From NCBI RefSeq assembly GCF_028748145.1, contig NZ_CP118181.1, positions 992,211 through 1,056,210 of the forward strand: a stretch of 64,000 bases of DNA, read 5' to 3'. The translations under genes were made by a program, and so were the position numbers. The notes below the pieces were generated by a model, which worked only from the letters and a program-made list of their open reading frames with translations, was not told where the DNA came from and ran no database searches. Of this stretch, positions 1 to 64,000 are shown one piece after another. How positions within the stretch are numbered: the first letter of the stretch is position 1; each line of letters begins with the position of its first letter. Origin of the DNA: Entomospira culicis (lineage in GTDB: Bacteria > Spirochaetota > Spirochaetia > WRBN01).

Positions 1-318
1 TTGACTCACCTGCCAATCGACAAAAAGCCAGCGCGGGCTATGCACCGCAATATAGAGATGATTAGCGTGCGGACTCTGACTTTGAAAGAAAGCCTCTCGC
101 CCCTCAAGATTGCTATCCAAAAATTGATCAACAAATTCGTAACGTTTAGCTAAAAGCTGCACACTAATGTTTTGATCATAGAAAGAGTCTGTTAAGTAGG
201 CGTAGATCTCCTCAATAAGTAATGCCCGATCAAACGGCTCACCTTCGGCAATCTTTTGCTCCGTGGCAATGCGAAGCAACTCTTCATCTGTTAGTGCGTG
301 CAATCGTTCTCGGTGCAT
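1..318 (-). CDS. DUF4912-type protein, N-terminal part (cut by window edge)
   Basis: The reading frame is open from the left edge to an ATG at 318 that has AAGG about 8 bases upstream. The 106 visible residues begin MHRERLHALTDEELLRIA, a charged helical start, and end with HSPRWLFVDWQVSQ. Spirochaete DUF4912 proteins have a similar start, followed by a motif of the form P-x-W-x-F-x-Y/D-W. The molecular role of this family is not known to me. An in-frame GTG two codons upstream overlaps the ribosome-binding site and is less likely. The gene continues beyond base 1, so its length is unknown. It lies 60 bases downstream of the pseudouridine synthase and could be read from the same transcript. 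Confidence 0.6.
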   Translation of the reverse strand, partial: MHRERLHALTDEELLRIATEQKIAEGEPFDRALLIEEIYAYLTDSFYDQNISVQLLAKRYEFVDQFLDSNLEGREAFFQSQSPHANHLYIAVHSPRWLFVDWQVSQ

Positions 319-378
319 GGGCACATCCTTACAAGCGATAATCTTATATCGATATTCTATCGAATAATAGATTTTGTG

Positions 379-1077
379 TCAATCCTTAAAGCCTTCAATT
401 TCAAAGGAATTTAAGTATCTCCACTGCCCTAAAGCGAGGCTATCAAGAGAAATAGAACCAATACGAATGCGTTGGAGTTTGAGAATTTTGACAGAAAAAA
501 ATGCGAAGACGCGTCGAATTTCACGATTTTTCCCTTCTTTTAAGATAATACGATAGCGATGTTTCCCCTCATACGCTACCCCAGAAAATCGATACTCCAC
601 TCCATCTATCCGTAAGGGACGCCGTAACTTAGCCTCCTCTGCACCAGAAAGAGAACGCTCCAACGTAATGCGATACTCCTTCTCCACCTCATGCGAGGGA
701 TGCGTCAACTTTTTGGTAAAGTCGCCATCGTTGGTAAAGAGAAGAAGTCCCTCCGAAAAGTAATCCAACCGACCCACATGATGTAACCCACGCCTCATAT
801 CACCATCTATAAGATCAATCGCTAGCGCCCTACCCTCACTATCAACATTGCTACAGAGATACCGAATCGGCTTATTCAAGGCAATATAATGATATCTAAT
901 TGCCTGCAACAAACGCCCATCCACCAAGACCTTCGCCTCTGTATCGATACGCTCACCCGACAACAGAATCCGTTTGCCATCCACAAAAACCTCGTGTTCA
1001 TCCAGAAATTGTTGCACTTTTCGACGCGCGCATAATCCATGACCAGACAAATAGGCATCAACGCGCTGGCTACTCAC
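379..1077 (-). CDS. RluB/RsuA-family rRNA pseudouridine synthase
   Basis: The 232-residue protein should convert a uridine of rRNA to pseudouridine. An S4 RNA-binding domain fills roughly residues 1-50 (SSQRVDAYLSGHGLCARRKVQQFL). The catalytic core contains GRLDYFSEGLLLFTNDG, whose Asp after GRL is the catalytic residue of the family, followed by KEYRITL and GKNREIRR. I chose the GTG at 1077 because AAGGAGG lies just upstream and the S4 domain starts there; the frame stays open further upstream, but only inside mutS. The GTG overlaps the end of mutS, so translation is probably coupled. Whether it is RluB, RluE, RluF or RsuA cannot be decided by eye; RluB-like is the best guess. Confidence 0.9.
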   Translation of the reverse strand: MSSQRVDAYLSGHGLCARRKVQQFLDEHEVFVDGKRILLSGERIDTEAKVLVDGRLLQAIRYHYIALNKPIRYLCSNVDSEGRALAIDLIDGDMRRGLHHVGRLDYFSEGLLLFTNDGDFTKKLTHPSHEVEKEYRITLERSLSGAEEAKLRRPLRIDGVEYRFSGVAYEGKHRYRIILKEGKNREIRRVFAFFSVKILKLQRIRIGSISLDSLALGQWRYLNSFEIEGFKD

Positions 1078-3622
1078 GACGCGCCTCCTTTTGCAACTTC
1101 GCAAGAAACTGCATCGCCTCCAAGGGCGTCTGTTGCTCAAGGTTAAAGTTGAGAATTTGACTTGATAAGATCTCTTCCTTAGAAAATAACTCTTCTTCTT
1201 TAGGTGAGACATCAACAGAATCTACAACAAAATCCACATCAGAACCCTTCAACCCATCTAGCTGAATAAGATAAGTTTTTGCACGCGCAAGTACGATAGG
1301 CGGAATCCCCGCCATGCGTGCCACATGTAGACCATAGCTTCCTGAAGCAGCACCATCCATAATTTCATTAGTGAAAAAAATCTCTTCGCCATTTTCTATC
1401 ACCCGCAACGAAATATTTTTATATCCAGCGATACGCAATGCCGTCAATTCATGATAATGCGTGGCAAAGAGCGTAAAACTTCGCGTCTTTAGCGCCAAGT
1501 GCTCCAAAATCGCACGGGCAATCGCTAGACCGTCATCGCTACCGGTACCGCGCCCCACCTCATCCACAATCACCAAACTCCGAGAACTTGCATAATGTAA
1601 AATGCGCGCCGTCTCACTCATCTCCACCAAAAAGGTCGACTGTCCTCGAGAGAGATTGTCCGAAGCACCCACCCGACAAAAAATCCGATCACAAATCGGA
1701 ATTTCTGCAGATCTTGCCGGAACAAACATCCCCAAGTGCGCCATATAAACAATCAACGCACTCATTCGTAGATAGGTCGATTTTCCCGCCATATTCGGCC
1801 CCGTAATTAACAGCAATCGATGCTCATCGGCAAAGTGCACATCATTAGCAACAAAAGGGCGCTCGCTATAATGCTCCACAATCGGATGACGCCCACCATC
1901 AATACGTAACAATCCAGACGCCTTCAATTGCGGGCGCACATATTGTCGTTCTATCGCGACATTTGCTAAACTCGAAAAGAGATCAATATCAGCAATCTCT
2001 TGTGCAATTTCTTGCAATGCAGAAAAATACTCCAAAAGATCTTCACGTAGTTGCGCAAATAAGGCTCGCTCCAACTCCACCGCCTCCTCATGGGCGCTAG
2101 CAATGCGTTCCTCTAACTCTTTAAGCTCCATCGTGATATAACGCTCACCACCCACCACCGACTGACGACGAACAAAGCGCGTATCTAGCTTAGCGATATG
2201 CGCCTTATTCACCTCAAAAAACCAGCCCAGTTGACGATTCTCCTTCAAGCGCAAAGGAACACCACAGGCTTCGCGCTCCTGTTGCGCATAGGCTTCTAAG
2301 CGCTCCCGCGAATGCTCTGCCAAATCTCGCAAGCTATCTAGCTTATCATCAAATCCAGCACGAATCACCCCGCCCGACTGAATTTCCGTCGATGGCTCAT
2401 CCATCAGTGTAGAAAAAATCTTGATCGCTAACATTTGCGCAATGGTAGCAAGCTCTGCCTCCATCAACGTAAAATCGCTACGTAACCCACGCATGTTAGC
2501 CACCCGTTGCAGACTCTTCGCCAGCGCAATAAAGTCCTTGGCGTGTGCCTTACTCAACATGATCTTAGTATTCAATCGCTCTAAATCGTAAATCCCTTTA
2601 AGCTCTTCTCGCAAAGGTTTTAACAAATCTGAACTTTGATAAAACTGCTCAATCCGCGCCTGCCTCGCCTGCAAAATCGATAAATTCTGTAACGGAGTAA
2701 CCACCACCTCTCGTAACTTACGCGCCCCCAAGACCGTACAGGTTTGATTCAACACCTTTAATAATGTGTACGCATCACCACCATCTTGCTGGTTATGGGT
2801 GATTTCTAAGTTACGAAAAGAGGAGTGATCCATCCATAGTTGCTCTTCTTGTAAAACCAAACGCAATGAAGAGATATGCACTAACGTATCATTCAGTTGC
2901 CCCTGCAGATAGACCAAAAGTGCTGTGGCAACCCCCAGATAGCGCTCATATGGATTCAGACCAAATCCAGATAAATCGTTGACATGAAAGTGCTTCTGTA
3001 GCAATTTCACCGCATTGGGATTAACAAAGTGCCACTCATCCAAGAGATTCACAATAATCCCTTGCTCTTTACAATAACGCTGAAGCTCAGGAAGCGAACT
3101 CCAGAGTTTCTTTTCCACTGCCATCTCGACAATACCATAGCGATAGAGATACGCAATAACCTGCTCGCTAAGAGTATCCACAAGCGCGTGGGCAAAGAGA
3201 AAATCTCCCCGAGCCACATCCAAAAGTGCCACTGCCAAGTGCTCTTTATATTGATAAAAAGAGATCATATAGTTTGCCTGATTGCTCAATAAAGATGCCC
3301 CACGAGCAACCGCAGTAGCTGGACTAATTACCTCAACAATAGCGCGCTCAGCAATACCTTTTTCTGGTTTATGCACTTGCTCAGCCACCGCAACCTTATA
3401 CCCCAGCTGCACCAGCTTAGCAATATAACTCTCGCTAGCATGATGAGGAACCCCACACATGGGAGTATTACTACGCTGGGTTAATGTTATACCAAGCAAA
3501 TTACTTACTAAAAGCGCATCATCGGCAAAGAGCTCGTAGAAGTCTCCCAATCGAAAGAAAAGCAGAGCATCCCCACTCTTTGCCTTAAGCGTAAAGTATT
3601 GATCTAATAATGCGCCCGCCAT
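1070..3622 (-). CDS. mutS: DNA mismatch repair protein MutS
   Basis: At 850 residues it has the usual length of bacterial MutS, which binds mismatches and signals repair through ATP. The N-terminal mismatch-binding motif GDFYELF (Phe-x-Glu) is present near residue 28. The lever and clamp regions follow, and the C-terminal ATPase has the Walker A TGPNMAGKST, the FLVEMSET segment, Walker B (LVIVDEVGRGTGS) and FATHYHEL. The frame runs straight into an ATG only 2 bases from the skp stop. mutS therefore sits in a bamA-skp-mutS-rluB transcript, mixing envelope assembly and repair genes. No mutL is visible in the window. Confidence 0.98.
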   Translation of the reverse strand: MAGALLDQYFTLKAKSGDALLFFRLGDFYELFADDALLVSNLLGITLTQRSNTPMCGVPHHASESYIAKLVQLGYKVAVAEQVHKPEKGIAERAIVEVISPATAVARGASLLSNQANYMISFYQYKEHLAVALLDVARGDFLFAHALVDTLSEQVIAYLYRYGIVEMAVEKKLWSSLPELQRYCKEQGIIVNLLDEWHFVNPNAVKLLQKHFHVNDLSGFGLNPYERYLGVATALLVYLQGQLNDTLVHISSLRLVLQEEQLWMDHSSFRNLEITHNQQDGGDAYTLLKVLNQTCTVLGARKLREVVVTPLQNLSILQARQARIEQFYQSSDLLKPLREELKGIYDLERLNTKIMLSKAHAKDFIALAKSLQRVANMRGLRSDFTLMEAELATIAQMLAIKIFSTLMDEPSTEIQSGGVIRAGFDDKLDSLRDLAEHSRERLEAYAQQEREACGVPLRLKENRQLGWFFEVNKAHIAKLDTRFVRRQSVVGGERYITMELKELEERIASAHEEAVELERALFAQLREDLLEYFSALQEIAQEIADIDLFSSLANVAIERQYVRPQLKASGLLRIDGGRHPIVEHYSERPFVANDVHFADEHRLLLITGPNMAGKSTYLRMSALIVYMAHLGMFVPARSAEIPICDRIFCRVGASDNLSRGQSTFLVEMSETARILHYASSRSLVIVDEVGRGTGSDDGLAIARAILEHLALKTRSFTLFATHYHELTALRIAGYKNISLRVIENGEEIFFTNEIMDGAASGSYGLHVARMAGIPPIVLARAKTYLIQLDGLKGSDVDFVVDSVDVSPKEEELFSKEEILSSQILNFNLEQQTPLEAMQFLAKLQKEARRE

Positions 3623-3624
3623 CG

Positions 3625-4152
3625 CTACTTTTGGAGAGTGGCAACCGTATCTATCACCTCTTTCGTAATATCAATGCGTGGAGACCAGTGCACCAATCCC
3701 GAAGCAGAGCTAGACAAAACCAAGCTATACCCACGACGATCGGCAACAATCTGAATCGCGCGTCGGATGAGATTGAGTAATGCAGGATCAGATTTCATCT
3801 GCTCGTTTGCTTCTTTAATCTCGTTGTTAGCTCGCTGCGTGTAATTCTTTAAATCGTTTTCTCTTACCGAAATTCTACGCGTCAAATCACGAATTTTAGA
3901 ACGATCCCCACTCTCCTCGGCTTCAGCAAGACGCTCTTTCATCTCGTCGATCACTTCTTGTTGTTTTTTGATCTCATTGCGATGCTTCTCTTGAAGCTGA
4001 ATAATCTTTTTCACCGCATCGCTATTGGCATTTGCCGCCTGATAAACCGCATTAATATCAACCACAGCCACCTTAGGAATCATGTCTGTCTGTGAAAAAC
4101 CATTCAAACTGACTAATAACATCAACGTAATAGATAAAATCATCTTCTTCAT
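3625..4152 (-). CDS. skp: OmpH/Skp-like periplasmic chaperone
   Basis: The 175-residue protein has a signal peptide (MKKMILSITLMLLVSLNGFSQ) and then the OmpH start KVAVVDINAVYQAAN. A long charged helical region follows (about residues 45-120), which should form the tentacle-like coiled coil that holds unfolded outer-membrane proteins in the periplasm. I chose the ATG at 4152, which has AGGAGG upstream; a longer reading would start inside bamA and place charged residues before the signal peptide. The bamA-skp order is the conserved one in diderm bacteria and supports the assignment. Confidence 0.9.
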   Translation of the reverse strand: MKKMILSITLMLLVSLNGFSQTDMIPKVAVVDINAVYQAANANSDAVKKIIQLQEKHRNEIKKQQEVIDEMKERLAEAEESGDRSKIRDLTRRISVRENDLKNYTQRANNEIKEANEQMKSDPALLNLIRRAIQIVADRRGYSLVLSSSASGLVHWSPRIDITKEVIDTVATLQK

Positions 4153-4177
4153 AATCTTTCTCCTCCTAGAGTCATTT

Positions 4178-6775
4178 TTAGTACATATCAATAGAAAAGA
4201 CGATTGCCAAATCTAATCCGGGACCTCGCCAAGTCGGAGCAAGTCCTGGGTTCCAATTAAAGAAGCCTTCAGGCGATCCCGCATCGTTAACACGGAAGCG
4301 CTTAATTAAGTAAATAGCGATGGGAAAACTAGGAATAGCTACTCTAAACCCAGTACCAATGGCACCATAAAATCCTCGACGCATCGCATTGTCTTGAATA
4401 AGAAAGCGCTCATCCTCCCAAAGCCAAATCATATCAATAAAGGTATCCCACCACAAAAGATTTCCTAACAATGGCAATCTAAATTCGACAGAATTATCCC
4501 ACAAGAGGCGACCAGCAGGACTCAAATCGCCCCAACCACGCCCAAAGAACATACCATCTAGTCGAAACCACTGATCCGCAGCACCCACCAAGCCAAAGCG
4601 ACCCTGCGCTCCCAACCAAGAGAATGCCGTACGAAATTTAATGTTCCAGCGCATCGACCACGCATTCTCTTTTTTAGAGAATTTTACCTCTGGTAATGGC
4701 AGATAATAGTCAAAGCGCGTCTGACTTTTCAAGAACGTCCGCTGACCACCCAATACACCACCAGAGACCATCATACTCTGCGAAAGCACAAAACCATCCG
4801 TCGGGGTCTGAATATTATTGCGATTTTCCCACGCCACATTCGCCCACAAAGCGTCGCCAAAGACCCATCGACGATACCCATCGGAAATCTCATTAAGCGC
4901 CGGACGCACATGCTCATCGTATGTCGTATATGTCCACCAAAAGTCAAAGCCCGTGGTAAAACGTAATGCGCCAACAGGTAAAGGCTGAATGTATCCTGTA
5001 GAGACACCAAAACGCATCTCATGTTGCTGAAAGACCATCGGCGCAATGTTACTAGGGAAAAATTGATAATCAGGAATAAGCCCATAAGTAGAAATCTCTT
5101 CAAACGTAGGCGGGCGATTCACAGGAAAGTACGATCCAGCAGGATAACTAACCCCTTCGTATTCCGTAGTTGCACGAAAAACATACCCACCCGATTGGTT
5201 GTGCGGAATATCATCCCAACCTTGGCGGGTAATCCCCTTATTCCATACGTAACCAGCATTTCCACCAAGTCCCCAGCGAGTATCTAAAAAGCGAGGATTA
5301 AAGAAGCGTGCCGTAGCAGAGATTTGATTAGCGTTAGCTTGAAGATCAATCTTACCCACATAGCCACGCCCAAAGAGGTTGTTATCCCCATAGCCCAACA
5401 TTCCCGAGATAGGAAAATCGCCAACGTTGCCACCAATATTAAGACCAAACATCAACTCGGTAGTGCGCCCCTCCTGCACATCAAATCCTACATGCACCAA
5501 CCCCGCATCGCTACCATTATTAACCGAGGGAATAATTCCCTCAAAATAACCCGTTTGCATCAAATTCCGGAACGATCGCTCCAATTTCGCACTCGAGTAA
5601 ATATCCCCCACATTAAATTCTAGCTCACGTTGAATCACATTATCACGCGTCTTTGTATTACCAGTAAAAGTGATACTCTCAATATGGGCGCGATCCATCT
5701 CTTGTATATATATTGTAAAGATAATTTCCTTTGTCTCTTGATTTCTATCTTGTACAATTTGATATTGATTATAAGCGTAGCCATCTCGGTTATATATACC
5801 CTTAAACACATACTCAAAGGTCTGTATAAAGGAGTTGTAATCGAGAACTTCGCCAATGGGGAAAAGTTCGAAAACCTTCAACAACTCCTCTGTAGTATAA
5901 AGCGTATTACCGGTAATCGTAACCCCACCAAAAAGCCAAATGTCTCCGGGTTCAACGACGTACGTGATGGTTAAATAATCAGTGCCCTTATCCTCATCTA
6001 ATCGATGGTCAATAATTGTATTAGGACTAACTATCGCATCTAAGTAGCCATTCATTTGCAGATAGCTAAGGATAATTTGCCGATCATTCTCCACCAAGGT
6101 AGCTTGATAGATCCCTTTTTTCAAAATCTTCTTAGGCTGTTGGCTAAGGGCATTACGCAAGCGTCGTTCTCGTCCCCGATCGGCTTGAAAAAATTCATCC
6201 AACCCTTGAAAACGAATCTCTTCAACAATCTGAATGATTCCCTCAGTGATAACAAAGGTGATAATATAGTTGCCATTGCTTAGCTGACTATCCTCAACAC
6301 TCACCGTGGCATCAACGAATCCCGCATCAATCAGTGCTTGTCGCAATCTACGCTCACTACTAAAAATTCTTGCACGAGAGAAGGGTTCCTTGGCTTTAAT
6401 ATCGATGTGATCAGTAAATTTCCCTTTAAAGCGAGCACCACCACGAAAGCGGATCTCTTGAATTAAGGGAATTTCCACCACGTTAAAGACCAAAATAAGA
6501 TTACCAGGATCCGAGACTTGATCAGCAAACGCTTCTACCGACGAAAAGTACCCAGTGGCAAAGAGATCTGTCTCGATCCGTGTGAGTAGATCAAAATCAA
6601 AGGCTCTACCAATATAGCTGGAAAAAATGCCTTTAAATTCGGTTGCTTTATAGTTTACTAAGCCATTCATCCGAATATCTGATATCGTTTTCCCCACAGC
6701 CTCACTTGCATCCTGTGCAAAGAGAACCTGTTGTATGGTAAAAAGAAAGAGTATATAAAAAAGAACTTTTTTCAC
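4178..6775 (-). CDS. bamA: outer-membrane protein assembly factor BamA (Omp85)
   Basis: The 865-residue protein inserts beta-barrel proteins into the outer membrane. It has a signal peptide (MKKVLFYILFLFTIQQVLFAQ), then repeated POTRA modules over about residues 25-430 (for example IEEIRFQGLDEF, FGGVTITGNTLYTTEELL and IESITFTGNTKTRDNVIQREL). A C-terminal 16-strand-type barrel follows. The last residues, AIVFSIDMY, end in an aromatic residue, as outer-membrane barrels usually do. Loops inside the barrel are long and Trp/Tyr rich. The gene has its own promoter candidate at 6820-6848 and is followed by skp. Identification is secure; the exact POTRA count (probably five) is inferred. Confidence 0.96.
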   Translation of the reverse strand: MKKVLFYILFLFTIQQVLFAQDASEAVGKTISDIRMNGLVNYKATEFKGIFSSYIGRAFDFDLLTRIETDLFATGYFSSVEAFADQVSDPGNLILVFNVVEIPLIQEIRFRGGARFKGKFTDHIDIKAKEPFSRARIFSSERRLRQALIDAGFVDATVSVEDSQLSNGNYIITFVITEGIIQIVEEIRFQGLDEFFQADRGRERRLRNALSQQPKKILKKGIYQATLVENDRQIILSYLQMNGYLDAIVSPNTIIDHRLDEDKGTDYLTITYVVEPGDIWLFGGVTITGNTLYTTEELLKVFELFPIGEVLDYNSFIQTFEYVFKGIYNRDGYAYNQYQIVQDRNQETKEIIFTIYIQEMDRAHIESITFTGNTKTRDNVIQRELEFNVGDIYSSAKLERSFRNLMQTGYFEGIIPSVNNGSDAGLVHVGFDVQEGRTTELMFGLNIGGNVGDFPISGMLGYGDNNLFGRGYVGKIDLQANANQISATARFFNPRFLDTRWGLGGNAGYVWNKGITRQGWDDIPHNQSGGYVFRATTEYEGVSYPAGSYFPVNRPPTFEEISTYGLIPDYQFFPSNIAPMVFQQHEMRFGVSTGYIQPLPVGALRFTTGFDFWWTYTTYDEHVRPALNEISDGYRRWVFGDALWANVAWENRNNIQTPTDGFVLSQSMMVSGGVLGGQRTFLKSQTRFDYYLPLPEVKFSKKENAWSMRWNIKFRTAFSWLGAQGRFGLVGAADQWFRLDGMFFGRGWGDLSPAGRLLWDNSVEFRLPLLGNLLWWDTFIDMIWLWEDERFLIQDNAMRRGFYGAIGTGFRVAIPSFPIAIYLIKRFRVNDAGSPEGFFNWNPGLAPTWRGPGLDLAIVFSIDMY

Positions 6776-6819
6776 TGGTAATCCGCCACTTATTTCATTC
6801 CAAATAAATCTTAACTCTT

Positions 6820-6848
6820 AGGGTACTCGAAATCGCGCGATTAGTCAA
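6820..6848 (-). promoter_or_regulatory. sigma-70 promoter candidate for bamA-skp-mutS
   Basis: On the minus strand TTGACT (6843-6848) is followed after 17 bases by TACCCT (6820-6825), 45 bases upstream of the bamA ATG. The -35 box overlaps the end of the M23 peptidase gene. The -10 box is only moderately close to TATAAT. Confidence 0.4.
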
Positions 6849-7837
6849 GAACCCCGTTTAGAAATTTTTAGCGATTGTAAAAGAGTTGTTAGCCATGGCT
6901 CGTTGATGAGAGGGTGTTGGAAAAGCCATTGTGGGTCTACCTCTTGCCCCTGATTATATGCCGTTAGGTGCAAGTGTGGTCCTGTGGCAAAACCCGTTGC
7001 GCCAATGCCACCGACACGTTGACCTCGTCTAACCATCGTACCATCCACCACATCGATCCCGTTCATATGATAATAGAGGCTAAAAAACCCCGGTGCATGC
7101 ATCACGATAACCGTATAGCCAGTAACCACGCGATTTTCTGCCAAAACCACCAATCCATCCGCCACTGCTAAAACATCGCTACCCACGGCAAGTCCACCAA
7201 AATCTTCGCCATTATGAAAATCTCGACTACGGCTCCCATCCGGATAGACAAACTCACGTTGCGCCCCATAGCGAGAGGTATAATACCAACTCTTGCCCGT
7301 TACCGGTAAATCCCAGCGCCCCACATCATACAACGCTTGAGGCTCAAATCGCCCCAACGCCGCATAAAATCGTTTCGCCTGTGCCTGTCGCTCGGCACTC
7401 TGATTACTTATCGCACTCTGTCCCTGCTTACCCATCTGGATCGTCTGATGGCGATAATTTCCGCTCTCCACCTCTAGCTCGTCGCTTCTCAGCACCACTT
7501 CTCGACCATCTTTAAGCGTAAGAGAGACTTCCAATTGATATCTATCTGCAGGCGCTAACGCCGAGATTCCCACCAAAAAGAGATAAATTTCGCGCTTCTT
7601 CGCCTTCTTCACCACATAAGGAAACCCTTGCCCACGCGCCCGTGCTGTTCGTTTTTCGTTAAGCTGGAGAAATGCAAAACTCGCCTTTTCTATCCCGTCA
7701 GTAGGATACACAAAGGCGTTAATCATACCGCCCTGCCGCCAACTGGGCGTATAATAGAGCCGATAATCACTCTTAGCATGCAATTGCACACCACTCAACC
7801 ATGTCAAAAGAAGCATAAATACGATACTACCTTTCAT
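6845..7837 (-). CDS. M23-family (LytM-type) metallopeptidase, secreted
   Basis: The 330-residue exported protein has a signal peptide (MKGSIVFMLLLTWLSGVQLHA). A central beta-rich domain follows, then a C-terminal M23 domain with the zinc ligands in FHNGEDFGG and GPHLHLTAY. M23 enzymes cleave peptide cross-links in peptidoglycan, or act as LytM activators when the metal site is lost; here the ligands look complete. Two starts are possible: the ATG at 7837, used here because it gives a normal signal peptide, and a GTG at 7858 that overlaps the recJ stop codon and would add MSRDYII. Translation may be coupled to recJ. Confidence 0.88.
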   Translation of the reverse strand: MKGSIVFMLLLTWLSGVQLHAKSDYRLYYTPSWRQGGMINAFVYPTDGIEKASFAFLQLNEKRTARARGQGFPYVVKKAKKREIYLFLVGISALAPADRYQLEVSLTLKDGREVVLRSDELEVESGNYRHQTIQMGKQGQSAISNQSAERQAQAKRFYAALGRFEPQALYDVGRWDLPVTGKSWYYTSRYGAQREFVYPDGSRSRDFHNGEDFGGLAVGSDVLAVADGLVVLAENRVVTGYTVIVMHAPGFFSLYYHMNGIDVVDGTMVRRGQRVGGIGATGFATGPHLHLTAYNQGQEVDPQWLFQHPLINEPWLTTLLQSLKISKRGS

Positions 7838-7857
7838 TATAATATAATCCCTACTCA

Positions 7858-10008
7858 CTAAGACTCTTTAAAATCGATAAGCTCCAACTGATACCCATGA
7901 AACCGCCCACTCTCCTTACGTAGCTTACAAAGCACATCCAACTGCATACCAGCGCGAAGCTCGCCAAAGCGATTTGCCTCTTCCCAAAAGAGCGCCTGCC
8001 AGTGCTCCGCCCCAATCGTGATGCCTAACTTAAGATGCTCCTCTCGCCTACCAATAAGCGTCGCACTCTCCAACTTAACGCCAGAAATATAAAAGACCAA
8101 TGGTTCAAATTTTGCCCCATAAGGAGCTAAACGCTCCACCAAGCGAATCACCTCTTGCTGAAAATATGCACTAGGAATTTTCGCATCATACGCTCGGATC
8201 ACTTCAGCATCGTCCACAGCAGGTTTTGTCTCAATTCCCGCTAAAAACGTAGTCAAACGGCGCTTTAACTCATCGATAAGCTCAATTTTAATGGTAAACC
8301 CACCCGCCTGCGTATGCCCACCGGCATCAATAAAGAGATCTTTACAATGTTCAATAAACGGTGCTACATGATAATCAAACGGACTACGCATGCTCGCACT
8401 CGCCGTACCATCCTCTTTGATCGCAATCACTAAAGAGAAGGTGTCATACACCCGCGCCATACGTCCTGCCAAAAGCCCCGTTAGTCCTCGTGGTAAATCC
8501 TTTTGATAGATAAAAATAATCTTCCCTTCATATCTCTCCAAAGAGTCGCGAATTGGTTGCTGTAACTCCTCCCACCACTGCGTGGTTAAATCACGACGCT
8601 GTTCATTAAGCTTAACCAACGCCAAGCTCAACTCCTGCATATCTTTACTCTCGTCAGAAAGCAAGGCATCTAGCGCCACATCGGGGCTACCCATTCGCCC
8701 AGAAGCATTAATCAACGGAATAAATTTCCAATTTAAATCATTGATAGTAATCGTATTATTGAGCAAATGCAAATGAGACAATAACTGATTCAGCTTAGTA
8801 TTCTCGCCACTATTCATCGCGCGTAAACCATGTTGCACAATAATACGATTCTCCCCCAATAACGGCGCCAAATCAGCGAGCAAGCCAATCGTCGCAAGCC
8901 CAAAGTTGCGTTCGTAATGAGGAAAATTATTCGGCTCTGCCAAAAGCAACAGGCGATAAAGCAAGAGCATGCCATCGCGTAATTGAGGTTGATCTTGATA
9001 GCAGAAAAACCTTGAGCGTTTCAGCAAATCCCCTAAGCGATATTGACTAATCCCAGCATAAAAGTGCTCCAATTCACCGGTAAGATCGCGCGCAACCACA
9101 TCTGCCCCCAAGAGCCCGCTCAAGAAGCCAATTTGCTCCTGTGCCCCAAAGACAAAGAGTGCCTGTCCCTGCAAAAAATGCTCCATCTGTTGACGACTCT
9201 GCGCCATCTTCTGCGGATTATCATAAGGGAAAGTTACCTGTAAAACACTCTTAATCTCCATGTTTACCACTTGCAACGCAATGATTTGTGCAGATTGCGC
9301 ATCAATCTGCGCCCCGTACAATAAAATTTCACTACGCTCAAAATAACCCTTCATGTAAAAATCCAACGCAAAGAGCGCCTTTAACACCACCACACTCGCC
9401 GACAATTGACGATTAGGATACTGCTCATTACGCTTAGGGTTGACAAAAGCCACCGCAGGTAACGGATCACTCCCGATATCATGGTGATCGAAAATGATTA
9501 AATCAATCTGCTTGCTTTTAGCAAGATTAGCCGCCTCATATGCGCTCGATCCATTATCCACACAGATAATTAGCGAAACACCCAATGCCTGCGCCTCTAG
9601 CACCAAAGCAGTGGTCAACCCATAGGGCTCATCCCCCTGAGGCAGACGTAGAACAGGCGCAACTCCATAATCTAACAGATAATCAGCCACGAGCGCGGTA
9701 CTGGTAATGCCATCAGCATCACGATCGCCGACAATCATAATCTTCTCGGGATTCACCGCATAAACACGCCCCGCACGCTCTTCCAAATCACCCATCGCTT
9801 GGACAATGCGCTCCACCGCCAAACCCATATCCGGAAGCAAAAAGGGATTGTGCAAAAAGACCTTCTTATCCTCCAAAATATAAAGCGCATCCTGAGGCGC
9901 ATCAAGCCCTCGCCGAACCAAAATGGTTGCGGTCAATTTATCGATATCAAAACGCTGGCTTACCGCACGCACCCGCTCTTTGTCTAGTTCTTTGGTTTGC
10001 CAACTCAC
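7858..10008 (-). CDS. recJ: single-stranded-DNA exonuclease RecJ
   Basis: The 716-residue protein belongs to the DHH phosphoesterase superfamily. The metal-binding motifs are visible: DRDADGITS (motif I), VDNGSS and IIFDHHDIG (the DHH motif), then DLAPLLGENR, and a DHHA1 part with GGHTQAGGF. RecJ degrades ssDNA 5' to 3' in recombination and mismatch repair. The protein is longer than classical RecJ; a middle segment around residues 240-330 looks lineage-specific. The start is a GTG at 10008 that overlaps the TGA of the phosphorylase gene, with AAGGAAA upstream, so the two are probably translationally coupled. Confidence 0.95.
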   Translation of the reverse strand: MSWQTKELDKERVRAVSQRFDIDKLTATILVRRGLDAPQDALYILEDKKVFLHNPFLLPDMGLAVERIVQAMGDLEERAGRVYAVNPEKIMIVGDRDADGITSTALVADYLLDYGVAPVLRLPQGDEPYGLTTALVLEAQALGVSLIICVDNGSSAYEAANLAKSKQIDLIIFDHHDIGSDPLPAVAFVNPKRNEQYPNRQLSASVVVLKALFALDFYMKGYFERSEILLYGAQIDAQSAQIIALQVVNMEIKSVLQVTFPYDNPQKMAQSRQQMEHFLQGQALFVFGAQEQIGFLSGLLGADVVARDLTGELEHFYAGISQYRLGDLLKRSRFFCYQDQPQLRDGMLLLYRLLLLAEPNNFPHYERNFGLATIGLLADLAPLLGENRIIVQHGLRAMNSGENTKLNQLLSHLHLLNNTITINDLNWKFIPLINASGRMGSPDVALDALLSDESKDMQELSLALVKLNEQRRDLTTQWWEELQQPIRDSLERYEGKIIFIYQKDLPRGLTGLLAGRMARVYDTFSLVIAIKEDGTASASMRSPFDYHVAPFIEHCKDLFIDAGGHTQAGGFTIKIELIDELKRRLTTFLAGIETKPAVDDAEVIRAYDAKIPSAYFQQEVIRLVERLAPYGAKFEPLVFYISGVKLESATLIGRREEHLKLGITIGAEHWQALFWEEANRFGELRAGMQLDVLCKLRKESGRFHGYQLELIDFKES

Positions 10009-11318
10009 AACGCTATTATTTCCTTCTGTATCATCACTTGCGCCGTTGGAGGCGTTTTTCCATAACTAAACGCACCCTCAATCGTCGCTTGAGCTTGGGA
10101 TAATTGTGCCGATGTTGGCGCATAAACCCGCGCAATCACCTCACCCGCTACCACCGACTCTCCGCTCTTCTTCTTAAATTCGATACCCGCCACATCCGAG
10201 ACCGCATCGCCAGTCTTGGCACGACCCACGCCCAAAATCAAACCCGATCGACCAATCGCTCCAGCATCAATCTGGGTGATATACCCCGACTCTTTTGCCT
10301 TAATATCGATAAATTCAGCACTACGATGCGTACCAATCATCGACTGAAATTGCGCAATATCCCCACCCTGAAGTGCGATATTTTTGAGGAATATCTCCTT
10401 AGGTCGCCCACTCTTGAGCGTCGCGTAATAGAGCGTCTGCGCCTCATCCATCGAGTGTACCACGCCACCAGCCAATGCCATGTAACATGCTTGTCGTTCT
10501 ACTAGCGTCATGATATCGCTAGGCCCTTGCCCATCCAGCGCAAGATAACTCTCCTCCACCTCCAAGAAATTACCCATCATCTTACCCAACGGCTCATTCA
10601 TGTTAGTGATAAGCGCCACCGATGGTCGACCCAATGCTTGCATCGTCTTAGTAAGGCTGTTGGCAAGCACCTGGGCCTGCTCCTGACTCTTCATGAAGGC
10701 ACCCAAGCCCCACTTTACGTCAAAGACAAACGACTGCGCACCTTCGGCAAATTTCTTACTCAAAATACTCGCGGTAATCAAAGGCACACTCTCCACCGAC
10801 GCCGTTACATCACGCAAAGCATACAGCAGACGATCCGCAGGGACAATCTCTTTGGTTTGCCCAGTCATCGCATAGCCATTTTGCCGGATATACTCCTTAA
10901 ATTCAGTATCACTTAATTGCGTGCGATACCCAGGAATCGACTCCAATTTATCCAACGTACCACCCGTAATACCCAAGGCGCGCCCGCTCATCATCGGCAC
11001 ATAAAGCCCCATGGCTGCAGCAATCGGGGCTAAAGGTAGACTAATTTTATCGCCCACGCCACCAGTCGAGTGCTTATCCACTAACGGGCGATCAGTAAAG
11101 TCGCTTAGATCGTGCACTTTGCCACTCTCGATCATCACCTTGGTAAGATTGGCGGTCTCTTCAAAGCTCATGCCATTAAGCACCACCGCCATCAACCATG
11201 CCGAAACCTGATAATCGGCGACCTCACCCTTCACATATCCGTCAATAAACCATTTGATTTCCTCGTAGCTCAATGCCTGTTTGTCGCGTTTTTTTGCGAT
11301 AATCTCGGTTGCTAACAT
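10005..11318 (-). CDS. pyrimidine-nucleoside (thymidine) phosphorylase
   Basis: The 437-residue enzyme splits thymidine or uridine with phosphate to the base plus (deoxy)ribose-1-phosphate in nucleoside salvage. The family signature SGRALGITGGTLDKLES is intact near residue 110, the substrate loop DKHSTGGVGDK precedes it, and the C-terminal PYNP domain ends with GEVIARVYAP. Length agrees with Firmicutes-type pdp and with deoA (about 435-440). I cannot tell by eye whether it prefers thymidine only (deoA) or both nucleosides (pdp). AGGAGA lies about 9 bases before the ATG. The gene lies 37 bases downstream of tamB and overlaps recJ. Confidence 0.94.
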   Translation of the reverse strand: MLATEIIAKKRDKQALSYEEIKWFIDGYVKGEVADYQVSAWLMAVVLNGMSFEETANLTKVMIESGKVHDLSDFTDRPLVDKHSTGGVGDKISLPLAPIAAAMGLYVPMMSGRALGITGGTLDKLESIPGYRTQLSDTEFKEYIRQNGYAMTGQTKEIVPADRLLYALRDVTASVESVPLITASILSKKFAEGAQSFVFDVKWGLGAFMKSQEQAQVLANSLTKTMQALGRPSVALITNMNEPLGKMMGNFLEVEESYLALDGQGPSDIMTLVERQACYMALAGGVVHSMDEAQTLYYATLKSGRPKEIFLKNIALQGGDIAQFQSMIGTHRSAEFIDIKAKESGYITQIDAGAIGRSGLILGVGRAKTGDAVSDVAGIEFKKKSGESVVAGEVIARVYAPTSAQLSQAQATIEGAFSYGKTPPTAQVMIQKEIIAL

Positions 11319-11355
11319 CTCTATCTTCTCCTATTTTCTCTAAAATTTTTATCCT

Positions 11356-14300
11356 TTATGCACCAGCACCACGTCGCCATTGTTCAAGAAAATCTTCCCA
11401 ATCTCTAAAACGAAAGACTTTATTGATACCAATAGAGACATTCGCCACAAAAAGTTGGTCAATAGACTGACGCGCCAAGGTTGGCGTAAATGACCAATTA
11501 ATCAAAAAGAAGGGTGTATCAAAATTGAGATTAACCCCCAAATTAGGCAATAATTGCTCCGCCTCACCAAAAAATGCTTGCTGATTAGGCATACGTGCCA
11601 TACCAAAAGTACCCTCAATGGTAAAGAAAGAGGTTACCCGAAAACCAGCGGAAATCGATGTTTGATCAAAAATATCCCAAAACTGCGCATTAGGCGCATT
11701 ATTCCCCACCAACCACGAGCTCGTCTCGGTATTGCCATCGGCACCAAACTGACTTAAAGCCAAATTGCTAATCATATTCGTACGTATCGTTACCGTGTCA
11801 ACAAAAGGAATAAATTTAAACGCGCGCTCTAACTGTCGGGCTAAATACTGTTCGGCGATATTACCAATTGGCTCCAATACCGTCTTGAGCGTATCTTTAC
11901 TTGCGTCTTCGGTGTTTGCTCCCACCTCTTCACCCTCGTCGCCCATGCCTGAACTCATCAAACCATCATCACTCATGACGATGCTCGGCATAAATTTCAT
12001 GCCCAAGTACTGCATAATTTCGGCTTGTTCAAGCGTAGGGGAGGTTAGGTCAAAGTCTAAGGAGCTACCAATAGGCTGATCCTCATACTCCACCGTAATA
12101 ATATGCCCATCGTCAGTTTTGAAATCGGCAGCAAACTTAAGCATGGGATTAAAGCCATACTCCTCGCTAAAACTCACCATTCCCCCATCGCGAATCCTAA
12201 AAGTATTATTAAAAGCACGCACTTCCCCACGACGAATTCCCAAATCACCCTCAAGATAAATCTGATTCTGTCCCACAGGCGCACCACGTTGCACATCCAA
12301 TACCAACACCAACTCTTGCTCATTAGCCATCAACAACTCAATTGCCGGTGGCACATAAAAATTGACACTATTACCCGTACGAATCTTTAATGGTGTAAAA
12401 CGTTCATCCTCGCGAGAAGATGCTTGAACTAAAAAGCCCGGTTTCGGGTTCTTCGCCGTAGGCACACGTCTGCGCTTAATGCTCTCATCGTTCATAAAGA
12501 GGCTCAGCGCACCAAAATTACCATCCAAACTCACCAAATAGAGATCGCCTGATAACCTAGCGCCTGTCGTATCCCCGTCAAAATGAATATTACCACTCAC
12601 TCGCCCCTGCAAGTTAATCAAACTCCCCACACTAATCTCATACACTAACCCATTCTTATCCGCACGATTCTTATTCTTCGATCGAATCAATAGCTCCGCC
12701 TCATAACTAAATGATGGCTCACCTAGCGATGCTTTCGCCTGAAGCTCCAAAATTACCCGATTAAGCCCACTGCCAGCCTCTATCTCCATGCGAGGCTCCA
12801 CACGCCCATCAATACGGCTAGAGAGCATCAACTGGTTATCATTGATAGTAATCATCGCCCCTCCCAGACGTAGCTTATCTTTGGGTAAATTGAGCAAAGA
12901 GATCTCTGTCTCAGGACTAAAGATCAGCTCTCCGGAACTTAACACCCCACCTTTGGTTACCTGAAGATTTCCATAAATACGCCCAGAATCAAAACCAACC
13001 ACTCGCGCACCCTCACTTTTGGTAAAGTAAGGATTAAAGAGTCCTAGTGGAATGGCTAATTCTTGTACGTCAATTAAAAAATTATCTTCATCCAAATTAA
13101 AGACCGTATCCACCACCAGACCACCTGTCCCACGCCAAAAGAGATACCCTAACTGCGTATTGGTATCCACCTCTGCGCGTAAATCAAGACGATTAAGCCC
13201 ATCTAGGCGATACACCCCCTCGCGGTGCGTGAGATGTGCCCGAGAACCTGCCAGCATCACACGGTCATTAAGATAGAGTGGATCAAAACTAATCTTCATC
13301 AACCAAGGAGCCTGCAACACCTCGCCAAATGAGAGACCATCGCCACTTCCCTCTGGAGCAAAATCGAAGGCAAAACCCGCCTTTAAATTGCGATTCACCT
13401 GACTATATTGACCAGCCACCACAAAGCGCCAATCATTAAAATTGGCTAAAATCGTACCACCACTCAAGAGGTTTTCCCCGTACTGCACCGAAAGTTGAGA
13501 GAAGCTCAACCCCACTGGTGTATAACGCCCCACCACGCCACCACGAATCACATTATCTTGGTAAAAACCACGTGGAATTTGGATATCAAAGGTAACATCT
13601 TGTCCCTTAATCACTTCGTTAATATCAATTTGGGCATGAAGAACCCCCTCTAATCCCGGAACGTGTAGTCGAGGTAAGGGGAAGCGGGTTAAACTCACTT
13701 TTCCATGCAGATCGCCATCATAGCGTAACTCCACCAGATGCACCTCACGATTTACCGGTAAATCATCACTTGCCATACTAAAGCGCAAGTCGTGCACGCC
13801 ATTTTGATGATTGTAGCGCAACGATCCATAAAGCTCGGCAAATTCATCACGATAACGCATCCGACCCAAGGATCCCCCATTGGCACCAATTTCCCCATTA
13901 GTCACTTGAAAAAAGAGATCCTCCCCCTCCACCTTAATCAACGGAATCATCACTCGCCAGCCATCGGTAAGATCAGCCTCTACATGCACATTTAAGCGTG
14001 GTGCCCCCAACGAATCACGCAACGGCATATCCTCAATCAACATCAAAGCCTTGCCTACCGTTGTGTCAAATTGCACTTGCCCGTAATCATTCGCAATTAG
14101 AATGCGCTCCCCATTCCAATCACCAGTAAAGGCGTAATCCGTTAAAGAGGAGGTTACCTCCCCAAAAAATTGCGGAGTCGTGGAGAATTCGCTAGTGAGG
14201 CGTAATTTAGCAAAGTAGTTATCCCAAAAGAGACTCAAATTTTGGATTTCAACGCGTTCTTTATTAGCAGTAACAGAGAAGTTAATCCGACGTTGTTCAT

Positions 14301-15921
14301 CTTTTTTCATCTCTAAATCTCGCACCGAGGCCATAAAATCACCAGACTTCCAGTCAAAATAGATCTGTGAGTTGACTTGCCATTCGCGTAGAAATTCAGG
14401 GACTAACCCTGCATCGATTAACCCATTTAAGGAGAAATCGTGGAGATCAAGCGTTGCTTCAGCCTCTTTCTTCTCCACGTTGAAAAATCCGCTCATTAGT
14501 AAGGGCGCAAAATCGCCATACGCCTGATTTGGATTAAAGCGCAAGAAAGTTTTAAAATTTTCCGAGATCGGATAAATGACACTGTCTATCACACCAAGGG
14601 ATTTTCCATTGTAACGTAAGGACTTACTGCTTACCTGCATCAAATTTTGACGATCGATAAACTCTAGCTGTGCACCCCACTGATCTTTTGCCCCTTGCCA
14701 AAAGATCTCCAAGCTACCATCGGGAAAACCAGTAGTCCAATCGATGGTTCCGGCAAATTCCAGATAAGATTGCTCTTGATAGAGCGCATGCAAGCGACGA
14801 ATATTAACCCCATTACGATTCCCCGTAGCATCGGCAGAGAGACGGATATGATGCTCCCCCATCTGCATTTGTGTCTGCGTACTCAAGCCATAATAGAGCA
14901 GACCAATATCAGGGTAGTAGAGCAACGATCCCGATCCATCCACGTAGCTTACCAGCGAGGCAGCCTCGGTAGAGAGCCCCGAAATAAATTGGCTTGGTGT
15001 AAATTGATAGGCACTAAATCCTAGCTGAATACTACGTTCAATGGCATCGATACGCATCCCATAATCTAACGGAAGCACATCGATACTCTTACGCACCTCA
15101 AGCACGCCGTCGCGCCACTGCACGCGCATGCCTTGCTGTTCCACATTAATGATATGTCGATAGGGATTAGTTACATCAAAGCGAAGATCTCCAGATAAAA
15201 GATCGCGATTTACACGACCAGAAATGCGTAAAGGCAGTGCAACATAAAGCTCATTAGCAAGAGTCAGTTCAGGGGTGGCAATCAGTTCAATTTGATAGAG
15301 ATCTTCCGTAGGCTCGATAGTGAAGAGCAAGTTGCTCATCTGAAAAAGCCCCCAGTCAGCACGATAACTGACACTCACATTACGTAAAGAGAGCTCTAAA
15401 TTAAGCTCAGGCATATTCATGCCCTCACGCAAGAAGCCAAACACCGAGTTACTCAAGAGCGTAAAACTCTCCTCTAGCGTCAGTGCTGGCGTCTCGCTAG
15501 CCTCGGGGCGTTCACGCTCAAGACTCTCCAACTGCTCAATATCCGCAGAGACACGATTAAGATCGATCTTTGTGATCAGTGTAATATCCCTACTACCCAA
15601 GAGCATACGCCAAGCATCGAAGTGAACGGTAAGGCGTTGGGCAGAGACGTGCATTCCCTTGCCAAAGACCTCAACATTATTGATATGAAACCAGCCCCAA
15701 AAGGTGGGCGAAATCGAGGCGTATTGAATACGTACATCGAAGGCATCCTCGATTTGATCGATAACCTCTGCTTGAAACTGTCGGCTTTTATCTTGAATAT
15801 ATTGACGTGTCGTGTTTGCCAGAAAGAAAATGCTCACCAACAATAAAGATAGAATGACATAGCGAAGCCATTCGTAACGACGCTGGGTAGTAACAGGAAC
15901 TGGATGTTGTATCTGTGCCAT
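11356..15921 (-). CDS. tamB: TamB-like translocation/assembly protein (DUF490)
   Basis: The very long protein (1521 residues) has one N-terminal membrane helix at about residues 20-42 (YVILSLLLVSIFFLANTT). A long beta-rich body typical of AsmA/TamB bridge proteins follows, and then a C-terminal DUF490/TamB domain (EVRAFNNTFRIRDGGMVSF, ISAGFRVTSFFTIEGTFG, INKVFRFRDWEDFL). TamB-type proteins span the periplasm and move phospholipid between membranes and/or help outer-membrane protein assembly. No TamA (a second Omp85 protein) is visible, so it may work with the BamA encoded 4.5 kb away. GGGAG lies about 10 bases before the ATG. Confidence 0.9.
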   Translation of the reverse strand: MAQIQHPVPVTTQRRYEWLRYVILSLLLVSIFFLANTTRQYIQDKSRQFQAEVIDQIEDAFDVRIQYASISPTFWGWFHINNVEVFGKGMHVSAQRLTVHFDAWRMLLGSRDITLITKIDLNRVSADIEQLESLERERPEASETPALTLEESFTLLSNSVFGFLREGMNMPELNLELSLRNVSVSYRADWGLFQMSNLLFTIEPTEDLYQIELIATPELTLANELYVALPLRISGRVNRDLLSGDLRFDVTNPYRHIINVEQQGMRVQWRDGVLEVRKSIDVLPLDYGMRIDAIERSIQLGFSAYQFTPSQFISGLSTEAASLVSYVDGSGSLLYYPDIGLLYYGLSTQTQMQMGEHHIRLSADATGNRNGVNIRRLHALYQEQSYLEFAGTIDWTTGFPDGSLEIFWQGAKDQWGAQLEFIDRQNLMQVSSKSLRYNGKSLGVIDSVIYPISENFKTFLRFNPNQAYGDFAPLLMSGFFNVEKKEAEATLDLHDFSLNGLIDAGLVPEFLREWQVNSQIYFDWKSGDFMASVRDLEMKKDEQRRINFSVTANKERVEIQNLSLFWDNYFAKLRLTSEFSTTPQFFGEVTSSLTDYAFTGDWNGERILIANDYGQVQFDTTVGKALMLIEDMPLRDSLGAPRLNVHVEADLTDGWRVMIPLIKVEGEDLFFQVTNGEIGANGGSLGRMRYRDEFAELYGSLRYNHQNGVHDLRFSMASDDLPVNREVHLVELRYDGDLHGKVSLTRFPLPRLHVPGLEGVLHAQIDINEVIKGQDVTFDIQIPRGFYQDNVIRGGVVGRYTPVGLSFSQLSVQYGENLLSGGTILANFNDWRFVVAGQYSQVNRNLKAGFAFDFAPEGSGDGLSFGEVLQAPWLMKISFDPLYLNDRVMLAGSRAHLTHREGVYRLDGLNRLDLRAEVDTNTQLGYLFWRGTGGLVVDTVFNLDEDNFLIDVQELAIPLGLFNPYFTKSEGARVVGFDSGRIYGNLQVTKGGVLSSGELIFSPETEISLLNLPKDKLRLGGAMITINDNQLMLSSRIDGRVEPRMEIEAGSGLNRVILELQAKASLGEPSFSYEAELLIRSKNKNRADKNGLVYEISVGSLINLQGRVSGNIHFDGDTTGARLSGDLYLVSLDGNFGALSLFMNDESIKRRRVPTAKNPKPGFLVQASSREDERFTPLKIRTGNSVNFYVPPAIELLMANEQELVLVLDVQRGAPVGQNQIYLEGDLGIRRGEVRAFNNTFRIRDGGMVSFSEEYGFNPMLKFAADFKTDDGHIITVEYEDQPIGSSLDFDLTSPTLEQAEIMQYLGMKFMPSIVMSDDGLMSSGMGDEGEEVGANTEDASKDTLKTVLEPIGNIAEQYLARQLERAFKFIPFVDTVTIRTNMISNLALSQFGADGNTETSSWLVGNNAPNAQFWDIFDQTSISAGFRVTSFFTIEGTFGMARMPNQQAFFGEAEQLLPNLGVNLNFDTPFFLINWSFTPTLARQSIDQLFVANVSIGINKVFRFRDWEDFLEQWRRGAGA

Positions 15922-15971
15922 AATGGTTAAACTCCCTCTTAGTAACTTTAATTATACACTTTTTTCTCGAT

Positions 15972-17003
15972 TTATGCAAAGCGGATCGTTAATGTGCCGA
16001 TTTGGGTGGTGTTTCGCTGGGCGGAGATGTCGTTAAACATCATATCTAGTAGGCTGGCTAAGATCAAGCGATCAAGCTCTTTGTCGCCACTACCGCTATC
16101 TAAAAGCGTCGCCTGTAACACCGAGCCGTCGGCAAGGATAGAGAGGCGAACACGGATAAAAGCACTTTTAGTGTAGAAGGTGGATTGCTTGAGAAAAGAA
16201 AAGTCAGGCTCTTTAACCACGGTGCGACTCGCGCTCTGTAAGGTGTAAAGCGCACGCCCCACGGCCTCACCGCTCTGCCCTTCGGAGGCGCTGCCTTGCT
16301 CAAGAAATCGCCACTCCTCGCCCAAACTGGAGGAGCTTCCCTCTTCCGAGGAATTCGCTGGTGGGCTTGGCTCCTCGGTAGCAGGAGGTGAGGTGCTCTC
16401 TGGCTCTTGGGCTGGGGGATTTTCAGTAACTGGCGGATTAGTCGGGGTAGGTGGCGTAATCGGAATGGTAGGCGCAGACGGATCTTGCGTTACAGGTGGG
16501 GGCGTAGGGATCGGTGGGTTTTGTACAGGGGCAGTGGGTCTAGGTGGATTTTGCACCGGTGGTGTAACCGGAGGGGTTGGTCTGGTAGGGGGCGTAGCAG
16601 GGGGATTGGTTGTGGGCGGATTGGGTCGACTGGGAGGTGTGCTTGGGGGATTTTGCGTAGCAGGAGGGGTTGGGCGTGGCGGAATCACGGGGCGAGGCGA
16701 GGCGGGGCGAGAAGGATTTTCTACACTTTCTATTGCTGGCTCAACGGGTTCTGCCTCAAGCGTATTTTCCAGACGATCCAATTCGATCTCTTCCTCCTCG
16801 ACAACAGGCACGACAGGTCGTGTGGGGATCGGTTGCTTCTCCACCAAAGGCTCTGATGCCTCACTTGGTTGCATAGTTACATAAAATATCTGCTCTGGTG
16901 CGGGAATTTTCACAAAAGAGAAGAGAATAAACCCAAGCAAGTGCGCGACAAAAGAGATGAGTAAGGCTTCTTTGAGCCAATCCTTGCGTTTATAGTTGAC
17001 CAT
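15972..17003 (-). CDS. TonB-family energy-transducing protein
   Basis: The 343-residue protein has an N-terminal membrane anchor (EALLISFVAHLLGFILFSFV). A long Pro-rich periplasmic linker follows at about residues 75-215, rich in TPP, NPP and RP units, then a TonB-type C-terminal domain (FIRVRLSILADGSVLQATLLDSGSGDKELD). It should carry energy from ExbB/ExbD to outer-membrane transporters. The start is the ATG at 17003, preceded by GGAGGAGG; it overlaps the end of exbD by 14 bases. The low-complexity linker also creates a Gly-rich open frame on the other strand, which is an artefact. Confidence 0.88.
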   Translation of the reverse strand: MVNYKRKDWLKEALLISFVAHLLGFILFSFVKIPAPEQIFYVTMQPSEASEPLVEKQPIPTRPVVPVVEEEEIELDRLENTLEAEPVEPAIESVENPSRPASPRPVIPPRPTPPATQNPPSTPPSRPNPPTTNPPATPPTRPTPPVTPPVQNPPRPTAPVQNPPIPTPPPVTQDPSAPTIPITPPTPTNPPVTENPPAQEPESTSPPATEEPSPPANSSEEGSSSSLGEEWRFLEQGSASEGQSGEAVGRALYTLQSASRTVVKEPDFSFLKQSTFYTKSAFIRVRLSILADGSVLQATLLDSGSGDKELDRLILASLLDMMFNDISAQRNTTQIGTLTIRFA

Positions 17004-17421
17004 CAGCCTCCTCCAACCGCTCCACACCAAGACTCACACTACTCGCGCCGGCGCGCTTCATCATATCCATACTGCGCATAACACGACCATAATCAGCCTC
17101 TTGCGAAGCTAGCAATAAAATTTGCGAGGTACCAAGTTCGCGCATCAACGCTTGAAGCCGTGCAGGAAATTCCGCCTCATTTACCTCCACCTCGTTCAGG
17201 ACAAATCCCTCATCGTTGGCGCGGATAAGCACCACAATATGATTAGGTGGTTGGCGATTCTCCCCCTGACTAGCTTGCGGAATGTCGACATCAAAACTCT
17301 CCACACTCCCACTACTGGTATTGAGAATAAAGAAGAGCAAGACCAAAAACATAATATCCAACAGCGGAGCAATCATCAATGTATTCTCCACCCTAAGGCG
17401 TGTACCCGTCCGTCGCAACAT
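16990..17421 (-). CDS. ExbD/TolR-family biopolymer transport protein
   Basis: The 143-residue protein has one N-terminal membrane helix, IAPLLDIMFLVLLFFIL. Its Asp is the conserved proton-carrying residue of ExbD/TolR. A periplasmic domain follows (VVLIRANDEGFVLNEVEV, ILLASQEADYGRVMRSMDMM). It forms the proton-driven motor with the ExbB protein encoded 2 bases upstream and with the overlapping tonB gene. Because the partner has a TonB-type C-terminal domain and no TolA, TolB or Pal gene is near, an ExbD role is more likely than TolR. Confidence 0.93.
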   Translation of the reverse strand: MLRRTGTRLRVENTLMIAPLLDIMFLVLLFFILNTSSGSVESFDVDIPQASQGENRQPPNHIVVLIRANDEGFVLNEVEVNEAEFPARLQALMRELGTSQILLLASQEADYGRVMRSMDMMKRAGASSVSLGVERLEEADGQL

Positions 17422-17423
17422 AG

Positions 17424-18032
17424 CTACAATCGCACCCCTTTGTTCGAGAGGATCTCTGAAATGAGGCGCTCAAAGTGTTCGGCACGACGCGTTACCACCT
17501 CGATAAAGTAGTTGTAAAAAATAAGCGAGGGAATCGCCACGATCAATCCACCAGCTGTCGTTACCAACGCCGAGGAGATACCGCCTGCCAAGACATACGG
17601 GTTGCTCGACTGCATGAGGTTCATCTGTCCAAAAGCACGAATCATGCCCAACACCGTACCCAAAAGTCCGGTTAAGGTTGCCACGTTAGCGATGGTCGAT
17701 AGATAAGTAATACGGCGCTCCATGAGGGCTAAGCGGTTGCGTGCGATAATCTCTAAACGCGTACGCAACTGATCCTCAAGGGCGAAACGATTCGATGCTG
17801 CATACCGTAACAAAACACTCTCAGGCGATCGACTCTCTCCCAGTGCCTCCAAGGTCGCATCGTACTTGCCCGCCGTATAGAGAGCTCCCACGCGACGCGT
17901 TAATGCGCTATCTTCTTTAATCGAAGCAAAATAGAGCAATCGCTCCACAATAATGGTTACCGCTACGATGCTCAAGGCAAAAAGTGGCATCAACGCCAAA
18001 ATGTTTTTTGTGATAAATTCAATCGCTTGCAC
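17424..18032 (-). CDS. MotA/TolQ/ExbB-family proton channel
   Basis: The 202-residue inner-membrane protein has three membrane segments: about residues 11-30 (ALMPLFALSIVAVTIIVERL), 112-135 (TLTGLLGTVLGMIRAF) and 145-175 (ISSALVTTAGGLIVAIPSLIFYNYF). The GLLGTVLGMI and ALVTTAGGLIVAIP motifs are the conserved core of ExbB/TolQ. The start is a GTG at 18032 with GAGGAAG 6 bases upstream. It lies 29 bases from rsmG and 2 bases from exbD, in one transcript with both. Confidence 0.93.
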   Translation of the reverse strand: MQAIEFITKNILALMPLFALSIVAVTIIVERLLYFASIKEDSALTRRVGALYTAGKYDATLEALGESRSPESVLLRYAASNRFALEDQLRTRLEIIARNRLALMERRITYLSTIANVATLTGLLGTVLGMIRAFGQMNLMQSSNPYVLAGGISSALVTTAGGLIVAIPSLIFYNYFIEVVTRRAEHFERLISEILSNKGVRL

Positions 18033-18061
18033 GCTATGCTTCCTCTACTCCTAATATATGT

Positions 18062-18682
18062 CTACGTCTTCCTAATCATCAATAAGTGGCGCTCTTTTTC
18101 TTGACCAACAATCGCCAAGGGTTCAACCTCACAACGATAACCACAGCGCGCCAACTGCGCCACTTCGGCTTGCACGCTCACCGCACGCCCCTTATAGGCA
18201 AAGAGACGATCGCTCTTACTTAAAAGAAGCTTTGCCAAGTCGCAAGTCATCTGCTCTAAGGCGCGAAAGGTCATCCCATCAAAGTGGCGATCGATATGTT
18301 TAATGTCGCCGTGATACACCTCGACATTATCGAGCTGTAACTTCTGTTGCATCATGGCTAAAAAACGCGATCGCTTCTGCATACGCTCGGCTAAAACGAT
18401 CGGTAAGTTTGGTAGCGCAATGGCTAAAACAATGCCGGGAAAACCCGCGCCACTGCCCACATCGCACAACGAAGCCAAAGAGATTTCTTCTAAAATCCTT
18501 ACCGGAGCCATGCTGTCTAACAGATGATCGACAATCAATTGCTGACCACGCGCCTCAATCAAGCCAAGGGAGGTACCAAAGATCTCAATATTGTGCAAAA
18601 AAGTTGCCATTTTTTCTAGCTGTAAGCCAGAGAGTTCATGACCATTTTCCTTAAAAAAATCCTCTAGTAATCGATCCTTCAC
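18062..18682 (-). CDS. rsmG: 16S rRNA (guanine-N7) methyltransferase RsmG
   Basis: The 206-residue GidB/RsmG protein has the S-adenosylmethionine site LCDVGSGAGFPGIVLAIALP near residue 75. The typical N-terminus LLEDFFKENGHELSGLQLEKM and the later FRALEQMTCDL are also present. RsmG methylates G527 (E. coli numbering) of 16S rRNA. I chose the GTG at 18682, which has AGGAAGG 7 bases upstream and gives the usual family start. A TTG at 18724 also has an AGGAGAG site and would add 14 residues that are not family-like. It is the first gene of the rsmG-exbB-exbD-tonB run. Confidence 0.93.
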   Translation of the reverse strand: MKDRLLEDFFKENGHELSGLQLEKMATFLHNIEIFGTSLGLIEARGQQLIVDHLLDSMAPVRILEEISLASLCDVGSGAGFPGIVLAIALPNLPIVLAERMQKRSRFLAMMQQKLQLDNVEVYHGDIKHIDRHFDGMTFRALEQMTCDLAKLLLSKSDRLFAYKGRAVSVQAEVAQLARCGYRCEVEPLAIVGQEKERHLLMIRKT

Positions 18683-18740
18683 TGCACAACCTTCCTCACT
18701 GCCTGCCTGTGCTACACCAGCCAACAGGACTCTCCTCTCT

Positions 18741-18769
18741 ATCTTAGCACAAACTAAACTCTAATACAA
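18741..18769 (-). promoter_or_regulatory. sigma-70 promoter candidate for rsmG
   Basis: On the minus strand TTGTAT (18764-18769) is followed after 17 bases by TAAGAT (18741-18746), about 60 bases upstream of the rsmG start. Confidence 0.4.
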
Positions 18770-18807
18770 GAGAATTGCATCTTTTTTTACTTTAACTGCT
18801 AATTGAC

Positions 18808-18837
18808 TTGACAATATCACGCTCTTTAGACGATAAT
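18808..18837 (+). promoter_or_regulatory. sigma-70 promoter candidate for the HPr-like gene
   Basis: TTGACA (18808-18813) and GATAAT (18832-18837) are 18 bases apart. The start codon of the next gene is 132 bases downstream, leaving a fairly long leader in which I see no clear structure. Confidence 0.4.
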
Positions 18838-18969
18838 GGATCAAGGGTATGGCATAGAGATGCATCTTTTGACTGTGCTTGCGTTCTCCTCATGTTGCTT
18901 TTGTATCCAACAAAAAATAGTTCTCTTTTGGGCAGTCTATCGAAACTATGTAAGGTGTAGTATGAATTT

Positions 18970-20709
18970 ATGAACATTATTAGCTTTCTAAGTGATAAGT
19001 CTAATGCCAAAGAAAAGAGCTTTGCCAAAAATCTTGAACGCAAAGCACAGGCATTTTTAGCCTTACTGCATTTCTGCAATGAACATATCCTAGAGCCAGA
19101 ACTATTTAGTCGTTCCCTCCTCAACCAACTCCAAATTAAGAGCAGTGAACTTGAGGAATTCCTTGACGTTGCCGGTGCTCTTTCCAATAAATATTGGTAT
19201 CCTTTTAGAAAATCTGTCGCCATGGTAAAAATTTTCAGTATGGTGCATTACAAATTCATCCATATTGCTGATAGCCTAGAGCGCTATAAACTACCCCAAG
19301 TCGACGGCGATTTTCCCACAGACATCAAGAGAATCCTCACCCTTACCCTAGCCACTCTCCAAGAGAGTGTGCAATTCTCCCTTTTAGAGGCAAAACGCGC
19401 CGATATTCACCTAGAAAGCGAGGCCGTCATCGATAGCTTCGAAACCGATATCCCCTATCAACACCTCTTACCCGCTACGCGTATCACTCGCCACGACACG
19501 CAACCGGGTATCACCGTCGTCAAGCTCGCCACCGAGTTCCTCACGCTATCGGGAGGCAACCGCATCTTTGAAACTGCAAGCGATCTTGCCCAAGATGAGC
19601 CCCTCGAAAAATTTATCCCCCACCCCCTAAACGCCGAAGACCTTCGCTGGCTTGAAACTCGCTTCCACAACCTTCAAAGCTTTTATGACACCTATGTGCT
19701 TGGCTCTGACCTTACCCAACAAGATAAAAATATCCCAGCACTCCGCGGTCTTATCTCCCTCATTTTTCACCTACTCATCACCCTCACCCAATGCATTCAC
19801 TACTACCAACGCCACTATACGACCGTGACCCAAGAGCGAAAATTACGTTTTTTCCGCAGTAAAAACCACAGTTATCGCCACCTACCAGAGATTATCAAAT
19901 TTAGTCTCATCTATGCCGATCGTTACCGTAAGGCTGGTCGCCACCTCTCCCACCAGATGCTCCGTCAATATGCCGAGCATGGCACTATCGAGGTCCCCGT
20001 GCCTAGCTATCGTGGATTTCACGTACGCCCTTCTACGCTCATTTCCAAAATCGTCTTACATTATGGAAGCGAGGTGAGTATGAAGCTCTACGATCAACTC
20101 TACAACGCAGCTCTTCCGCTAGAACTTTTTCGTGCAAATGAAACAATCAATGCGCTAAAACGCACCTCAATTTTTGAAATTTTAGAGTCTAGTGAGGCAT
20201 ATAACCGCTATATAGAGCGCTTTGGTAGTTCCTGCGACTTCTTTTTTCGCTATTTAGGCTCAGACCTCCAAAGTGAGAGGGAGAGCCAATTTTTTACCCT
20301 CCGCGACAAAGTGCAAGAGATTGCTGCCGACGTTGCCGCCGAGATGCGTGAGATGCCCTCCACGCTCAATGACGCGCAACCCCTCTACTTTAAACTTTTA
20401 CGTAGCGTGGGCAAAGATATCCTCTTTGAGCTCTTAGAAAAGAAAAAAATCGTCGCTTACGACCCCTTCTTTAATTTCGACGGTACCCGCGATGAGGCAG
20501 GCGAGACCCTCCTTGAATTTATGCGTCGCGCACTTACGCGCTACATGGCACTTGGTAAGATGGATTGCTCTATCGACACTATGGTCGTCTTTGAAGGCGA
20601 CACCCGCGTGCTTAGCGACATCAAAATCCTTGCCTACAACGGCTATGGTGAAGATCGCTTTGGCAATAACATCATGCTTCCCACGGAGCTAAGCTATCTT
20701 AGCCATTAG
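18970..20709 (+). CDS. large protein with an HPr-like segment
   Basis: The 579-residue cytoplasmic protein is mostly helical. Around residues 345-375 the segment VPSYRGFHVRPSTLISKIV resembles the active-site region of HPr, the PTS phosphocarrier (G-L/F-H-A/V-R-P-A/S with the phosphorylated His). Downstream the resemblance fades: I do not find the regulatory Ser46 region. The N-terminal 330 residues and the C-terminal part (IVAYDPFFNFDGTRDEAGETLLEFM, ending in YNGYGEDRFGNNIMLP) match no family I recognise. It may sense PTS phosphorylation rather than carry it. No clear ribosome-binding site is at normal distance from the ATG at 18970, so the start is uncertain. It converges with the TPR gene. 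Confidence 0.6.
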   Translation: MNIISFLSDKSNAKEKSFAKNLERKAQAFLALLHFCNEHILEPELFSRSLLNQLQIKSSELEEFLDVAGALSNKYWYPFRKSVAMVKIFSMVHYKFIHIADSLERYKLPQVDGDFPTDIKRILTLTLATLQESVQFSLLEAKRADIHLESEAVIDSFETDIPYQHLLPATRITRHDTQPGITVVKLATEFLTLSGGNRIFETASDLAQDEPLEKFIPHPLNAEDLRWLETRFHNLQSFYDTYVLGSDLTQQDKNIPALRGLISLIFHLLITLTQCIHYYQRHYTTVTQERKLRFFRSKNHSYRHLPEIIKFSLIYADRYRKAGRHLSHQMLRQYAEHGTIEVPVPSYRGFHVRPSTLISKIVLHYGSEVSMKLYDQLYNAALPLELFRANETINALKRTSIFEILESSEAYNRYIERFGSSCDFFFRYLGSDLQSERESQFFTLRDKVQEIAADVAAEMREMPSTLNDAQPLYFKLLRSVGKDILFELLEKKKIVAYDPFFNFDGTRDEAGETLLEFMRRALTRYMALGKMDCSIDTMVVFEGDTRVLSDIKILAYNGYGEDRFGNNIMLPTELSYLSH

Positions 20710-20734
20710 CCAAATCACTCTTTAGACATGTCGC

Positions 20735-22348
20735 TTATTCATTATGCAAGCGATTAAGCCAAGCAAAAATCTCTTCCGACTTCACTGCTTGTCCATGGTG
20801 ATGAAAGTGCTTTTCGTAGCGTAACTCAAGGGTAAAATTCTTCTTACGCCACAGAATTTGATGATTCTTTGGTAGCGTAGCAATGTCTTGCACAAAGTTG
20901 ACACCATCTTGATCCTCAAAATAGAAAAAAGTTAGATGATCCAACGTATGAATCTGTATGGCAGGCGCTGACTCTAACGGCATCTTTAATGTTAAAAGAT
21001 GTTCGCGTAAGTTATCCAGAGCCACCTCTAAAATCAAACTGCCCTCCGGCAATGCGAGAATTTTTTTTGCATTCATCACATGCACCACCACCACACCAAA
21101 CGAGTAATCTTGGCTTAACATATTGGCGATTTGCACCTTCAACGTGCCCTCGGTGCGACGAATTCGCTTATTAATCGCCCGATAAGCCAAGTCGGCAATG
21201 CGTTGTTGCGATTGGGCGTCATAAACGCGACGCAACAAGACGAAAATCGCCACAATCAAAGCAACAATCACGATCAATTGCACATAATTGAGGCGTTGTT
21301 GCGTAACAAATTTTCGATTTATCTGACTTACTGCGTACTCATTATTATCCCGCATCAGCGAGAGATTGAGCGCTAAACGGTTGGAGATGCTCTCTTGTTG
21401 CTCGGCTCTTAATTGCGCTTGTTGCATCAAGCTAAGCGAAGTAAAGGCTAAGTCAAATGCTTCCATCGCTAAGTAATACTGCGCCAAAAGATAATGAATA
21501 TCAGCAAAAAGCGCTATCCGATCCTCACCCGCCAAATGGAGCAATGCACGTTGCGCAAAATAGTGTGCATCATCCCAGCGTTCAAGCTCCATGCTAAGCT
21601 GGGCGATAAAATAGAACGCTTGCGCCATGGTGCGATGATTCGCCTGACGACTAGCAATGTCATAGCTTCTTTGCCAATAATCCCTCGCTTGATCTATATT
21701 TCCCTGCGCCTTCGCGATAAAACCTAACTCAAGGAGCGCGTTAAAGCCCTCTCCCGAAAGATCGCCCTGCGCCAAGCTAAGCGCCCGTTGTGCGCTCTCT
21801 ATCGCGGAGGGATAACGCTCTAGTTCTCGATAAATTTGCGCCTGTTGCACAAAAACATTATATCGCTGTAAAGGGCGTATATCCTGACTCAAAATACGCT
21901 CACTACTCACCAATGCCTCGCTCCAACGCGCAAATTCCATCTGAATATTCAACAACAAAAGCTGTGATCGTCTACGTAAAAAATCCTCACTCAAAAGCCC
22001 AATACTACGCTGTAAGTACTCCATCGCTAAGGTCTCATCGCCCATAAAGTGATAAATACGCCCCCAATGATACGCCAAACGCCCCTCTAGCGTACGCTTG
22101 TCAATATTGACAAAATCACTCTCTGCCAACAGCGCAAAAATTTCACTTGCTCGCTGGGTCGCATAAACCAAAAAGAGAATCTCACTCTGCGCATCCAAAC
22201 GATCCGCCTGCCCCACATAGGCCTCTACCTTCTGCAACTCGCTAAGACCATTCAGATCTAACACAAGCGAACTCTGTCCATATATCCATGGCGCAAGCAC
22301 CATCACCAACCCAATAACCCAACCATTTTTCCCGTTCATACTCTCCAT
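20735..22348 (-). CDS. membrane-anchored TPR protein with a cytoplasmic C-terminal domain
   Basis: The 537-residue protein has a signal peptide or anchor (WVIGLVMVLAPWIYGQ). TPR-like helical repeats follow over about residues 60-310 (AYHWGRIYHFMGDETLAMEYL, ALLELGFIAKAQGNIDQA), then one membrane helix (YVQLIVIVALIVAIFVLLRR, about 348-367) and a C-terminal domain of about 150 residues. The layout resembles periplasmic-sensor TPR proteins with a cytoplasmic output domain. The output domain (SFGVVVVHVMNAKKI and LTFFYFEDQDG) has a GGDEF-like rhythm but no GGDEF residues, so any cyclase link is speculative. The start may be the ATG at 22348 or one three codons later; neither has a strong ribosome-binding site. 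Confidence 0.65.
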   Translation of the reverse strand: MESMNGKNGWVIGLVMVLAPWIYGQSSLVLDLNGLSELQKVEAYVGQADRLDAQSEILFLVYATQRASEIFALLAESDFVNIDKRTLEGRLAYHWGRIYHFMGDETLAMEYLQRSIGLLSEDFLRRRSQLLLLNIQMEFARWSEALVSSERILSQDIRPLQRYNVFVQQAQIYRELERYPSAIESAQRALSLAQGDLSGEGFNALLELGFIAKAQGNIDQARDYWQRSYDIASRQANHRTMAQAFYFIAQLSMELERWDDAHYFAQRALLHLAGEDRIALFADIHYLLAQYYLAMEAFDLAFTSLSLMQQAQLRAEQQESISNRLALNLSLMRDNNEYAVSQINRKFVTQQRLNYVQLIVIVALIVAIFVLLRRVYDAQSQQRIADLAYRAINKRIRRTEGTLKVQIANMLSQDYSFGVVVVHVMNAKKILALPEGSLILEVALDNLREHLLTLKMPLESAPAIQIHTLDHLTFFYFEDQDGVNFVQDIATLPKNHQILWRKKNFTLELRYEKHFHHHGQAVKSEEIFAWLNRLHNE

Positions 22349-22404
22349 ATTAGCAAAAAAATTATCTTTTGAAAATAAAAATTGCTTTTTTTCTGCAAAA
22401 GTCC

Positions 22405-22433
22405 TTTACAAAAGTGCCAAAAATCGCTAAAAT
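22405..22433 (+). promoter_or_regulatory. sigma-70 promoter candidate for pheS
   Basis: TTTACA (22405-22410) and TAAAAT (22428-22433) are 17 bases apart and end 20 bases before the pheS start codon. Confidence 0.45.
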
Positions 22434-22453
22434 TCGAAGAGAGTGAGGAAACC

Positions 22454-23494
22454 ATGGATTCATACAATCAGCTTATTGAAGAAATCACCGCAAACGTGCA
22501 ACATATCAACTCCGAAGCGGGGCTTTTTCAACTCAAAGCCGAATATCTAGGTAAACAGGGCAAGGTAACGGCGTTGAGTGCGCAACTCAAAAGCGCATCG
22601 GTGGAAGAGAAGAAACGCATCGGGCAAGAGCTTAACGCCCTTAAAGAGATCGTAACCAAGCTCTTTAACGACAAACTACAAGCCATCACTATCGAACAAG
22701 CCAATGCCCAAATCGCCCAAACCCAGTACGACACCTCGCTACGTGCCGAGTGGAATAAGCGCTCTCGTCTACAGGGAGGCTATCACCCACTCACGCTCAT
22801 TAAGCGCGAAATGGAAGATCTCTTCCACTCCATGGGCTTTGCTATTCTCGATGGTCCCTTTATTGAAGATGAATTCCACAACTTCACCGCCCTAAACATT
22901 CCACAAGCGCACCCAGCCCGCGATATGCAAGATACCTTTTGGTTTGCCGATAAAGTCCATTGTCTACGCACCCACGCCTCGCCGATTGAGATCCGAGCCA
23001 TGCAAGAACTCACCCCACCGTTTAAATTTATTGCACCAGCTAAAGTCTTCCGTAATGAAGAGATCGATGCCAGTCATGAGGCTGCCTTCCATCAAATCGA
23101 GGGCATGGTCATCGACAAAAATATCGGCGTGCAACACATGGTCTACTTCCTCGAAAAACTCGTGCAAGAGATCCTCGGGCATCACACGAAAACGCGCCTG
23201 CGCAGTGGCTTTTTCCCCTTTGTAGAACCCGGCTTTGAGCTCGATGTCACTTGCCATTTGTGCGAAGGAGCAGGCTGTTCCTTCTGTAAAGGAAGTGGCT
23301 GGATCGAATTTTGTGGCTGTGGGCTGACCCACCCGAACGTTCTTATTGCCGGGGGGCTTGACCCCAACGAGTGGAGTGGCTTTGCCTTTGGACTTGGGTG
23401 GGATCGGTTTGCCATGATTCGCTATGGTATTGAAGATATTCGCCATCTGCAGAGCGCTGATTTACGTTTCTCCCAGCAATTTAGAAGCTATTAA
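22454..23494 (+). CDS. pheS: phenylalanine--tRNA ligase alpha subunit
   Basis: The 346-residue class II synthetase subunit attaches Phe to tRNA-Phe together with PheT. It has the N-terminal helical arm (residues 1-85) and the class II motifs HPLTLIKREMEDLFHSMGF, RTHASPIEIRAMQ, KVFRNEEIDASHEAAFHQIEG, and GLGWDRFAMIRYGIEDIR at the end. A Cys-rich insertion (CHLCEGAGCSFCKGSGW) replaces the usual short loop before the last motif; such a cluster occurs in several phyla and may bind zinc. I chose the ATG at 22454 with GAGGAAAC upstream. pheT is not adjacent; the next gene is a LOR/SDH homologue. Confidence 0.97.
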   Translation: MDSYNQLIEEITANVQHINSEAGLFQLKAEYLGKQGKVTALSAQLKSASVEEKKRIGQELNALKEIVTKLFNDKLQAITIEQANAQIAQTQYDTSLRAEWNKRSRLQGGYHPLTLIKREMEDLFHSMGFAILDGPFIEDEFHNFTALNIPQAHPARDMQDTFWFADKVHCLRTHASPIEIRAMQELTPPFKFIAPAKVFRNEEIDASHEAAFHQIEGMVIDKNIGVQHMVYFLEKLVQEILGHHTKTRLRSGFFPFVEPGFELDVTCHLCEGAGCSFCKGSGWIEFCGCGLTHPNVLIAGGLDPNEWSGFAFGLGWDRFAMIRYGIEDIRHLQSADLRFSQQFRSY

Positions 23495-23500
23495 ACTGTC

Positions 23501-24691
23501 ATGCAGGCGATCTTATCTTATCGTGGACAAGCAATCGATAAAGGAATTCTCCATCAAGTGATTACGTATACGCGTCAATTTCAATGTGAATTTGACGTGA
23601 TTAACTTAGACTTACAGGCAGAATCACGTATTGGTATCTTTAAAATTGCCCTTAAAGCCAATGAAGATCATAAGTTAAAATCCTGTATCCAATCTTTATA
23701 CTCACTGGGAATGGACCAAGAAGAAGAGAGTGAAGCTCTCTTTAAGATAGCACAAAAAGATGCCTTTGCTCCTGATGATTTTTATTTATGCCAAGGAAAT
23801 CCAATTGAAATTCTTTACAATAATCAATGGCATAGGCTCTTGCATCCCACACGATTGACTCTTATCACTTGGCGAGAAGAGTCCTTATCTACAATCTTTT
23901 TAGATCAAGTGCGCGCAGGCGACTACATTCTCTGTGGGTATCAAGGCATACGCGCTTGGAACATGCAACAACCAAAAAATTATCCATCTAATCCCTACCT
24001 CACGCTCTTTAGTTCGGCCTCGCTACGTACGTTTAGTTTGCTAGAATCTCAAGCCTATTTTTTAAGCCAAATTCTTCAGAAATCTCAACTTAATCAAGAA
24101 AACATAAGCGTCATTATTGGACACAATTCATTGTCTCAAAAGAGCTTGCCTGTACTAGAAACATTTTCTCAACGTACCAAAATTCATCACGTACTCACCG
24201 ATCAAAATAGCATCTTATTAGACCTCATGTCTGCTTTTTTTAACCCAAAGCATATCTCTGATGCACAAGAGTTATATCTCATGAAAACACTCAATAAAAT
24301 TCACGGCTATGGATCAATTCGTAATGCATTCGATCTGGGGGCGCTGAATGGTGGGTGGATACACCAACTTTTACAACAAGAGAGCTCCCTCATCATCGCT
24401 CCGAGTACCTCTGTCGCCATGCCACTGCCAGAGAGCATTCAAGATGTGATTCTCCTGCGTAATCAATTAACACAGATGCTTGCCCAGACAAAAGTCGTCT
24501 TACTGCTGGGCGATGGCTCTTTAAGCCAACTGATTTTGCCCCTCTTAACTGCACAACATTATCTCCTTTATGTAGATAAACATGAGCATCATTCCAGCTT
24601 TATCGATCAACAAGATCCGTTTATGTACAACATCTTTCATGAAGATCCTATCAAATTATTAGAAGCGGCGAACCTCTTTCTACAGGAATAA
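23501..24691 (+). CDS. divergent LOR/SDH (ArgZ/TIGR00300-type) family protein
   Basis: The 396-residue protein is unannotated at first sight, but its segments match the LOR/SDH family in order. QAIDKGILHQVITYT corresponds to the family's G-H-L-I-D-S-G-I-L start. DAFAPDDFYLCQGNP corresponds to the D-G-x-x-P-x-x-F-Y region, and LDQVRAGDYILCGYQGIRAW to the V-K-x-G-D-x-V-V-V-G-x-x-G-I-R-V segment. GYGSIRNAFDLGALNGGWI corresponds to A-G-S-I-x-x-A-V-x-x-G, and PLPESIQDVILLRNQL to G-P-L-P-D-V-I-T-D. Family members act on arginine/ornithine or are LOR/SDH-like NAD enzymes. Here the central G-N-A-L-A-V-H-D-I-E region is absent, so catalysis by the known route is doubtful. It starts 6 bases after pheS with almost no ribosome-binding site. 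Confidence 0.6.
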   Translation: MQAILSYRGQAIDKGILHQVITYTRQFQCEFDVINLDLQAESRIGIFKIALKANEDHKLKSCIQSLYSLGMDQEEESEALFKIAQKDAFAPDDFYLCQGNPIEILYNNQWHRLLHPTRLTLITWREESLSTIFLDQVRAGDYILCGYQGIRAWNMQQPKNYPSNPYLTLFSSASLRTFSLLESQAYFLSQILQKSQLNQENISVIIGHNSLSQKSLPVLETFSQRTKIHHVLTDQNSILLDLMSAFFNPKHISDAQELYLMKTLNKIHGYGSIRNAFDLGALNGGWIHQLLQQESSLIIAPSTSVAMPLPESIQDVILLRNQLTQMLAQTKVVLLLGDGSLSQLILPLLTAQHYLLYVDKHEHHSSFIDQQDPFMYNIFHEDPIKLLEAANLFLQE

Positions 24692-24718
24692 AAAAGAAGC
24701 CTTGATGGCCTCTCTTTT
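24691..24718. terminator. bidirectional terminator between convergent genes
   Basis: AGAAGCC (24695-24701) pairs with GGCCTCT (24707-24713) around a 5-base loop, with one mismatch. It is flanked by A's on the left and T's on the right, so it can serve both the LOR/SDH-like gene and the secreted-protein gene on the other strand. Confidence 0.55.
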
Positions 24719-24740
24719 ATGACACGCAATAAATAATAGA

Positions 24741-25316
24741 TTATCCATTAAGCGCTGTTCGCATAGTATCGCGGAGGATTTGCAGTTCAGCCTCATCGGT
24801 AACGCCAGCACCAAAGGCGACGCCTTGAATATAAAAGTCGATAATCTCATTATTGCGTTGCTTCATGAATTGCTCTGAACCCCAAATCGATGCCATATAA
24901 CGATATGTTTCTTCATACATAGCATTATCCATCATCTTCTTAATTAGGGGTAAGCCTGATGTAGACATCGCAATCATCCAATCACGTTGCATCGTATTCT
25001 CTTTAAACATATTCAATTTCTTGATTTTATTGAGTTCGGATTTCGCGAAAACCGTTTCATATGCCGCGAGTAAAGCGTCCTGATTTTTGGTAATCACTGG
25101 GGCAACATAATCATCAAAATCGCTAGGTTGACCCATCTTTGCATAGATCTCCATTAATTGTTCAAACGCCAACGAAGGAACTTTTGCCTTTTGCTCGCGT
25201 TTAAAGGCATTTCCCACGCTAGAAACCAATTCGAATTGAACAGAATTTGCCCAACTATTGCTTACAAACAAGAGCGAAGCGATTAAGCCAAAGGCTAATA
25301 CACGCATTTTTTTCAT
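24741..25316 (-). CDS. small secreted protein of unknown function
   Basis: The 191-residue protein has a clear signal peptide (MKKMRVLAFGLIASLLFVSNSWA) and a mature part that is almost entirely helical and charged. The end, ILRDTMRTALNG, has no membrane anchor, and there is no lipobox Cys, so it should be periplasmic. It loosely recalls DUF2059-type secreted proteins in size and helix content, but I cannot assign it. The ATG at 25316 has AGGAGA 8 bases upstream; a TTG codon sits directly before it. It has its own strong promoter candidate at 25354-25382. Confidence 0.75.
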   Translation of the reverse strand: MKKMRVLAFGLIASLLFVSNSWANSVQFELVSSVGNAFKREQKAKVPSLAFEQLMEIYAKMGQPSDFDDYVAPVITKNQDALLAAYETVFAKSELNKIKKLNMFKENTMQRDWMIAMSTSGLPLIKKMMDNAMYEETYRYMASIWGSEQFMKQRNNEIIDFYIQGVAFGAGVTDEAELQILRDTMRTALNG

Positions 25317-25353
25317 CAAGTATTTCTCCTATCTTCTTATCAGATAATACTAA

Positions 25354-25382
25354 ATATTACCTTAATATCATTTATTTGTCAA
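25354..25382 (-). promoter_or_regulatory. sigma-70 promoter candidate for the secreted-protein gene
   Basis: On the minus strand TTGACA (25377-25382) is followed after 17 bases by TAATAT (25354-25359), 38 bases before the start codon. Confidence 0.55.
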
Positions 25383-25452
25383 GCAAGTCTAAAAAAATTA
25401 TCACTTTTTACCGATAGTTGCTCATACACTTGAGAAACTCTGGAGATAATCA

Positions 25453-26319
25453 CTGTATTCCATCGTTGCGCCGGCTAAGCTTAATCTGCATCTTGAGGTT
25501 TTGGGCAAAGATCCAGAACGAACAGGCTACCATCAGCTCCGCTCGTTGATGGTGAAGATCGATCTCTACGATCGCTTGGATCTTACAATCGATCTGCACA
25601 ATAATAACTACCAATTACAGGGCTTTGCCATCGCCCCAGAGCAAGATATCCTGTACAAAAGTTATCAACTCTTTCGCGAGCTCTCAGGAATTAACTTTGG
25701 ATTAGATCTTCAGCTCACCAAAAAAATCCCACAGCAAGCGGGTCTAGGCGGTGGCTCGGCAGATGCTGGCGCGCTCTTGCAATTTTTGCAAAAATATTTT
25801 AACTATCCCCTTCCACTAGAGACATTAATCCGCGCCAGTGCTAGCATCGGAGCCGATATTCCCTTTTTTGTGCAGAGCGCCTCGGTTGCTTTAGTGGAGG
25901 GCATTGGCGAGCGAATCACTCCGCTCACATCACCATCCACGCCGCTGGTCTTTCTCCTTATTAAACCCAACGAAGCCATGCCCACCGCGCAAGCTTTTCG
26001 CACACTCTCCAAGGAGATATCGACAAAAAGAGCTACCCTATCCGCAGAACAGCTAAGAGATTTGTGGGAAGATCACCCGATCAACGAGACGCATCCACAC
26101 TTTTTCAATCACTTTATCGAGGCGCTCACCGATGATTTTCCGCAAACGCGTAGCATCTTACACGCATTACGCACCCACACGGATGTGCAATGGGCATCGA
26201 TGTCAGGCTCTGGTACCACGCTATTTGCGCGCATAAAGGATAGCCAGCGTGCCCGACAACTACAACAAGAGTATCAAGATAAAGGCTTCTTTAGCCAAAT
26301 CGTTACCACCCTAGGTTGA
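25453..26319 (+). CDS. ispE: 4-diphosphocytidyl-2-C-methyl-D-erythritol kinase, apparent CTG start
   Basis: IspE is the GHMP kinase of the MEP isoprenoid pathway; dxs of the same pathway lies at 50-52 kb. The ATP loop QQAGLGGGSADAGALLQFL and the C-terminal MSGSGTTLFARI are intact. The family's N-terminal substrate motif is encoded upstream of any ATG, GTG or TTG: the codons read Y-S-I-V-A-P-A-K-L-N-L-H-L from 25456. The frame is closed by TAA at 25447. The only start with a ribosome-binding site is CTG at 25453, 7 bases after GGAG (25442-25445). The TTG at 25501 would delete the PAKLNLHL motif. The CTG start gives 288 residues, a normal IspE length. The 3' end overlaps mnmA on the other strand by 9 bases. 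Confidence 0.88.
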   Translation: MYSIVAPAKLNLHLEVLGKDPERTGYHQLRSLMVKIDLYDRLDLTIDLHNNNYQLQGFAIAPEQDILYKSYQLFRELSGINFGLDLQLTKKIPQQAGLGGGSADAGALLQFLQKYFNYPLPLETLIRASASIGADIPFFVQSASVALVEGIGERITPLTSPSTPLVFLLIKPNEAMPTAQAFRTLSKEISTKRATLSAEQLRDLWEDHPINETHPHFFNHFIEALTDDFPQTRSILHALRTHTDVQWASMSGSGTTLFARIKDSQRARQLQQEYQDKGFFSQIVTTLG

Positions 26320-27399
26320 TTCGGCGTTAATAAACCCTCCGCCCAGCACCACCCCGTCTGCGGAGTAGAATACGGCTGATTGCCCCACCGTAATCGCCCG
26401 TAACGGCTCAACCACCTCAACCACAATAGTCTCATCCCCCTGCCAGCGAATTTGTGCTTCTTGTGGAGGCGAGGTTGAACGAATTTTTACAAAAGCCTTG
26501 CTCGATGCGCGTAACTCAGGCGTATAGACCAAATCTTTCACCTTAAAATGATGATGATAGAGATCCGCCTCATCACCCAACACGACCTCGTGCTTATCGC
26601 CACGAATTTCAACCACATAGAGGGGCTTCTGGCTCGTTACGCCCAAGCCTCGACGCATGCCGATGGTGTAATGCGACAACCCAACTCCCGCACCCAAGGC
26701 CTTGCCAGCTTTGTCAACCAAGAGTGTAGGTAACTCTTTTTTAGGACGTAGCACCGATGGATGCATGCAAAAATCCTGACTATCGGGCTTCTGTTTTACG
26801 GCTAGCCCATACTTTTCTGCCAAGAGACGCACTGCAGGCTTCTCCATTTTGCCTAAGGGAAAGCGTAAATATCTCAATTGCGACTGCTGTAAACGATACA
26901 AGAAATAACTCTGATCTTTCTGCGCATAAGGAGCACGCGCCACAGCGTACGCACCACTAGGCAACTGCACCACCTGCGCATAATGACCACTGGCGTAATA
27001 GATCTCGCGCCCTTGAGCAAGGGGAATTTGATTATTCTCCATTAGATAAAGAAATTTATCAAAAAAGAGACCAAATTTCATCCGCTCATTGCACAGCACA
27101 CACGGATTTGGCGTGCGGCCTTGCGCGTAGACAGCGCGAATTTCCTCTTCTAAAAATTGTTCATATTCAGAGACGATATTAATCACGTAATGGTCGATAC
27201 CCAAGTGCGCGCAAATGGTCTTGGCATCGGCGATATCCTGCTCTTGTCCCTGTGGCTTATGTTGCATGGTTACCCCGATACACGCGATATGTTGCTCCAA
27301 AAGCATGGCTGCCACCACCGACGAATCGACCCCACCAGACATCGCCACCAAAGCCAACGCCCCTGAGGGAATCGTTAAATTATCTATCTCTCCTGTCAT
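26311..27399 (-). CDS. mnmA: tRNA-specific 2-thiouridylase MnmA
   Basis: The 362-residue enzyme adds sulfur to U34 of Lys, Glu and Gln tRNAs. The PP-loop ATP site MSGGVDSSVVAAMLL is near residue 20. The catalytic Cys pair is present in NPCVLCNERMKF and KPDSQDFCMH, and SHYTIGMRRGLGV is the conserved beta-barrel entry. GAGGAG lies upstream of the ATG at 27399, inside the end of the response-regulator gene, so the two are co-transcribed. The 3' end overlaps ispE on the other strand. Confidence 0.96.
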   Translation of the reverse strand: MTGEIDNLTIPSGALALVAMSGGVDSSVVAAMLLEQHIACIGVTMQHKPQGQEQDIADAKTICAHLGIDHYVINIVSEYEQFLEEEIRAVYAQGRTPNPCVLCNERMKFGLFFDKFLYLMENNQIPLAQGREIYYASGHYAQVVQLPSGAYAVARAPYAQKDQSYFLYRLQQSQLRYLRFPLGKMEKPAVRLLAEKYGLAVKQKPDSQDFCMHPSVLRPKKELPTLLVDKAGKALGAGVGLSHYTIGMRRGLGVTSQKPLYVVEIRGDKHEVVLGDEADLYHHHFKVKDLVYTPELRASSKAFVKIRSTSPPQEAQIRWQGDETIVVEVVEPLRAITVGQSAVFYSADGVVLGGGFINAEST

Positions 27400-27402
27400 T
27401 GC

Positions 27403-28752
27403 TTACTCCTCTAGCTGCATTTTACGTAACAACGTTTTTCGGCTAATACCCAATTTTTTTGCCACCTTACTCTTATTACCTTGATGGCGTAAAAGCATAA
27501 ATTCCATATAATTACGCTCTAAATCTTCAAGTAATAGCTCCTCGTTAATGCAAAAATTTACTTCATTTAAGGAAGATTCCACATAAATCGGCAAATGCTC
27601 TTTGTCGATTGTCTCCCCATCGCTAAGCACCACCGCGCTCTCAATACAGTTGCGTAATTGACGCACATTACCCGGCCAATCGAACTCTTGAAGTAAGCTC
27701 GCAGCCTGTGGGGAAAAGCCCTGAATCCGCTTCTGATTCTCAAGGCTAAATTCGCGCAAAAATTGCCCAGCCAACGGCATAATATCCTCTCGACGCTCCC
27801 GCAAAGGCGGAATATGAATATTGATAACATTTAAGCGATAGTAGAGATCTTCGCGAAAACGCTCTTCCTTGACTTCTTGCAAAAGATCACGATTGGTTGC
27901 GGTAATCAAGCGAACATCCACCTCCACACTGACCTCACCCCCCACACGCTCAAAGCGTCGCTCTTGTAAGACACGCAACAACTTAACTTGCACCGTAGGC
28001 GAAATCTCGCCAATTTCATCGAGAAATAGATCACCATTGTCAGCCAGCTCAAAGCGCCCCTTACGCATCGCATGCGCGCCGGTAAACGCACCTTTTTCAT
28101 GTCCAAAGAGCTCACTCTCTAAGAGATTCTCGCTCAAGGCCGCACAGTGCACCTTAATCAATGGTTGGTTATATCGCGGGGAAAGCGCATGAATGGCGTT
28201 GGCAACCATCTCTTTACCCACGCCACTCTCGCCGGTAATTAAAACATTAGCCTTGGAGGGCGCAACCTGCTCGATAAGTTGATAGACACGTTGCATGGCA
28301 GGCGACCCACTGACAAAGTGTTGGCGAATATTGAGCTTCTCCTTTGCCAAAAAGAGTTGCACCTCCTCTTGATCGGATTGGAGTTTTTGCGTGGTAATGG
28401 CTTGCTGTACGAGGAGGAGTAAATACTCTAAATTGACCGGCTTGGTTAAGAAGTTGTACGCCCCTGATCGCATGGCCGCGACGGCATTTTCTACGGTGCC
28501 ATGACCTGTCAACATAATAAAGGGAAGAAAGGGTTGGCTCTTTTTGGTAGTAAGCAAAAGCTCGTCGCCTGAGATTTTTGGCATGCGTAAGTCGCAAATA
28601 ACCAACGAATATCTCTCTTTATTCAAAAGAGTTAGTGCCTGCGCACCATCTTCGGCAAGGGTTACGGCATAGCCCTCCATACGAAAGAACTGTGCCAACC
28701 CCTCGCGAATATTCTTCTCATCATCAACAATTAATAGGTGATACTGCTCCAT
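27403..28752 (-). CDS. NtrC-family sigma-54-dependent response regulator
   Basis: The 449-residue protein has three domains. Residues 1-120 are a receiver (LLIVDDEKNIREGL, phospho-acceptor Asp in VICDLRMPKISGDE, LTKPVNLE). Residues 145-380 are an AAA+ sigma-54 activation domain with Walker A GESGVGKEM, the GAFTGA loop that contacts sigma-54, and FLDEIGEI. A Fis-type DNA-binding helix-turn-helix ends the protein (NKSKVAKKLGISRKTLLRKM). It implies that the genome encodes sigma-54. No histidine kinase lies next to it, so its signal is unknown. It is followed 3 bases later by mnmA. Confidence 0.95.
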   Translation of the reverse strand: MEQYHLLIVDDEKNIREGLAQFFRMEGYAVTLAEDGAQALTLLNKERYSLVICDLRMPKISGDELLLTTKKSQPFLPFIMLTGHGTVENAVAAMRSGAYNFLTKPVNLEYLLLLVQQAITTQKLQSDQEEVQLFLAKEKLNIRQHFVSGSPAMQRVYQLIEQVAPSKANVLITGESGVGKEMVANAIHALSPRYNQPLIKVHCAALSENLLESELFGHEKGAFTGAHAMRKGRFELADNGDLFLDEIGEISPTVQVKLLRVLQERRFERVGGEVSVEVDVRLITATNRDLLQEVKEERFREDLYYRLNVINIHIPPLRERREDIMPLAGQFLREFSLENQKRIQGFSPQAASLLQEFDWPGNVRQLRNCIESAVVLSDGETIDKEHLPIYVESSLNEVNFCINEELLLEDLERNYMEFMLLRHQGNKSKVAKKLGISRKTLLRKMQLEE

Positions 28753-28765
28753 TTATCCTCATCAA

Positions 28766-29566
28766 CTAGGGCGCAATCTTTACCGGATATACGCCCTGAT
28801 TCACCTTGATGCCATGCACCTGCTGAAAATACCAACCCTTCATGCCCTCTACGCGTCGGGAAAAGAAAGAAGGCAGATGGATGCTCTCTTTGGCTTTATC
28901 TAAATTGTGGATTTGCGCCGTAATATGCCCGACGTAGAGCATGCCTTCACTGACCTCTTGTTGCATAAAGGAGAGACGCATCTTTTGGCTATCGGCAATT
29001 TTACGCATCATGTAGCTAAGGGTGGAGAAGTTGAGCATACTTACCACCACGTTCTGATTGTCGGCAAGGTAATCTACCCGATAATCGATCTTACCAAAGC
29101 GCGCATCTTTCAATGAAATATAGCGTTGGTAGGAGAAAGGGATAGTAACACTCACAGGGGAGTTTATCTTCTTTCGGTTTTGAAAATTATCTAACACCTC
29201 CACATTACTAAAGAGCGCTTGCTCCTTATCATTACGGATCATGTAGGCAGTGCCTAAGGTGCGGATATGCAAGAGCGCCTCGACTACATCCTTATTACTG
29301 CGTTTGGCATGCTGGCTAGCTGGCACAAAATAGAGAAATTCCAAACTCAAGTTCGCGCCCACCTCATTAATATACGTGGTCATCTGCTCGCGAAGCACGC
29401 CACTTTGCACAAATTTCACTTGTGGTGCCATATCTTCATTGTATAGTATGCCATTGGTCATTAAGGTTTGCGCCGAACTCTCGCCCACCACCGCCCGTAA
29501 GCTGGGCACTTGCGCATGCAAACTCATGGTGAGTAAACATAAAAATAGTCCATAAAGCTTATGCAT
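28766..29566 (-). CDS. secreted protein, resembles spirochaete DUF6675-type proteins
   Basis: The 266-residue protein has a short signal peptide (MHKLYGLFLCLLTMSLHAQ) and no membrane anchor. The body contains NLSLEFLYFVPASQHAKR and LLHIRTLGTAYMIRN, then PFSYQRYISLKDARFGKIDYRVDYL, which recall a family of about 270-residue spirochaete secreted proteins (DUF6675). The match is from memory and weak, and no function is known. I chose the ATG at 29566 with GGAGAG about 9 bases upstream; the longer frame has no signal peptide at its start. It lies 13 bases before the response-regulator gene and has a very good promoter. Confidence 0.7.
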   Translation of the reverse strand: MHKLYGLFLCLLTMSLHAQVPSLRAVVGESSAQTLMTNGILYNEDMAPQVKFVQSGVLREQMTTYINEVGANLSLEFLYFVPASQHAKRSNKDVVEALLHIRTLGTAYMIRNDKEQALFSNVEVLDNFQNRKKINSPVSVTIPFSYQRYISLKDARFGKIDYRVDYLADNQNVVVSMLNFSTLSYMMRKIADSQKMRLSFMQQEVSEGMLYVGHITAQIHNLDKAKESIHLPSFFSRRVEGMKGWYFQQVHGIKVNQGVYPVKIAP

Positions 29567-29635
29567 ATTTTCTTCTCTCCTGTTATCTTGTCGATACCCC
29601 ATCGCCCGAGAACGCTGTTGCCCTCGTGCCTCTCT

Positions 29636-29664
29636 ATTATATGCATTAAAAAATAAAAAGTCAA
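29636..29664 (-). promoter_or_regulatory. sigma-70 promoter for the secreted-protein/response-regulator/mnmA run
   Basis: On the minus strand TTGACT (29659-29664) is followed after 17 bases by a perfect TATAAT (29636-29641). It lies back to back with the mfd promoter; the two -35 boxes are 11 bases apart. Confidence 0.65.
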
Positions 29665-29675
29665 ATAGCACCCCT

Positions 29676-29704
29676 TTGCATGAGTGCGGTCTTTATGCTA
29701 TACT
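29676..29704 (+). promoter_or_regulatory. sigma-70 promoter candidate for mfd
   Basis: TTGCAT (29676-29681) and TATACT (29699-29704) are 17 bases apart. The expected transcript start (about 29711) is only about 6 bases before the ATG at 29717. Confidence 0.5.
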
Positions 29705-29716
29705 GATGGCATTGTG

Positions 29717-32700
29717 ATGCCAGTAGAATTTTCTTCTTTCTTAACGACAATGAAAAAGAGCCCCGATGTCGCCACGTTGCTTGATAAGATCAAGCATGAT
29801 TATGCGACAATACATGCCATTACGGGTCTCAAAAAGTCTTGGCTGGCGCTCTTTCTATCGCTAGAACCCTTTACCCACGCGCCTGTCATCATCACATCGA
29901 GCCACCAGAGCGCCCAGACCTTGAGCGAAGATCTCGAGCTTTTAGGACAAAAAAGCATTACCTTTGCCTCAATCCAGCAACGTCTATATGATGCCTCGCA
30001 CAGTTTTGGCGAGCGAACCGCCATGCTTGCCCAGCTACCTCTGGCACAAGAGACCATCATTATTCCGTTGCGCACGCTCTTGCTTAAGATTAATCAACCA
30101 GAAGATCTCTTGGCAAGTACCATCACCCTAAAGAAAAGGTCGCCAGTTGATCCACCCAAGCTCGCGCAACAACTCACCCAGATGGGCTATAGCCGAACCA
30201 ATCGCGTCTTGGTGCATGGTGAATTTGCCCAGCGTGGCGATCTTATCGATATTTTCCCCTACGCCCAAGAGTACCCGATGCGGATTCAGTGCGACTTTGA
30301 CATCATCGAGACGATTAAAACCTTCGATCCCGACGATCAGCGCAGTCTTATGGCTATCGACGAGCTCCATATCTACCCCACCACGCCCATTCTTCCCCTC
30401 GACGAGGAGGAGCTTTTCCTTAAGAGCAAGGCGATCTGGCAAGCCAACCATACCGGTAATAGCGAGCTCTCTTACGAGGAATTTCAACTAAGAAAGGCGC
30501 TCTTTAGCCTGATGCTAGAGGAAAATCCCGCCAGTATAATCAGTTACATCGACCCCAAACGCCCCATTCTTCTGCACGACTTTGATGCCCTTACCACCGT
30601 CGCCGAGACCTTCGCCAAAGAGGTGGAAGCGCTCTATAAAGAGGCGATTCGTGCCGGACACACCGTGCCTGCGCCCCAATATCTGCTCTTTACTTTAGGC
30701 GATCTGCTCCAACCCTACGCCTCGCGCACGATTCAACTAAAAAACTTCTCCGACGCAAAAACCCCCGCCCATTCCATTCAATATGAAGAGTCGCGTAGTT
30801 ACTTTGGCAATGTCAACTTCCTCAAAGAAGAGATCCAACAGCTCAGCAAATCGGGCTATAAAATTGCCATCTTTAGCGAAAATCCCGAACAAGCCCTACG
30901 TATTACTACTTTGCTTAGCGATATCATCGACCTCGTTACCATCATCCCTTTTGAGCTAAGCAGTGGCTTTACTCTCGTGCAGGCCAAGGTGATGATCATT
31001 TGCGAGCATGAGATCTTTGGGCGCAAGCGACGCGAACATAAAGTTGCGCGTAAGCGCGTGGAGAGCAGTGTCATCGATAGCTTTGTCGAGCTTAATGTCG
31101 GCGATCCAATTGTCCATGTCAACTACGGAATTGGTCTCTACCAAGGCATCGAACGTATGAAGGCTGCTGGTAGCGAGCGCGACTACATCACCCTTGAGTA
31201 CCAAGATGGCGATAAGATCTTTGTCCCTATCGAACAAGTTAATCTTATTCAACGATACATTGGTTCGTCGGGAGATATGCCTCGCCTCGATAAGATTGGG
31301 GGACGATCATGGAGCGTGAAGAAGAGTCGCGCGCAAAAGAGTGCCGAAGAGCTCTCGGGATTTTTAGTCGATCTCTACGCCAAACGCGAGGCATCCCGTG
31401 GCTTCTCGTTTGCCATCAACGATCCGATGCTCACCCAAATGGAGCGCGAATTTGAAGCGCATTTCCCCTACCAAGAGACGGTCGATCAGCTCACCGTTAT
31501 GGAAGAGATCCATCACGACATGGAGCTACAAAAACCGATGGATCGTCTGGTTTGTGGCGATGTTGGCTTTGGTAAGACCGAGCTTGCCATGCGTTCTGCT
31601 ATGCGATCGGTGCTCTGTGGCAAGCAGTGTGCGGTCTTGTGTCCCACCACCATCCTCGCCGAGCAACATTATGAAAATTTTTGTAAGCGTTTCGAACAAT
31701 TTGATTTTATCACCATTAAATTATTGAGTCGTACCGTCGATCGCAAAGAGCAACGCGCCATTCTTGCCGATTTAGCCGAAGGGAAAATTGATATCATCAT
31801 CGGCACACATCGTATTTTAAGCAAAGATATTATCTACAAAAATTTAGGGCTGCTGATCGTCGATGAAGAGCAACGCTTTGGTGTAAAGGACAAAGAGAAG
31901 ATCAAAAATCTCAAAACGGAGGTCGACTGCCTCACCTTGAGCGCCACGCCCATTCCGCGCACGCTGCATATGAGTTTGGTAAAGATTCGCGACCTCTCGA
32001 TGCTCAAGACACCACCAGCCAACCGCAAACCCGTAGAGACCTTTGTGCACGAGTTTGAACCCGATCTCATTGCCAAAGCCATCCGCAAAGAGCTTGAGCG
32101 ACAAGGACAAATCTTTTATCTACACAACCGTGTGGAGAGCTTGGAGAGTATCCGTCAATTTATCCGCGAGCTTGTGCCCGAGGCCAGTGTCGAATTTGCC
32201 CACGGCAAGATGACCGGCGAAGAGATGGACGAGGTCATGCATCGCTTTATTCAAGGTGGATTTCAAGTTTTGCTAAGCACCACCATCATCGAAAGCGGTA
32301 TCGACATCCCCAATGTTAATACCATCATCATCGACCGTGCCGATATGTATGGAGTGAGCCAACTCTACCAATTACGTGGGCGCGTGGGGCGTAGCGATCG
32401 CATTGCCTACGCGTATCTCCTCTACCCCGAACGATCGGCGTTGAGCGAGCTTGCCATGAAACGCCTACAGATCATCAACGACTTTACCGAACTGGGATCG
32501 GGCTTTAAAATCGCGATGAAAGATATGGAAGTACGTGGTGCAGGCAATCTCTTAGGGCCTGAGCAGTCCGGAGAAATTCAAGCCGTCGGCTTTGATCTCT
32601 ACTTACGCCTCCTCGACGAAGCGATACGTACACGCATGGACAACACCCAAGAAGAAGAGATCGAGAGCTACCTTGAGCTAGAATACACCGGATTTATCCC

Positions 32701-33103
32701 CGAAAGCTATATCAGCAATACCATGGAGAAGATGGAAGTCTACAAAAAGATCGCCCTCATCACCACGCAAGAAGAGAGCGAGAGTCTGCATGCCGAGCTT
32801 CTTGATCGCTTTGGTAAGATCCCCGATGAGGTCTATAGTCTGCTCTCCCTCGCTGAGATCCGCATTATTGCGCGTCAGCTCAAGATCCGTAGCATCCGTG
32901 AACGTAACGGCTGGGCAGAGGTTGAATTCGCCAAATTTCAAGCCATTAACATCAACACCCTCATGCGTGTCATTCAAGAGAGCCACGGCAAGCTCAAGCC
33001 CAGCCCCACCAATCCCGCCGCCGTTCTCCTTGAAACCGGTAAAATCGATCTTCAAGCCAAGTCCGAATTTATCCGCGATCGCCTCCTACAAATCACTCGC
33101 TAA
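29717..33103 (+). CDS. mfd: transcription-repair coupling factor Mfd
   Basis: The 1128-residue protein removes stalled RNA polymerase and recruits UvrA. Domain order is normal: UvrB-like N-terminal module, then the RNA-polymerase-interacting CarD-like domain (VGDPIVHVNYGIGLYQGIERM). A SF2 translocase follows (VCGDVGFGKTELAMRSAM as Walker A, LLIVDEEQRFGV as the DEEQ box, TLSATPIPRTL, and QLRGRVGRSDRIAYAYLL), then the TRCF C-terminal domain. The start is uncertain: ATG 29717 gives MPVEFSSFLT, which lines up with the usual N-terminus. ATG 29750 is shorter, and GTG codons lie at 29684 and 29714. None has a ribosome-binding site, and the promoter suggests a nearly leaderless mRNA. Confidence 0.95.
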   Translation: MPVEFSSFLTTMKKSPDVATLLDKIKHDYATIHAITGLKKSWLALFLSLEPFTHAPVIITSSHQSAQTLSEDLELLGQKSITFASIQQRLYDASHSFGERTAMLAQLPLAQETIIIPLRTLLLKINQPEDLLASTITLKKRSPVDPPKLAQQLTQMGYSRTNRVLVHGEFAQRGDLIDIFPYAQEYPMRIQCDFDIIETIKTFDPDDQRSLMAIDELHIYPTTPILPLDEEELFLKSKAIWQANHTGNSELSYEEFQLRKALFSLMLEENPASIISYIDPKRPILLHDFDALTTVAETFAKEVEALYKEAIRAGHTVPAPQYLLFTLGDLLQPYASRTIQLKNFSDAKTPAHSIQYEESRSYFGNVNFLKEEIQQLSKSGYKIAIFSENPEQALRITTLLSDIIDLVTIIPFELSSGFTLVQAKVMIICEHEIFGRKRREHKVARKRVESSVIDSFVELNVGDPIVHVNYGIGLYQGIERMKAAGSERDYITLEYQDGDKIFVPIEQVNLIQRYIGSSGDMPRLDKIGGRSWSVKKSRAQKSAEELSGFLVDLYAKREASRGFSFAINDPMLTQMEREFEAHFPYQETVDQLTVMEEIHHDMELQKPMDRLVCGDVGFGKTELAMRSAMRSVLCGKQCAVLCPTTILAEQHYENFCKRFEQFDFITIKLLSRTVDRKEQRAILADLAEGKIDIIIGTHRILSKDIIYKNLGLLIVDEEQRFGVKDKEKIKNLKTEVDCLTLSATPIPRTLHMSLVKIRDLSMLKTPPANRKPVETFVHEFEPDLIAKAIRKELERQGQIFYLHNRVESLESIRQFIRELVPEASVEFAHGKMTGEEMDEVMHRFIQGGFQVLLSTTIIESGIDIPNVNTIIIDRADMYGVSQLYQLRGRVGRSDRIAYAYLLYPERSALSELAMKRLQIINDFTELGSGFKIAMKDMEVRGAGNLLGPEQSGEIQAVGFDLYLRLLDEAIRTRMDNTQEEEIESYLELEYTGFIPESYISNTMEKMEVYKKIALITTQEESESLHAELLDRFGKIPDEVYSLLSLAEIRIIARQLKIRSIRERNGWAEVEFAKFQAININTLMRVIQESHGKLKPSPTNPAAVLLETGKIDLQAKSEFIRDRLLQITR

Positions 33104-33121
33104 CAATCGTGAATGCTTCTC

Positions 33122-33150
33122 TTGACTTTTTTTTTGTATTGATGTATCAT
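33122..33150 (+). promoter_or_regulatory. promoter of the Trp-codon leader and NSS transporter
   Basis: TTGACT (33122-33127) and TATCAT (33145-33150) are 17 bases apart, followed by a strong AAGGAGG ribosome-binding site at 33163-33169. Confidence 0.6.
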
Positions 33151-33177
33151 AACACTAGGTTAAAGGAGGATGATGAG

Positions 33178-33330
33178 ATGTTTTCTGTTGTATCTACCCA
33201 TGTAGCGTCTAAACGTCTCTTAGCGACATCTCTTCCTACACAAATTTTAGGTTGGATCAATCCACAGAACGCGCCTTTTCTCCACACCTCTACTGGTTGG
33301 TGGGGATCTGTGCACTATTATAAACATTGA
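33178..33330 (+). CDS. leader peptide with tandem Trp codons (attenuator)
   Basis: The 50-codon ORF is preceded by AAGGAGG with 8-base spacing. It ends TGWWGSVHYYKH, with Trp26, tandem Trp41-Trp42 (33298-33303) and Tyr47-Tyr48. It resembles no known protein domain and lies between a promoter and an intrinsic terminator upstream of an amino-acid transporter, so I read it as a regulatory leader peptide. GGGGATC (33302-33308, overlapping the second Trp codon), GATCCTT (33329-33335, overlapping the stop) and AGGGATC (33368-33374, in the terminator) are mutually pairable. They would be segments 1, 2 and 3 of a trp-type attenuator. The regulatory role is inference. Confidence 0.7.
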   Translation: MFSVVSTHVASKRLLATSLPTQILGWINPQNAPFLHTSTGWWGSVHYYKH

Positions 33331-33364
33331 TCCTTACTTAAACATAGGCAAATAGTTGATAGGA

Positions 33365-33393
33365 AAGAGGGATCATGAAGGTCCCTCTTTTAT
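33365..33393 (+). terminator. intrinsic terminator/attenuator before NSS transporter 1
   Basis: AAGAGGGA (33365-33372) pairs perfectly with TCCCTCTT (33382-33389) around a 9-base loop, followed by TTTTATTTT-type sequence. It lies 32 bases before the transporter start codon and after the leader ORF, so it must be read through for the transporter to be made. Confidence 0.8.
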
Positions 33394-33424
33394 TTTATAA
33401 TCACGTCTCAAGGAGGAGATTGAT

Positions 33425-34765
33425 ATGGCAGAACAACGAGCCCAATGGAGCTCTCATTTTGGATTCCTCATGGCAATCATTGCCAGCGCGGTGGGCTTGG
33501 GAAGCATTTGGCGTTTCCCCTACTTGGTGGGTAGCAACGGTGGCGGAGCTTTTATTTTAGTCTACACGCTGATTATGCTCTTTGTTGGCATCATCGGTGT
33601 ATCGGTAGAGATCGCCATTGGGCGTCATAGTCAAAGCGATACGATTACTAGTTACGTTCGGCTAGCGCCCAAAAGCAAGCCCCTCGCCTATATCGCTATC
33701 GGCACGAGTTTTCTCCTCATGACGATGTATAGCGTGCTAGGCGGTTGGGTGCTACACTATCTCTATCTCTCGATTAGCGGAGAGATTACCCAGCTTGATG
33801 CGCACCACTTTCGGCACTTTACCCAGAGTTATCAGCCCATCTTTTGGCAATTCATCTTCATTGTTGCCAGCGCAAGCATCTTGATTGGTGGGGTTAATAA
33901 AGGCATCGAGCGCTATAGCATTTGGCTCAATATTCTCCTTATTTTGATTCTCTTTATCATTATCGGACGCTCCCTTACCCTCCCTGGGGCAATGGAAGGG
34001 GTGCGCTTTCTCTTCTACCCCGACTTCCATAAACTTACCGACGCAAACGTCTGGTTGAGCGCGACTGGACAAGCCTTCTTCAGCATGTCCCTAGGTGGGG
34101 GAGTGATGATCACTTACGGTGGCTATTTGGATAAAAAGAGCAACATTTTGCGCTCCTCAAGCATTGCCGGATTAACCACTATCGTGATGGCGCTCTTGAT
34201 GGGCTTGGCGATCTTCCCTGCGCTCTTTGCCATGGGCGAGAGCCCCACCGAAGGGCCAGGACTCCTCTTTAATCTTTTACCCCGCGTCTTTGCCCAAATG
34301 CCTGCCGGCGGACTCTTTGCTACACTCTTCTTCTTAGCAACCTTCTTTGCCGCCCTCACCAGCGGAGCTAGTCTGATTGAACCGCTCAACGCAAGCTTTA
34401 TCCAAACCCAAAAGATCAAACGATCTACGGGCGTCTGGCTCATCGCGCTCAGCACCTTTGTCATCAGTCTTATCCTCGCCCTCTCCCAACACGCCAACTC
34501 AAAACTCCTCATTAACGATATCACCCTCTTTGACGCGCTAAACTTCATCATCGACAAACTCTTCTTCCCCTTCAATGCGCTCGTCGCCCTCATTCTTGCC
34601 GGCTGGTTCTGGAAAAAACGAGGCATTATCCACGAACTCTCCAACCAAGGTAGCCTCAAGCTCCCCTTTCCCAAACTTCTATGGTGGGGCATTCGCTATA
34701 TCTTACCCATACTCATTTCGTGGATTGTCTTAAAACCCTTTATCGATTATCTAATAAAAAAATAG
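33425..34765 (+). CDS. Na+-dependent NSS-family amino-acid transporter, probably Trp/aromatic
   Basis: The 446-residue membrane protein imports an amino acid with sodium. TM1 holds the unwound substrate/Na+ segment SAVGLGSIWRFPYLVGSNGGGAF, and TM6 holds SATGQAFFSMSLGGGVMITYGGYL; both are signatures of the sodium:neurotransmitter symporter family. The length is that of the 11-helix MhsT-like bacterial members, shorter than LeuT. The protein ends with the helix YILPILISWIVLKPFIDYLIKK. AAGGAGGAG precedes the ATG. The upstream leader with tandem Trp codons suggests tryptophan as substrate; this is inferred from regulation, not from the binding site. Two paralogues lie at 35.1 and 43.2 kb. Confidence 0.93.
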   Translation: MAEQRAQWSSHFGFLMAIIASAVGLGSIWRFPYLVGSNGGGAFILVYTLIMLFVGIIGVSVEIAIGRHSQSDTITSYVRLAPKSKPLAYIAIGTSFLLMTMYSVLGGWVLHYLYLSISGEITQLDAHHFRHFTQSYQPIFWQFIFIVASASILIGGVNKGIERYSIWLNILLILILFIIIGRSLTLPGAMEGVRFLFYPDFHKLTDANVWLSATGQAFFSMSLGGGVMITYGGYLDKKSNILRSSSIAGLTTIVMALLMGLAIFPALFAMGESPTEGPGLLFNLLPRVFAQMPAGGLFATLFFLATFFAALTSGASLIEPLNASFIQTQKIKRSTGVWLIALSTFVISLILALSQHANSKLLINDITLFDALNFIIDKLFFPFNALVALILAGWFWKKRGIIHELSNQGSLKLPFPKLLWWGIRYILPILISWIVLKPFIDYLIKK

Positions 34766-34805
34766 ATTATATTTTCACTTTTTATCCATAGAAGCGTAAA
34801 AGAGC

Positions 34806-34834
34806 TTGCATTTTTGTGTAGATTATGGTATATT
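34806..34834 (+). promoter_or_regulatory. promoter of the His-Phe-Tyr-Phe leader and NSS transporter 2
   Basis: TTGCAT (34806-34811) and TATATT (34829-34834) are 17 bases apart. They lie 31 bases upstream of the leader ORF and 40 bases after the first transporter gene. Confidence 0.55.
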
Positions 34835-34865
34835 TTTCTTAATTTAATGGAGGCAGTGTATTTTT

Positions 34866-34994
34866 ATGCGACACATCAATCATTCTGTACTTATCACGAT
34901 TTACACTGTACTCACCGTTTATGCGCGTGCGTTTAATGCTACTCGTAGCCATGGTCATTTTTACTTTGCAAGAAGGCAGCGCGCGCTTGAGTAG
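34866..34994 (+). CDS. leader peptide with His-x-His-Phe-Tyr-Phe run (attenuator)
   Basis: The 42-codon ORF contains RSHGHFYFARRQRALE at its end; His31-Phe32-Tyr33-Phe34 are codons 34956-34967. GGAGG lies 12 bases before the ATG, a long but workable spacing. Like the leader at 33178 it sits between a promoter and a strong terminator in front of an NSS transporter. TTGAGTA (34987-34993), overlapping the stop codon, is perfectly complementary to TACTCAA (35031-35037), which forms the top of the terminator's ascending arm and its loop. A ribosome finishing the leader would mask TTGAGTA; one stalled at the aromatic codons would leave it free. The role is inference. Confidence 0.62.
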   Translation: MRHINHSVLITIYTVLTVYARAFNATRSHGHFYFARRQRALE

Positions 34995-35023
34995 ACGGAT
35001 TTTATCATCATAAAAGATAAAGC

Positions 35024-35057
35024 AGAAGGATACTCAAAAGGTATCCTTCTTTTTTTA
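35024..35057 (+). terminator. intrinsic terminator/attenuator before NSS transporter 2
   Basis: AGAAGGATAC (35024-35033) pairs perfectly with GTATCCTTCT (35041-35050) around a 7-base loop and is followed directly by seven T's. It ends 29 bases before the transporter ATG. Confidence 0.88.
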
Positions 35058-35085
35058 TAAACACTAGAGAAGACAAGGAGTGAAT

Positions 35086-36423
35086 ATGTCTGCAAAAGAA
35101 GAGAGCTGGAGCTCGAATTTTGGCTTTATGATGGCGATGATCGGTAGTGCGGTGGGCTTGGGAAGCATCTGGCGCTTTCCCTACATGGTAGCGCAAAGTG
35201 GTGGCAGTGCCTTTATCTTTATCTATGTAACAATGATGTTGGTCGTGGGCATTATTGGCATGGCGGTAGAGACGGCCTTAGGGCGCAACAGTGGTGTAGA
35301 TGCCGTGGATAGCTATGCCAAAATAGCCCCGAAAAGCAAGATTTTGGGTTATATACCCGTATTAACGGGATTTTTATTAGCCACCATCTACACGGTGTTG
35401 GGTGGTTGGGCGCTCTCTTACTTTGCACAATCGCTCTTTTTTCAGCTAGGAAATAACGATTTTGAAGCATTTCGCGTCAGTCAAGAGCCTCTTTTCTGGC
35501 AGATTCTCTTCCTCTTTTTAACAATGTTAATTTTGAGTTTAGGGGTCTCTAAAGGTATCGAAAAGTACAGCACGTTGATGAATTTTCTGCTTTTAGGGAT
35601 GATCTTAATCATAGTATTCTTCTCCTTACAGCTAGAAGGCGCAATGGCGGGCGTATACTATCTCTTTACGCCTAAATTTGAAGCATTCAAAGATCCAACA
35701 ATTTGGTTGATGGCAACGGGGCAAGCCTTTTTTAGTCTTTCGCTAGGATCTGGGGCGATTCTCACCTACGGAGTTTATGTCGACAAAAAGAGTCCCATTC
35801 TACGATCCAGCGCCATTACCGCCATCGCCTCCATTGTTATGGCGTTGTTGATGGGCTTAGCGATCTTTCCTGCCGTCTTTGCCATGGGACAAGAGCCAAA
35901 CGCAGGTCCTGGACTCCTCTTTGTTACACTGCCTTTAGTCTTTAACAAGATGCCCGGCGGAGCGATCTTCGCGATCCTCTTCTTTGCTGCAACCGTCTTC
36001 GCCGCCCTCACCAGCTCGGTATCGATGATTGAACCTGCATTGCGCCGTATTTCCAACCAAATGAATATCAGCCGAACAAAAACGACATGGTCGCTCTTTG
36101 CCATATTGGTCGTGCTAGGTGCACCAATGGCACTTGCCCCTGGACTGCTATCTTCGGTTAAGATTCTTGGACTAAATCTTTTCGACACAATGAATTTCTT
36201 AATCGACAAAATCATGATGCCCTTCAATGGAATTGTTACCTTTATCTTAGCAGGCTGGCTCTGGAAAAAACGTGGCATCGTTACCGAGCTCTTAGGCGAA
36301 GAGAAGAGCAACTCTGCATTCGGCACGTTCTTATTATGGCTCGTACGCTTGATTGCTCCCACCTTAGTAGCTATCGCGGTACTTAAGCCACTATATGATT
36401 ATATTATCACAAAACTTCATTAA
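35086..36423 (+). CDS. Na+-dependent NSS-family amino-acid transporter 2, probably aromatic/His
   Basis: The 445-residue paralogue of the preceding transporter has the same signatures: SAVGLGSIWRFPYMVAQSGGSAF in TM1, ATGQAFFSLSLGSGAILTYGVY in TM6, and LAGWLWKKRGIVTEL near the end. I chose the ATG at 35086 (AAGGAG 5 bases upstream); an in-frame GTG at 35080 overlaps the ribosome-binding site. The TM1 sequence differs from transporter 1 at the SNGGG/QSGGS position, close to the substrate site, which fits a different substrate. The leader peptide points to Phe, Tyr or His. It is closed by a terminator at 36451. Confidence 0.92.
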   Translation: MSAKEESWSSNFGFMMAMIGSAVGLGSIWRFPYMVAQSGGSAFIFIYVTMMLVVGIIGMAVETALGRNSGVDAVDSYAKIAPKSKILGYIPVLTGFLLATIYTVLGGWALSYFAQSLFFQLGNNDFEAFRVSQEPLFWQILFLFLTMLILSLGVSKGIEKYSTLMNFLLLGMILIIVFFSLQLEGAMAGVYYLFTPKFEAFKDPTIWLMATGQAFFSLSLGSGAILTYGVYVDKKSPILRSSAITAIASIVMALLMGLAIFPAVFAMGQEPNAGPGLLFVTLPLVFNKMPGGAIFAILFFAATVFAALTSSVSMIEPALRRISNQMNISRTKTTWSLFAILVVLGAPMALAPGLLSSVKILGLNLFDTMNFLIDKIMMPFNGIVTFILAGWLWKKRGIVTELLGEEKSNSAFGTFLLWLVRLIAPTLVAIAVLKPLYDYIITKLH

Positions 36424-36450
36424 ATATCAATATTTATACACTTTTTTATT

Positions 36451-36475
36451 AAAGAGACCTCTGGGTCTCTTTTTC
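36451..36475 (+). terminator. intrinsic terminator after NSS transporter 2
   Basis: AAAGAGACC (36451-36459) pairs with GGTCTCTTT (36464-36472) around a 4-base loop, followed by further T's. Confidence 0.85.
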
Positions 36476-36501
36476 TATATACGCTTTTATCTAAATAACA
36501 T

Positions 36502-36531
36502 TTGACAAATCGCTCTTTTGCCCTTTATAAT
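36502..36531 (+). promoter_or_regulatory. consensus sigma-70 promoter for the PTS EIIC gene
   Basis: Perfect TTGACA (36502-36507) and perfect TATAAT (36526-36531) are separated by 18 bases. AAGGAG follows about 8 bases before the ATG at 36570. Confidence 0.7.
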
Positions 36532-36569
36532 GATAGGTAGATAAGAACATATTTCTAAGGAGAAAATAG

Positions 36570-37880
36570 ATGAGTGATGCATTAATGGAGAATAAGTTTA
36601 TTCAAGTCATTACAAAAATTTCGATGAAAGTGGGACAACAGCGCCATCTTTCGGCAATTAAGGAGAGTTTCATCTTGGTGATGCCCCTCTTTTTAATGGC
36701 TGGTTTGGCGGTTATGGTGAGCTTTGCCCTACTACCGATGATCATTAAGGAGAATGTCGAACTCCTGACCAAACTACAAGGATGGGGTGCCGCCATCAAC
36801 AACGGTACACTGCAGATTAGCGCCCTGCTTATCGCCCCGAGCATTGGCTATATTCTGGCGAAAAATGCTAAGTTTGAAGGGCCCTTAGTTGCGGGAATCG
36901 TCTCGCTGGCATCTTTTGTGATGCTCTCGCCCAGTAGCGTCAGCTACGTCGATGCCAACGGCATAGAGCAAACCATCGGTGGAGTGTTAAACTTTGGCGA
37001 TATCGGCTCTAATGGCTTAATTGGTGGTATCGTGGTCGGCTTAATCGCTAGCGAAGTCTTAATGTTCTTTGCCAAGATGAACCTCAAAATTAAACTAGGG
37101 CCAGACGTTCCCTCTGGTGTTGCCCGCTCCTTTGAGGTACTCCTACCCATCCTCATCACCTTGAGCTTACTCTCTTTGGGCTCTCTGCTCCTACAGTTGC
37201 TTACGGGAAAAGATCTCATGCAGATGATCGTCTTCCTTATCCAAACACCGCTCTCGAAGGTTAATAACTCTATATTAGGATTGATGTTACTCTTTGGTAT
37301 GGGCATCTTCCTCTTTAGTTTGGGTATTCACCATACGGTTATTCGCGCGCCGTTTGTCGACCCCATTATGACCGCCAACATGAACGAAAATACCCTCGCC
37401 TTTGCCAACGGACAAGCCCCCGAGCATATCCTCACCGGTGGCTTTATCGACATTTTTGCCCAAATGGGTGGTGCGGGTGCAACCATCTCGCTGGTTATTG
37501 CGATGATCCTCTTTACCAAACATAAAAATTCCAACCAACTAGGAAAACTCTCGCTCGCGCCCGCGCTCTTCAACATCAACGAGCCAATCATCTTTGGCTA
37601 CCCCATCGTCTACAACCTTCCCTTAATGATTCCCTTTGTGCTGATCCCGCTTTTTAACATGGGAGTGGGCTATATCTTAATGAGAATCGGCATTGTACCA
37701 CTAACGGTAGTGGCTGTGCCTTGGACAACCCCACCGATCTTTAGTGGTGTTATCGCCACGCAATCTTGGATTGGCGGTGCAGTGCAGGCGGTGCTAATTG
37801 CCATCAATGTGATGATGTACCTGCCGTTTATGAAGATAAGCGAGAATATCGAACGGAAGATGGCGCAACAATCGCAATAA
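36570..37880 (+). CDS. PTS EIIC permease, lactose/cellobiose family, orphan
   Basis: The 436-residue membrane protein forms the sugar channel of a PTS enzyme II. It has about ten hydrophobic segments and the family motifs GIHHTVIRAPFVDP and LFNINEPIIFGYPIVYN; the N-P-x-x-x-G-x-P-type segment marks the substrate site of the Lac family (cellobiose, chitobiose, lactose). No EIIA or EIIB gene lies beside it, so it must use EIIA/EIIB encoded elsewhere or a substrate not phosphorylated in the normal way. It has its own consensus promoter and terminator and is a single-gene unit. The exact sugar cannot be read from the sequence. Confidence 0.93.
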   Translation: MSDALMENKFIQVITKISMKVGQQRHLSAIKESFILVMPLFLMAGLAVMVSFALLPMIIKENVELLTKLQGWGAAINNGTLQISALLIAPSIGYILAKNAKFEGPLVAGIVSLASFVMLSPSSVSYVDANGIEQTIGGVLNFGDIGSNGLIGGIVVGLIASEVLMFFAKMNLKIKLGPDVPSGVARSFEVLLPILITLSLLSLGSLLLQLLTGKDLMQMIVFLIQTPLSKVNNSILGLMLLFGMGIFLFSLGIHHTVIRAPFVDPIMTANMNENTLAFANGQAPEHILTGGFIDIFAQMGGAGATISLVIAMILFTKHKNSNQLGKLSLAPALFNINEPIIFGYPIVYNLPLMIPFVLIPLFNMGVGYILMRIGIVPLTVVAVPWTTPPIFSGVIATQSWIGGAVQAVLIAINVMMYLPFMKISENIERKMAQQSQ

Positions 37881-37895
37881 CATAAACATTAACGA

Positions 37896-37922
37896 CCACT
37901 CCAGTAAGCGAGTGGGTTTTTT
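37896..37922 (+). terminator. intrinsic terminator after PTS EIIC
   Basis: CCACTC (37896-37901) pairs with GAGTGG (37910-37915), followed by GTTTTTT. It directly abuts the first copy of the 41-bp direct repeat. Confidence 0.8.
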
Positions 37923-37963
37923 ATACTCTTAGTATAGCACAGGGCGCGCGAAGTGTCAAAGGG
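37923..37963. repeat. 41-bp direct repeat, copy 1 (downstream of vapD)
   Basis: It is identical over 41 bases to the copy at 38236-38276. Both begin ATACTCTTAGTATAGCAC and end GTGTCAAAGGG. On the minus strand it carries TTGACA (37954-37959) and TATACT (37931-37936) at 17-base spacing. The vapD stop codon (37956-37958) lies inside the -35 box. A transcript from this copy would run into the EIIC terminator region and antisense to EIIC. Confidence 0.95.
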
Positions 37964-38237
37964 CGGGAGCGAGATCGTTGTTTTCTTCGATGCGTAGCAT
38001 GCGGATGTCGGTAACCGAGCCTTTAAGCCAAGGGAATTGGGCGCTCATTTTGTTTACCGCCATAACGGTTTTTACCGCGTCGATGCCCTCGTCGCCGAAG
38101 TAGACACTGCCTTGCTGGCGAGTGAAGCCGTGGGTGGCGAGGAAATTTTTTATCTCGGCATAGGCGTTATGATAGGTATTGCCGGGATAGAGGCGCTCTA
38201 AGTCGCTAATTTTTAAATCAAAAGTAATCGCGTACAT
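37956..38237 (-). CDS. vapD: VapD-like protein (Cas2-fold, toxin-type endoribonuclease family)
   Basis: The 93-residue protein begins MYAITFDLKISDLERLY and continues HNAYAEIKNFLATHGFTRQQGSVYFG, then AVNKMSAQFPWLKGSVTDIRMLRIEE. It matches the VapD family in order and length, including the N-terminal Asp of FDLK that is the key acidic residue. VapD has a Cas2-like ferredoxin fold and in some bacteria is an RNA-cleaving toxin. The ATG lies exactly 7 bases after the TATACT -10 box, with no ribosome-binding site, so the mRNA should be leaderless. No VapX-like antitoxin is evident. The gene is bracketed by 41-bp direct repeats. Confidence 0.9.
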   Translation of the reverse strand: MYAITFDLKISDLERLYPGNTYHNAYAEIKNFLATHGFTRQQGSVYFGDEGIDAVKTVMAVNKMSAQFPWLKGSVTDIRMLRIEENNDLAPAL

Positions 38238-38276
38238 ACTCTTAGTATAGCACAGGGCGCGCGAAGTGTCAAAGGG
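38236..38276. repeat. 41-bp direct repeat, copy 2 (upstream of vapD)
   Basis: This is the second identical copy. It carries the promoter of vapD and overlaps the first two bases of its start codon. Recombination between the copies would remove a 313-bp unit containing all of vapD. Confidence 0.95.
38244..38272 (-). promoter_or_regulatory. promoter producing leaderless vapD mRNA
   Basis: On the minus strand TTGACA (38267-38272) and TATACT (38244-38249) are 17 bases apart; the A of the vapD ATG (38237) is at the expected transcription start. Confidence 0.7.
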
Positions 38277-38296
38277 GGACACTGCCCCCTAAAAAA

Positions 38297-39124
38297 CTAC
38301 ACTAGTCGAACATTATCAATACGAGCGATTTGTACACGATATTTTTTAACATGTTTTAATACAACATACAAATCTGCTTCAATCATAGTTCCATCAGGAA
38401 GTCCATTCGTGTATTGCTCCGCAAATACATTATCAACAATAGATGGATGTAATGTTAATGGATGACTCTTTCCCGTCTCATCAACATAATCCCACATCAA
38501 ATGACTACTTACTTTTTCTCCCTTAAAAGCATGAAAAGTCAACATCGTTTTTACATTTATTTTTAAAATCTGCCCCTTATTCTTCTGAGGTAAATATGCT
38601 TGACTTTTAGCATCTACAAAATAATCCCCCACTTTATCTCTTGTAATTACATACACAAGATCGGGATCTTCTGACACTCTTAATTCCATGATATCAACCC
38701 CAAACCGAAAAGCACCCTCAAGCATTCCGTTAAAGTAAATATTGAATTTGGGGTCTATATAAAGGTTCTTAGCCTTTGTATCTTCAGGTAAAAGATTGTC
38801 GCCAAGCATAAAATCTGGTTCTTCTGAAGTGGTTAATTTCCCTTTAATTACTTTAAAAAGAACTCTTAGAGCTTCTTTTAAGACATCGTTTAGCATATCT
38901 CCCGATGCAGCAATCAAAATATCTTGAATAAAAGATCCTCGCCCAAATGGCTTAACACTAAGATCAACTCTCTCTAAAGACAAACAACTTAATCCATTAG
39001 AAAGAAAATTATTAAAATGTACTAATTGTTGACGATAAAAATTGAGGCTAATATTCTGCCTATCTACCTCAACTCCCTTTAACGTGAAACGAATGATCTC
39101 TTGATCCCGATTTGTAGTACCCAT
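38297..39124 (-). CDS. unknown 275-residue protein
   Basis: I do not recognise this protein. It is soluble, without signal peptide or membrane helix, and has a mixed alpha/beta look: RFTLKGVEVDRQNISLNFY at the start, then LSVKPFGRGSFIQDILIAAS, where P-x-x-x-G-S-F-x-x-x-I recalls short motifs in some accessory-region proteins. The end is rich in beta strands (KKYRVQIARIDNVRLV). The ATG at 39124 has GGAGG 7 bases upstream. The gene is more A+T-rich than its housekeeping neighbours and lies between vapD and a restriction-modification gene, so it is probably accessory. Its 5' UTR matches the spacer-like sequence of the CRISPR-repeat RNA directly upstream. Confidence 0.8.
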   Translation of the reverse strand: MGTTNRDQEIIRFTLKGVEVDRQNISLNFYRQQLVHFNNFLSNGLSCLSLERVDLSVKPFGRGSFIQDILIAASGDMLNDVLKEALRVLFKVIKGKLTTSEEPDFMLGDNLLPEDTKAKNLYIDPKFNIYFNGMLEGAFRFGVDIMELRVSEDPDLVYVITRDKVGDYFVDAKSQAYLPQKNKGQILKINVKTMLTFHAFKGEKVSSHLMWDYVDETGKSHPLTLHPSIVDNVFAEQYTNGLPDGTMIEADLYVVLKHVKKYRVQIARIDNVRLV

Positions 39125-39180
39125 GACACTACCTCCATAATTTGTTTTATTCTCCAATACATAAACAGGAGAATACCCTA

Positions 39181-39210
39181 ATTATACTCTATTTAAACGC
39201 TATTTGTCAA
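39181..39210 (-). promoter_or_regulatory. consensus promoter of the unknown 275-residue gene
   Basis: On the minus strand TTGACA (39205-39210) and perfect TATAAT (39181-39186) are 18 bases apart; the start codon is 57 bases downstream. The spacer-matching sequence (39129-39162) lies in this 5' UTR and covers the ribosome-binding site. Confidence 0.7.
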
Positions 39211-39220
39211 GCGATAACAA

Positions 39221-39247
39221 TAAAAAAGGCAATCAAAATGATTGCCT
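39221..39247 (-). terminator. intrinsic terminator, 33 bases after the CRISPR repeat
   Basis: On the minus strand AGGCAATCA pairs perfectly with TGATTGCCT around a 3-base loop and is followed by TTTTTT. It separates the CRISPR-repeat RNA and the restriction-modification gene from the next promoter. Confidence 0.85.
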
Positions 39248-39280
39248 CGTAAAAAAGATGTTGTTTATACTCCAATACAT

Positions 39281-39312
39281 GTTTCAATTCATGCCCTCGC
39301 GCGGAGGGCAAC
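39281..39312 (-). CRISPR. solitary type I-C-like CRISPR repeat
   Basis: On the minus strand the 32-base unit starts GTTGCCCTCC, has a palindromic centre (GCCCTC-CGCGC-GAGGGC) and ends ATGAATTGAAAC. Length, stem and 3' end agree with type I-C repeats. No second copy occurs within the intergenic region and no cas gene is in the window, so this is not a normal array. Confidence 0.65.
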
Positions 39313-39378
39313 AATTGTATTCATTTACGTTCCAGTGCACATTTTGGAGTAAAAACCAAATACACTTTTCTAAACCAC

Positions 39379-39408
39379 AGCATACCACAACTCACAATAA
39401 AAAATCAA
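39379..39408 (-). promoter_or_regulatory. promoter candidate for the CRISPR-repeat RNA
   Basis: On the minus strand TTGATT (39403-39408) and TATGCT (39379-39384) are 18 bases apart. The predicted transcript starts near 39372, about 60 bases before the repeat. Confidence 0.4.
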
Positions 39409-39425
39409 CGGTCTCTGGCATGGGG

Positions 39426-42400
39426 TTACTCCTTGGTGGGTTTGGGCGTGGCGCGCACAAGGGCGATCTGATCATCGGTTAAGCCATAGAGGGCAAAGAT
39501 GTAGGCATCCAGCTCTTGCTCTAAGGCGCGTGATGAGGTGAGGGCCTGCTTGGCGGCGATAATCTGATCGACCAGAGCAACCACGTGCGCCTCTTGTGCT
39601 GGCGTGGGCTCGATGATGGGGATGCGTGATGTTAGTGGATTATCAAACTGAATGGTACGAATCGCTTTACCTACAATAAAATTATAAACATACCAATTAA
39701 TAAGAGTTGAGTTGAGTAATCCTACTAGATATTTAGAATTTAAATAACTTATGTTTTTCAATTGATTTATCGTATCTACGATTACGTAATCTTCGAGATT
39801 AGGCAAAATATCTACACTTGTTGCCATAATTTTTAACTGTGGGTATGGCTTGGTGATGTGAGCAACAATGCGTTGCACGAGGATTGCATTTGGGTGCAAG
39901 ATAAATGACTCATTTTGAGCAACAATTTCTTGACTCATGTACCCCTTAATACGATCTTTAATGCCATAACGCTCTAGCTCTTTACCGCCTAATACCTTAA
40001 ATCTATCTTCGTGTTGCGTTGTATGCTTTTGTAACGGCGCACCCCTCTTGTTAGTCACAAAGTCATTCAGCACTTTATGACTAGATTTTATCTTAGTACC
40101 CAACTCTATTGTATTTGCCTCGATATTATTTAAGAAAAAGCCAAAGGACTCAACATTTTTTTTATCTATAGGAGTGGGTAAAAAGACCGTTTCCTCTTCT
40201 GATAAAGAGCCTGTATGATAAGAAGTTGGTGTATTTTTGTTATCATATAGATAGACAACCATTTCTAGCTTCACCACCTTCCATACCTTGCCACAATCAT
40301 ATAGTTTTGTTAAATTGGGTAGGATAATTTCTCGTATTCTCGCCCAATTCGAAGCATAAGTTAACGCCTTAGGAACAATAAATCCCCCTTTGCCATTATC
40401 CTTGATTAATCTCTTCATTAAGAGCATAAAGAGTACCGCAGTATCAGTATTATTGATACCATAAAACCGACCAAAAAATTTTCTCTCCGTTGGCGTTAAA
40501 CTCACTCCATACGGTGGGTTGCCTACCACCACATCAAACCCAACAAACGCTCCGCTCTTCTTGTCCAAGCTCTCCGGAAAGAGGTAGCGCCACTCAATAT
40601 CGGCGGGTTTTTGCTCACTGGTCATGCCAAAGAGGATAGGAAATTCTTCCTTTTTCATCTTGGCAATCGCCTTATCTAGCGCTTTACGGTCTTTCGCACT
40701 ACGGGTTTTGATATAGTCATGATGCAGTTGGGTATAACGCTTAATCACCTCGGGTAAGTTGCTTGTTAGTAAGTCATTATCATCTTGCTTATCCTCTAAA
40801 CTAATATGATATAACAAGCTATTGCCCGTTTTAATATTAATGTCGATATTAGGTAGCGTCGCCATCGGCACGTACTCCCGCGTGCTTTTCAGCCTATCCA
40901 GGCTCGCCAACTCCTTCGTTGCATCCATGATATAATAGCTATTCTTCAACAGCTCAATCCACAACCGCAGCCGACATATCTCCACACTATTGGGGTTAAT
41001 GTCCACCCCAAAGAGGTTATGCTCAATGATCTCTACTTTGGCATGGAAGAGCTCTTCTTGAAAGCTTTGTGTATGGCTATCGTACACCGTATAGTGCAGG
41101 GGTTTTTTCGTTGCGCTATTGAGGATCATAATTTCGTCGTTAAGCACCGATAGCGTTAAGCCATCTTTGGGGTGGATATGATCAAACATCATAAAGTCAT
41201 AGCGGATACTAATCAGCTCATTCAGCGCCGAGACCAAAAAGTGTCCCGATCCCACCGCAGGATCTAGCACCGTCAAGCTACGAATAATGCCGTGGAGTTG
41301 CTTCTCCTCCTCCTCATCCATCTTCTTAAAGGCTTTTTTTAACGCGCTATAATCCGCAAAGTTCTCTTGCATTTCGGCATTCACCCGACCCACCAAGGCT
41401 TCTTGCATGCTCTCTTTACAAATATACGTGGTGATAAAGCTTGGCGTATAAAACGATCCGTCCTTATACCCGTTAAGCTTCTCAAAGACATTGCCTAACA
41501 CGCTGGCATTAATCAGCCTACTCTCGATACCTTGCACCTTACTTTTGCCATCGGTCGTAAAGCTGTAGGCGCTCAAGAACTTTAAGAGGTACTCCAGCAA
41601 CGGCATCTCCTTAACGCCCTCGTACGCCAACACCGATCCATGATCCCCTTTATACAACGCTAAAGGTTCATTGTCTAGCGTGGAGATCTCGTCCAAAATA
41701 ATGCCATAAGCATCCTCTTCGTCCTCTCGATAAATCAGATCCACCCGTTTCATAAAGAGCGAGCTATTGAGATACGGGATATGCGTAAACGCACTCTTGA
41801 TCCGCTCTTCGCGATGCTCTGGTTCTTGCGCCAACACCTGAAAAAAGAGATAATCCAAATCGCTCCAACTACCAATCGTCTCCGGATGATACGCCATAAA
41901 GGCGTAGTTCACCCGATTGCTCCCACTAGGATTCGATCGCACATTGACCAAGTGCGCCTCAAAGAGCTTCAAAAAGAGAATGCGGTTAATCCAGACGATT
42001 AAAACTTGAAAGGCCAGCTCATGGATCTCTTCGGTTGGCTTGACTCTAAATTTCTTCCTCAAGATATTGTAATATATCGAGTTCACCGCATCAGGGTTTG
42101 GCACGATAATCTTCATCTTCGCGCCATCGCTCTCCTTCTTTGCCTTCTCATCCACCTGCATCTCGACCTCTTTTAGCCCCATAACATGCAGCAGCTCATG
42201 ATAAAATTTTGCATTGAGGCTATTAGCATCCAAATACGCGCTATGCCCCAGCCAAACAGGTGCAGAAAAAAAGTGATAGAGCACATTCCACTTCTCATCT
42301 TCAAGCGCCTCGATATCGTCGATGGGGTTCAAATCCAGCAGGTAGCACTTCTCTTTAAAGTGCTCTACACCAACTTCCGTAATGTAATCCTCGATAATAG

Positions 42401-42989
42401 GATAATTCTCTTGGCTGCTCTTAATGTCGCTCTGAACCTTCGCCAAATTTGTCTTAACACCATTATACGTAAAGGATTGCGTAACTAACGCGTAAAAATG
42501 TTCTTCTTTCCACACCAGCCACGTAAAGCCATTACTAATCATCACCTGTTTAATGGACATACTTCGCTGAAACGTGGGGGTGGTCTTCTTATCCTTAATG
42601 ATTTCATTTAAGTAATAATAGATAAGTTGTTGCAACGCCTTCTTATTGAGATCTGCTAAAGAGACCATCTCCGATGTCTTGACTTTCTTACACTCAAGCA
42701 ACGTAACCAGCGCATCACTACTATTCTTAACGATGAGGTCATAATTATCGCCTTTATTAAGGTCTAACTTACCGCCAAGCTCTTTGATAGGTTGCGCCAT
42801 TAACTCTTGTATGGCATGCTCCACCGAACTTTCCGATAGCTTCTCTGCTTTGATTCTCACAATCTCTCGATGATAGGCCTTAAATCGCTTTAAGAAAGCA
42901 TCTCTATCTACCGACTCAATCGCGCTATCCAACCAAGTTTGCCCTAAAAAATCTCTCAACGACTCCACACTAAACAGTTGATTACTCAT
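39426..42989 (-). CDS. type IIG restriction-modification enzyme (Eco57I-like)
   Basis: The 1187-residue single-chain enzyme should both cut and methylate DNA. The N-terminal nuclease shows Asp84 (YDLIVKN) and Glu99-x-Lys101 (LLECKKV), a PD-(D/E)xK pattern. The adenine methyltransferase has motif I LDPAVGSGHFLVSAL near residue 575, FGVDINPNSVEICRLRLWIELL, and the catalytic NPPY (DVVVGNPPYGVSL) near 823. The C-terminal part (about 1000-1187) is the target-recognition domain. TLTSRIPIIEPTPAQEAHVVALVDQIIAAKQAL at its end is typical of such subunits. AAGGA precedes the ATG and a strong promoter lies at 43024-43053. It appears intact. Confidence 0.93.
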   Translation of the reverse strand: MSNQLFSVESLRDFLGQTWLDSAIESVDRDAFLKRFKAYHREIVRIKAEKLSESSVEHAIQELMAQPIKELGGKLDLNKGDNYDLIVKNSSDALVTLLECKKVKTSEMVSLADLNKKALQQLIYYYLNEIIKDKKTTPTFQRSMSIKQVMISNGFTWLVWKEEHFYALVTQSFTYNGVKTNLAKVQSDIKSSQENYPIIEDYITEVGVEHFKEKCYLLDLNPIDDIEALEDEKWNVLYHFFSAPVWLGHSAYLDANSLNAKFYHELLHVMGLKEVEMQVDEKAKKESDGAKMKIIVPNPDAVNSIYYNILRKKFRVKPTEEIHELAFQVLIVWINRILFLKLFEAHLVNVRSNPSGSNRVNYAFMAYHPETIGSWSDLDYLFFQVLAQEPEHREERIKSAFTHIPYLNSSLFMKRVDLIYREDEEDAYGIILDEISTLDNEPLALYKGDHGSVLAYEGVKEMPLLEYLLKFLSAYSFTTDGKSKVQGIESRLINASVLGNVFEKLNGYKDGSFYTPSFITTYICKESMQEALVGRVNAEMQENFADYSALKKAFKKMDEEEEKQLHGIIRSLTVLDPAVGSGHFLVSALNELISIRYDFMMFDHIHPKDGLTLSVLNDEIMILNSATKKPLHYTVYDSHTQSFQEELFHAKVEIIEHNLFGVDINPNSVEICRLRLWIELLKNSYYIMDATKELASLDRLKSTREYVPMATLPNIDINIKTGNSLLYHISLEDKQDDNDLLTSNLPEVIKRYTQLHHDYIKTRSAKDRKALDKAIAKMKKEEFPILFGMTSEQKPADIEWRYLFPESLDKKSGAFVGFDVVVGNPPYGVSLTPTERKFFGRFYGINNTDTAVLFMLLMKRLIKDNGKGGFIVPKALTYASNWARIREIILPNLTKLYDCGKVWKVVKLEMVVYLYDNKNTPTSYHTGSLSEEETVFLPTPIDKKNVESFGFFLNNIEANTIELGTKIKSSHKVLNDFVTNKRGAPLQKHTTQHEDRFKVLGGKELERYGIKDRIKGYMSQEIVAQNESFILHPNAILVQRIVAHITKPYPQLKIMATSVDILPNLEDYVIVDTINQLKNISYLNSKYLVGLLNSTLINWYVYNFIVGKAIRTIQFDNPLTSRIPIIEPTPAQEAHVVALVDQIIAAKQALTSSRALEQELDAYIFALYGLTDDQIALVRATPKPTKE

Positions 42990-43023
42990 CCTCTATCCTT
43001 TTTTCTCATTAACAATGTAACTC

Positions 43024-43053
43024 ATTATAATGCACTCTTTCATCCACTGTCAA
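43024..43053 (-). promoter_or_regulatory. consensus promoter of the type IIG enzyme gene
   Basis: On the minus strand TTGACA (43048-43053) and perfect TATAAT (43024-43029) are 18 bases apart. In the rest of this 228-base divergent region I see no leader ORF or terminator. Confidence 0.65.
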
Positions 43054-43217
43054 GACCTTTATCTTCCCCAGCATCACGAACACTTTCTTTATTTTTATCT
43101 CAATCATACCTTCTCCCTGCATGATTACGCCACAATCATTAAATATTTATACCAAAAGTGTTGATATTCTTATGAATATATGATAACATAGAGCTCTATA
43201 TCAACAAGGAGTTATAT

Positions 43218-44564
43218 ATGTCTTCGCAAAAAGAACAATGGAGTTCCAATTTTGGCTTCTTAATGGCAACCATCGCGAGTGCGGTAGGCTTGGGTAGTAT
43301 CTGGAAATTCCCCTATTTGGTGGGGAGCAATGGCGGTAGCGCCTTTATTATTATATATACAATATTGATTATTCTGATTGGTATTCTGGGACTAAGCGTA
43401 GAAAATAGTGTGGGTCGCTTTGGTGGCACCAACGTGGTGGATAGTTATGCAAAAATTCACCCCAAAGCCAAGTGGCTAGGAACCATCGCCCTCCTTGGGG
43501 CCTTTCTTGTCTTTCTTATTTACAGTGTCTTAGGTGGGTGGGTCTTGCATTATCTCTTTAAGCTTGGCACCTTTCAGCTACAAAATGTGGCAACCAGCAC
43601 CTACTTTTCTAGCTTCATGCAAAGCGATGAGGCGTTGATCTGGCAGATTTTATTCACCCTAGCCACCATGTGGATTGTGGGGCAAGGGGTAGCCAAAGGT
43701 ATCGAAAAGTATAGCACGGTGATGAATATCTTGCTCTTTGCCCTCATTATCTTGGTGGCGATAAGAGGTCTCTCTCTGCCCAACGCCAAAGCCGGTATCG
43801 ACTTTCTCCTCAAGCCCGATCCAAGCGCCTTCAGCAACCCTAAAATCTGGCTCACCGCTACCGGTCAAGCGCTCTTTAGCCTCTCTTTAGGCATGGGCAT
43901 CATGGTAACTTATGGTAGCTACGTACCCAAGCAATCGAAGATCCTAAAGTCTAGTTTAATCGTCAGCTTTTCCACCTTGATTATGGCAATCTTGATGGGC
44001 TTTGCTATCTTTCCCGCGCTCTTTGCCATGGGCTTTAGCCCCGAAGGAGGCGCAGGTCTCCTCTTTATCGTCTTGCCCGAGGTCTTTGCCAAAATGAGCG
44101 GGGGTACCATTTTTGCCGTGGCCTTCTTTGTCGCAACCTTCTTTGCTGCCATCACCAGTGCCGTCTCCATCATCGAGCCAATTGTCTCTTACCTGATGCA
44201 CAAATTCAACCTATCGCGAAAAAAGGCAACCATCTCCCTTACCCTCATCACCTTAGTGCTAAACACACCTATTGCACTAGCACATGGACGCTTTAGTGGC
44301 TGGACGATTAACGGAAAGAATCTTTTTAACACCCTAGACTTTCTCACCGACTCTATTTTATTGCCACTCAATACGCTTATTGTCGTGATTCTTGCCGGCT
44401 GGTTCTGGAAAAAGCGTGGCTTCCTCACCGAGTTGAGTAACCAACATAGCTTGAAGTTGCCCTATCCAACCGTGCTCTTATGGATTGTGCGAATCCTCAT
44501 TCCCCTCACCATCCTCATTATCGTCGGGGTAACGTTTTATCCCATAATAGTTAGCGCTAAGTAG
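43218..44564 (+). CDS. Na+-dependent NSS-family amino-acid transporter 3
   Basis: The 448-residue third paralogue has SAVGLGSIWKFPYLVGSNGGSAF in TM1 and ATGQALFSLSLGMGIMVTYGSY in TM6. The Arg after Ile-Trp in the other two is Lys here, and the second extracellular region differs. AAGGAG precedes the ATG. Unlike the first two copies it has no leader ORF or attenuator upstream, so it is regulated differently and may have another substrate. It ends with LTILIIVGVTFYPIIVSAK and a strong hairpin terminator. The family's sodium-coupled mechanism is established; the substrate is unknown. Confidence 0.93.
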   Translation: MSSQKEQWSSNFGFLMATIASAVGLGSIWKFPYLVGSNGGSAFIIIYTILIILIGILGLSVENSVGRFGGTNVVDSYAKIHPKAKWLGTIALLGAFLVFLIYSVLGGWVLHYLFKLGTFQLQNVATSTYFSSFMQSDEALIWQILFTLATMWIVGQGVAKGIEKYSTVMNILLFALIILVAIRGLSLPNAKAGIDFLLKPDPSAFSNPKIWLTATGQALFSLSLGMGIMVTYGSYVPKQSKILKSSLIVSFSTLIMAILMGFAIFPALFAMGFSPEGGAGLLFIVLPEVFAKMSGGTIFAVAFFVATFFAAITSAVSIIEPIVSYLMHKFNLSRKKATISLTLITLVLNTPIALAHGRFSGWTINGKNLFNTLDFLTDSILLPLNTLIVVILAGWFWKKRGFLTELSNQHSLKLPYPTVLLWIVRILIPLTILIIVGVTFYPIIVSAK

Positions 44565-44587
44565 AGCAAGCCTCTCTTATTGATAGT

Positions 44588-44622
44588 AAGAAGAAGAGTC
44601 TCGTTTGAGACTCTTCTTCTTT
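44588..44622. terminator. long hairpin terminator between NSS transporter 3 and glgX
   Basis: AAGAAGAAGAGTCTC (44588-44602) pairs perfectly with GAGACTCTTCTTCTT (44607-44621) around GTTT. The T-rich 3' arm suits the plus strand; it also separates the convergent glgX gene. Confidence 0.8.
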
Positions 44623-44629
44623 ACTGTAT

Positions 44630-46711
44630 TTATTGAGGAAAACAGATAAGCACGGCTAAGGAGTGTGGCATTAAGGTGTACGAGTAAGGATCAACCAGCT
44701 CCTCATAGACACCTTCGGGTAAGATATCGCGTGGACTAGGCAAGCCGGTATCGATTTTGAGCTTCCAGCGCATCTTATCGCTAGTGAGCGGAAAGTAAAA
44801 GGTCTTAGACTCATGCGTAGGATTGAACAAGATCATCACATCTTCAGACTCACTAGACAACCCCGTCGCCTCGCGCTCGCCAGAGTAGCGCACGCCCAAC
44901 GCGTTATCTTGCTTATGCCACTTATATTGATGCCCGTCGCACCCAAACCAGATGATATCAGGCTTTGTACCGCCTGCAGGCACATAGCCCTTAAAGAATT
45001 CCTTACGACCAAAGACATTATGACGACGACGAAAGTGGATCAACTCCTTGGTAAATCGCATCAAATCGCTCTCTTCGCTCTTCGCCAGTTGCCAATCAAA
45101 CCAACTTAGCTCGTTGTCCTGACAATAAGTATTATTGTTGCCATACTGCGTGCGCCCAAATTCATCACCCCCCAACATCATCGGCGTGCCTTGCGATAAA
45201 AAGAGCGTAGCCAAGAAATTTTTCATGCGCTGTTTACGAAATTTAAGAATATTCGGATCGCTACTCTCTCCCTCCACACCCGAATTCCAGCTCAAATTAT
45301 TATCGGTACCATCGGTATTATTCTGTCCATTAGCGTAATTGTACTTATGCGAATAGCTCACCAAATCATGCAGAGTAAAGCCGTCGTGCGCCGTTACGTA
45401 ATTGATGCTTAGATAAGGACGCTTGCCACTTGCGCCGTAGAGATCATGACTCCCCGCCACACGCGTGGCAAAGGCCGCTGCCATGTCGTAATCGTTGCGC
45501 CAATATCGACGCACATCATCACGATAGCGATCGTTCCACTCGGCAAAATTCTTTCCAGGAAAGTGCCCCACTTGATAGCCACCACCAGCATCCCAAGGTT
45601 CGGCAATCATCTTGACTTTCTGCAACACTGGATCTTCCATAATCGACCGCAACAGGGGCGGATTATCCAAAATATACCCACGACTATCACGCGATAAGAT
45701 TGTGGCTAAATCAAAACGAAAGCCATCCACATGCATCTCCACCACCCAATAGCGCAACGAATCAATAATAAGATTGGTCATCACCTGAGCATAGCAGTGT
45801 GTCGTATTGCCCGTGCCCGCATAATTCCAATAATAGCGTTTATCTTCATATAGCATATAGTATACACTATTGTCGATACCCTTAAAGCTAACCACAGGCC
45901 CGTGCTCATTCCCCTCATGCGTGTGGTTGTAGACCACATCCATAATCACCTCGATGCCTGCTTTATGAAGCTCGCGCACCATAGTTTTGAATTCTATCAC
46001 CTGATCGCCATCACGCGAGCCCACCGCATAGCGCGCCTTGGGTGCAAAAAATGACATGGTAGAGTAACCCCAGTAGTTGCGTAAAGGATGCTCCTCACTA
46101 CCATTTTGCGCATACTCCATATCGTCAAATTCCATCAAAGGTAAAAATTCAACCGAAGTAATCCCCAGCTCCTTAAAGTACGGAATCATCTCGATGACCC
46201 CTAGGTAAGTGCCCGCGTAAGACTTCCCAGCGGTATGGGAGAGTCCTTTAAGATGCACCTCATAAATGACAGAATCTTGAAGTGGATAATGAATCGGGCG
46301 ATCACCCTGCCAATCGAATGTGTCTTCATAGACAATCGACTTAGGGCGCTTCTCTTTGGTGAAAAAATCCCACTCAAAACTTCCCGTAACCGCCCGCGCA
46401 TAAGGATCAAGCAACAAGAGAGAAGAATCGAAGCGATGCCCCAGCTGTGGTTGATGAATCCCATCGATATAATACCCATAAAATGCACCCAAAGGCAGAT
46501 CGTGCACAAAAATATGCCAGACATCTCCTGTACGATTAAGCGTTGGATCTAATTGATATCGCTCTCTAGGTTCGTAATCTTGGGCTTTCGCGAAAATCGC
46601 CAACGCCACTGCCTCTGCATGATGACTGTAAATGGCAAAATTAACGCCATCTTTATGCACAGTCGCCCCCAATATTAAGGGCGATCCTGTACTTACCTCT
46701 CTTTCTTTCAT
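44630..46711 (-). CDS. glgX: glycogen debranching enzyme GlgX (GH13)
   Basis: The 693-residue enzyme hydrolyses alpha-1,6 branches of limit dextrin or isoamylase-type substrates. It has an N-terminal CBM48 (LGATVHKDGVNFAIYS), then a GH13 barrel. The barrel shows the regions EVIMDVVYNHTHEG, DGFRFDLATIL (nucleophile Asp), KMIAEPWDAGG (acid/base Glu) and NYVTAHDGFTLHDLVSY (transition-state Asp). FLSQGTPMMLGGDEFGRTQ is the conserved late segment. AAGGA precedes the ATG. No other glycogen gene is near. It is the last gene of the minus-strand run starting at 55.2 kb. Confidence 0.95.
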   Translation of the reverse strand: MKEREVSTGSPLILGATVHKDGVNFAIYSHHAEAVALAIFAKAQDYEPRERYQLDPTLNRTGDVWHIFVHDLPLGAFYGYYIDGIHQPQLGHRFDSSLLLLDPYARAVTGSFEWDFFTKEKRPKSIVYEDTFDWQGDRPIHYPLQDSVIYEVHLKGLSHTAGKSYAGTYLGVIEMIPYFKELGITSVEFLPLMEFDDMEYAQNGSEEHPLRNYWGYSTMSFFAPKARYAVGSRDGDQVIEFKTMVRELHKAGIEVIMDVVYNHTHEGNEHGPVVSFKGIDNSVYYMLYEDKRYYWNYAGTGNTTHCYAQVMTNLIIDSLRYWVVEMHVDGFRFDLATILSRDSRGYILDNPPLLRSIMEDPVLQKVKMIAEPWDAGGGYQVGHFPGKNFAEWNDRYRDDVRRYWRNDYDMAAAFATRVAGSHDLYGASGKRPYLSINYVTAHDGFTLHDLVSYSHKYNYANGQNNTDGTDNNLSWNSGVEGESSDPNILKFRKQRMKNFLATLFLSQGTPMMLGGDEFGRTQYGNNNTYCQDNELSWFDWQLAKSEESDLMRFTKELIHFRRRHNVFGRKEFFKGYVPAGGTKPDIIWFGCDGHQYKWHKQDNALGVRYSGEREATGLSSESEDVMILFNPTHESKTFYFPLTSDKMRWKLKIDTGLPSPRDILPEGVYEELVDPYSYTLMPHSLAVLICFPQ

Positions 46712-46728
46712 ATGCTATCCTTCTTTAT

Positions 46729-48012
46729 TTAGGTTGCTCCTGATCCATCTGCCACCTGTATGCGCGTGAGGGTATAGACCGGTAACAAATGCACATCCAC
46801 GCCATCGGGGAGAGGAAGACGCACCGCCCAGCCTGCCTGACCGGGATTTTTCTCCTCAAGTGGCTCACCACTCTCTTCATCATACATACTTTTTATGGTA
46901 TAGGCAAGCGGTTTAAATTGATATGGACTTAAAATTTCGATCGTATCGCCGATCTTAAGCTTATGTTTAATCTCTAAGACAAATTCTTCTGGACGTAATT
47001 CTCGAATAAATCCCGCCGTACGATAGCTACTAGTGCTCACCGTGGTATGATATGCTTGGGCATCTTTACCGGCAAACCCATGAGCGAATCCTAAGGTATA
47101 TCCGCGATTTTGCAAGGTATTAACCTCATCAATAAAGAGCTTCGCATCCCAATGTTCGGGGTCAGCAAACCACGCATCAATCGCATGACGATAGACGCGC
47201 GTAACGGCACCTGCATAATACAAACTCTTATTACGCCCCTCAATCTTTAGGCTATCAAACCCTGCCGATAAAACCTCATCCAACACCGGCATCAAGCAGA
47301 GATCCTTCGAGTTAAAGAGGTACGATCCATCCTCATCCTCAAAGAGCTCAAAGGGTTCTACCTCGCGCCCCTCTTGCTCGGTAACCACCAACTTGGTGCT
47401 GTAATTCTTTCGACACGCATGATTACACGCCCCACGATTGCCACTACGCGAATCGGTGTAGGCAGAGATAAGGCAACGTCCGGACATCGCCATACACATC
47501 GCCCCATGAATGAAGATCTCCACGCCAAAGTCGCCCACCTCTTCTTTAAGCTTTTTCGCCTCGGCAAGGGTCAACTCGCGCGCCAACACACAGAGATCTG
47601 CACCTTGTGCCTGCCAAAATTTCGCTGTGTGCGACGAACTGACATTAGCCTGTGTCGAAATGTGTAGTGAAATGCCCAAATTCGCCTCCTTCATATAGTT
47701 GAAGACCCCAGGATCGGCAATAATTAAGCCATCAGCCTTTACCGTCTGGGCAACCTCAACAAAATAAGCCAGACGCTTCTCATCGCTATCCTTGGCAAAG
47801 AGATTGAGCGTAAGATAGATCTTCTTGCCACGCTCATGCACATACGCCACCGCCTCTGCCAACTCCTCGGCGCTAAAGCCCGACTTCGCACGCAATCCCA
47901 ACGCAGGCGCACCCACATACACCGCATCTGCTCCATAAAGCAACGCCACCTTAAGCTTAGCAAAATCTCCCGCCGGAGCCAATAGCTCGGGTTTTTTTAT
48001 ATTTTTTTGCAC
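46729..48012 (-). CDS. U32 peptidase-family protein (TrhP/RlhA-type tRNA or rRNA hydroxylation)
   Basis: The 427-residue protein has the U32 start PELLAPAGDFAKLKVALLYGADAVYVG. It also has the signature EIFIHGAMCMAMSGRCLIS and the Cys cluster GNRGACNHACRK that binds the Fe-S cluster, then FNSKDLCLMPVLDEVLSAG. Members of this group (YegQ/TrhP) take part in prephenate-dependent hydroxylation of U34 in tRNA, or of rRNA (RlhA), rather than proteolysis. The short C-terminal domain fits TrhP better than RlhA. The start is a GTG at 48012 with GGAAGGA upstream. Confidence 0.9.
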   Translation of the reverse strand: MQKNIKKPELLAPAGDFAKLKVALLYGADAVYVGAPALGLRAKSGFSAEELAEAVAYVHERGKKIYLTLNLFAKDSDEKRLAYFVEVAQTVKADGLIIADPGVFNYMKEANLGISLHISTQANVSSSHTAKFWQAQGADLCVLARELTLAEAKKLKEEVGDFGVEIFIHGAMCMAMSGRCLISAYTDSRSGNRGACNHACRKNYSTKLVVTEQEGREVEPFELFEDEDGSYLFNSKDLCLMPVLDEVLSAGFDSLKIEGRNKSLYYAGAVTRVYRHAIDAWFADPEHWDAKLFIDEVNTLQNRGYTLGFAHGFAGKDAQAYHTTVSTSSYRTAGFIRELRPEEFVLEIKHKLKIGDTIEILSPYQFKPLAYTIKSMYDEESGEPLEEKNPGQAGWAVRLPLPDGVDVHLLPVYTLTRIQVADGSGAT

Positions 48013-48050
48013 ACTATTCCTTCCTTCAAAAATGTTCTACCCTAAACAAA

Positions 48051-48110
48051 TTAGAGCTTATGCGCTAAAATGTCTAAGACTCTTGCTTCTTTACCTTTCC
48101 CCTCTTTTAC
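48051..48110 (-). pseudogene. remnant copy of the 3' end of the neighbouring membrane-protein gene
   Basis: Read on the minus strand these 60 bases encode VKEGKGKEARVLDILAHKL and a stop. This parallels the C-terminus of the gene at 48143-48565 (LKEVEGKEAKILDILEREP). A stop codon precedes it and there is no start, so it is a fragment of a duplicated or replaced paralogue. Confidence 0.6.
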
Positions 48111-48142
48111 TCAACCACGCTATACCTTATATAAAGTAAGCA

Positions 48143-48565
48143 TCAAGGCTCGCGCTCCAAGATATCTAAAATCTTCGCTTCTTTACCTTCCACCTCTTTT
48201 AGTGCCTGTTGTAGCTTGGCCTGCTTCTTCTCCAAACTGGTGATTTTCCACTCGATGCTATTGAGAATCCAGAATTGAAAATGTTGCATCTTCTGCTGTT
48301 GGTGCATCAACATGAGCACCTTAACCGAAACCAACAACACCCCAATCTCGATAGATAAGTATTTAGAAAACCCCGGCACGAGATAGCCCATACCAAAGGT
48401 GCCAACCATAGCAATAATAAAAAAAATAGAGATCCACTTCTCCTTGCGCGCATGGCTAGAGCCACCAATCGCACCAAGCATCTTCTTCATGTTCTTTTGG
48501 TCGGCTTGATACTCCTTGATCTCCTCTTCGTAGTGCTGTAACAGCTCTTTTTCGTCCATATTCAT
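48143..48565 (-). CDS. small membrane protein with coiled coil, unknown function
   Basis: The 140-residue protein has a charged N-terminal helix (residues 1-40). Two membrane segments follow (WISIFFIIAMVGTFGMGYLV and YLSIEIGVLLVSVKVLML), then a C-terminal amphipathic helix from residue 95 (WKITSLEKKQAKLQQALKEVEGKEAKILDIL) likely to form a coiled coil. I recognise no family. GAGGAG precedes the ATG. It lies 15 bases after murD in the same transcript. A fragment resembling its last 19 residues occurs just downstream. Confidence 0.75.
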   Translation of the reverse strand: MNMDEKELLQHYEEEIKEYQADQKNMKKMLGAIGGSSHARKEKWISIFFIIAMVGTFGMGYLVPGFSKYLSIEIGVLLVSVKVLMLMHQQQKMQHFQFWILNSIEWKITSLEKKQAKLQQALKEVEGKEAKILDILEREP

Positions 48566-48580
48566 ACGCGCTCTCCTCTT

Positions 48581-50029
48581 TTATCGCAAGCCCTTGATGG
48601 CTTCATCAAAGGCACGTCCACGCTCAAATTCATTGCTGAAAAGTCCAAAGCTGGCCACCGCAGGGCTTAACAAAAGATCGACAGATTGATCGGCAAAGCG
48701 CGTGCGAAAATCATGCACAATCGCCGACAAATCGCTCCAGTTATGCGAAAATGCCACCCCTGAAGTATGCAAGATCGCCTCTAATGAGGCACTCGCCGTA
48801 CCCTGCAAAAGATAGACATAAGCAACCTCTTTTAACCAAGGCAAGAGAATTACGACATTACTGCCTTTGTCTGCCCCACCTAGAATGAGCGCGAGTTGTT
48901 TGCTCGTCGTGCGATGGAATTTAATCGCCTCGATCGTCGCCTCGGGGATGGTGGCAGCGCTGTCGTTGATGTAACAGTGATCTCTATCCTCTGCGATCAC
49001 TTGATAGCGATAGATCAACCCAGTATAGCTTGCCAATCGTGCTTGTATATCGTGAAAAGCCACCCCCATCAGATGCGCAATCCAGATCGCATTTGCCAGA
49101 TTCACCCGTACCATCGCCACACTCGATACCGTAAGCGGAAAGACCCGCTCCTCAAAATGTTCGCGTATCACTAACGTCCGCTCATCACGCCAATAAATGC
49201 CATCAGCATAAATCGAAGGTAATGCGTTCTCGCTAAAGAAGGCAACCCGCGCCTTAATCTTGAGCAAAAAGTAGGGCATGTGTAGATCGTTTAAGGGAAG
49301 AATCGCCAAGGCATCTTGCCCTTGGTGCGCAAAAATCTCCGCCTTATCCTCGGCATAGGCGCGCATATCCCATTGATAGTAATTCAGATGATCAGCCATA
49401 AGATTTGTCAGCAGAGCGATCGTCGGCTTGAGCAAATCCTTGCCCGCAAGATCGCCCAGTTGCCAGCTAGAGAGCTCCAAAATGATCCGAGAATGAGGCT
49501 TATCCCAAAGCGCTTGAAGGTGAAACAACGGCGAGACGGTAATATTTCCTGCCAAAAAGCAGGCGTGAGGCTCCTCGGATAAAAGATGATAAAGTAAACT
49601 TACCGTGGAGGATTTCCCCTTACTGCCCGTTACTGCGATCATCTGATGCTGGTGCGTTGCCTGCATCGCTTGATATTCGTATAAAAAGAGCGAAATATCG
49701 CTCTCGATGCGCTTTGCCTGCGCCAAAAAGGGCGAACTCTTATGTACTCCCGGATTCTTAATCACGATATCCGCATCGATAAAATCCTGCATTGCATGAG
49801 GCATCCCCAACTTCCAAATGATGTTAGGATAATGCGCCAGACGCGCCACATTCTCTTGGAGAACCTCCTGACTACGCAGATCGCTAACAATAATCTCTGC
49901 CCCCGCCTCAGCTAGATATCGCGTCGCAGCGATGCCCGAGCCATGCGCATAAAGCCCATAGCCCATCACCACCACGCGCTTGCCTTGATACGCTTGCGCT
50001 CGATACGCCTCTACATCAAATGCCATCAT
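48581..50029 (-). CDS. murD: UDP-N-acetylmuramoylalanine--D-glutamate ligase MurD
   Basis: The 482-residue Mur ligase adds D-Glu to UDP-MurNAc-L-Ala in peptidoglycan synthesis. It has the N-terminal nucleotide-binding fold (VVVMGYGLYAHGSGIAATRYL) and the ATP loop AVTGSKGKSSTVSLLYHLL. The central NLMADHLNYYQWDMRAYAEDKAEIF and YINDSAATIPEATIEAI follow, then LILGGADKGSN of the C-terminal domain. Two adjacent ATG codons (50029 and 50026) follow GGGAG; I take the first. It is slightly longer than average MurD. Confidence 0.93.
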   Translation of the reverse strand: MMAFDVEAYRAQAYQGKRVVVMGYGLYAHGSGIAATRYLAEAGAEIIVSDLRSQEVLQENVARLAHYPNIIWKLGMPHAMQDFIDADIVIKNPGVHKSSPFLAQAKRIESDISLFLYEYQAMQATHQHQMIAVTGSKGKSSTVSLLYHLLSEEPHACFLAGNITVSPLFHLQALWDKPHSRIILELSSWQLGDLAGKDLLKPTIALLTNLMADHLNYYQWDMRAYAEDKAEIFAHQGQDALAILPLNDLHMPYFLLKIKARVAFFSENALPSIYADGIYWRDERTLVIREHFEERVFPLTVSSVAMVRVNLANAIWIAHLMGVAFHDIQARLASYTGLIYRYQVIAEDRDHCYINDSAATIPEATIEAIKFHRTTSKQLALILGGADKGSNVVILLPWLKEVAYVYLLQGTASASLEAILHTSGVAFSHNWSDLSAIVHDFRTRFADQSVDLLLSPAVASFGLFSNEFERGRAFDEAIKGLR

Positions 50030-50064
50030 CTCTCTCCCATCGTCACCCAAAAGATGCTCCCATA

Positions 50065-51837
50065 TTACACCACATCGGCGCTACTCTTATCATCTAAATA
50101 TTGATAGTAACTCGCCACGCGTTGGGCTATCGAGGTACCATCTAACTGACAAAAGCGTAATAAGTCGTCTCGACTCCCATGTGGCAAGAGCGAGCTCTCC
50201 ACACCTAGGTGCAAAAAGCGCGGACGCTCCTGCGCCATGCTCATCAAACTAGCCAACTGCACGCCCCAGCCACCATCCACCACCGCCTCTTCCAGCGTAA
50301 CCACCAATGAATACTTCGCCAATAACGACTGCCAATACTCCACATTGAGTGGCTTAATAAAGCGCGCATGACAATGATCCACAGCAATATTACGCTCACC
50401 CAAATATTCAATCGCTCGCTCCACCTCGATTGCCAAAGAGCCCAAGCTTACCAGTAAAATCGCGGCATCCTCAACCCGATGCCAGAAGACTCCCACGCCC
50501 AAGACCAAAGGCTCAAGCGGAATCTTCAACTGCGCATCAGGAATCTCTGCCTTGGCGTAGCGAATCACCACCAATGTTGACTGCTCGCTTGCCCAGCTAA
50601 GCATCAGCTTGAGCTCTTCTCCTGATGCTGGTGCCAAAAAGATAAGATTCGGCAAGCTCTGGAGCAACGCAATGTCGTAAACCCCTTGATGACTCTCGCC
50701 ATCACCCGCCACCACCCCCGCCCGATCTAGGGTGATAATCATCGGTAGACGTTGCATCACCACATCATGAATCACCTGATCCACCGCCCGCTGTAAAAAT
50801 GTTGCGTATAGTGCCACCACCACGCGCTTACCTGCCAACGCCAAGCCACTAGCAAAAGCCACCGCATGCTGTTCGGCAATCCCCACATCATAGCAACGCT
50901 GGGGCATCAGCTTCTCTAACTTATCCACCCCCGTACCACTAGGCATCGCCGCGGTAATTGCTACGACATCCTCATGCTTTTGGGCAAGCCCAACCAACGC
51001 CTCGCTAAAAATCTGCGTATAAGAAGGCGCACTCGCCTTAGCCTGCCCCTTACCAGTAATCCCATGATAGGCAATCGGATCGATCTCGGCTGCCGGATAG
51101 CCTTTGCCCTTTTGCGTCTTTAGGTGGATAAGTAGAGGACGTTGCACCGCTTTTGCTTTCGTAAAGAGATCGACCATCAATGCGCAATCATGCCCATCGT
51201 AGTCGCCCCAATACTCAAAGCCAAGGGTGGTGAAAAAATTTCTATCCTCCAAGATCGCCAAATGCTCATGCAACGCACCACAGCCGGGGGCAATCGACAT
51301 CTGATTGTCATTAAGGATAACAATAACCGGTAAGCCCATCGCCCCAATATGATTAAGCGCCTCAAAGGCGATACCACCGCTCAAACCCGCATCGCCAATG
51401 ATGGCAAGCACCCGTTCCTGTTTACGCATCTCTAACGCTTGCCCAGCCACCATTCCGGCAGCCACACTCAAGCTCACCGAAGCATGCCCACTCGAGAGAA
51501 TATCATGCTCGCTCTCTTGCGGACGCGTAAAGCCCGATAATCCCCCAAATTGACGTATGCTTGCAAACGCTTCGCCCCGTCCGGTGATAATCTTGTGCGC
51601 ATAACATTGATGCCCCACGTCAAAGAGAAATTTATCTCTTGGTGAGTTAAAGACATAATGGAGCGCCAGTGTCAACTCAATCGTGCCTAAGTTGCTACTA
51701 AAATGCCCGCCACTCTCCAAAAGCGACTCTACCATCGCACTCCTCATCCGCTGAGCAACATCGGCAAGTTGCTGGGCAGGGAGACTTTTTATATAAGCAA
51801 GAGGAAATTTACCCTCAAGAATTTCATTATTGTTCAT
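50065..51837 (-). CDS. dxs: 1-deoxy-D-xylulose-5-phosphate synthase
   Basis: The 590-residue thiamine-diphosphate enzyme makes DXP, the first step of the MEP pathway that IspE continues. Visible are SSNLGTIELTLALHYVF, FDVGHQCYAHKIITGR and the ThDP motif GDAGLSGGIAFEALNHIG...LNDNQMSI. The transketolase half follows with YDVGIAEQHAVAFASGLAL and LDRAGVVAGDGESHQGVYDI. It is a little shorter than E. coli Dxs. The start is uncertain: a GTG and several ATG codons lie between 51855 and 51837 around GGAAGGA; I use 51837, but 51852 is possible. Confidence 0.95.
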   Translation of the reverse strand: MNNNEILEGKFPLAYIKSLPAQQLADVAQRMRSAMVESLLESGGHFSSNLGTIELTLALHYVFNSPRDKFLFDVGHQCYAHKIITGRGEAFASIRQFGGLSGFTRPQESEHDILSSGHASVSLSVAAGMVAGQALEMRKQERVLAIIGDAGLSGGIAFEALNHIGAMGLPVIVILNDNQMSIAPGCGALHEHLAILEDRNFFTTLGFEYWGDYDGHDCALMVDLFTKAKAVQRPLLIHLKTQKGKGYPAAEIDPIAYHGITGKGQAKASAPSYTQIFSEALVGLAQKHEDVVAITAAMPSGTGVDKLEKLMPQRCYDVGIAEQHAVAFASGLALAGKRVVVALYATFLQRAVDQVIHDVVMQRLPMIITLDRAGVVAGDGESHQGVYDIALLQSLPNLIFLAPASGEELKLMLSWASEQSTLVVIRYAKAEIPDAQLKIPLEPLVLGVGVFWHRVEDAAILLVSLGSLAIEVERAIEYLGERNIAVDHCHARFIKPLNVEYWQSLLAKYSLVVTLEEAVVDGGWGVQLASLMSMAQERPRFLHLGVESSLLPHGSRDDLLRFCQLDGTSIAQRVASYYQYLDDKSSADVV

Positions 51838-51863
51838 CATTCCTTCCATCATCACGGTTTATT

Positions 51864-52715
51864 TCATAAGTAACTAATGCGATATGTCTGTTTTTCGCGA
51901 AAACCCACCGACTGATACAGTCGTAATGCCGATCGATTCTCCTGCTTCACAAAGAGCACAAGTGCTTTATTGCGAACAATATATAACTGAAAAAGATGAT
52001 AAAATAAAATCTTGGCTAAGCCCTTGCCTCGCAATCTGGGGGTGGTATAGACCCCTGCTACCTGATCATACGCGCGACCTGCCACATTGATAGAAGCCTT
52101 GCTCAAAATATGCTCTTTGTACTGCAAGTGATAGCCCTCTTCTTGCGTTAAACGCCGACGAAAATGCGTTGCGATGGCATTCTCGCTCAAGAGGTGGTGC
52201 TTAGCAACCATCACCTCCTCTTGTTGATAGCCAATCTCTAAGGTTAATAATGTCGAAAAATCAGCCAATGTACTAGGTACAAAATCAATCGCATCAGGGG
52301 TTACCAATGAAAAATTTCGCATCGCCTGAGGATTTATCGTCATCGAGAAGTAATTAACCCCGATAAAATGCATACTACGTTCATAGCGTTGCTCCAACCA
52401 AAAGAGCTCCGTAGGCGTACCGATCAGGCAATAGGGCTTAGGCCACTGCGCCAAAATCAACCACGCGCCATCGGCACCCAAGGAGAGCGTGGTGGTGGCA
52501 TCTACCAGTAAACGCGCATCTTTGTCTAGTGCGATAACCCCGAGCAACTCTCCCGAATGGTGATACGCCAAGAGGATATATTTGCGTAGCGCCACCTCCT
52601 GACACGCGCGATAAACCCAATGGGCAAGGTAGAGATGCGCCCACTCGCGCTTCTCAAAATAAGCCAAAAGAGCGCACTCATCGGCATCGCTTTGCCAGTA
52701 AGACCAACGTATCAC
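51864..52715 (-). CDS. GNAT-family acetyltransferase
   Basis: The 283-residue protein has an N-terminal half of unknown role (SYWQSDADECALLAYFEKREWAHLYL and so on). Its C-terminal half is a GNAT domain with the acetyl-CoA motif VAGVYTTPRLRGKGLAKILFYHL (R-x-x-G-x-G/A) and the closing NRSALRLYQSVGFREKQTYRISYL. The pattern is that of two-part GNAT proteins acting on small molecules or peptides; the acceptor cannot be read. It starts with a GTG after AGGA and lies between trxB and dxs. Confidence 0.85.
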   Translation of the reverse strand: MIRWSYWQSDADECALLAYFEKREWAHLYLAHWVYRACQEVALRKYILLAYHHSGELLGVIALDKDARLLVDATTTLSLGADGAWLILAQWPKPYCLIGTPTELFWLEQRYERSMHFIGVNYFSMTINPQAMRNFSLVTPDAIDFVPSTLADFSTLLTLEIGYQQEEVMVAKHHLLSENAIATHFRRRLTQEEGYHLQYKEHILSKASINVAGRAYDQVAGVYTTPRLRGKGLAKILFYHLFQLYIVRNKALVLFVKQENRSALRLYQSVGFREKQTYRISYL

Positions 52716-52726
52716 CAGAAGAGATC

Positions 52727-53659
52727 CTATAAGGTTAAGGTGCGCTGGGTGTCGATATACGCGCCGGCCATATGCGCTGTCAACGCGCCATCGGCACAGG
52801 CAGTAACCACCTGACGAAAGTGCGTATTACGCACATCGCCTGCCACATAGATGCCCTTAACCGAGCTCTCTAACTTAGAATTGGTGATAATGTATCCGCT
52901 CTCATCTTTATCCAAATAAGGGAAGAGTTCGGTTTGCGGATAGGTGCCAACAAAGATAAAGACCGCACCAAATTCTTCCTCATAGGTGCGCCCGCTCTGA
53001 TTCTCAAGAAGAACCACGCGCGAGACCTTTTGTTCCCCCTGAATCTCCTTGAGCTCGGTAAAGGTGCGAATCTCGATCCGCGGATTGGCTTTAACCTGCT
53101 CCACCAGGTAATGTTGCGCGCGGAATTTATCACGACGATGAATCAAAACAATTCGATCGCTCAAGCCACTTAAAAAGAGCGCATCAGAAAAGGCCGTATC
53201 GCCACCACCCACCACCAAAATCGGCTGATTCTTAAAGAAGGGACCATCGCACGTCGCACAATAGCTTACCCCCTTGCCCAAAAATGCCTCCTCCCCCGGA
53301 ACGCCCAACTTAGCATACTTCGCCCCCGTAGCCACAATTACCGCATAAGCCTCATAAATATCGCCATTGGCTAGCTCGATAACATGCTTATGTGATTCCT
53401 GATAGACCCGATGCACCATGCTCAAGACAAACTGCACCCCAAAATTCTTTGCCTGCTGTTCCATCGCACCAGCAAAACCAAAGCCGTCAATCGCTAAGAT
53501 GCCCGGATAATTATCTAGCATATCAATAAGGAGGGTCTGCCCTCCGCTCATTGCCCCGTCAAAAACCACACACGAGAGCCCTGCACGCGCTCCATACTGA
53601 CCTGCGCTTAATCCCGCAGGACCTGCTCCAATAATTGCTACATCAATCTTTATTCTCAT
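52727..53659 (-). CDS. trxB: thioredoxin reductase
   Basis: The 310-residue flavoenzyme reduces thioredoxin with NADPH. The FAD-binding motif IIGAGPAGLSAGQYGARAGL is at the N-terminus, the redox-active CATC at SYCATCDGPFF, and the NADPH motif VVGGGDTAFSDALFLSGL. GIYVAGDVRNTHFRQVVTACADGALTA is the final FAD motif. Length and motifs are those of low-molecular-weight TrxB. No thioredoxin gene is in the window. Confidence 0.95.
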   Translation of the reverse strand: MRIKIDVAIIGAGPAGLSAGQYGARAGLSCVVFDGAMSGGQTLLIDMLDNYPGILAIDGFGFAGAMEQQAKNFGVQFVLSMVHRVYQESHKHVIELANGDIYEAYAVIVATGAKYAKLGVPGEEAFLGKGVSYCATCDGPFFKNQPILVVGGGDTAFSDALFLSGLSDRIVLIHRRDKFRAQHYLVEQVKANPRIEIRTFTELKEIQGEQKVSRVVLLENQSGRTYEEEFGAVFIFVGTYPQTELFPYLDKDESGYIITNSKLESSVKGIYVAGDVRNTHFRQVVTACADGALTAHMAGAYIDTQRTLTL

Positions 53660-53695
53660 TGCTCTGCCTCATCCATTTCTATGTTCTTTATAACT

Positions 53696-54544
53696 CTAAG
53701 GTAACACCGATTCGCCAGAAGACCAAATCATAAAGGAGCGATAGCCCTTTTTATAAAGATCCTCTGGCAAATCGGCGCTAGAGAGATAGCGCGTGCGCAC
53801 CTGCATAGCAACCACTTCTTGCGCGCCACTAATGTTTGCCTCTAACACGATAAAATACGGGTAACCGTTGGCAATCGCCTCTTGACGTGATGTATCAATT
53901 GCTAAGAGAAAGGGCCAACGCCTAGAGTCATCGTTATGGAAAATAACCATATTGATGCTCTCGTTAAGTGCCTCGTTATGCACCAACCGTAACCGCGCTT
54001 CGGCTTGTAAATCTACCGCCGTAGAGGGCGAGAGCCATGCTTGTCGATACTTTTTTTTCAGCGTAGCTACCTCAAAATACTTCACATCGCTATCTAATTG
54101 TGAGTTGAGAAGCGCATAGCCACTGGCCTCACTCTCTTCATTATAAAAGAAGGCCATCACAAAGTAGCCGCTGCGAGCGCCACTACGATCAGGGGCGCTG
54201 GCGATCTGCACATCTTGCCCGCGTAAATTAAAGACCGTCGCCCACAACGCAAAGGCCGCGGGGTTAAACGTAATCGCCTCACGGTGCAAGAGAATAAAGT
54301 GCGAAAATCCGAGCTTATCGGCAAGATCAGCAGTTGCGCTTAGCGAGGCGCTCTCCAAATCAAGCTTAAAATCGTTGACCTCAACCATTAGCGCATAAAA
54401 ATTAGGGTAGCGACTAACCACCGGCGAGAGCTCTTCAAAATCATAGTAGCCACTCTCCACTTGCTTAGGACTAAAAATTAGTAATCCCAACAGCAATAGC
54501 GTTAAGCCGGCAACCAAAAGGAGAATTTTATTGATATGTTTCAT
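53696..54544 (-). CDS. membrane-anchored periplasmic protein of unknown function
   Basis: The 282-residue protein has one N-terminal membrane helix (HINKILLLVAGLTLLLLGLLIF) and a periplasmic domain that I do not recognise. The domain contains LGFSHFILLHREAITF, SGYFVMAFFYNEESEASGYALL and PYFIVLEANISGAQEVVAMQV, in an alternating strand/helix pattern. It ends FMIWSSGESVLP. The ATG at 54544 is chosen because it starts directly before the anchor; a GTG at 54565 would add seven residues. Neither has a good ribosome-binding site. It lies 14 bases after the kinase-like gene. Confidence 0.7.
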   Translation of the reverse strand: MKHINKILLLVAGLTLLLLGLLIFSPKQVESGYYDFEELSPVVSRYPNFYALMVEVNDFKLDLESASLSATADLADKLGFSHFILLHREAITFNPAAFALWATVFNLRGQDVQIASAPDRSGARSGYFVMAFFYNEESEASGYALLNSQLDSDVKYFEVATLKKKYRQAWLSPSTAVDLQAEARLRLVHNEALNESINMVIFHNDDSRRWPFLLAIDTSRQEAIANGYPYFIVLEANISGAQEVVAMQVRTRYLSSADLPEDLYKKGYRSFMIWSSGESVLP

Positions 54545-54579
54545 AGACGTTAGGGTTATCTTCACTGTGTACGCTCGCT

Positions 54580-55212
54580 TTAGTATCCCAGCCGAAAGCT
54601 AAGAAAGCCAACGCACAAGGGAATCACCAGATTGTCAAAACTCTTTAGGGGTAAGGCCTCGATAAAGGTGGTTAAGAGCGCGACCCAAAAGCTGGTGGTA
54701 AGATCGCCCTTGGTTAAGACGTAGCTGGCTGCCAAGACGACAAGAAAACAGCTAAGCGATCCTTCGATGCTCTTACCTCGCAACAATTTAGGACGATGTC
54801 TCCCAAAGAGACGCCCCACCAAACTCGCAATACCATCGCCAAAGGCAAGCGCTGCCACGGCCAATCGGGCGGCCACCGTAGGAAAAAGGAGAAAGGCGCT
54901 CATAATGCCCAACGAGAGCGTAATGGGCCCCAAGGCAGGACGCTCATCCTCACTGCCACGCTTAACCAAGGCAACCAACTGCGTGATCAATGATGTTCCC
55001 CCTAAAATCAAGCGAATGCTCTCCCCCACGATAAAGATAATAGTGATGATGGCTAAGCCCCAAATCAAGAGCGGTTCGCTATAACGCGCCACAAAAATAG
55101 ATAAAACACTGGCCATGTGAATGAATTTTCGTAAAAATTCCTGTTTTGCTACTTGCCAAAAAGTACTAGGCTCTCCTTGATGCACGCTTGCTTCCCCTAT
55201 TTTTCCATCCAC
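54580..55212 (-). CDS. dolichol-kinase/CTP-dependent kinase-like membrane protein
   Basis: The 210-residue protein has about six hydrophobic segments. It carries the pattern of the SEC59/VTE5/CTP-transferase group: EFLRKFIHMASVLSIFVAR near the start, LGPITLSLGIMSAFLLFP, then ALAFGDGIASLVGRLFGRHRP and GKSIEGSLSCFLVVL. Known relatives phosphorylate lipid alcohols (dolichol, phytol, diacylglycerol) using CTP. With dxs and ispE in the genome a polyprenol or diacylglycerol substrate is plausible but not shown. It is the first gene of the long minus-strand run, divergent from the gene at 55303. Confidence 0.8.
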   Translation of the reverse strand: MDGKIGEASVHQGEPSTFWQVAKQEFLRKFIHMASVLSIFVARYSEPLLIWGLAIITIIFIVGESIRLILGGTSLITQLVALVKRGSEDERPALGPITLSLGIMSAFLLFPTVAARLAVAALAFGDGIASLVGRLFGRHRPKLLRGKSIEGSLSCFLVVLAASYVLTKGDLTTSFWVALLTTFIEALPLKSFDNLVIPLCVGFLSFRLGY

Positions 55213-55302
55213 TATTATTATATCGCATGCAATCCCTAAAAATCAAGGGGATTTATCACTTTTTACTCAATTAAATTCCTATTTCGATCGATAAGGGAGA
55301 GA

Positions 55303-55929
55303 GTGAAGAGTTCGCGATTTGCCTTGCTAAAAGTTTATGACTGGGCAATTTTTTTGCCTAGTGTGCGTCAAGCGACGCTACGCTTTAACCTGCTCACCAA
55401 GGAGCGCGGGTTGCAGATGCTTAGCATTAGCGACCAGAGTTTGCGCGCCTACAGCCACGACGTAAGCATGGCGCAAGTGCTAATCTCATACAATGCCAAG
55501 GGATATGCCCAGTTGCACGCCGTGGCGCAACACTATCCTTTTAGCCTGATTCATCACGATCTCGCCCGCCTCGCCCGTATCTCGTTGTGGACAGAAGCTC
55601 TGCTTCTCACCTATCGCGGGGCAGAAGAGAGCCAATTCTTTCTCTTTTACTACCACCTGCTTCAGTGGCTTAACGATCCCACCCTCGCGCCTGAACTGTT
55701 AGATACGCCCTTCTTTTACTACTCGCTGGTGATTCACGGGGTGCTACCTAGCCACCTTGCCGAGGCACCAAGCTTTGCGCAATTGGTCGACTACGATAGC
55801 CAAACGCGCCGAGCCATCCTCCACGCATGGGCAGAGAATCGCCCCAAACGCGATGCCATTCGGCAGGCCTTTCTCGCCATGCTCCCCCGTGCGCCAAAAA
55901 GCCTCGCAAGCCTTAGCCGCTATGACTAA
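55303..55929 (+). CDS. hypothetical protein, possibly a divergent RecO
   Basis: The 208-residue soluble protein starts with a GTG after AGGGAGAGA. The first part (DWAIFLPSVRQATLRFNLLTKERGLQML) has a faint resemblance to the OB-fold start of RecO. The helical middle (LARISLWTEALLLTYRGAEESQFFLFYYHLLQWLNDP) resembles the RecO C-terminal bundle. No Cys4 zinc motif is present, and the match is too weak for a firm call. The gene overlaps the next one by 8 bases (ATGACTAA), so both are probably co-translated. Confidence 0.55.
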   Translation: MKSSRFALLKVYDWAIFLPSVRQATLRFNLLTKERGLQMLSISDQSLRAYSHDVSMAQVLISYNAKGYAQLHAVAQHYPFSLIHHDLARLARISLWTEALLLTYRGAEESQFFLFYYHLLQWLNDPTLAPELLDTPFFYYSLVIHGVLPSHLAEAPSFAQLVDYDSQTRRAILHAWAENRPKRDAIRQAFLAMLPRAPKSLASLSRYD

Positions 55930-56467
55930 ATACCTCGCCATCCTCCTAGTGCTTTGCACGCCCCTGTCGCTATGGGCAGAGGCAAGCATCGAGATCCTCG
56001 GCTGGTCAACCTCGGGGAAACTTGCCCTGCAGATTGTCCATGAAAATCCCTTTAACGGCTACGACGCAAGCTATCTGCTTGTCAACCTACTAGACGATGA
56101 AGTGATTGTCCAATTTGATGTGATGAATAAAGATAACAGCGCCGAACATGCCAAAAATCTCCTTACGCGCCAGTGGCAAGCACCCTTTCAAATCCAGATG
56201 ACCCAGCACCAGATACGCCCCGCCGGCAACCATGCGCTACGCGCCACCTTTAGCGCCGCCGGTAAGAGCTTCTCGCTTGCCCACGAAGCGCACCAACTGA
56301 TTCTGCGCCAAGGCAAGAGCCAGAAGATTGTGGCACAAAACCTCGCCCACAACGCAGAGCTTATCGCCAGCTACCTAAGCCCCCACGAGAGCCGTATCGC
56401 CATCATCGTCAAAGAGCATCAACGCATCCGCATCTTGGGGAGCAACCTCTTGGTGGGCTTTAGATAA
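55922..56467 (+). CDS. secreted protein of unknown function
   Basis: The 181-residue protein has a signal peptide (MTKYLAILLVLCTPLSLWAEA) and a beta-rich mature part (ASIEILGWSTSGKLALQIVHE, ASYLLVNLLDDEVIVQFDV). It ends IRILGSNLLVGFR. I recognise no family. The ATG lies inside the stop codon region of the preceding gene (ATGACTAA), giving an 8-base overlap and probable translational coupling; the frame is open further upstream but without a signal peptide. Confidence 0.75.
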   Translation: MTKYLAILLVLCTPLSLWAEASIEILGWSTSGKLALQIVHENPFNGYDASYLLVNLLDDEVIVQFDVMNKDNSAEHAKNLLTRQWQAPFQIQMTQHQIRPAGNHALRATFSAAGKSFSLAHEAHQLILRQGKSQKIVAQNLAHNAELIASYLSPHESRIAIIVKEHQRIRILGSNLLVGFR

Positions 56468-56493
56468 AATTTATCATTTTATAAAAATTTTTC

Positions 56494-56523
56494 TTGACAA
56501 GATAAATATACCCGTGGTAAAAT
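56494..56523 (+). promoter_or_regulatory. promoter of the Mrr-like gene
   Basis: TTGACA (56494-56499) and TAAAAT (56518-56523) are 18 bases apart, followed by AGAAGGAGG before the ATG at 56556. Confidence 0.6.
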
Positions 56524-56555
56524 TAAAGTATCAATTTTTTAGAAGGAGGCATATT

Positions 56556-57314
56556 ATGCCAAGACCAACATCGAGCGAAATGCGTGCAACTGTTTTAGAA
56601 TTCCTTAAAAACGGAGAGCAACCCCTAAAAGAGATTCACAAGCATATGTCTAACAAATTTCAGTTAGACGAAGAAGATACCCGTAAAATTTACTACCCTC
56701 TTACAGGCATCATGGATCAGTTAAAGAAATCCCATCTCACGAACAACCCTAGATGGGGAGTATGGGAGCTAACCAACGAAGGTAGCGATAGCGAGCAATT
56801 AGCCGAGGTGGAAGCATTGCCTGAAACTAAGCTTGGAGACGAACTAGTGGATGCTGATATCAAATTTACCGAGGATCTTAACAAGGGTTTACTGGAAAAA
56901 ATCAGCACAATGAACCCCTATGCCTTTGAACACTTGGTTGGAGCTTTATTTGAAGCCATGGGGTACGAGGTAGAAGTAACGAAGGGATCTGGCGATGGCG
57001 GTATCGACGGATTCATCATAAGAGATGAACTAAAACCAGAAAATATTTGCTTCCAAGTAAAACGCTACAAGTATAACATTTCCGTTGAAGCTATGAGAGC
57101 ATTCGCTCATACCGTTACAAAAAATAAAGCAAGACTAGGCATTTTCATTACTTCTGGTAGCTTTGAGTCTGGTGCTATTAAAGTCGCCGAAGAAGATAAG
57201 ATTGAACTCATTGATGGAAATCGTCTTGCTAGCCTTTTGATTAAGTACAATATCGGTGTAAAAACCCATACCATCAAAACCCTCGATGAGGATTATGAAC
57301 ACTTCAAAAAATAG
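56556..57314 (+). CDS. Mrr-like restriction endonuclease
   Basis: The 252-residue protein has an N-terminal winged-helix Mrr_N domain (residues 1-75, KEIHKHMSNKFQLDEED and WGVWELTNEG). Its C-terminal Mrr_cat nuclease domain contains MNPYAFEHLVGALFEAMGYEVEVT, GSGDGGIDGFI with catalytic Asp151, and CFQVKRYK with Gln167-x-Lys169. The Q-x-K variant of the PD-(D/E)xK site is normal for Mrr. Such enzymes cut DNA carrying foreign methylation. AGAAGGAGG precedes the ATG and the gene has its own promoter. It marks the start of a defence-type cluster. Confidence 0.92.
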   Translation: MPRPTSSEMRATVLEFLKNGEQPLKEIHKHMSNKFQLDEEDTRKIYYPLTGIMDQLKKSHLTNNPRWGVWELTNEGSDSEQLAEVEALPETKLGDELVDADIKFTEDLNKGLLEKISTMNPYAFEHLVGALFEAMGYEVEVTKGSGDGGIDGFIIRDELKPENICFQVKRYKYNISVEAMRAFAHTVTKNKARLGIFITSGSFESGAIKVAEEDKIELIDGNRLASLLIKYNIGVKTHTIKTLDEDYEHFKK

Positions 57315-57342
57315 AATCGACAAGAAAGCTAGCTGCTTTTAG

Positions 57343-57371
57343 TTGATTTTTTCGCTTTTATCGGCTATCAT
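57343..57371 (+). promoter_or_regulatory. promoter candidate for ackA
   Basis: TTGATT (57343-57348) and TATCAT (57366-57371) are 17 bases apart; the ATG at 57407 has AAAGGA upstream. Confidence 0.45.
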
Positions 57372-57406
57372 CTAAGGATAGAATCTTATGAACAAAGGAT
57401 GATAGC

Positions 57407-58750
57407 ATGATTATTTTAACATTGAACTGTGGTAGCTCCTCGGTTAAGTACCAAGTGTACGACTGGGCGAACAAAGACGTATTGGGTAGTGGCGTGGTAG
57501 AGCGCGTGGGGCAGAGCCAGAGCGACCTTGAGTACAAGAGCAAGGGCAAAGACGAGCTTGTGGCAAAGCGCCCCTGCCCTACCCACAAAGAGGCGATTGC
57601 TTGGGTAATGGAGAGCATTCTCGACCCAACCTACGGCTGTATCACCGATATTAACCAAGTAACGGCGGTGGGGCATCGCATTGTGCATGGGGGTTCGGTC
57701 TTTACGCAGTCGGTGGAGATTACCGATGAGGTGCTTGCCCAGTTCAAAAAGGTTGAGCCACTTGCTCCCCTCCACAACCCTGCCAACATCATGGGCGTTG
57801 AGGCAGCGCGAGCGCTCTTGCCTAAGGTTACGCACTGTGCCATTTTGGATACCGCGTGGCATCAGACCATGCCCGATACGGCATTTATGTATGCCTTGCC
57901 TCATGCGTGGTATGATAAGCATCAGGTGCGTCGCTATGGTTTTCATGGATCGAGCTTTTTGTACACCTCCAAACGTGCGGCACTGCTCTTAGGGAAACCT
58001 GCTAATCAAACTAATCTTGTTATCTGTCATATTGGCAACGGCGCTTCGGCGTGTGCGGTAAAGAACGGCGTGAGTGTGGACACCAGCATGGGCATGACGC
58101 CCCTAGAAGGCTTGGTGATGGGATCGCGATCGGGCGATATTGACCCCGCGATTATGCCCTACATGGCGCGCGAGGCGGGCATGAGCATCGATCAACTCGA
58201 CGCAGCCTTGAGTAAAGAGAGCGGATTGTTGGGCATTACCGGGCGCTTTACCGATCGTCGTGATGTAGAAGATGGCGTTGCCAAGGGCGAGGCCGATTGT
58301 ATCTTGGCGCAGAACATGGAAATTTATCGCATTAAGAAGTACATTGGCGCATACGCGGCGGTGGTGGGGCCAGAGCTAGATGCGATTGTCTTTACCGCGG
58401 GCGTGGGCGAATTTGGGGCGGATATCCGCGCTGGTGCGCTTATCGGGATGGAGCACTTGGGCATCAAGGTAGATCTCGCCAAGAACAAACTTGCCATGAC
58501 GCGCAACGCCGAGACGTGCATTAGCGCCGACGACAGCAAGGTGAAAGTCTTTGTGATTCCGACCGACGAAGAGATTGTGATGACCGAGGACACCGTAGCC
58601 ATTAGCAACGGCACGTACAAACCGCACACCGAGTATCGCTACATTTTTGAAGAGGCCAGCTATGTAAACAAGGCGCGCGAGGCGGGCTTGCCCAAAGACC
58701 TCACCAAGCGCCCCGGACTAGATAAAATTATCGCCCAGCCAAAAAAGTAG
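57407..58750 (+). CDS. ackA: acetate kinase
   Basis: The 447-residue enzyme interconverts acetate plus ATP and acetyl phosphate, giving ATP in fermentation. The signatures are LTLNCGSSSVKYQVYDW, AVGHRIVHGG, LAPLHNPANIMGVEA and VICHIGNGASACAVKNG, then DTSMGMTPLEGLVMGSRSGDID and FTAGVGEFGADIR. It is about 45 residues longer than the usual 400, with a C-terminal tail after IVMTEDTVAI. The usual FHGTSH reads FHGSSF here; the first, functional His is kept. No pta gene is adjacent. It sits between defence genes but is ordinary housekeeping. Confidence 0.96.
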   Translation: MIILTLNCGSSSVKYQVYDWANKDVLGSGVVERVGQSQSDLEYKSKGKDELVAKRPCPTHKEAIAWVMESILDPTYGCITDINQVTAVGHRIVHGGSVFTQSVEITDEVLAQFKKVEPLAPLHNPANIMGVEAARALLPKVTHCAILDTAWHQTMPDTAFMYALPHAWYDKHQVRRYGFHGSSFLYTSKRAALLLGKPANQTNLVICHIGNGASACAVKNGVSVDTSMGMTPLEGLVMGSRSGDIDPAIMPYMAREAGMSIDQLDAALSKESGLLGITGRFTDRRDVEDGVAKGEADCILAQNMEIYRIKKYIGAYAAVVGPELDAIVFTAGVGEFGADIRAGALIGMEHLGIKVDLAKNKLAMTRNAETCISADDSKVKVFVIPTDEEIVMTEDTVAISNGTYKPHTEYRYIFEEASYVNKAREAGLPKDLTKRPGLDKIIAQPKK

Positions 58751-58760
58751 CAGGGTAAGC

Positions 58761-58788
58761 AAAGAGGCACGATTGTGCCTCTTTTTTT
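58761..58788 (+). terminator. intrinsic terminator after ackA
   Basis: AGAGGCAC (58763-58770) pairs perfectly with GTGCCTCT (58775-58782) around GATT and is followed by a T run. Confidence 0.9.
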
Positions 58789-58789
58789 G

Positions 58790-58818
58790 TTGACAATCTG
58801 TTATTAACATGATACAAT
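58790..58818 (+). promoter_or_regulatory. promoter of the ABC-type ATPase gene
   Basis: TTGACA (58790-58795) and TACAAT (58813-58818) are 17 bases apart, directly after the ackA terminator. Confidence 0.6.
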
Positions 58819-58849
58819 TTAGTTAATCAATCTTAAAAAGAGGTTTTAT

Positions 58850-60430
58850 ATGTCTGAAAATGAGAAAAAAAATAATCCAATTAATCTAAAAATTGAAATG
58901 AAGAACTGCTTTGGTATCGGCTCATTGAATCATACCTTTCAGTTTGATGATGCACACAATGTATCACTTATTTATGCATCTAATGGAGTGATGAAGACAT
59001 CTTTTACAAAAACCCTTTACCTATATAGAGACGGTAAAGAAAAGGATATCACATGCTTAGATTCAAATGAAAACTCAACAGTTACCATAAGTGGTAGCAA
59101 ATTTGAACGATTTATGTTAACAGTTTTACCTCCTACTGCAAAAAATTTAAAAGATTTAACTCAATCTATCATTAATACTGATGAAGACTTAAAAGGAAAA
59201 AATAAACCCACGCATCTTACTCAAAATATGATATTTCATTATTTAGGCAAGAATATAGACAAAAATCAATACACTACAGATAGCGCATACAAAGAATATA
59301 TTAATAATCAAGTTGAAAAAATTACACTTGACTACGATAACAGTTTAATAATGCAATTAAATGATGACATGCAGCAGTTTTTCACAAATCTAATATCCTT
59401 AGATTATAATTCTGGTTCTATATTAAAATATGACTTCAAGATAGAAAGTATACAAAAAAATAATTCTACTATTTCTATTAAAGAAGCATCGGAAATACTA
59501 TCAGAAGGAGAATTTACAATATTGAAAATGCAAGAACTAATGCGCTTAAATAAATACACAGAAGCAGTACATCCTTCGTATGTAATTATTGATGACATCG
59601 TTGACTCTTTTGATTATGGCAGCAAGCACGCCGTTATTGAATACCTCATATACCTAGCAGAAAAAAAGAGAGAGAATACAAACCAACCACTCTTCTATCT
59701 TATCCTCCTCACCCATAACTACGATTTTTATCGTTCGGTCTACTCCCGACTAGGCGATGATCGCTGCAAAGGCTACAGAGCCACAAGGAATAATAATGCG
59801 GAAATTATAATCACAAAAGCAAACTATTTCAGAAATTTCTTCAATGGTATGATTCTTAAAAAATTAAAAAAATCAAAGGAAGAAAACGAGATCAATAAAC
59901 ATCTTGTTGCAGCCATTCCCTTTGTTAGAAATTTAGCCGAATATCAAGGGGATGAATGTAGTGTAAGCTTTTTCACAAAACTACTGCACATAAAAAAAGA
60001 GACAAAAGACATTACCCTATCAAAGCTCATAAGTCAAGTATTACCAGACCATAATCTATCAGCAAACAATGAAAATAAAAAAGCCTTAGATGTAATCTAC
60101 CATGTAGCTGATAGTATAATTTCCACAGAAGAAATGGCATTTGAACAAATTATAGACAAATTAGTTCTTGCCATTGCTATTCGCCTAAAAGCAGAAGAAT
60201 TTATGATATCCAAGTTAGGTGATGATTCTACAGATGACATTGAGGAAAATCAAACCAGAGAGCTTTTTAAGAAGTATCACAAAGAATTCTCCGATCATCA
60301 AACACTGCAAAAAGTTTTAATCATCACGCCCGAATTTATTCATATTAATGCCTTTATGTATGAACCACTCATTGATACGCCCATTGATGTGCTCGTCACG
60401 CTATACAAAGAAGTGTCAAATTTAAAGTAA
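58850..60430 (+). CDS. AAA_13/RloC-type ABC ATPase, probable defence protein
   Basis: The 526-residue protein has a split ABC ATPase. Walker A is ASNGVMKTSFTK (residues 43-54, with Met in place of the usual second Gly), the ABC signature LSEGE is at 217-221, Walker B YVIIDDIVDSFD at 244-255, and the switch His at 289 (LLTHNYDF). This arrangement is that of AAA_13/RloC-like proteins. Only about 160 residues separate Walker A from the signature, so the long coiled coil of SMC/RloC proteins is missing or very short. The C-terminal 230 residues are helical and unassigned. A+T-rich codon use and its place between an Mrr gene and an MmeI-like gene suggest a defence role; the mechanism is unknown. 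Confidence 0.75.
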   Translation: MSENEKKNNPINLKIEMKNCFGIGSLNHTFQFDDAHNVSLIYASNGVMKTSFTKTLYLYRDGKEKDITCLDSNENSTVTISGSKFERFMLTVLPPTAKNLKDLTQSIINTDEDLKGKNKPTHLTQNMIFHYLGKNIDKNQYTTDSAYKEYINNQVEKITLDYDNSLIMQLNDDMQQFFTNLISLDYNSGSILKYDFKIESIQKNNSTISIKEASEILSEGEFTILKMQELMRLNKYTEAVHPSYVIIDDIVDSFDYGSKHAVIEYLIYLAEKKRENTNQPLFYLILLTHNYDFYRSVYSRLGDDRCKGYRATRNNNAEIIITKANYFRNFFNGMILKKLKKSKEENEINKHLVAAIPFVRNLAEYQGDECSVSFFTKLLHIKKETKDITLSKLISQVLPDHNLSANNENKKALDVIYHVADSIISTEEMAFEQIIDKLVLAIAIRLKAEEFMISKLGDDSTDDIEENQTRELFKKYHKEFSDHQTLQKVLIITPEFIHINAFMYEPLIDTPIDVLVTLYKEVSNLK

Positions 60431-60468
60431 CGTAGTGTAACCTATGTCTCTTTTTACTAGATATTACA

Positions 60469-60497
60469 TTGCGATTACTCGCGATATGTGCTATACT
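60469..60497 (+). promoter_or_regulatory. promoter of the MmeI-like gene
   Basis: TTGCGA (60469-60474) and TATACT (60492-60497) are 17 bases apart, 28 bases before the ATG at 60526. Confidence 0.5.
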
Positions 60498-60525
60498 GTT
60501 GACACTAAAGAAAAACGAGGTATTC

Positions 60526-63360
60526 ATGTATCTATCTATTGATGAAATTGCCGATCGGGCGCGAAGTTTTGTCTACGATTGGCAAGATTATGAAGGAAAA
60601 GAGATTGCCGAAGCGCAAACCTTCTGGAATGATCTCTTTATGGTGTATGGCAGACATCGGCTTAAATTGGCGAGCTTTGAGGCTAGCATCAAAAAAATGA
60701 CGGGATCCAGTGGGCGTATTGATGTCTTTTGGCCAGGACAGTTATTAGTGGAGCAAAAAGCGCCACATGTTACCCTAGATGATACGGTAATGCAACAGGC
60801 CGTAGGCTATGTGGAGGTGTTGCCTGAGGCGGAGAAGCCAAAGTTTGTAGTATTGTGCAATTTTCATCAATTTAAGTTACTAGAGCGTGCCAGCGGAGAG
60901 ATCACAGAATTTAGCTTAGCTGACTTTGCCAAGCATTATTATCAAGCCTTTATGTTTATTGCCGGCTATAGCGAATTTATCACCTATCAAGAGGAGGAAA
61001 TCTCGCTACAGGCGGCAGAATTACTCGCGAAACTCTACACGGCTATTGAGGATGGGGATAATCAGCCATCGCTAGAGCTTAACTTTTTCATGGTGCAACT
61101 GCTCTACTGCTTTTTTGCCGACCATACCTCTTTATTTACGGATAGTAAATCAGCACGCCCTTTTCAACATTACCTAGAAAAACATAGTAACCCAGACGGG
61201 CGAGATTTACATAATCATATTAGAGAGATCTTTGAGGTTCTCAATACGCCCAAGGAAGAGCGAGATGCCCGCTTACCAGATGATTTAAAAAGTTTTCCTT
61301 ATGTCAATGGCGACCTTTTTGCTGACACTAGCTATCGCCTATACAGCAATGCAACGATCCGAGAACGTCTCCTAGAGGTGGCTAATTTTAACTGGGCAGA
61401 TATTAGTCCGGCTATCTTTGGCACGCTCTTTCAAACCATTACCGACCCCAAAACCCGCCAAATACGAGGCGAACACTACACCAGCGAGACCAATATTTTA
61501 AAAGCAATTAATCCGCTCTTTTTAGATGATTTAGAACAAGAGTATGAGCTCTGTAAGGAGAATCTAGCTGACCTAACCCAGTTTATCGAGAAGCTAGCAA
61601 GCATAACCGTACTAGACCCCGCTTGTGGTAGTGGTAACTTTTTAGTAGTGGCCTATCGTGAGCTACGGGAACTAGAGCTGAAGGCACTAAAGCACTTGCA
61701 TAAAGATAAACGCGAACGCCACATGATACAAGAAGCCATGCACGCGCAAATTAAGGTGAATGTGCATCAATTTTATGGCATAGAGATTGAGGCACTGCCT
61801 AGCAAGATAGCCCAACTCGCGCTATGGCTAACCGACCACCAAATGAACATGCAAGTGGTATCAACCTTTGGCTTTAACTATACCCGACTACCACTTACCG
61901 CAAGCGCCACCATCTGGAATAAGAATGCCTTAACCTGCGATTGGAATGAACTTATTAATGCCAAAAAGTTAAACTATATTGTGGGTAATCCGCCTTTTTA
62001 TGGAGCGCGCAAGCAGACCAAAGAACAGCGCACAGAAATGAAGAGGCTCTTCCGTGAGGTTAAGGGCGCAAGTCAATTAGATTATGTCGCCTGCTGGTAT
62101 CAGAAAAGTGTAGAGATGATGCAATTGAACGACAAAATTAAAGGTGCATTGGTTAGCACCAATAGCATTACGCAAGGAGCGCAAGTCTTTCCATTGTGGC
62201 ATCGATTGATGAGAGAGGAAAATCTACACATTCACTTTGCACACCGCACGTTTAAATGGTTTAACGAGGCTAAAGATAAGGCACAAATCCATTGTGTGGT
62301 TATCGGCTTTGCACGTTTTCCGATAGAAAAAAAGCGTCTTTGGGATTATGATATAATCACGAATAAAGAAGGCGAAAGAGTAGAACAAGTCTCCGAGCGG
62401 AAGTCTGCGTTAGCGATTAATCCCTATTTGGTCTTTGATGACGAAATGATTATAGTGCAAGAGCTAAAAACACCGCTCGACCCAACATCGCCGAAAATGG
62501 CCTTTGGAAGCATGCCTAACGATGGCGGACATCTACTCTTTAGCGCGGAAGAGAAGCAAGCATTTTTAACACTCGAGCCTAAAGCCGAACCATTCTTTAG
62601 AAGAGTGATGGGTTCTGATGAATTCCTCAATAGTAAAGAACGCTACTGCCTGTGGCTACTAGATGCCAACCCTTTAGAGCTAGCCAAGATGCCCCACGTT
62701 ATGGCGCGAGTAAACGCCGTGCGAGAATATCGATTAAACAGTAAAAGAGAAGCAACCCGTAAATTAGCCGATACCGCTCACCTCTTTGGCGAAATACGCC
62801 AACCAAGTGCAAAGTATATTATTATTCCTAGTGTTAGCTCTGAACATCGTGTATACTCACCTATGGGCTATCTGGATAAAAATACTATCATGACAAACTC
62901 TGCATTCTCTTTAGAAAATGTTACACCTTACCTCTTTGGCGTACTCTCCTCTCGTATGCACCAAGTGTGGCTTGCTAGCGTGGGTGGACGTATGAAAAGT
63001 GATTACCGCTATAGTGTGGGATTGGTATACAACACGTTTCCCTTTCCCAGCAAGCCCACGCCTGCCCAGCAAGCTAAGGTGGCAGGTCTTGCCCAGCAGA
63101 TGCTAGAGGTGCGCAACAAGTATCTTAGCCAAGGAGCTACGCTGGCTAATTTATACGATAAGAGTAAATTTTATCTTTATCAAGATTTAGTAAAGGTACA
63201 TAGAGAGCTAGACAAGGCCGTGGAGCGTTGTTATCGCAAAGAGCCTTTTGATGCCTCGCTCTCGAACATGGATCGCATCACATTCCTCTTGAGCCAATAC
63301 AAGCTCTACACCGATACGCTCTTTCACCCCGCAGATGATAACGAAAAACCCATTAATTAA
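60526..63360 (+). CDS. MmeI-like (type IIL) restriction-modification enzyme
   Basis: The 944-residue single-chain enzyme has an N-terminal nuclease with Asp66 and Glu76-x-Lys78 (GRIDVFWPGQLLVEQKAP), at nearly the same positions as in MmeI. A helical linker follows, then an adenine methyltransferase with LDPACGSGNFLVVAYREL near residue 362, YGIEIEALPSKIAQLALWL, and NPPF (IVGNPPFYGARKQ) near 487. A target-recognition domain and a C-terminal helical part end the protein. MmeI-type enzymes cut about 20 bases from the site and protect the host by hemimethylation. ACGAGG precedes the ATG. It appears intact and is followed 12 bases later by a GNAT gene. Confidence 0.93.
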   Translation: MYLSIDEIADRARSFVYDWQDYEGKEIAEAQTFWNDLFMVYGRHRLKLASFEASIKKMTGSSGRIDVFWPGQLLVEQKAPHVTLDDTVMQQAVGYVEVLPEAEKPKFVVLCNFHQFKLLERASGEITEFSLADFAKHYYQAFMFIAGYSEFITYQEEEISLQAAELLAKLYTAIEDGDNQPSLELNFFMVQLLYCFFADHTSLFTDSKSARPFQHYLEKHSNPDGRDLHNHIREIFEVLNTPKEERDARLPDDLKSFPYVNGDLFADTSYRLYSNATIRERLLEVANFNWADISPAIFGTLFQTITDPKTRQIRGEHYTSETNILKAINPLFLDDLEQEYELCKENLADLTQFIEKLASITVLDPACGSGNFLVVAYRELRELELKALKHLHKDKRERHMIQEAMHAQIKVNVHQFYGIEIEALPSKIAQLALWLTDHQMNMQVVSTFGFNYTRLPLTASATIWNKNALTCDWNELINAKKLNYIVGNPPFYGARKQTKEQRTEMKRLFREVKGASQLDYVACWYQKSVEMMQLNDKIKGALVSTNSITQGAQVFPLWHRLMREENLHIHFAHRTFKWFNEAKDKAQIHCVVIGFARFPIEKKRLWDYDIITNKEGERVEQVSERKSALAINPYLVFDDEMIIVQELKTPLDPTSPKMAFGSMPNDGGHLLFSAEEKQAFLTLEPKAEPFFRRVMGSDEFLNSKERYCLWLLDANPLELAKMPHVMARVNAVREYRLNSKREATRKLADTAHLFGEIRQPSAKYIIIPSVSSEHRVYSPMGYLDKNTIMTNSAFSLENVTPYLFGVLSSRMHQVWLASVGGRMKSDYRYSVGLVYNTFPFPSKPTPAQQAKVAGLAQQMLEVRNKYLSQGATLANLYDKSKFYLYQDLVKVHRELDKAVERCYRKEPFDASLSNMDRITFLLSQYKLYTDTLFHPADDNEKPIN

Positions 63361-63372
63361 CAGGAGAAAACT

Positions 63373-64000
63373 ATGATTGAACCAAAAATATATTTCATAC
63401 CATTTAGTGAAATTGACTTAAATGATCCTTTTTTTGACTCCTTACGAAAAGACTATCTAGACTTTGAACAATGGTTTACCAAGAAAAGTAAAGCCCCTCA
63501 AGAAAAAGCTTTTGTAACCTATAATCAAGAAAAAAGAATTGAAGGCTTCATGTATTTAAAGCGCGAAGAAATGCCTGTTGGTGATGTTGAACCACCTATC
63601 AACTTTTCAGGAAAACTCTTAAAAATAGGCACGTTTAAAGTCAATGGACATGGTACAAAATTTGCCGAACAATTTATTTTTATTATGTTCTCTCAAGCAA
63701 TAAAGAACAATTATGACAAGATATATGTAACTGTCTATGCTAATAAACAAGAAGGCTTAACCAAGCGTCTTCAGCTGTTTGGCTTTACAACCTACGGCGA
63801 AAAAAATGGGGAAACCGTACTCATTAAAAATTTACAGTACGATAATAGCCAGTCTCATTACTTCAATTATCCCCTTATCCAAGCAAACCGATTCTTTTTA
63901 CTTGCAATTTATCCTCAATGGCATACGTCATTGTTTCCTCAATCAAAGTTAAAAACAGAAAAAAATCATAAACATCTAGACTTAACCTCCAGCAATAGTA
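63373..64000 (+). CDS. GNAT acetyltransferase, possibly fused to an EVE/ASCH-type domain (cut by window edge)
   Basis: The ATG at 63373 has AGGAGA 7 bases upstream, and the frame is open to the window end (209 codons). Residues 1-145 look like a GNAT domain: GKLLKIGTFKVNGHGTKFAEQFI, then IYVTVYANKQEGLTKRLQLFGF. After it comes YPQWHTSLFPQSKLKTEKN. A similar stretch in GNAT proteins of accessory regions precedes an EVE/PUA-like module; that module itself would lie outside the window. It follows the MmeI-like gene by 12 bases, so it is probably co-transcribed and part of the defence cluster. Confidence 0.7.
   Translation, partial: MIEPKIYFIPFSEIDLNDPFFDSLRKDYLDFEQWFTKKSKAPQEKAFVTYNQEKRIEGFMYLKREEMPVGDVEPPINFSGKLLKIGTFKVNGHGTKFAEQFIFIMFSQAIKNNYDKIYVTVYANKQEGLTKRLQLFGFTTYGEKNGETVLIKNLQYDNSQSHYFNYPLIQANRFFLLAIYPQWHTSLFPQSKLKTEKNHKHLDLTSSNS

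What the first reader, a model, noticed from the sequence alone, without database searches (positions are those of the whole stretch)
34806..35079. Second attenuator, with a His-Phe-Tyr-Phe leader, before the adjacent paralogous transporter
Seen: promoter, 42-codon leader ending RSHGHFYFARRQRALE, then a perfect 10-bp hairpin with a T run, then the NSS gene. TTGAGTA (34987-34993), overlapping the leader stop, is a perfect 7-base complement of TACTCAA (35031-35037), the top of the ascending arm plus loop. As in the first leader, the anti-terminator element is placed where a terminating ribosome would hide it and a ribosome stalled at the aromatic codons would expose it. The codon content resembles pheA/hisL-type leaders. 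Two neighbouring paralogues thus appear to carry different amino-acid sensors matched to their likely substrates.
Basis: partly seen in the sequence, partly recalled or inferred. Interest (0 to 1): 0.8.

Follow-up and report, generated by a model that had tools for sequence, protein, structure and literature searches.

The report
Leader-peptide attenuator before amino-acid transporter
A mosquito-gut spirochaete that lacks key enzymes for making aromatic amino acids, histidine and arginine appears to switch on an amino-acid importer when translation of a short upstream peptide stalls, a classic control circuit that the papers held here do not report from spirochaetes.

Summary
The anatomy is real. 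At 34806-35086 lie a promoter-like site, a 42-codon leader (34866-34994) and a terminator hairpin (35024-35050) 35 nt before an MhsT-like NSS transporter gene. The 7-nt element 34987-34993, overlapping the leader stop, is complementary to 35031-35037. In folding simulations calibrated on E. coli pheL and hisL, the antiterminator forms when a ribosome halts at about codons 26-38 and never when it reaches codon 40 to the stop. Shuffled leaders do this in 7 of 400 trials. In 864 kb of the same chromosome only this gene and its neighbour NSS1 (Trp-Trp leader) have the full arrangement. The genome matches Entomospira culicis BR151 and lacks chorismate synthase, histidinol dehydrogenase and argininosuccinate synthase, so starvation control of an importer makes sense. 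The 'His-Phe-Tyr-Phe sensor' claim is weaker. The stall window also holds three Arg codons, two of them rare tandem AGA-AGG; structure does not single out the aromatic codons; no single amino acid dominates; and the SD lies 12 nt from the ATG. No leader was found before NSS homologues outside this genome, so codon conservation could not be tested. Most likely: a ribosome-mediated attenuator, specificity unproven. New member of a known kind, in a new phylum and on a new type of target.

The parts
34806..34834 (+). promoter-like site: TTGCAT, 17 nt, TATATT with extended -10 TG; expected start of transcription about 34841
   Evidence: read from sequence; -35 is only 3/6, not reported by the consensus scan; the gene has no room for a promoter between the terminator and its start codon
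34849..34853 (+). Shine-Dalgarno GGAGG of the leader, 12 nt before the ATG (long spacing)
   Evidence: genome spacing distribution
34866..34994 (+). 42-codon leader peptide ORF, MRHINHSVLITIYTVLTVYARAFNATRSHGHFYFARRQRALE
   Evidence: codon score +1.9 bits, about the 99th percentile of non-coding, versus -16.6 for the GTG 34856 alternative frame
34941..34979 (+). stall window, codons 26-38 (TRSHGHFYFARRQ), in which a halted ribosome leaves element 2 free
34915..34945 (+). candidate element 1: CCGTTTATGCGCGTGCG and CTACTCG, which can pair with 34978-35000 (weak, depends on where the transcript is taken to start)
34987..34993 (+). element 2, TTGAGTA, overlapping the leader stop codon TAG (34992-34994)
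35003..35023 (+). small A+T-rich hairpin between elements 2 and 3 that brings them together in the predicted antiterminator
   Evidence: folds
35024..35050 (+). intrinsic terminator hairpin with T run; element 3 (TACTCAA, 35031-35037) is the top of its ascending arm plus loop
35086..36423 (+). NSS2, sodium:neurotransmitter symporter family transporter, MhsT-like
   Evidence: PF00209 E 2.3e-56; NF037979; MhsT 4us3 E 7.2e-84
33122..33424 (+). companion attenuator before NSS1: promoter 33122-33150, leader 33178-33330 with Trp-Trp codons, element 1 33299-33308, element 2 33328-33335, terminator 33363-33391
33425..34765 (+). NSS1, adjacent paralogue (52% identical to NSS2)

Best explanation
The region is a ribosome-mediated transcription attenuator controlling an MhsT-like amino-acid importer. 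RNA polymerase transcribes the leader while a ribosome translates it. If charged tRNA is plentiful the ribosome runs to the stop codon, covers TTGAGTA, the 35024-35050 hairpin forms and transcription ends before NSS2. If the ribosome slows in the HGHFYF(ARR) stretch, TTGAGTA stays free, pairs with TACTCAA in the ascending arm, the terminator is delayed and NSS2 is transcribed. Shown here: the elements, their pairing, the dependence of the predicted antiterminator on ribosome position, and the lack of the marker biosynthesis enzymes tested. Inferred: that the leader is translated, that the hairpin terminates, that starvation (most likely for His/Phe/Tyr) is the signal, and that NSS2 imports those amino acids.
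For: Elements present at exact coordinates. Antiterminator P=1.00 with the ribosome at codons 26-38 and 0 at codon 40 to stop when only downstream RNA folds; 0.70-1.00 versus 0 with the whole transcript from the promoter, apart from 0.53 at one position with the largest footprint. E. coli pheL and hisL show the expected behaviour at their control codons in the same simulation; pheL uses the same top-of-ascending-arm geometry. Shuffle tests 0.007 and 7/400. Unique with NSS1 among 778 ORFs in 864 kb. Leader codon usage gene-like in this frame. No chorismate synthase or histidinol dehydrogenase in the genome. Terminator 35 nt from the gene with no room for a promoter after it. The neighbouring paralogue has the same arrangement with Trp codons.
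Against: SD spacing of 12 nt suggests weak leader initiation. The 2:3 helix is only 7 bp (-5.9 kcal/mol) against a -14.5 terminator, leaving the lower 7 bp of the terminator stem free to nucleate. The protective 1:2 structure is not robust: the antiterminator also forms in untranslated RNA starting at the promoter (P 0.78). Control codons are mixed, none dominant. No orthologous leader found. No transcript or translation data.
Confidence: 0.62

Rival explanations
1. The same attenuator, but the halting codons are arginine: CGT27, AGA36, AGG37 (and CGC39). NSS2 expression then answers Arg shortage, or the tandem rare AGA-AGG is a built-in pause that couples ribosome and polymerase whatever the amino acid.
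For: AGA 3.3 and AGG 1.5 per 1000 codons against 17-18 for CGT/CGC; Arg is 3 of 13 residues in the stall window, P=0.024; antiterminator probability is highest at codons 37-38; no argininosuccinate synthase, so Arg must also be imported.
Against: His/Phe/Tyr together are 5 of 13, P=0.011, and nearly contiguous; the closest solved relative, MhsT, carries hydrophobic and aromatic amino acids (PMC9350835); in a short leader rare Arg codons may just reflect base composition.
Confidence: 0.17
2. A non-specific translation-speed attenuator: any slowing or failure of leader translation lets NSS2 be transcribed, and the codons carry no amino-acid information.
For: Predicted antiterminator forms at every stall position from codon 26 to 38 and with no ribosome at all from the promoter start (P 0.78); weak SD spacing.
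Against: His/Phe/Tyr cluster placed exactly in the stall window; the NSS1 leader next door places Trp-Trp at its own critical point.
Confidence: 0.12
3. Not an attenuator: the hairpin is the terminator of NSS1 (or a constitutive partial terminator), and the leader ORF and complementarity are chance.
For: 7-bp complementarities to a fixed arm arise in a few percent of shuffles over a 67-nt upstream stretch (0.024-0.037); no relative to show conservation.
Against: No promoter space after the terminator, so NSS2 must be transcribed through it; terminator lies about 259 nt beyond the NSS1 stop; stop-codon placement of element 2, codon bias and the twin arrangement before NSS1 all coincide.
Confidence: 0.09

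Closest known systems
E. coli pheL-pheA attenuator (and hisL-hisG, trpL-trpE)
   Same: translated leader with aromatic/His codons near its end, stop codon beside element 2, element 2 pairing with the top of the ascending arm plus loop of the terminator (pheL TGGGAGGC/GCCTCCCA, here TTGAGTA/TACTCAA), ribosome-position-dependent antiterminator
   Different: longer leader (42 against 15-16 codons), mixed control codons in place of a run of one residue, weaker 2:3 helix, no robust 1:2 protector, target is an importer and not a biosynthetic operon, spirochaete host
Firmicutes and Actinobacteria leader-peptide attenuators (PMC2965389, PMC1262725)
   Same: ribosome-mediated attenuation outside Proteobacteria; PMC2965389 argues such leaders can arise repeatedly from random sequence and accompany gene duplication (hisS paralogues)
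   Different: those found control synthetases and biosynthesis genes; no spirochaete and no NSS transporter is named in the main-text passages searched
Companion NSS1 (Trp-Trp) attenuator in this window
   Same: promoter, leader, terminator and spacing in the same order; flanking segments show faint similarity
   Different: leader bodies are unrelated in sequence; NSS1 is more selective for a stall at or just after Trp41/42
MhsT, hydrophobic amino-acid transporter of the NSS/SLC6 family
   Same: closest solved structure of NSS2 and NSS1 (E 7.2e-84 and 2.6e-78); substrates include Trp, Tyr and Phe (PMC9350835)
   Different: TM6 G-x-G motif is GMG in MhsT but GSG in NSS2 and GGG in NSS1 (alignments); substrates of NSS1/NSS2 unknown

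Membership tests
Ribosome-mediated transcription attenuator | short ORF with SD between promoter and terminator | tested here: met
   ORF 34866-34994 with GGAGG, but spacing 12 nt is unusual
Ribosome-mediated transcription attenuator | intrinsic terminator before the first structural gene | tested here: met
   35024-35050, -14.5 kcal/mol and T run
Ribosome-mediated transcription attenuator | mutually exclusive antiterminator that depends on ribosome position | tested here: met
   P23 high at codons 26-38, 0 at codon 40 to stop; pheL and hisL controls
Ribosome-mediated transcription attenuator | 1:2 protector giving termination without translation | tested here: inconclusive
   forms when folding from the leader ATG but not from the promoter start
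Ribosome-mediated transcription attenuator | repeated control codons for the amino acid of the regulated pathway | tested here: inconclusive
   H2 F2 Y1 but also R3 in 13 codons; P=0.011 for HFY, 0.024 for R; transporter substrate unknown
Ribosome-mediated transcription attenuator | leader translated in vivo and readthrough responds to starvation | not testable with these tools
   needs reporter or ribosome profiling; codon bias only
pheA or hisL leader families (Rfam) | match to the Rfam covariance model | tested here: not met
   no Rfam family at gathering score in the window
T-box or riboswitch | match to a T-box or riboswitch model | tested here: not met
   no Rfam match
NSS/SLC6 transporter family (PF00209) | family profile over curated cut-off | tested here: met
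   192 bits against cut-off 27

The most novel reading that the evidence does not exclude
In an auxotrophic spirochaete, tandem paralogous importers carry separate leader-peptide sensors whose control codons diverged with their substrates (Trp for NSS1; mixed His/Phe/Tyr for NSS2), so that a duplicated transporter and its translational sensor specialised together. This would be the first ribosome-mediated attenuation in Spirochaetota and on an NSS transporter, to the extent of the literature held here.
Probability: 0.35. Interest if true: 0.65.

Novelty: new member of a known kind. Interest (0 to 1): 0.45.

Why it matters
If true, it extends ribosome-mediated attenuation to spirochaetes and to an importer in an organism that, by the marker genes tested, cannot make the sensed amino acids, and it makes leader codons usable as a clue to substrates of uncharacterised NSS transporters. 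The two adjacent leaders give a compact test of whether sensor codons and transporter specificity evolve together.

Tried and rejected
T-box, riboswitch or known leader family: no Rfam match. Alternative leader frames: GTG 34856 (VYFYATHQSFCTYHDLHCTHRLCACV) has non-coding codon usage (-16.6 bits) and its stop would lie beside element 1, which by inference would reverse the logic; ATG 34921 has a similar codon score (+1.0) but no SD. Comparative test: NSS homologues in 394 class-level genomes and 80 loci from other phyla are at most 39% identical where identity was reported, and none of the upstream regions examined carries a comparable leader; the only other genome of the order (G001) has no NSS gene; other Entomospira genomes are not in the collections, so conservation and covariation could not be tested. 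First genome-contig scan found nothing. Equilibrium folding of the complete transcript always gives the terminator, for hisL as well and at most positions for pheL, so only folds before arm 4 is complete are informative. The across-ribosome result, where NSS2 showed P23 near 0 at HFYF, was traced to starting the transcript at the ATG and omitting the 5' UTR. No structure prediction was run: MhsT alignments already fix the fold, and substrate cannot be read from a model.

Full report
Where it is. The window is part of a 1,639,587-base chromosome in a genome of 1,769,585 bases and four contigs (contig length). The three small contigs sum to 129,998 bases, exactly the plasmid sizes of Entomospira culicis BR151 (98,591 + 28,402 + 3,005; PMC11636382), a spirochaete from mosquito midgut; sampled GC is 45.6%, matching 45.8% in the paper. 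The identification is inferred from sizes.

Observation. The promoter-like site is weak. There is no room for another promoter between terminator and gene, so transcripts must read through the hairpin.

More than chance. A helix as strong as 2:3 near the leader stop occurs in 0.7% of dinucleotide shuffles. Keeping the terminator and shuffling everything upstream, 7 of 400 sequences sequester the arm when a ribosome is stalled and free it when the ribosome is at the stop. In 864 kb of the chromosome (53%), among 778 ORFs, only NSS1 and NSS2 combine an SD-led short ORF, a terminator within 40 nt of the gene and an antiterminator at the leader stop.

Switch simulation. The ribosome was modelled as a masked footprint, and folding was computed before the descending arm is complete. 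With only RNA ahead of the ribosome folding, the antiterminator of NSS2 has P=1.00 for A-site codons 26-38 and 0 from codon 40 to the stop. With the whole transcript from the promoter and pairing across the ribosome allowed, it is 0.70-1.00 in the two main footprints (one value of 0.53 with the largest) and still 0 from codon 40. E. coli pheL and hisL, fetched as controls, give the expected pattern, and pheL uses the same geometry. The NSS1 leader is more selective: low at most codons before Trp41, apart from a patch at codons 37-38, and high from Trp41/42 to about Tyr47. Limits: the final structure always favours the terminator at equilibrium, as in hisL, so the switch is kinetic; and NSS2 lacks a robust 1:2 protector, so untranslated RNA may also read through (P 0.78).

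Is the leader translated. Codon usage in the leader frame scores +1.9 bits, at about the 99th percentile of composition-matched non-coding sequence and above the 5th percentile of real genes; the GTG 34856 frame scores -16.6, while ATG 34921, which has no SD, scores +1.0. The GGAGG is 12 nt from the ATG, longer than nearly all other genes sampled. Translation is therefore plausible but may be inefficient.

What is sensed. The stall window TRSHGHFYFARRQ has five His/Phe/Tyr (P=0.011) and three Arg (P=0.024), the latter including tandem AGA-AGG, which are rare codons here. Structure alone does not choose between them. Theory says sensitivity needs a high fraction of control codons (PMC1183508), which no single amino acid reaches. 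The genome lacks chorismate synthase, histidinol dehydrogenase and argininosuccinate synthase, so all of these amino acids must probably be imported. NSS2 is closest to MhsT, which carries Trp, Tyr, Phe and aliphatics (PMC9350835); this favours the aromatic reading. His is not among the MhsT substrates listed in that passage.

Comparison. NSS genes in other spirochaetes and other phyla have no comparable leader in the upstream regions examined; the best are under 40% identical. NSS1 and NSS2 upstream regions are faintly similar at the flanks but not in the leader body, compatible with tandem duplication followed by divergence, not proof of it. A third NSS paralogue (43218) has no leader, and these three are the only NSS genes in the genome. 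PMC2965389 (2010) stated that leader-peptide systems had been shown only in Proteobacteria and Actinobacteria, adding Firmicutes; no spirochaete case appeared in the papers held here, a limited library.

Verdict. It is a new member of a known regulatory kind in a new phylum and on a new type of target.

Noticed in passing
33122-33424: The companion leader before NSS1 (50 codons, TGG-TGG followed by GGATC) has a complete 1:2 (-12.5), 2:3 (-8.9), 3:4 (-18.0 kcal/mol) set and behaves as a Trp attenuator in the same simulation; it is better defined than the NSS2 one.
   Followed up: yes
43218-44552: A third NSS paralogue (53% identical to NSS2) 7 kb downstream has its own promoter-like site and no leader or terminator; TM6 motif is GMG as in MhsT, whereas NSS1 has GGG and NSS2 GSG.
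   Followed up: partly
34971-34976: Tandem rare arginine codons AGA-AGG just after HGHFYFA in the leader.
   Followed up: yes
34849-34936: An overlapping frame (VYFYATHQSFCTYHDLHCTHRLCACV) is also rich in Tyr, Phe and His but has non-coding codon usage and no good start site.
   Followed up: partly
L117 18723 (+), chromosome about 578.7 kb: A -12.7 kcal/mol terminator-like hairpin 28 nt before a gene (MSIRIYVEGERALWTRPENK..., possibly a Cas5-type protein) with no leader ORF.
   Followed up: no

Follow-up and report, generated by a model that had tools for sequence, protein, structure and literature searches.

The window analysed here, a stretch of 64,000 nucleotides from the chromosome of Entomospira culicis BR149 (contig NZ_CP118181.1, positions 992,211 to 1,056,210), very probably contains a CreA-like guide-RNA gene and, next to it, a gene that would be silenced through the type I-C Cascade of the host. 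An initial annotation, made by a model from the letters of the window, had proposed a crRNA-guided regulator of the Cascade type at this place. This idea is supported by the lone repeat itself, the unique match of its guide, the cas locus of the host and a paralogous module on the plasmid p28.

Structure of the proposed guide-RNA gene

The putative guide-RNA gene is located on the minus strand and is composed of three elements. An ectopic type I-C CRISPR repeat of 32 bases (GTTGCCCTCCGCGCGAGGGCATGAATTGAAAC; 39281-39312) is followed by a spacer-like guide of 33 nt (ATGTATTGGAGTATAAACAACATCTTTTTTACG; 39248-39280), in line with the initial annotation. The repeat has one mismatch to the repeat of the 113-copy host array (31/32 identity), and this single change is a loop base; the stem and the last 11 bases, which are expected to form the Cas5d handle, are intact. 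The place where a second repeat would stand is occupied by an intrinsic terminator hairpin with 10 pairs and a T-run (39226-39248, minus strand), and the hairpin proposed behind the guide is thereby confirmed. The promoter proposed for the RNA (39379-39408, minus strand) is present in the sequence as TTGATT-18-TATGCT, but with only a weak consensus that falls under the cut-off of our promoter scan, and it is regarded here as putative. Directly upstream of the module lies a type IIG restriction-methyltransferase gene (39426-42989, minus strand); a MmeI-type gene takes the same place on p28.

The RNA expected from this module would start with the handle TGAATTGAAAC, continue with ATGTATTGGAG and end at the terminator, and the small RNA would carry ATGTATTGG as its guide. 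A search against Rfam gave nothing above threshold, and a covariance model of the RNA was set aside owing to its poor structure. The guide segment 39258-39275 can pair with the leader segment 39344-39361 of the same RNA (18 nt, 83%), and folding of the whole RNA yields z = -5. This guide-leader pairing in the whole-RNA fold counts against the CreA-like reading.

The guide matches the 5' UTR of the neighboring gene

The guide target (39139-39162, minus strand) is located just downstream of the perfect promoter of a gene for 275 residues and covers about +12 to +35 relative to the predicted transcription start. Guide positions 1-11, 13-17, 20, 22, and 23 match this 5' UTR, whereas positions 12, 18, 19, 21, and 24 do not. 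The agreement of 16 of the first 17 positions reported by the initial annotation is reproduced, and the sole mismatch among them is the flipped-out position 12; its list of mismatches holds apart from position 23, which matches. With positions 6 and 12 left out, a target within 500 nt agrees with the guide at 15/15 positions between 1 and 17. Neither the 112 array spacers nor 1000 dinucleotide-shuffled versions of the guide exceed 13/15 in this comparison. The pattern ATGTANTGGAGNATAAANNA has just two perfect occurrences in the 1.77-Mb genome, namely the guide and the target site, and the next-best places have 2 mismatches. According to this whole-genome search the guide fits the 275-residue gene only, and a cas promoter is not its target.

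The trinucleotide TTT noted on the PAM side of the target is present (39163-39165). The target had further been said to cover the ribosome-binding site; the main pairing part (39139-39162) does not extend so far, whereas a Cascade footprint of ~35-40 bp would. One spacer of the host array (spacer 30) also agrees at 10/10 seed positions with a site next to TAT in the promoter region of the 275-residue gene, which is taken as chance because 112 spacers were examined.

The proposed cargo gene

The cargo gene that the module would guard (38297-39124, minus strand) encodes a predicted soluble protein of 275 residues and has a GC content of 34%, compared with 46% for the window. Its promoter, TTGACA-18-TATAAT (39181-39210, minus strand), agrees with the consensus at 12/12 positions and was absent from the initial annotation. 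The open reading frame exceeds what chance would give, with 293 stop-free codons versus at most 141 in shuffles. No convincing homologue of the protein was found in Pfam, NCBIfam, PADLOC, PHROGs, and PDB sequences, nor in phages, plasmids, viral contigs, and 393 Spirochaetota genomes, nor in 84,980 species genomes searched by exact peptide patterns, which reach close relatives only. A KilA-N domain is absent from the protein, as judged by Pfam, and an AlphaFold model built without homologues has a pLDDT of 34 and was left unused.

By analogy with CrePA, the product would most likely arrest growth or act as a second line of defence, although toxicity is not arguable from its family because the cargo has no relatives. 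Within the preferred reading, a sub-question rather than a full rival is whether the Cascade-dependent regulator guards a non-toxic cargo, namely a regulated defence or accessory gene, to which we give somewhat less than an even chance. The 275-residue ORFan is devoid of toxin features, the cargo on p28 is a zinc ribbon (PF07295), both modules adjoin restriction-modification genes, and the cas gene region of the same genome seems likewise controlled, all of which would suit such a cargo. However, a very strong CRISPR-repressed promoter beside defence genes is the published layout of the CreT and CreP toxins.

Two identical 41-nt direct repeats (37923-37963 and 38236-38276) flank a vapD-like gene (37956-38237) in the window. 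Each copy carries a TTGACA-17-TATACT promoter, and the upstream copy would yield a nearly leaderless vapD mRNA.

The type I-C system of the host

The genome of E. culicis, a mosquito-associated spirochaete, comprises 1.77 Mb in four contigs. A search of this genome for a type I-C cas operon and for arrays with the same repeat had been suggested along with the initial annotation, and both are found. The cas locus is complete, with Cas3, Cas5d, Cas8c (Csd1), Cas7, Cas4, Cas1, and Cas2 (the first four at C1:575959-582311), and the cognate type I effector genes are present in the same cell as the window module. The array contains 113 repeats, starts at C1:584953 downstream of the cas genes, and is ~450 kb away from the window.

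No protospacer that would reveal the PAM of the E. culicis Cascade was matched when the array spacers were compared with phages, plasmids, the plasmids of the same genome, the prophage, and related viral contigs. The PAM-side bases are TTT in the window, TTT at a site in the cas locus, TTA on p28, and CTT in a genome of a sister genus, while TTC stands beside the targets in the other type I-C cases described below. The presence of TTT or TTA rather than TTC beside the targets is the main weakness of our reading.

Between cas7 and cas4 there is a small open reading frame of 93 residues (L012:10376-10657), rich in Cys and His and without a Pfam match, which resembles another one at L012:1186-1614.

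A paralogous module on plasmid p28

A second lone repeat, GTTGCACTCAACACGAGAGCATGAATTGAAAC, was first met in a search with the host array and is located on the plasmid p28 (contig C3, identical letter by letter with NZ_CP118187.1). Here, a MmeI-type restriction-methyltransferase gene is followed by the lone repeat and its guide. A terminator almost identical to that of the window module comes next, then a promoter and, missing from the annotation, a gene for a 46-residue zinc-ribbon protein (PF07295). The RNA genes of p28 and of the window are homologous (BLASTN, 80% over 91 nt, E 4e-12), and conservation extends from the repeat to the guide and the terminator, whereas the genes 3' of the two RNA genes are not homologous.

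The guide on p28 matches the -10 region and the start of the zinc-ribbon gene at 22/24 positions, while the best among 500 shuffles of this guide reaches 18/24, and no second place in the genome fits when up to 3 mismatches are allowed. A seed mismatch of guide and target at position 10 and a mismatch in the stem of the p28 repeat count against the CreA-like reading. The co-variation of guide and target that the initial annotation had named as a check is observed between the two modules. Their guides differ at positions 4, 8, and 17, and these differences are mirrored identically in the targets; for positions 10, 21, and 24, compensation is not seen in both modules. The guides pair better with their own targets (19/24 in the window, 22/24 on p28) than with the target of the other module (18/24 and 16/24, respectively).

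The two targets also differ in orientation: the window target runs in the direction of its gene and the p28 target against it, which makes the p28 guide antisense to the transcript of the gene it would guard. An RNA-RNA mechanism could therefore serve the p28 module only, whereas DNA as the target serves both. The earlier proposal that the RNA acts on DNA and not on the mRNA is strengthened by this arrangement.

Plasmid p28 is abundant in defence-type genes, which include the MmeI-type enzyme, three DUF262 proteins, an Abi family protein, RelE/RelB, and HicA.

Solitary repeats of a prophage and alternative readings

The same genome has a prophage-like region (L037, G000:C1:768000-783000) with RecT, a RecE-like exonuclease, and replication genes. 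It contains three solitary CRISPR repeats, short or near-complete, at positions 7486-7517 (-), 8444-8468 (+), and 3116-3141 (+) of the region. Two of them have shortened hairpins (GTTGCCCTATGGCATGAATTGAAAC and GTTGCCCTACGGGCATGAATTGAAAC), and the repeat at 8444 is located directly 3' of a perfect TTGACA-17-TATAAT promoter and is antisense to the phage genes. No seed match was detected in the local surroundings of these repeats, and a search of IMG/VR for related phages with the repeat returned unrelated chance matches only. The prophage repeats are candidate RNA anti-CRISPRs of the Racr kind, as judged from their sequence, and the comparison of the guided modules with these unguided repeats is an internal control within one genome.

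Solitary repeats of phages and plasmids are often Racrs (PMC10651486), and the window module could itself be one, that is, a decoy for Cas proteins contributed by a mobile element, whose guide-target match would be incidental. The three prophage repeats and the plasmid paralogue of the module speak for this explanation, which we nevertheless regard as improbable: the prophage repeats are without a local seed match, whereas the matches of the window and p28 modules are unique, co-vary and lie at the promoter of the neighboring gene, and in both modules guide and terminator are kept together with the repeat. The window module resembles a Racr (PMC10651486) in its solitary repeat and its association with mobile DNA, but a Racr has no guide-dependent target. 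A target is present in the window, and it is the prophage repeats that fit the Racr definition, a solitary phage or plasmid repeat that lacks array and target.

A riboregulator that acts by antisense pairing with the mRNA, independently of Cascade, would agree with the short RNA, the terminator at its end, and the antisense orientation of the p28 guide. It is very unlikely, however, as the window guide is of mRNA sense and so has no way to pair with the message, DNA is the only target common to both paralogues, and a repeat one base off the host CRISPR repeat would be left unexplained. It is equally hard to credit that the single repeat is debris of an array and the short 17-nt direct repeat a local duplication, since the similarity begins exactly at guide position 1 and ends at the edge of the repeat, on p28 the paralogue is matched to a separate target in inverted orientation, and the window match exceeds all shuffles.

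Proposed mechanism of the guided module

For the Cascade-guiding reading of the window module we infer transcription, processing, binding, and repression, as well as the nature of the cargo. The RNA with repeat, 33-nt guide, and terminator hairpin would be transcribed on its own. In type I-C systems Cas5d processes the precursor to leave an 11-nt handle, and the host Cas5d would cut this RNA in the same way. The processed RNA would be loaded into the type I-C Cascade (Cas5-Cas8c-Cas7), and its partial match (positions 1-11, 13-17, and a few more) would guide the complex to the DNA downstream of the strong promoter. With a predicted start at ~39174, Cascade would sit from about +9, collide with RNA polymerase and block transcription, while the match would be too short for destruction of the DNA by Cas3. 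Once Cascade is lost, or inhibited by protein or RNA anti-CRISPRs, the 275-residue gene would be switched on.

We see an even chance that such modules are mobile, cas-unlinked cassettes guarded by CRISPR. In such a cassette, a guide-RNA gene that travels next to restriction-modification genes, chromosomal or plasmid-borne, would borrow the host type I-C Cascade and re-evolve its guide for the adjoining cargo, so that loss or inhibition of Cascade would free several effectors per cell and tie the plasmid to CRISPR-positive hosts. If true, Cascade would be a trans-acting repressor of multiple genes and an alarm for anti-CRISPRs, and the prophage with its candidate RNA anti-CRISPRs in the same genome is the kind of threat that such a module would sense.

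Comparison with CrePA, CreTA, and related modules

The CrePA system was reportedly described by Shu et al. in Nat Chem Biol. In this system the protein toxin CreP is repressed by the CreA RNA together with the CRISPR effector, as outlined in a review (PMC12737573). In CrePA as in the window module, a crRNA-like RNA partially matches the promoter region of a neighboring protein gene and would need the host effector. CreP typically has a KilA-N domain, whereas the cargo here is a 275-residue ORFan or a 46-residue zinc ribbon, and the present modules belong to type I-C, are far from cas and in one case reside on a plasmid.

For CreA, pairing at positions 1-5 and 7-11 is sufficient, and Cascade with such limited seed pairing represses without cleavage (PMC8501985). 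The same pairing, with positions 6 and 12 free, is seen in the window module, which in addition resembles CreTA (PMC8501985, PMC9458426) in the one-repeat form with a terminator. That form is known from the creA of Haloarcula hispanica (PMC8501985). The initial annotation had presented the module as an unrecognised type I-C member of the CreA and CreR idea, and this membership is supported; the terminator hairpin that it noted instead of a second repeat, however, had already been described. CreT is a small toxic RNA, whereas the cargo of the window module is a 275-codon open reading frame that does not share the CreT features (small RNA, rare codons, and a strong ribosome-binding site). Moreover, CreTA repeats are strongly degenerated whereas the window repeat is one base off, and CreTA modules are described as specific to physically linked cas loci whereas the window module is unlinked. 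The Cascade-repressed toxin of the type I-E system of C. rodentium (PMC12055562) likewise combines an ORFan cargo, a strong promoter, and an adjoining RNA that is repeat-like and spacer-like; it differs in being a 96-bp open reading frame of a type I-E system within the cas locus.

On its sequence, the window module appears to act in the manner of CreA paired with CreP or CreT; their defining sequence features are present apart from the PAM, where TTT is found, and the cargo may be toxic. Ectopic-repeat guides as such (CreTA, CreR, CrePA) and the terminator replacing the second repeat (PMC8501985) are already known. The paper on CreTA specificity does not mention type I-C, and as far as this paper and a review that covers CreR show, the guided type I-C modules distant from cas, the plasmid paralogue, and the swapping of cargo accompanied by co-variation of guide and target are new. 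The CRISPR-repressed modules in the literature belong to cas loci or their immediate neighborhood; the two paralogues of this cell are located elsewhere, one of them on a plasmid, and differ in cargo. A simple computational rule, namely a lone repeat with a match of positions 1-5 and 7-11 to a nearby promoter, would lead to new toxins and defence genes, including ORFans that offer no other clue.

Lone repeats beside other type I-C loci

CreR, the RNA that represses cas genes, was reportedly described by Liu et al. in 2023, a study cited in PMC13131331, and a review lists types I-B, I-E, and V-A for CreR. The window module differs from CreR in that it does not target cas genes; CreR-like features are seen in a lone repeat before cas5 of the same genome and in five in other type I-C loci. 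The former, between cas3 and cas5 (C1:578454-578485, L012:6454-6485), is a perfect repeat followed by a guide and a hairpin. Its guide matches at positions 1-5 and 7-16 with a miss at position 6, which leaves 10/10 seed positions paired, and the target (L012:6555) is located ~55 bp upstream of the -35 element of cas5, beside TTT. We regard this lone repeat as a candidate type I-C CreR.

Similar lone repeats with seed matches, a further check on the initial annotation, are present in a sister genus and in other type I-C loci. In the genome from the sister genus of the same family, cas1 and cas2 of the type I-C locus are separated by a mini-array of two repeats (L048:17388-18960). The guide of this mini-array agrees with its target at every pairing position as far as 17 (15/15), the misses fall precisely on positions 6 and 12, and the match is equalled by 0/300 shuffles. 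The target abuts the promoter of a DUF2130 gene whose reading frame is now broken into three, possibly an inactivated CreP-like cargo or the result of assembly errors.

In addition, 80 further type I-C loci, taken from GTDB genomes, were scanned for repeats with a hairpin plus TTGAAAC outside arrays, which yielded 23 lone repeat-like sites. A full match of positions 1-5 and 7-11 within 300 nt is found for 6/23, and 5 of these 6 are beside TTC; shuffled guides give 0.015 full matches per survey and 0.000 beside TTC. The five TTC-side cases are from Desulfoluna, Sphingomonas, Sporomusa, and two Paenibacillus (L062, L084, L096, L112, and L119). The seed-matching lone repeats of the survey are mostly located before cas3, several with a terminator-like hairpin 3' of the guide, and judged by these features they look like type I-C CreR.
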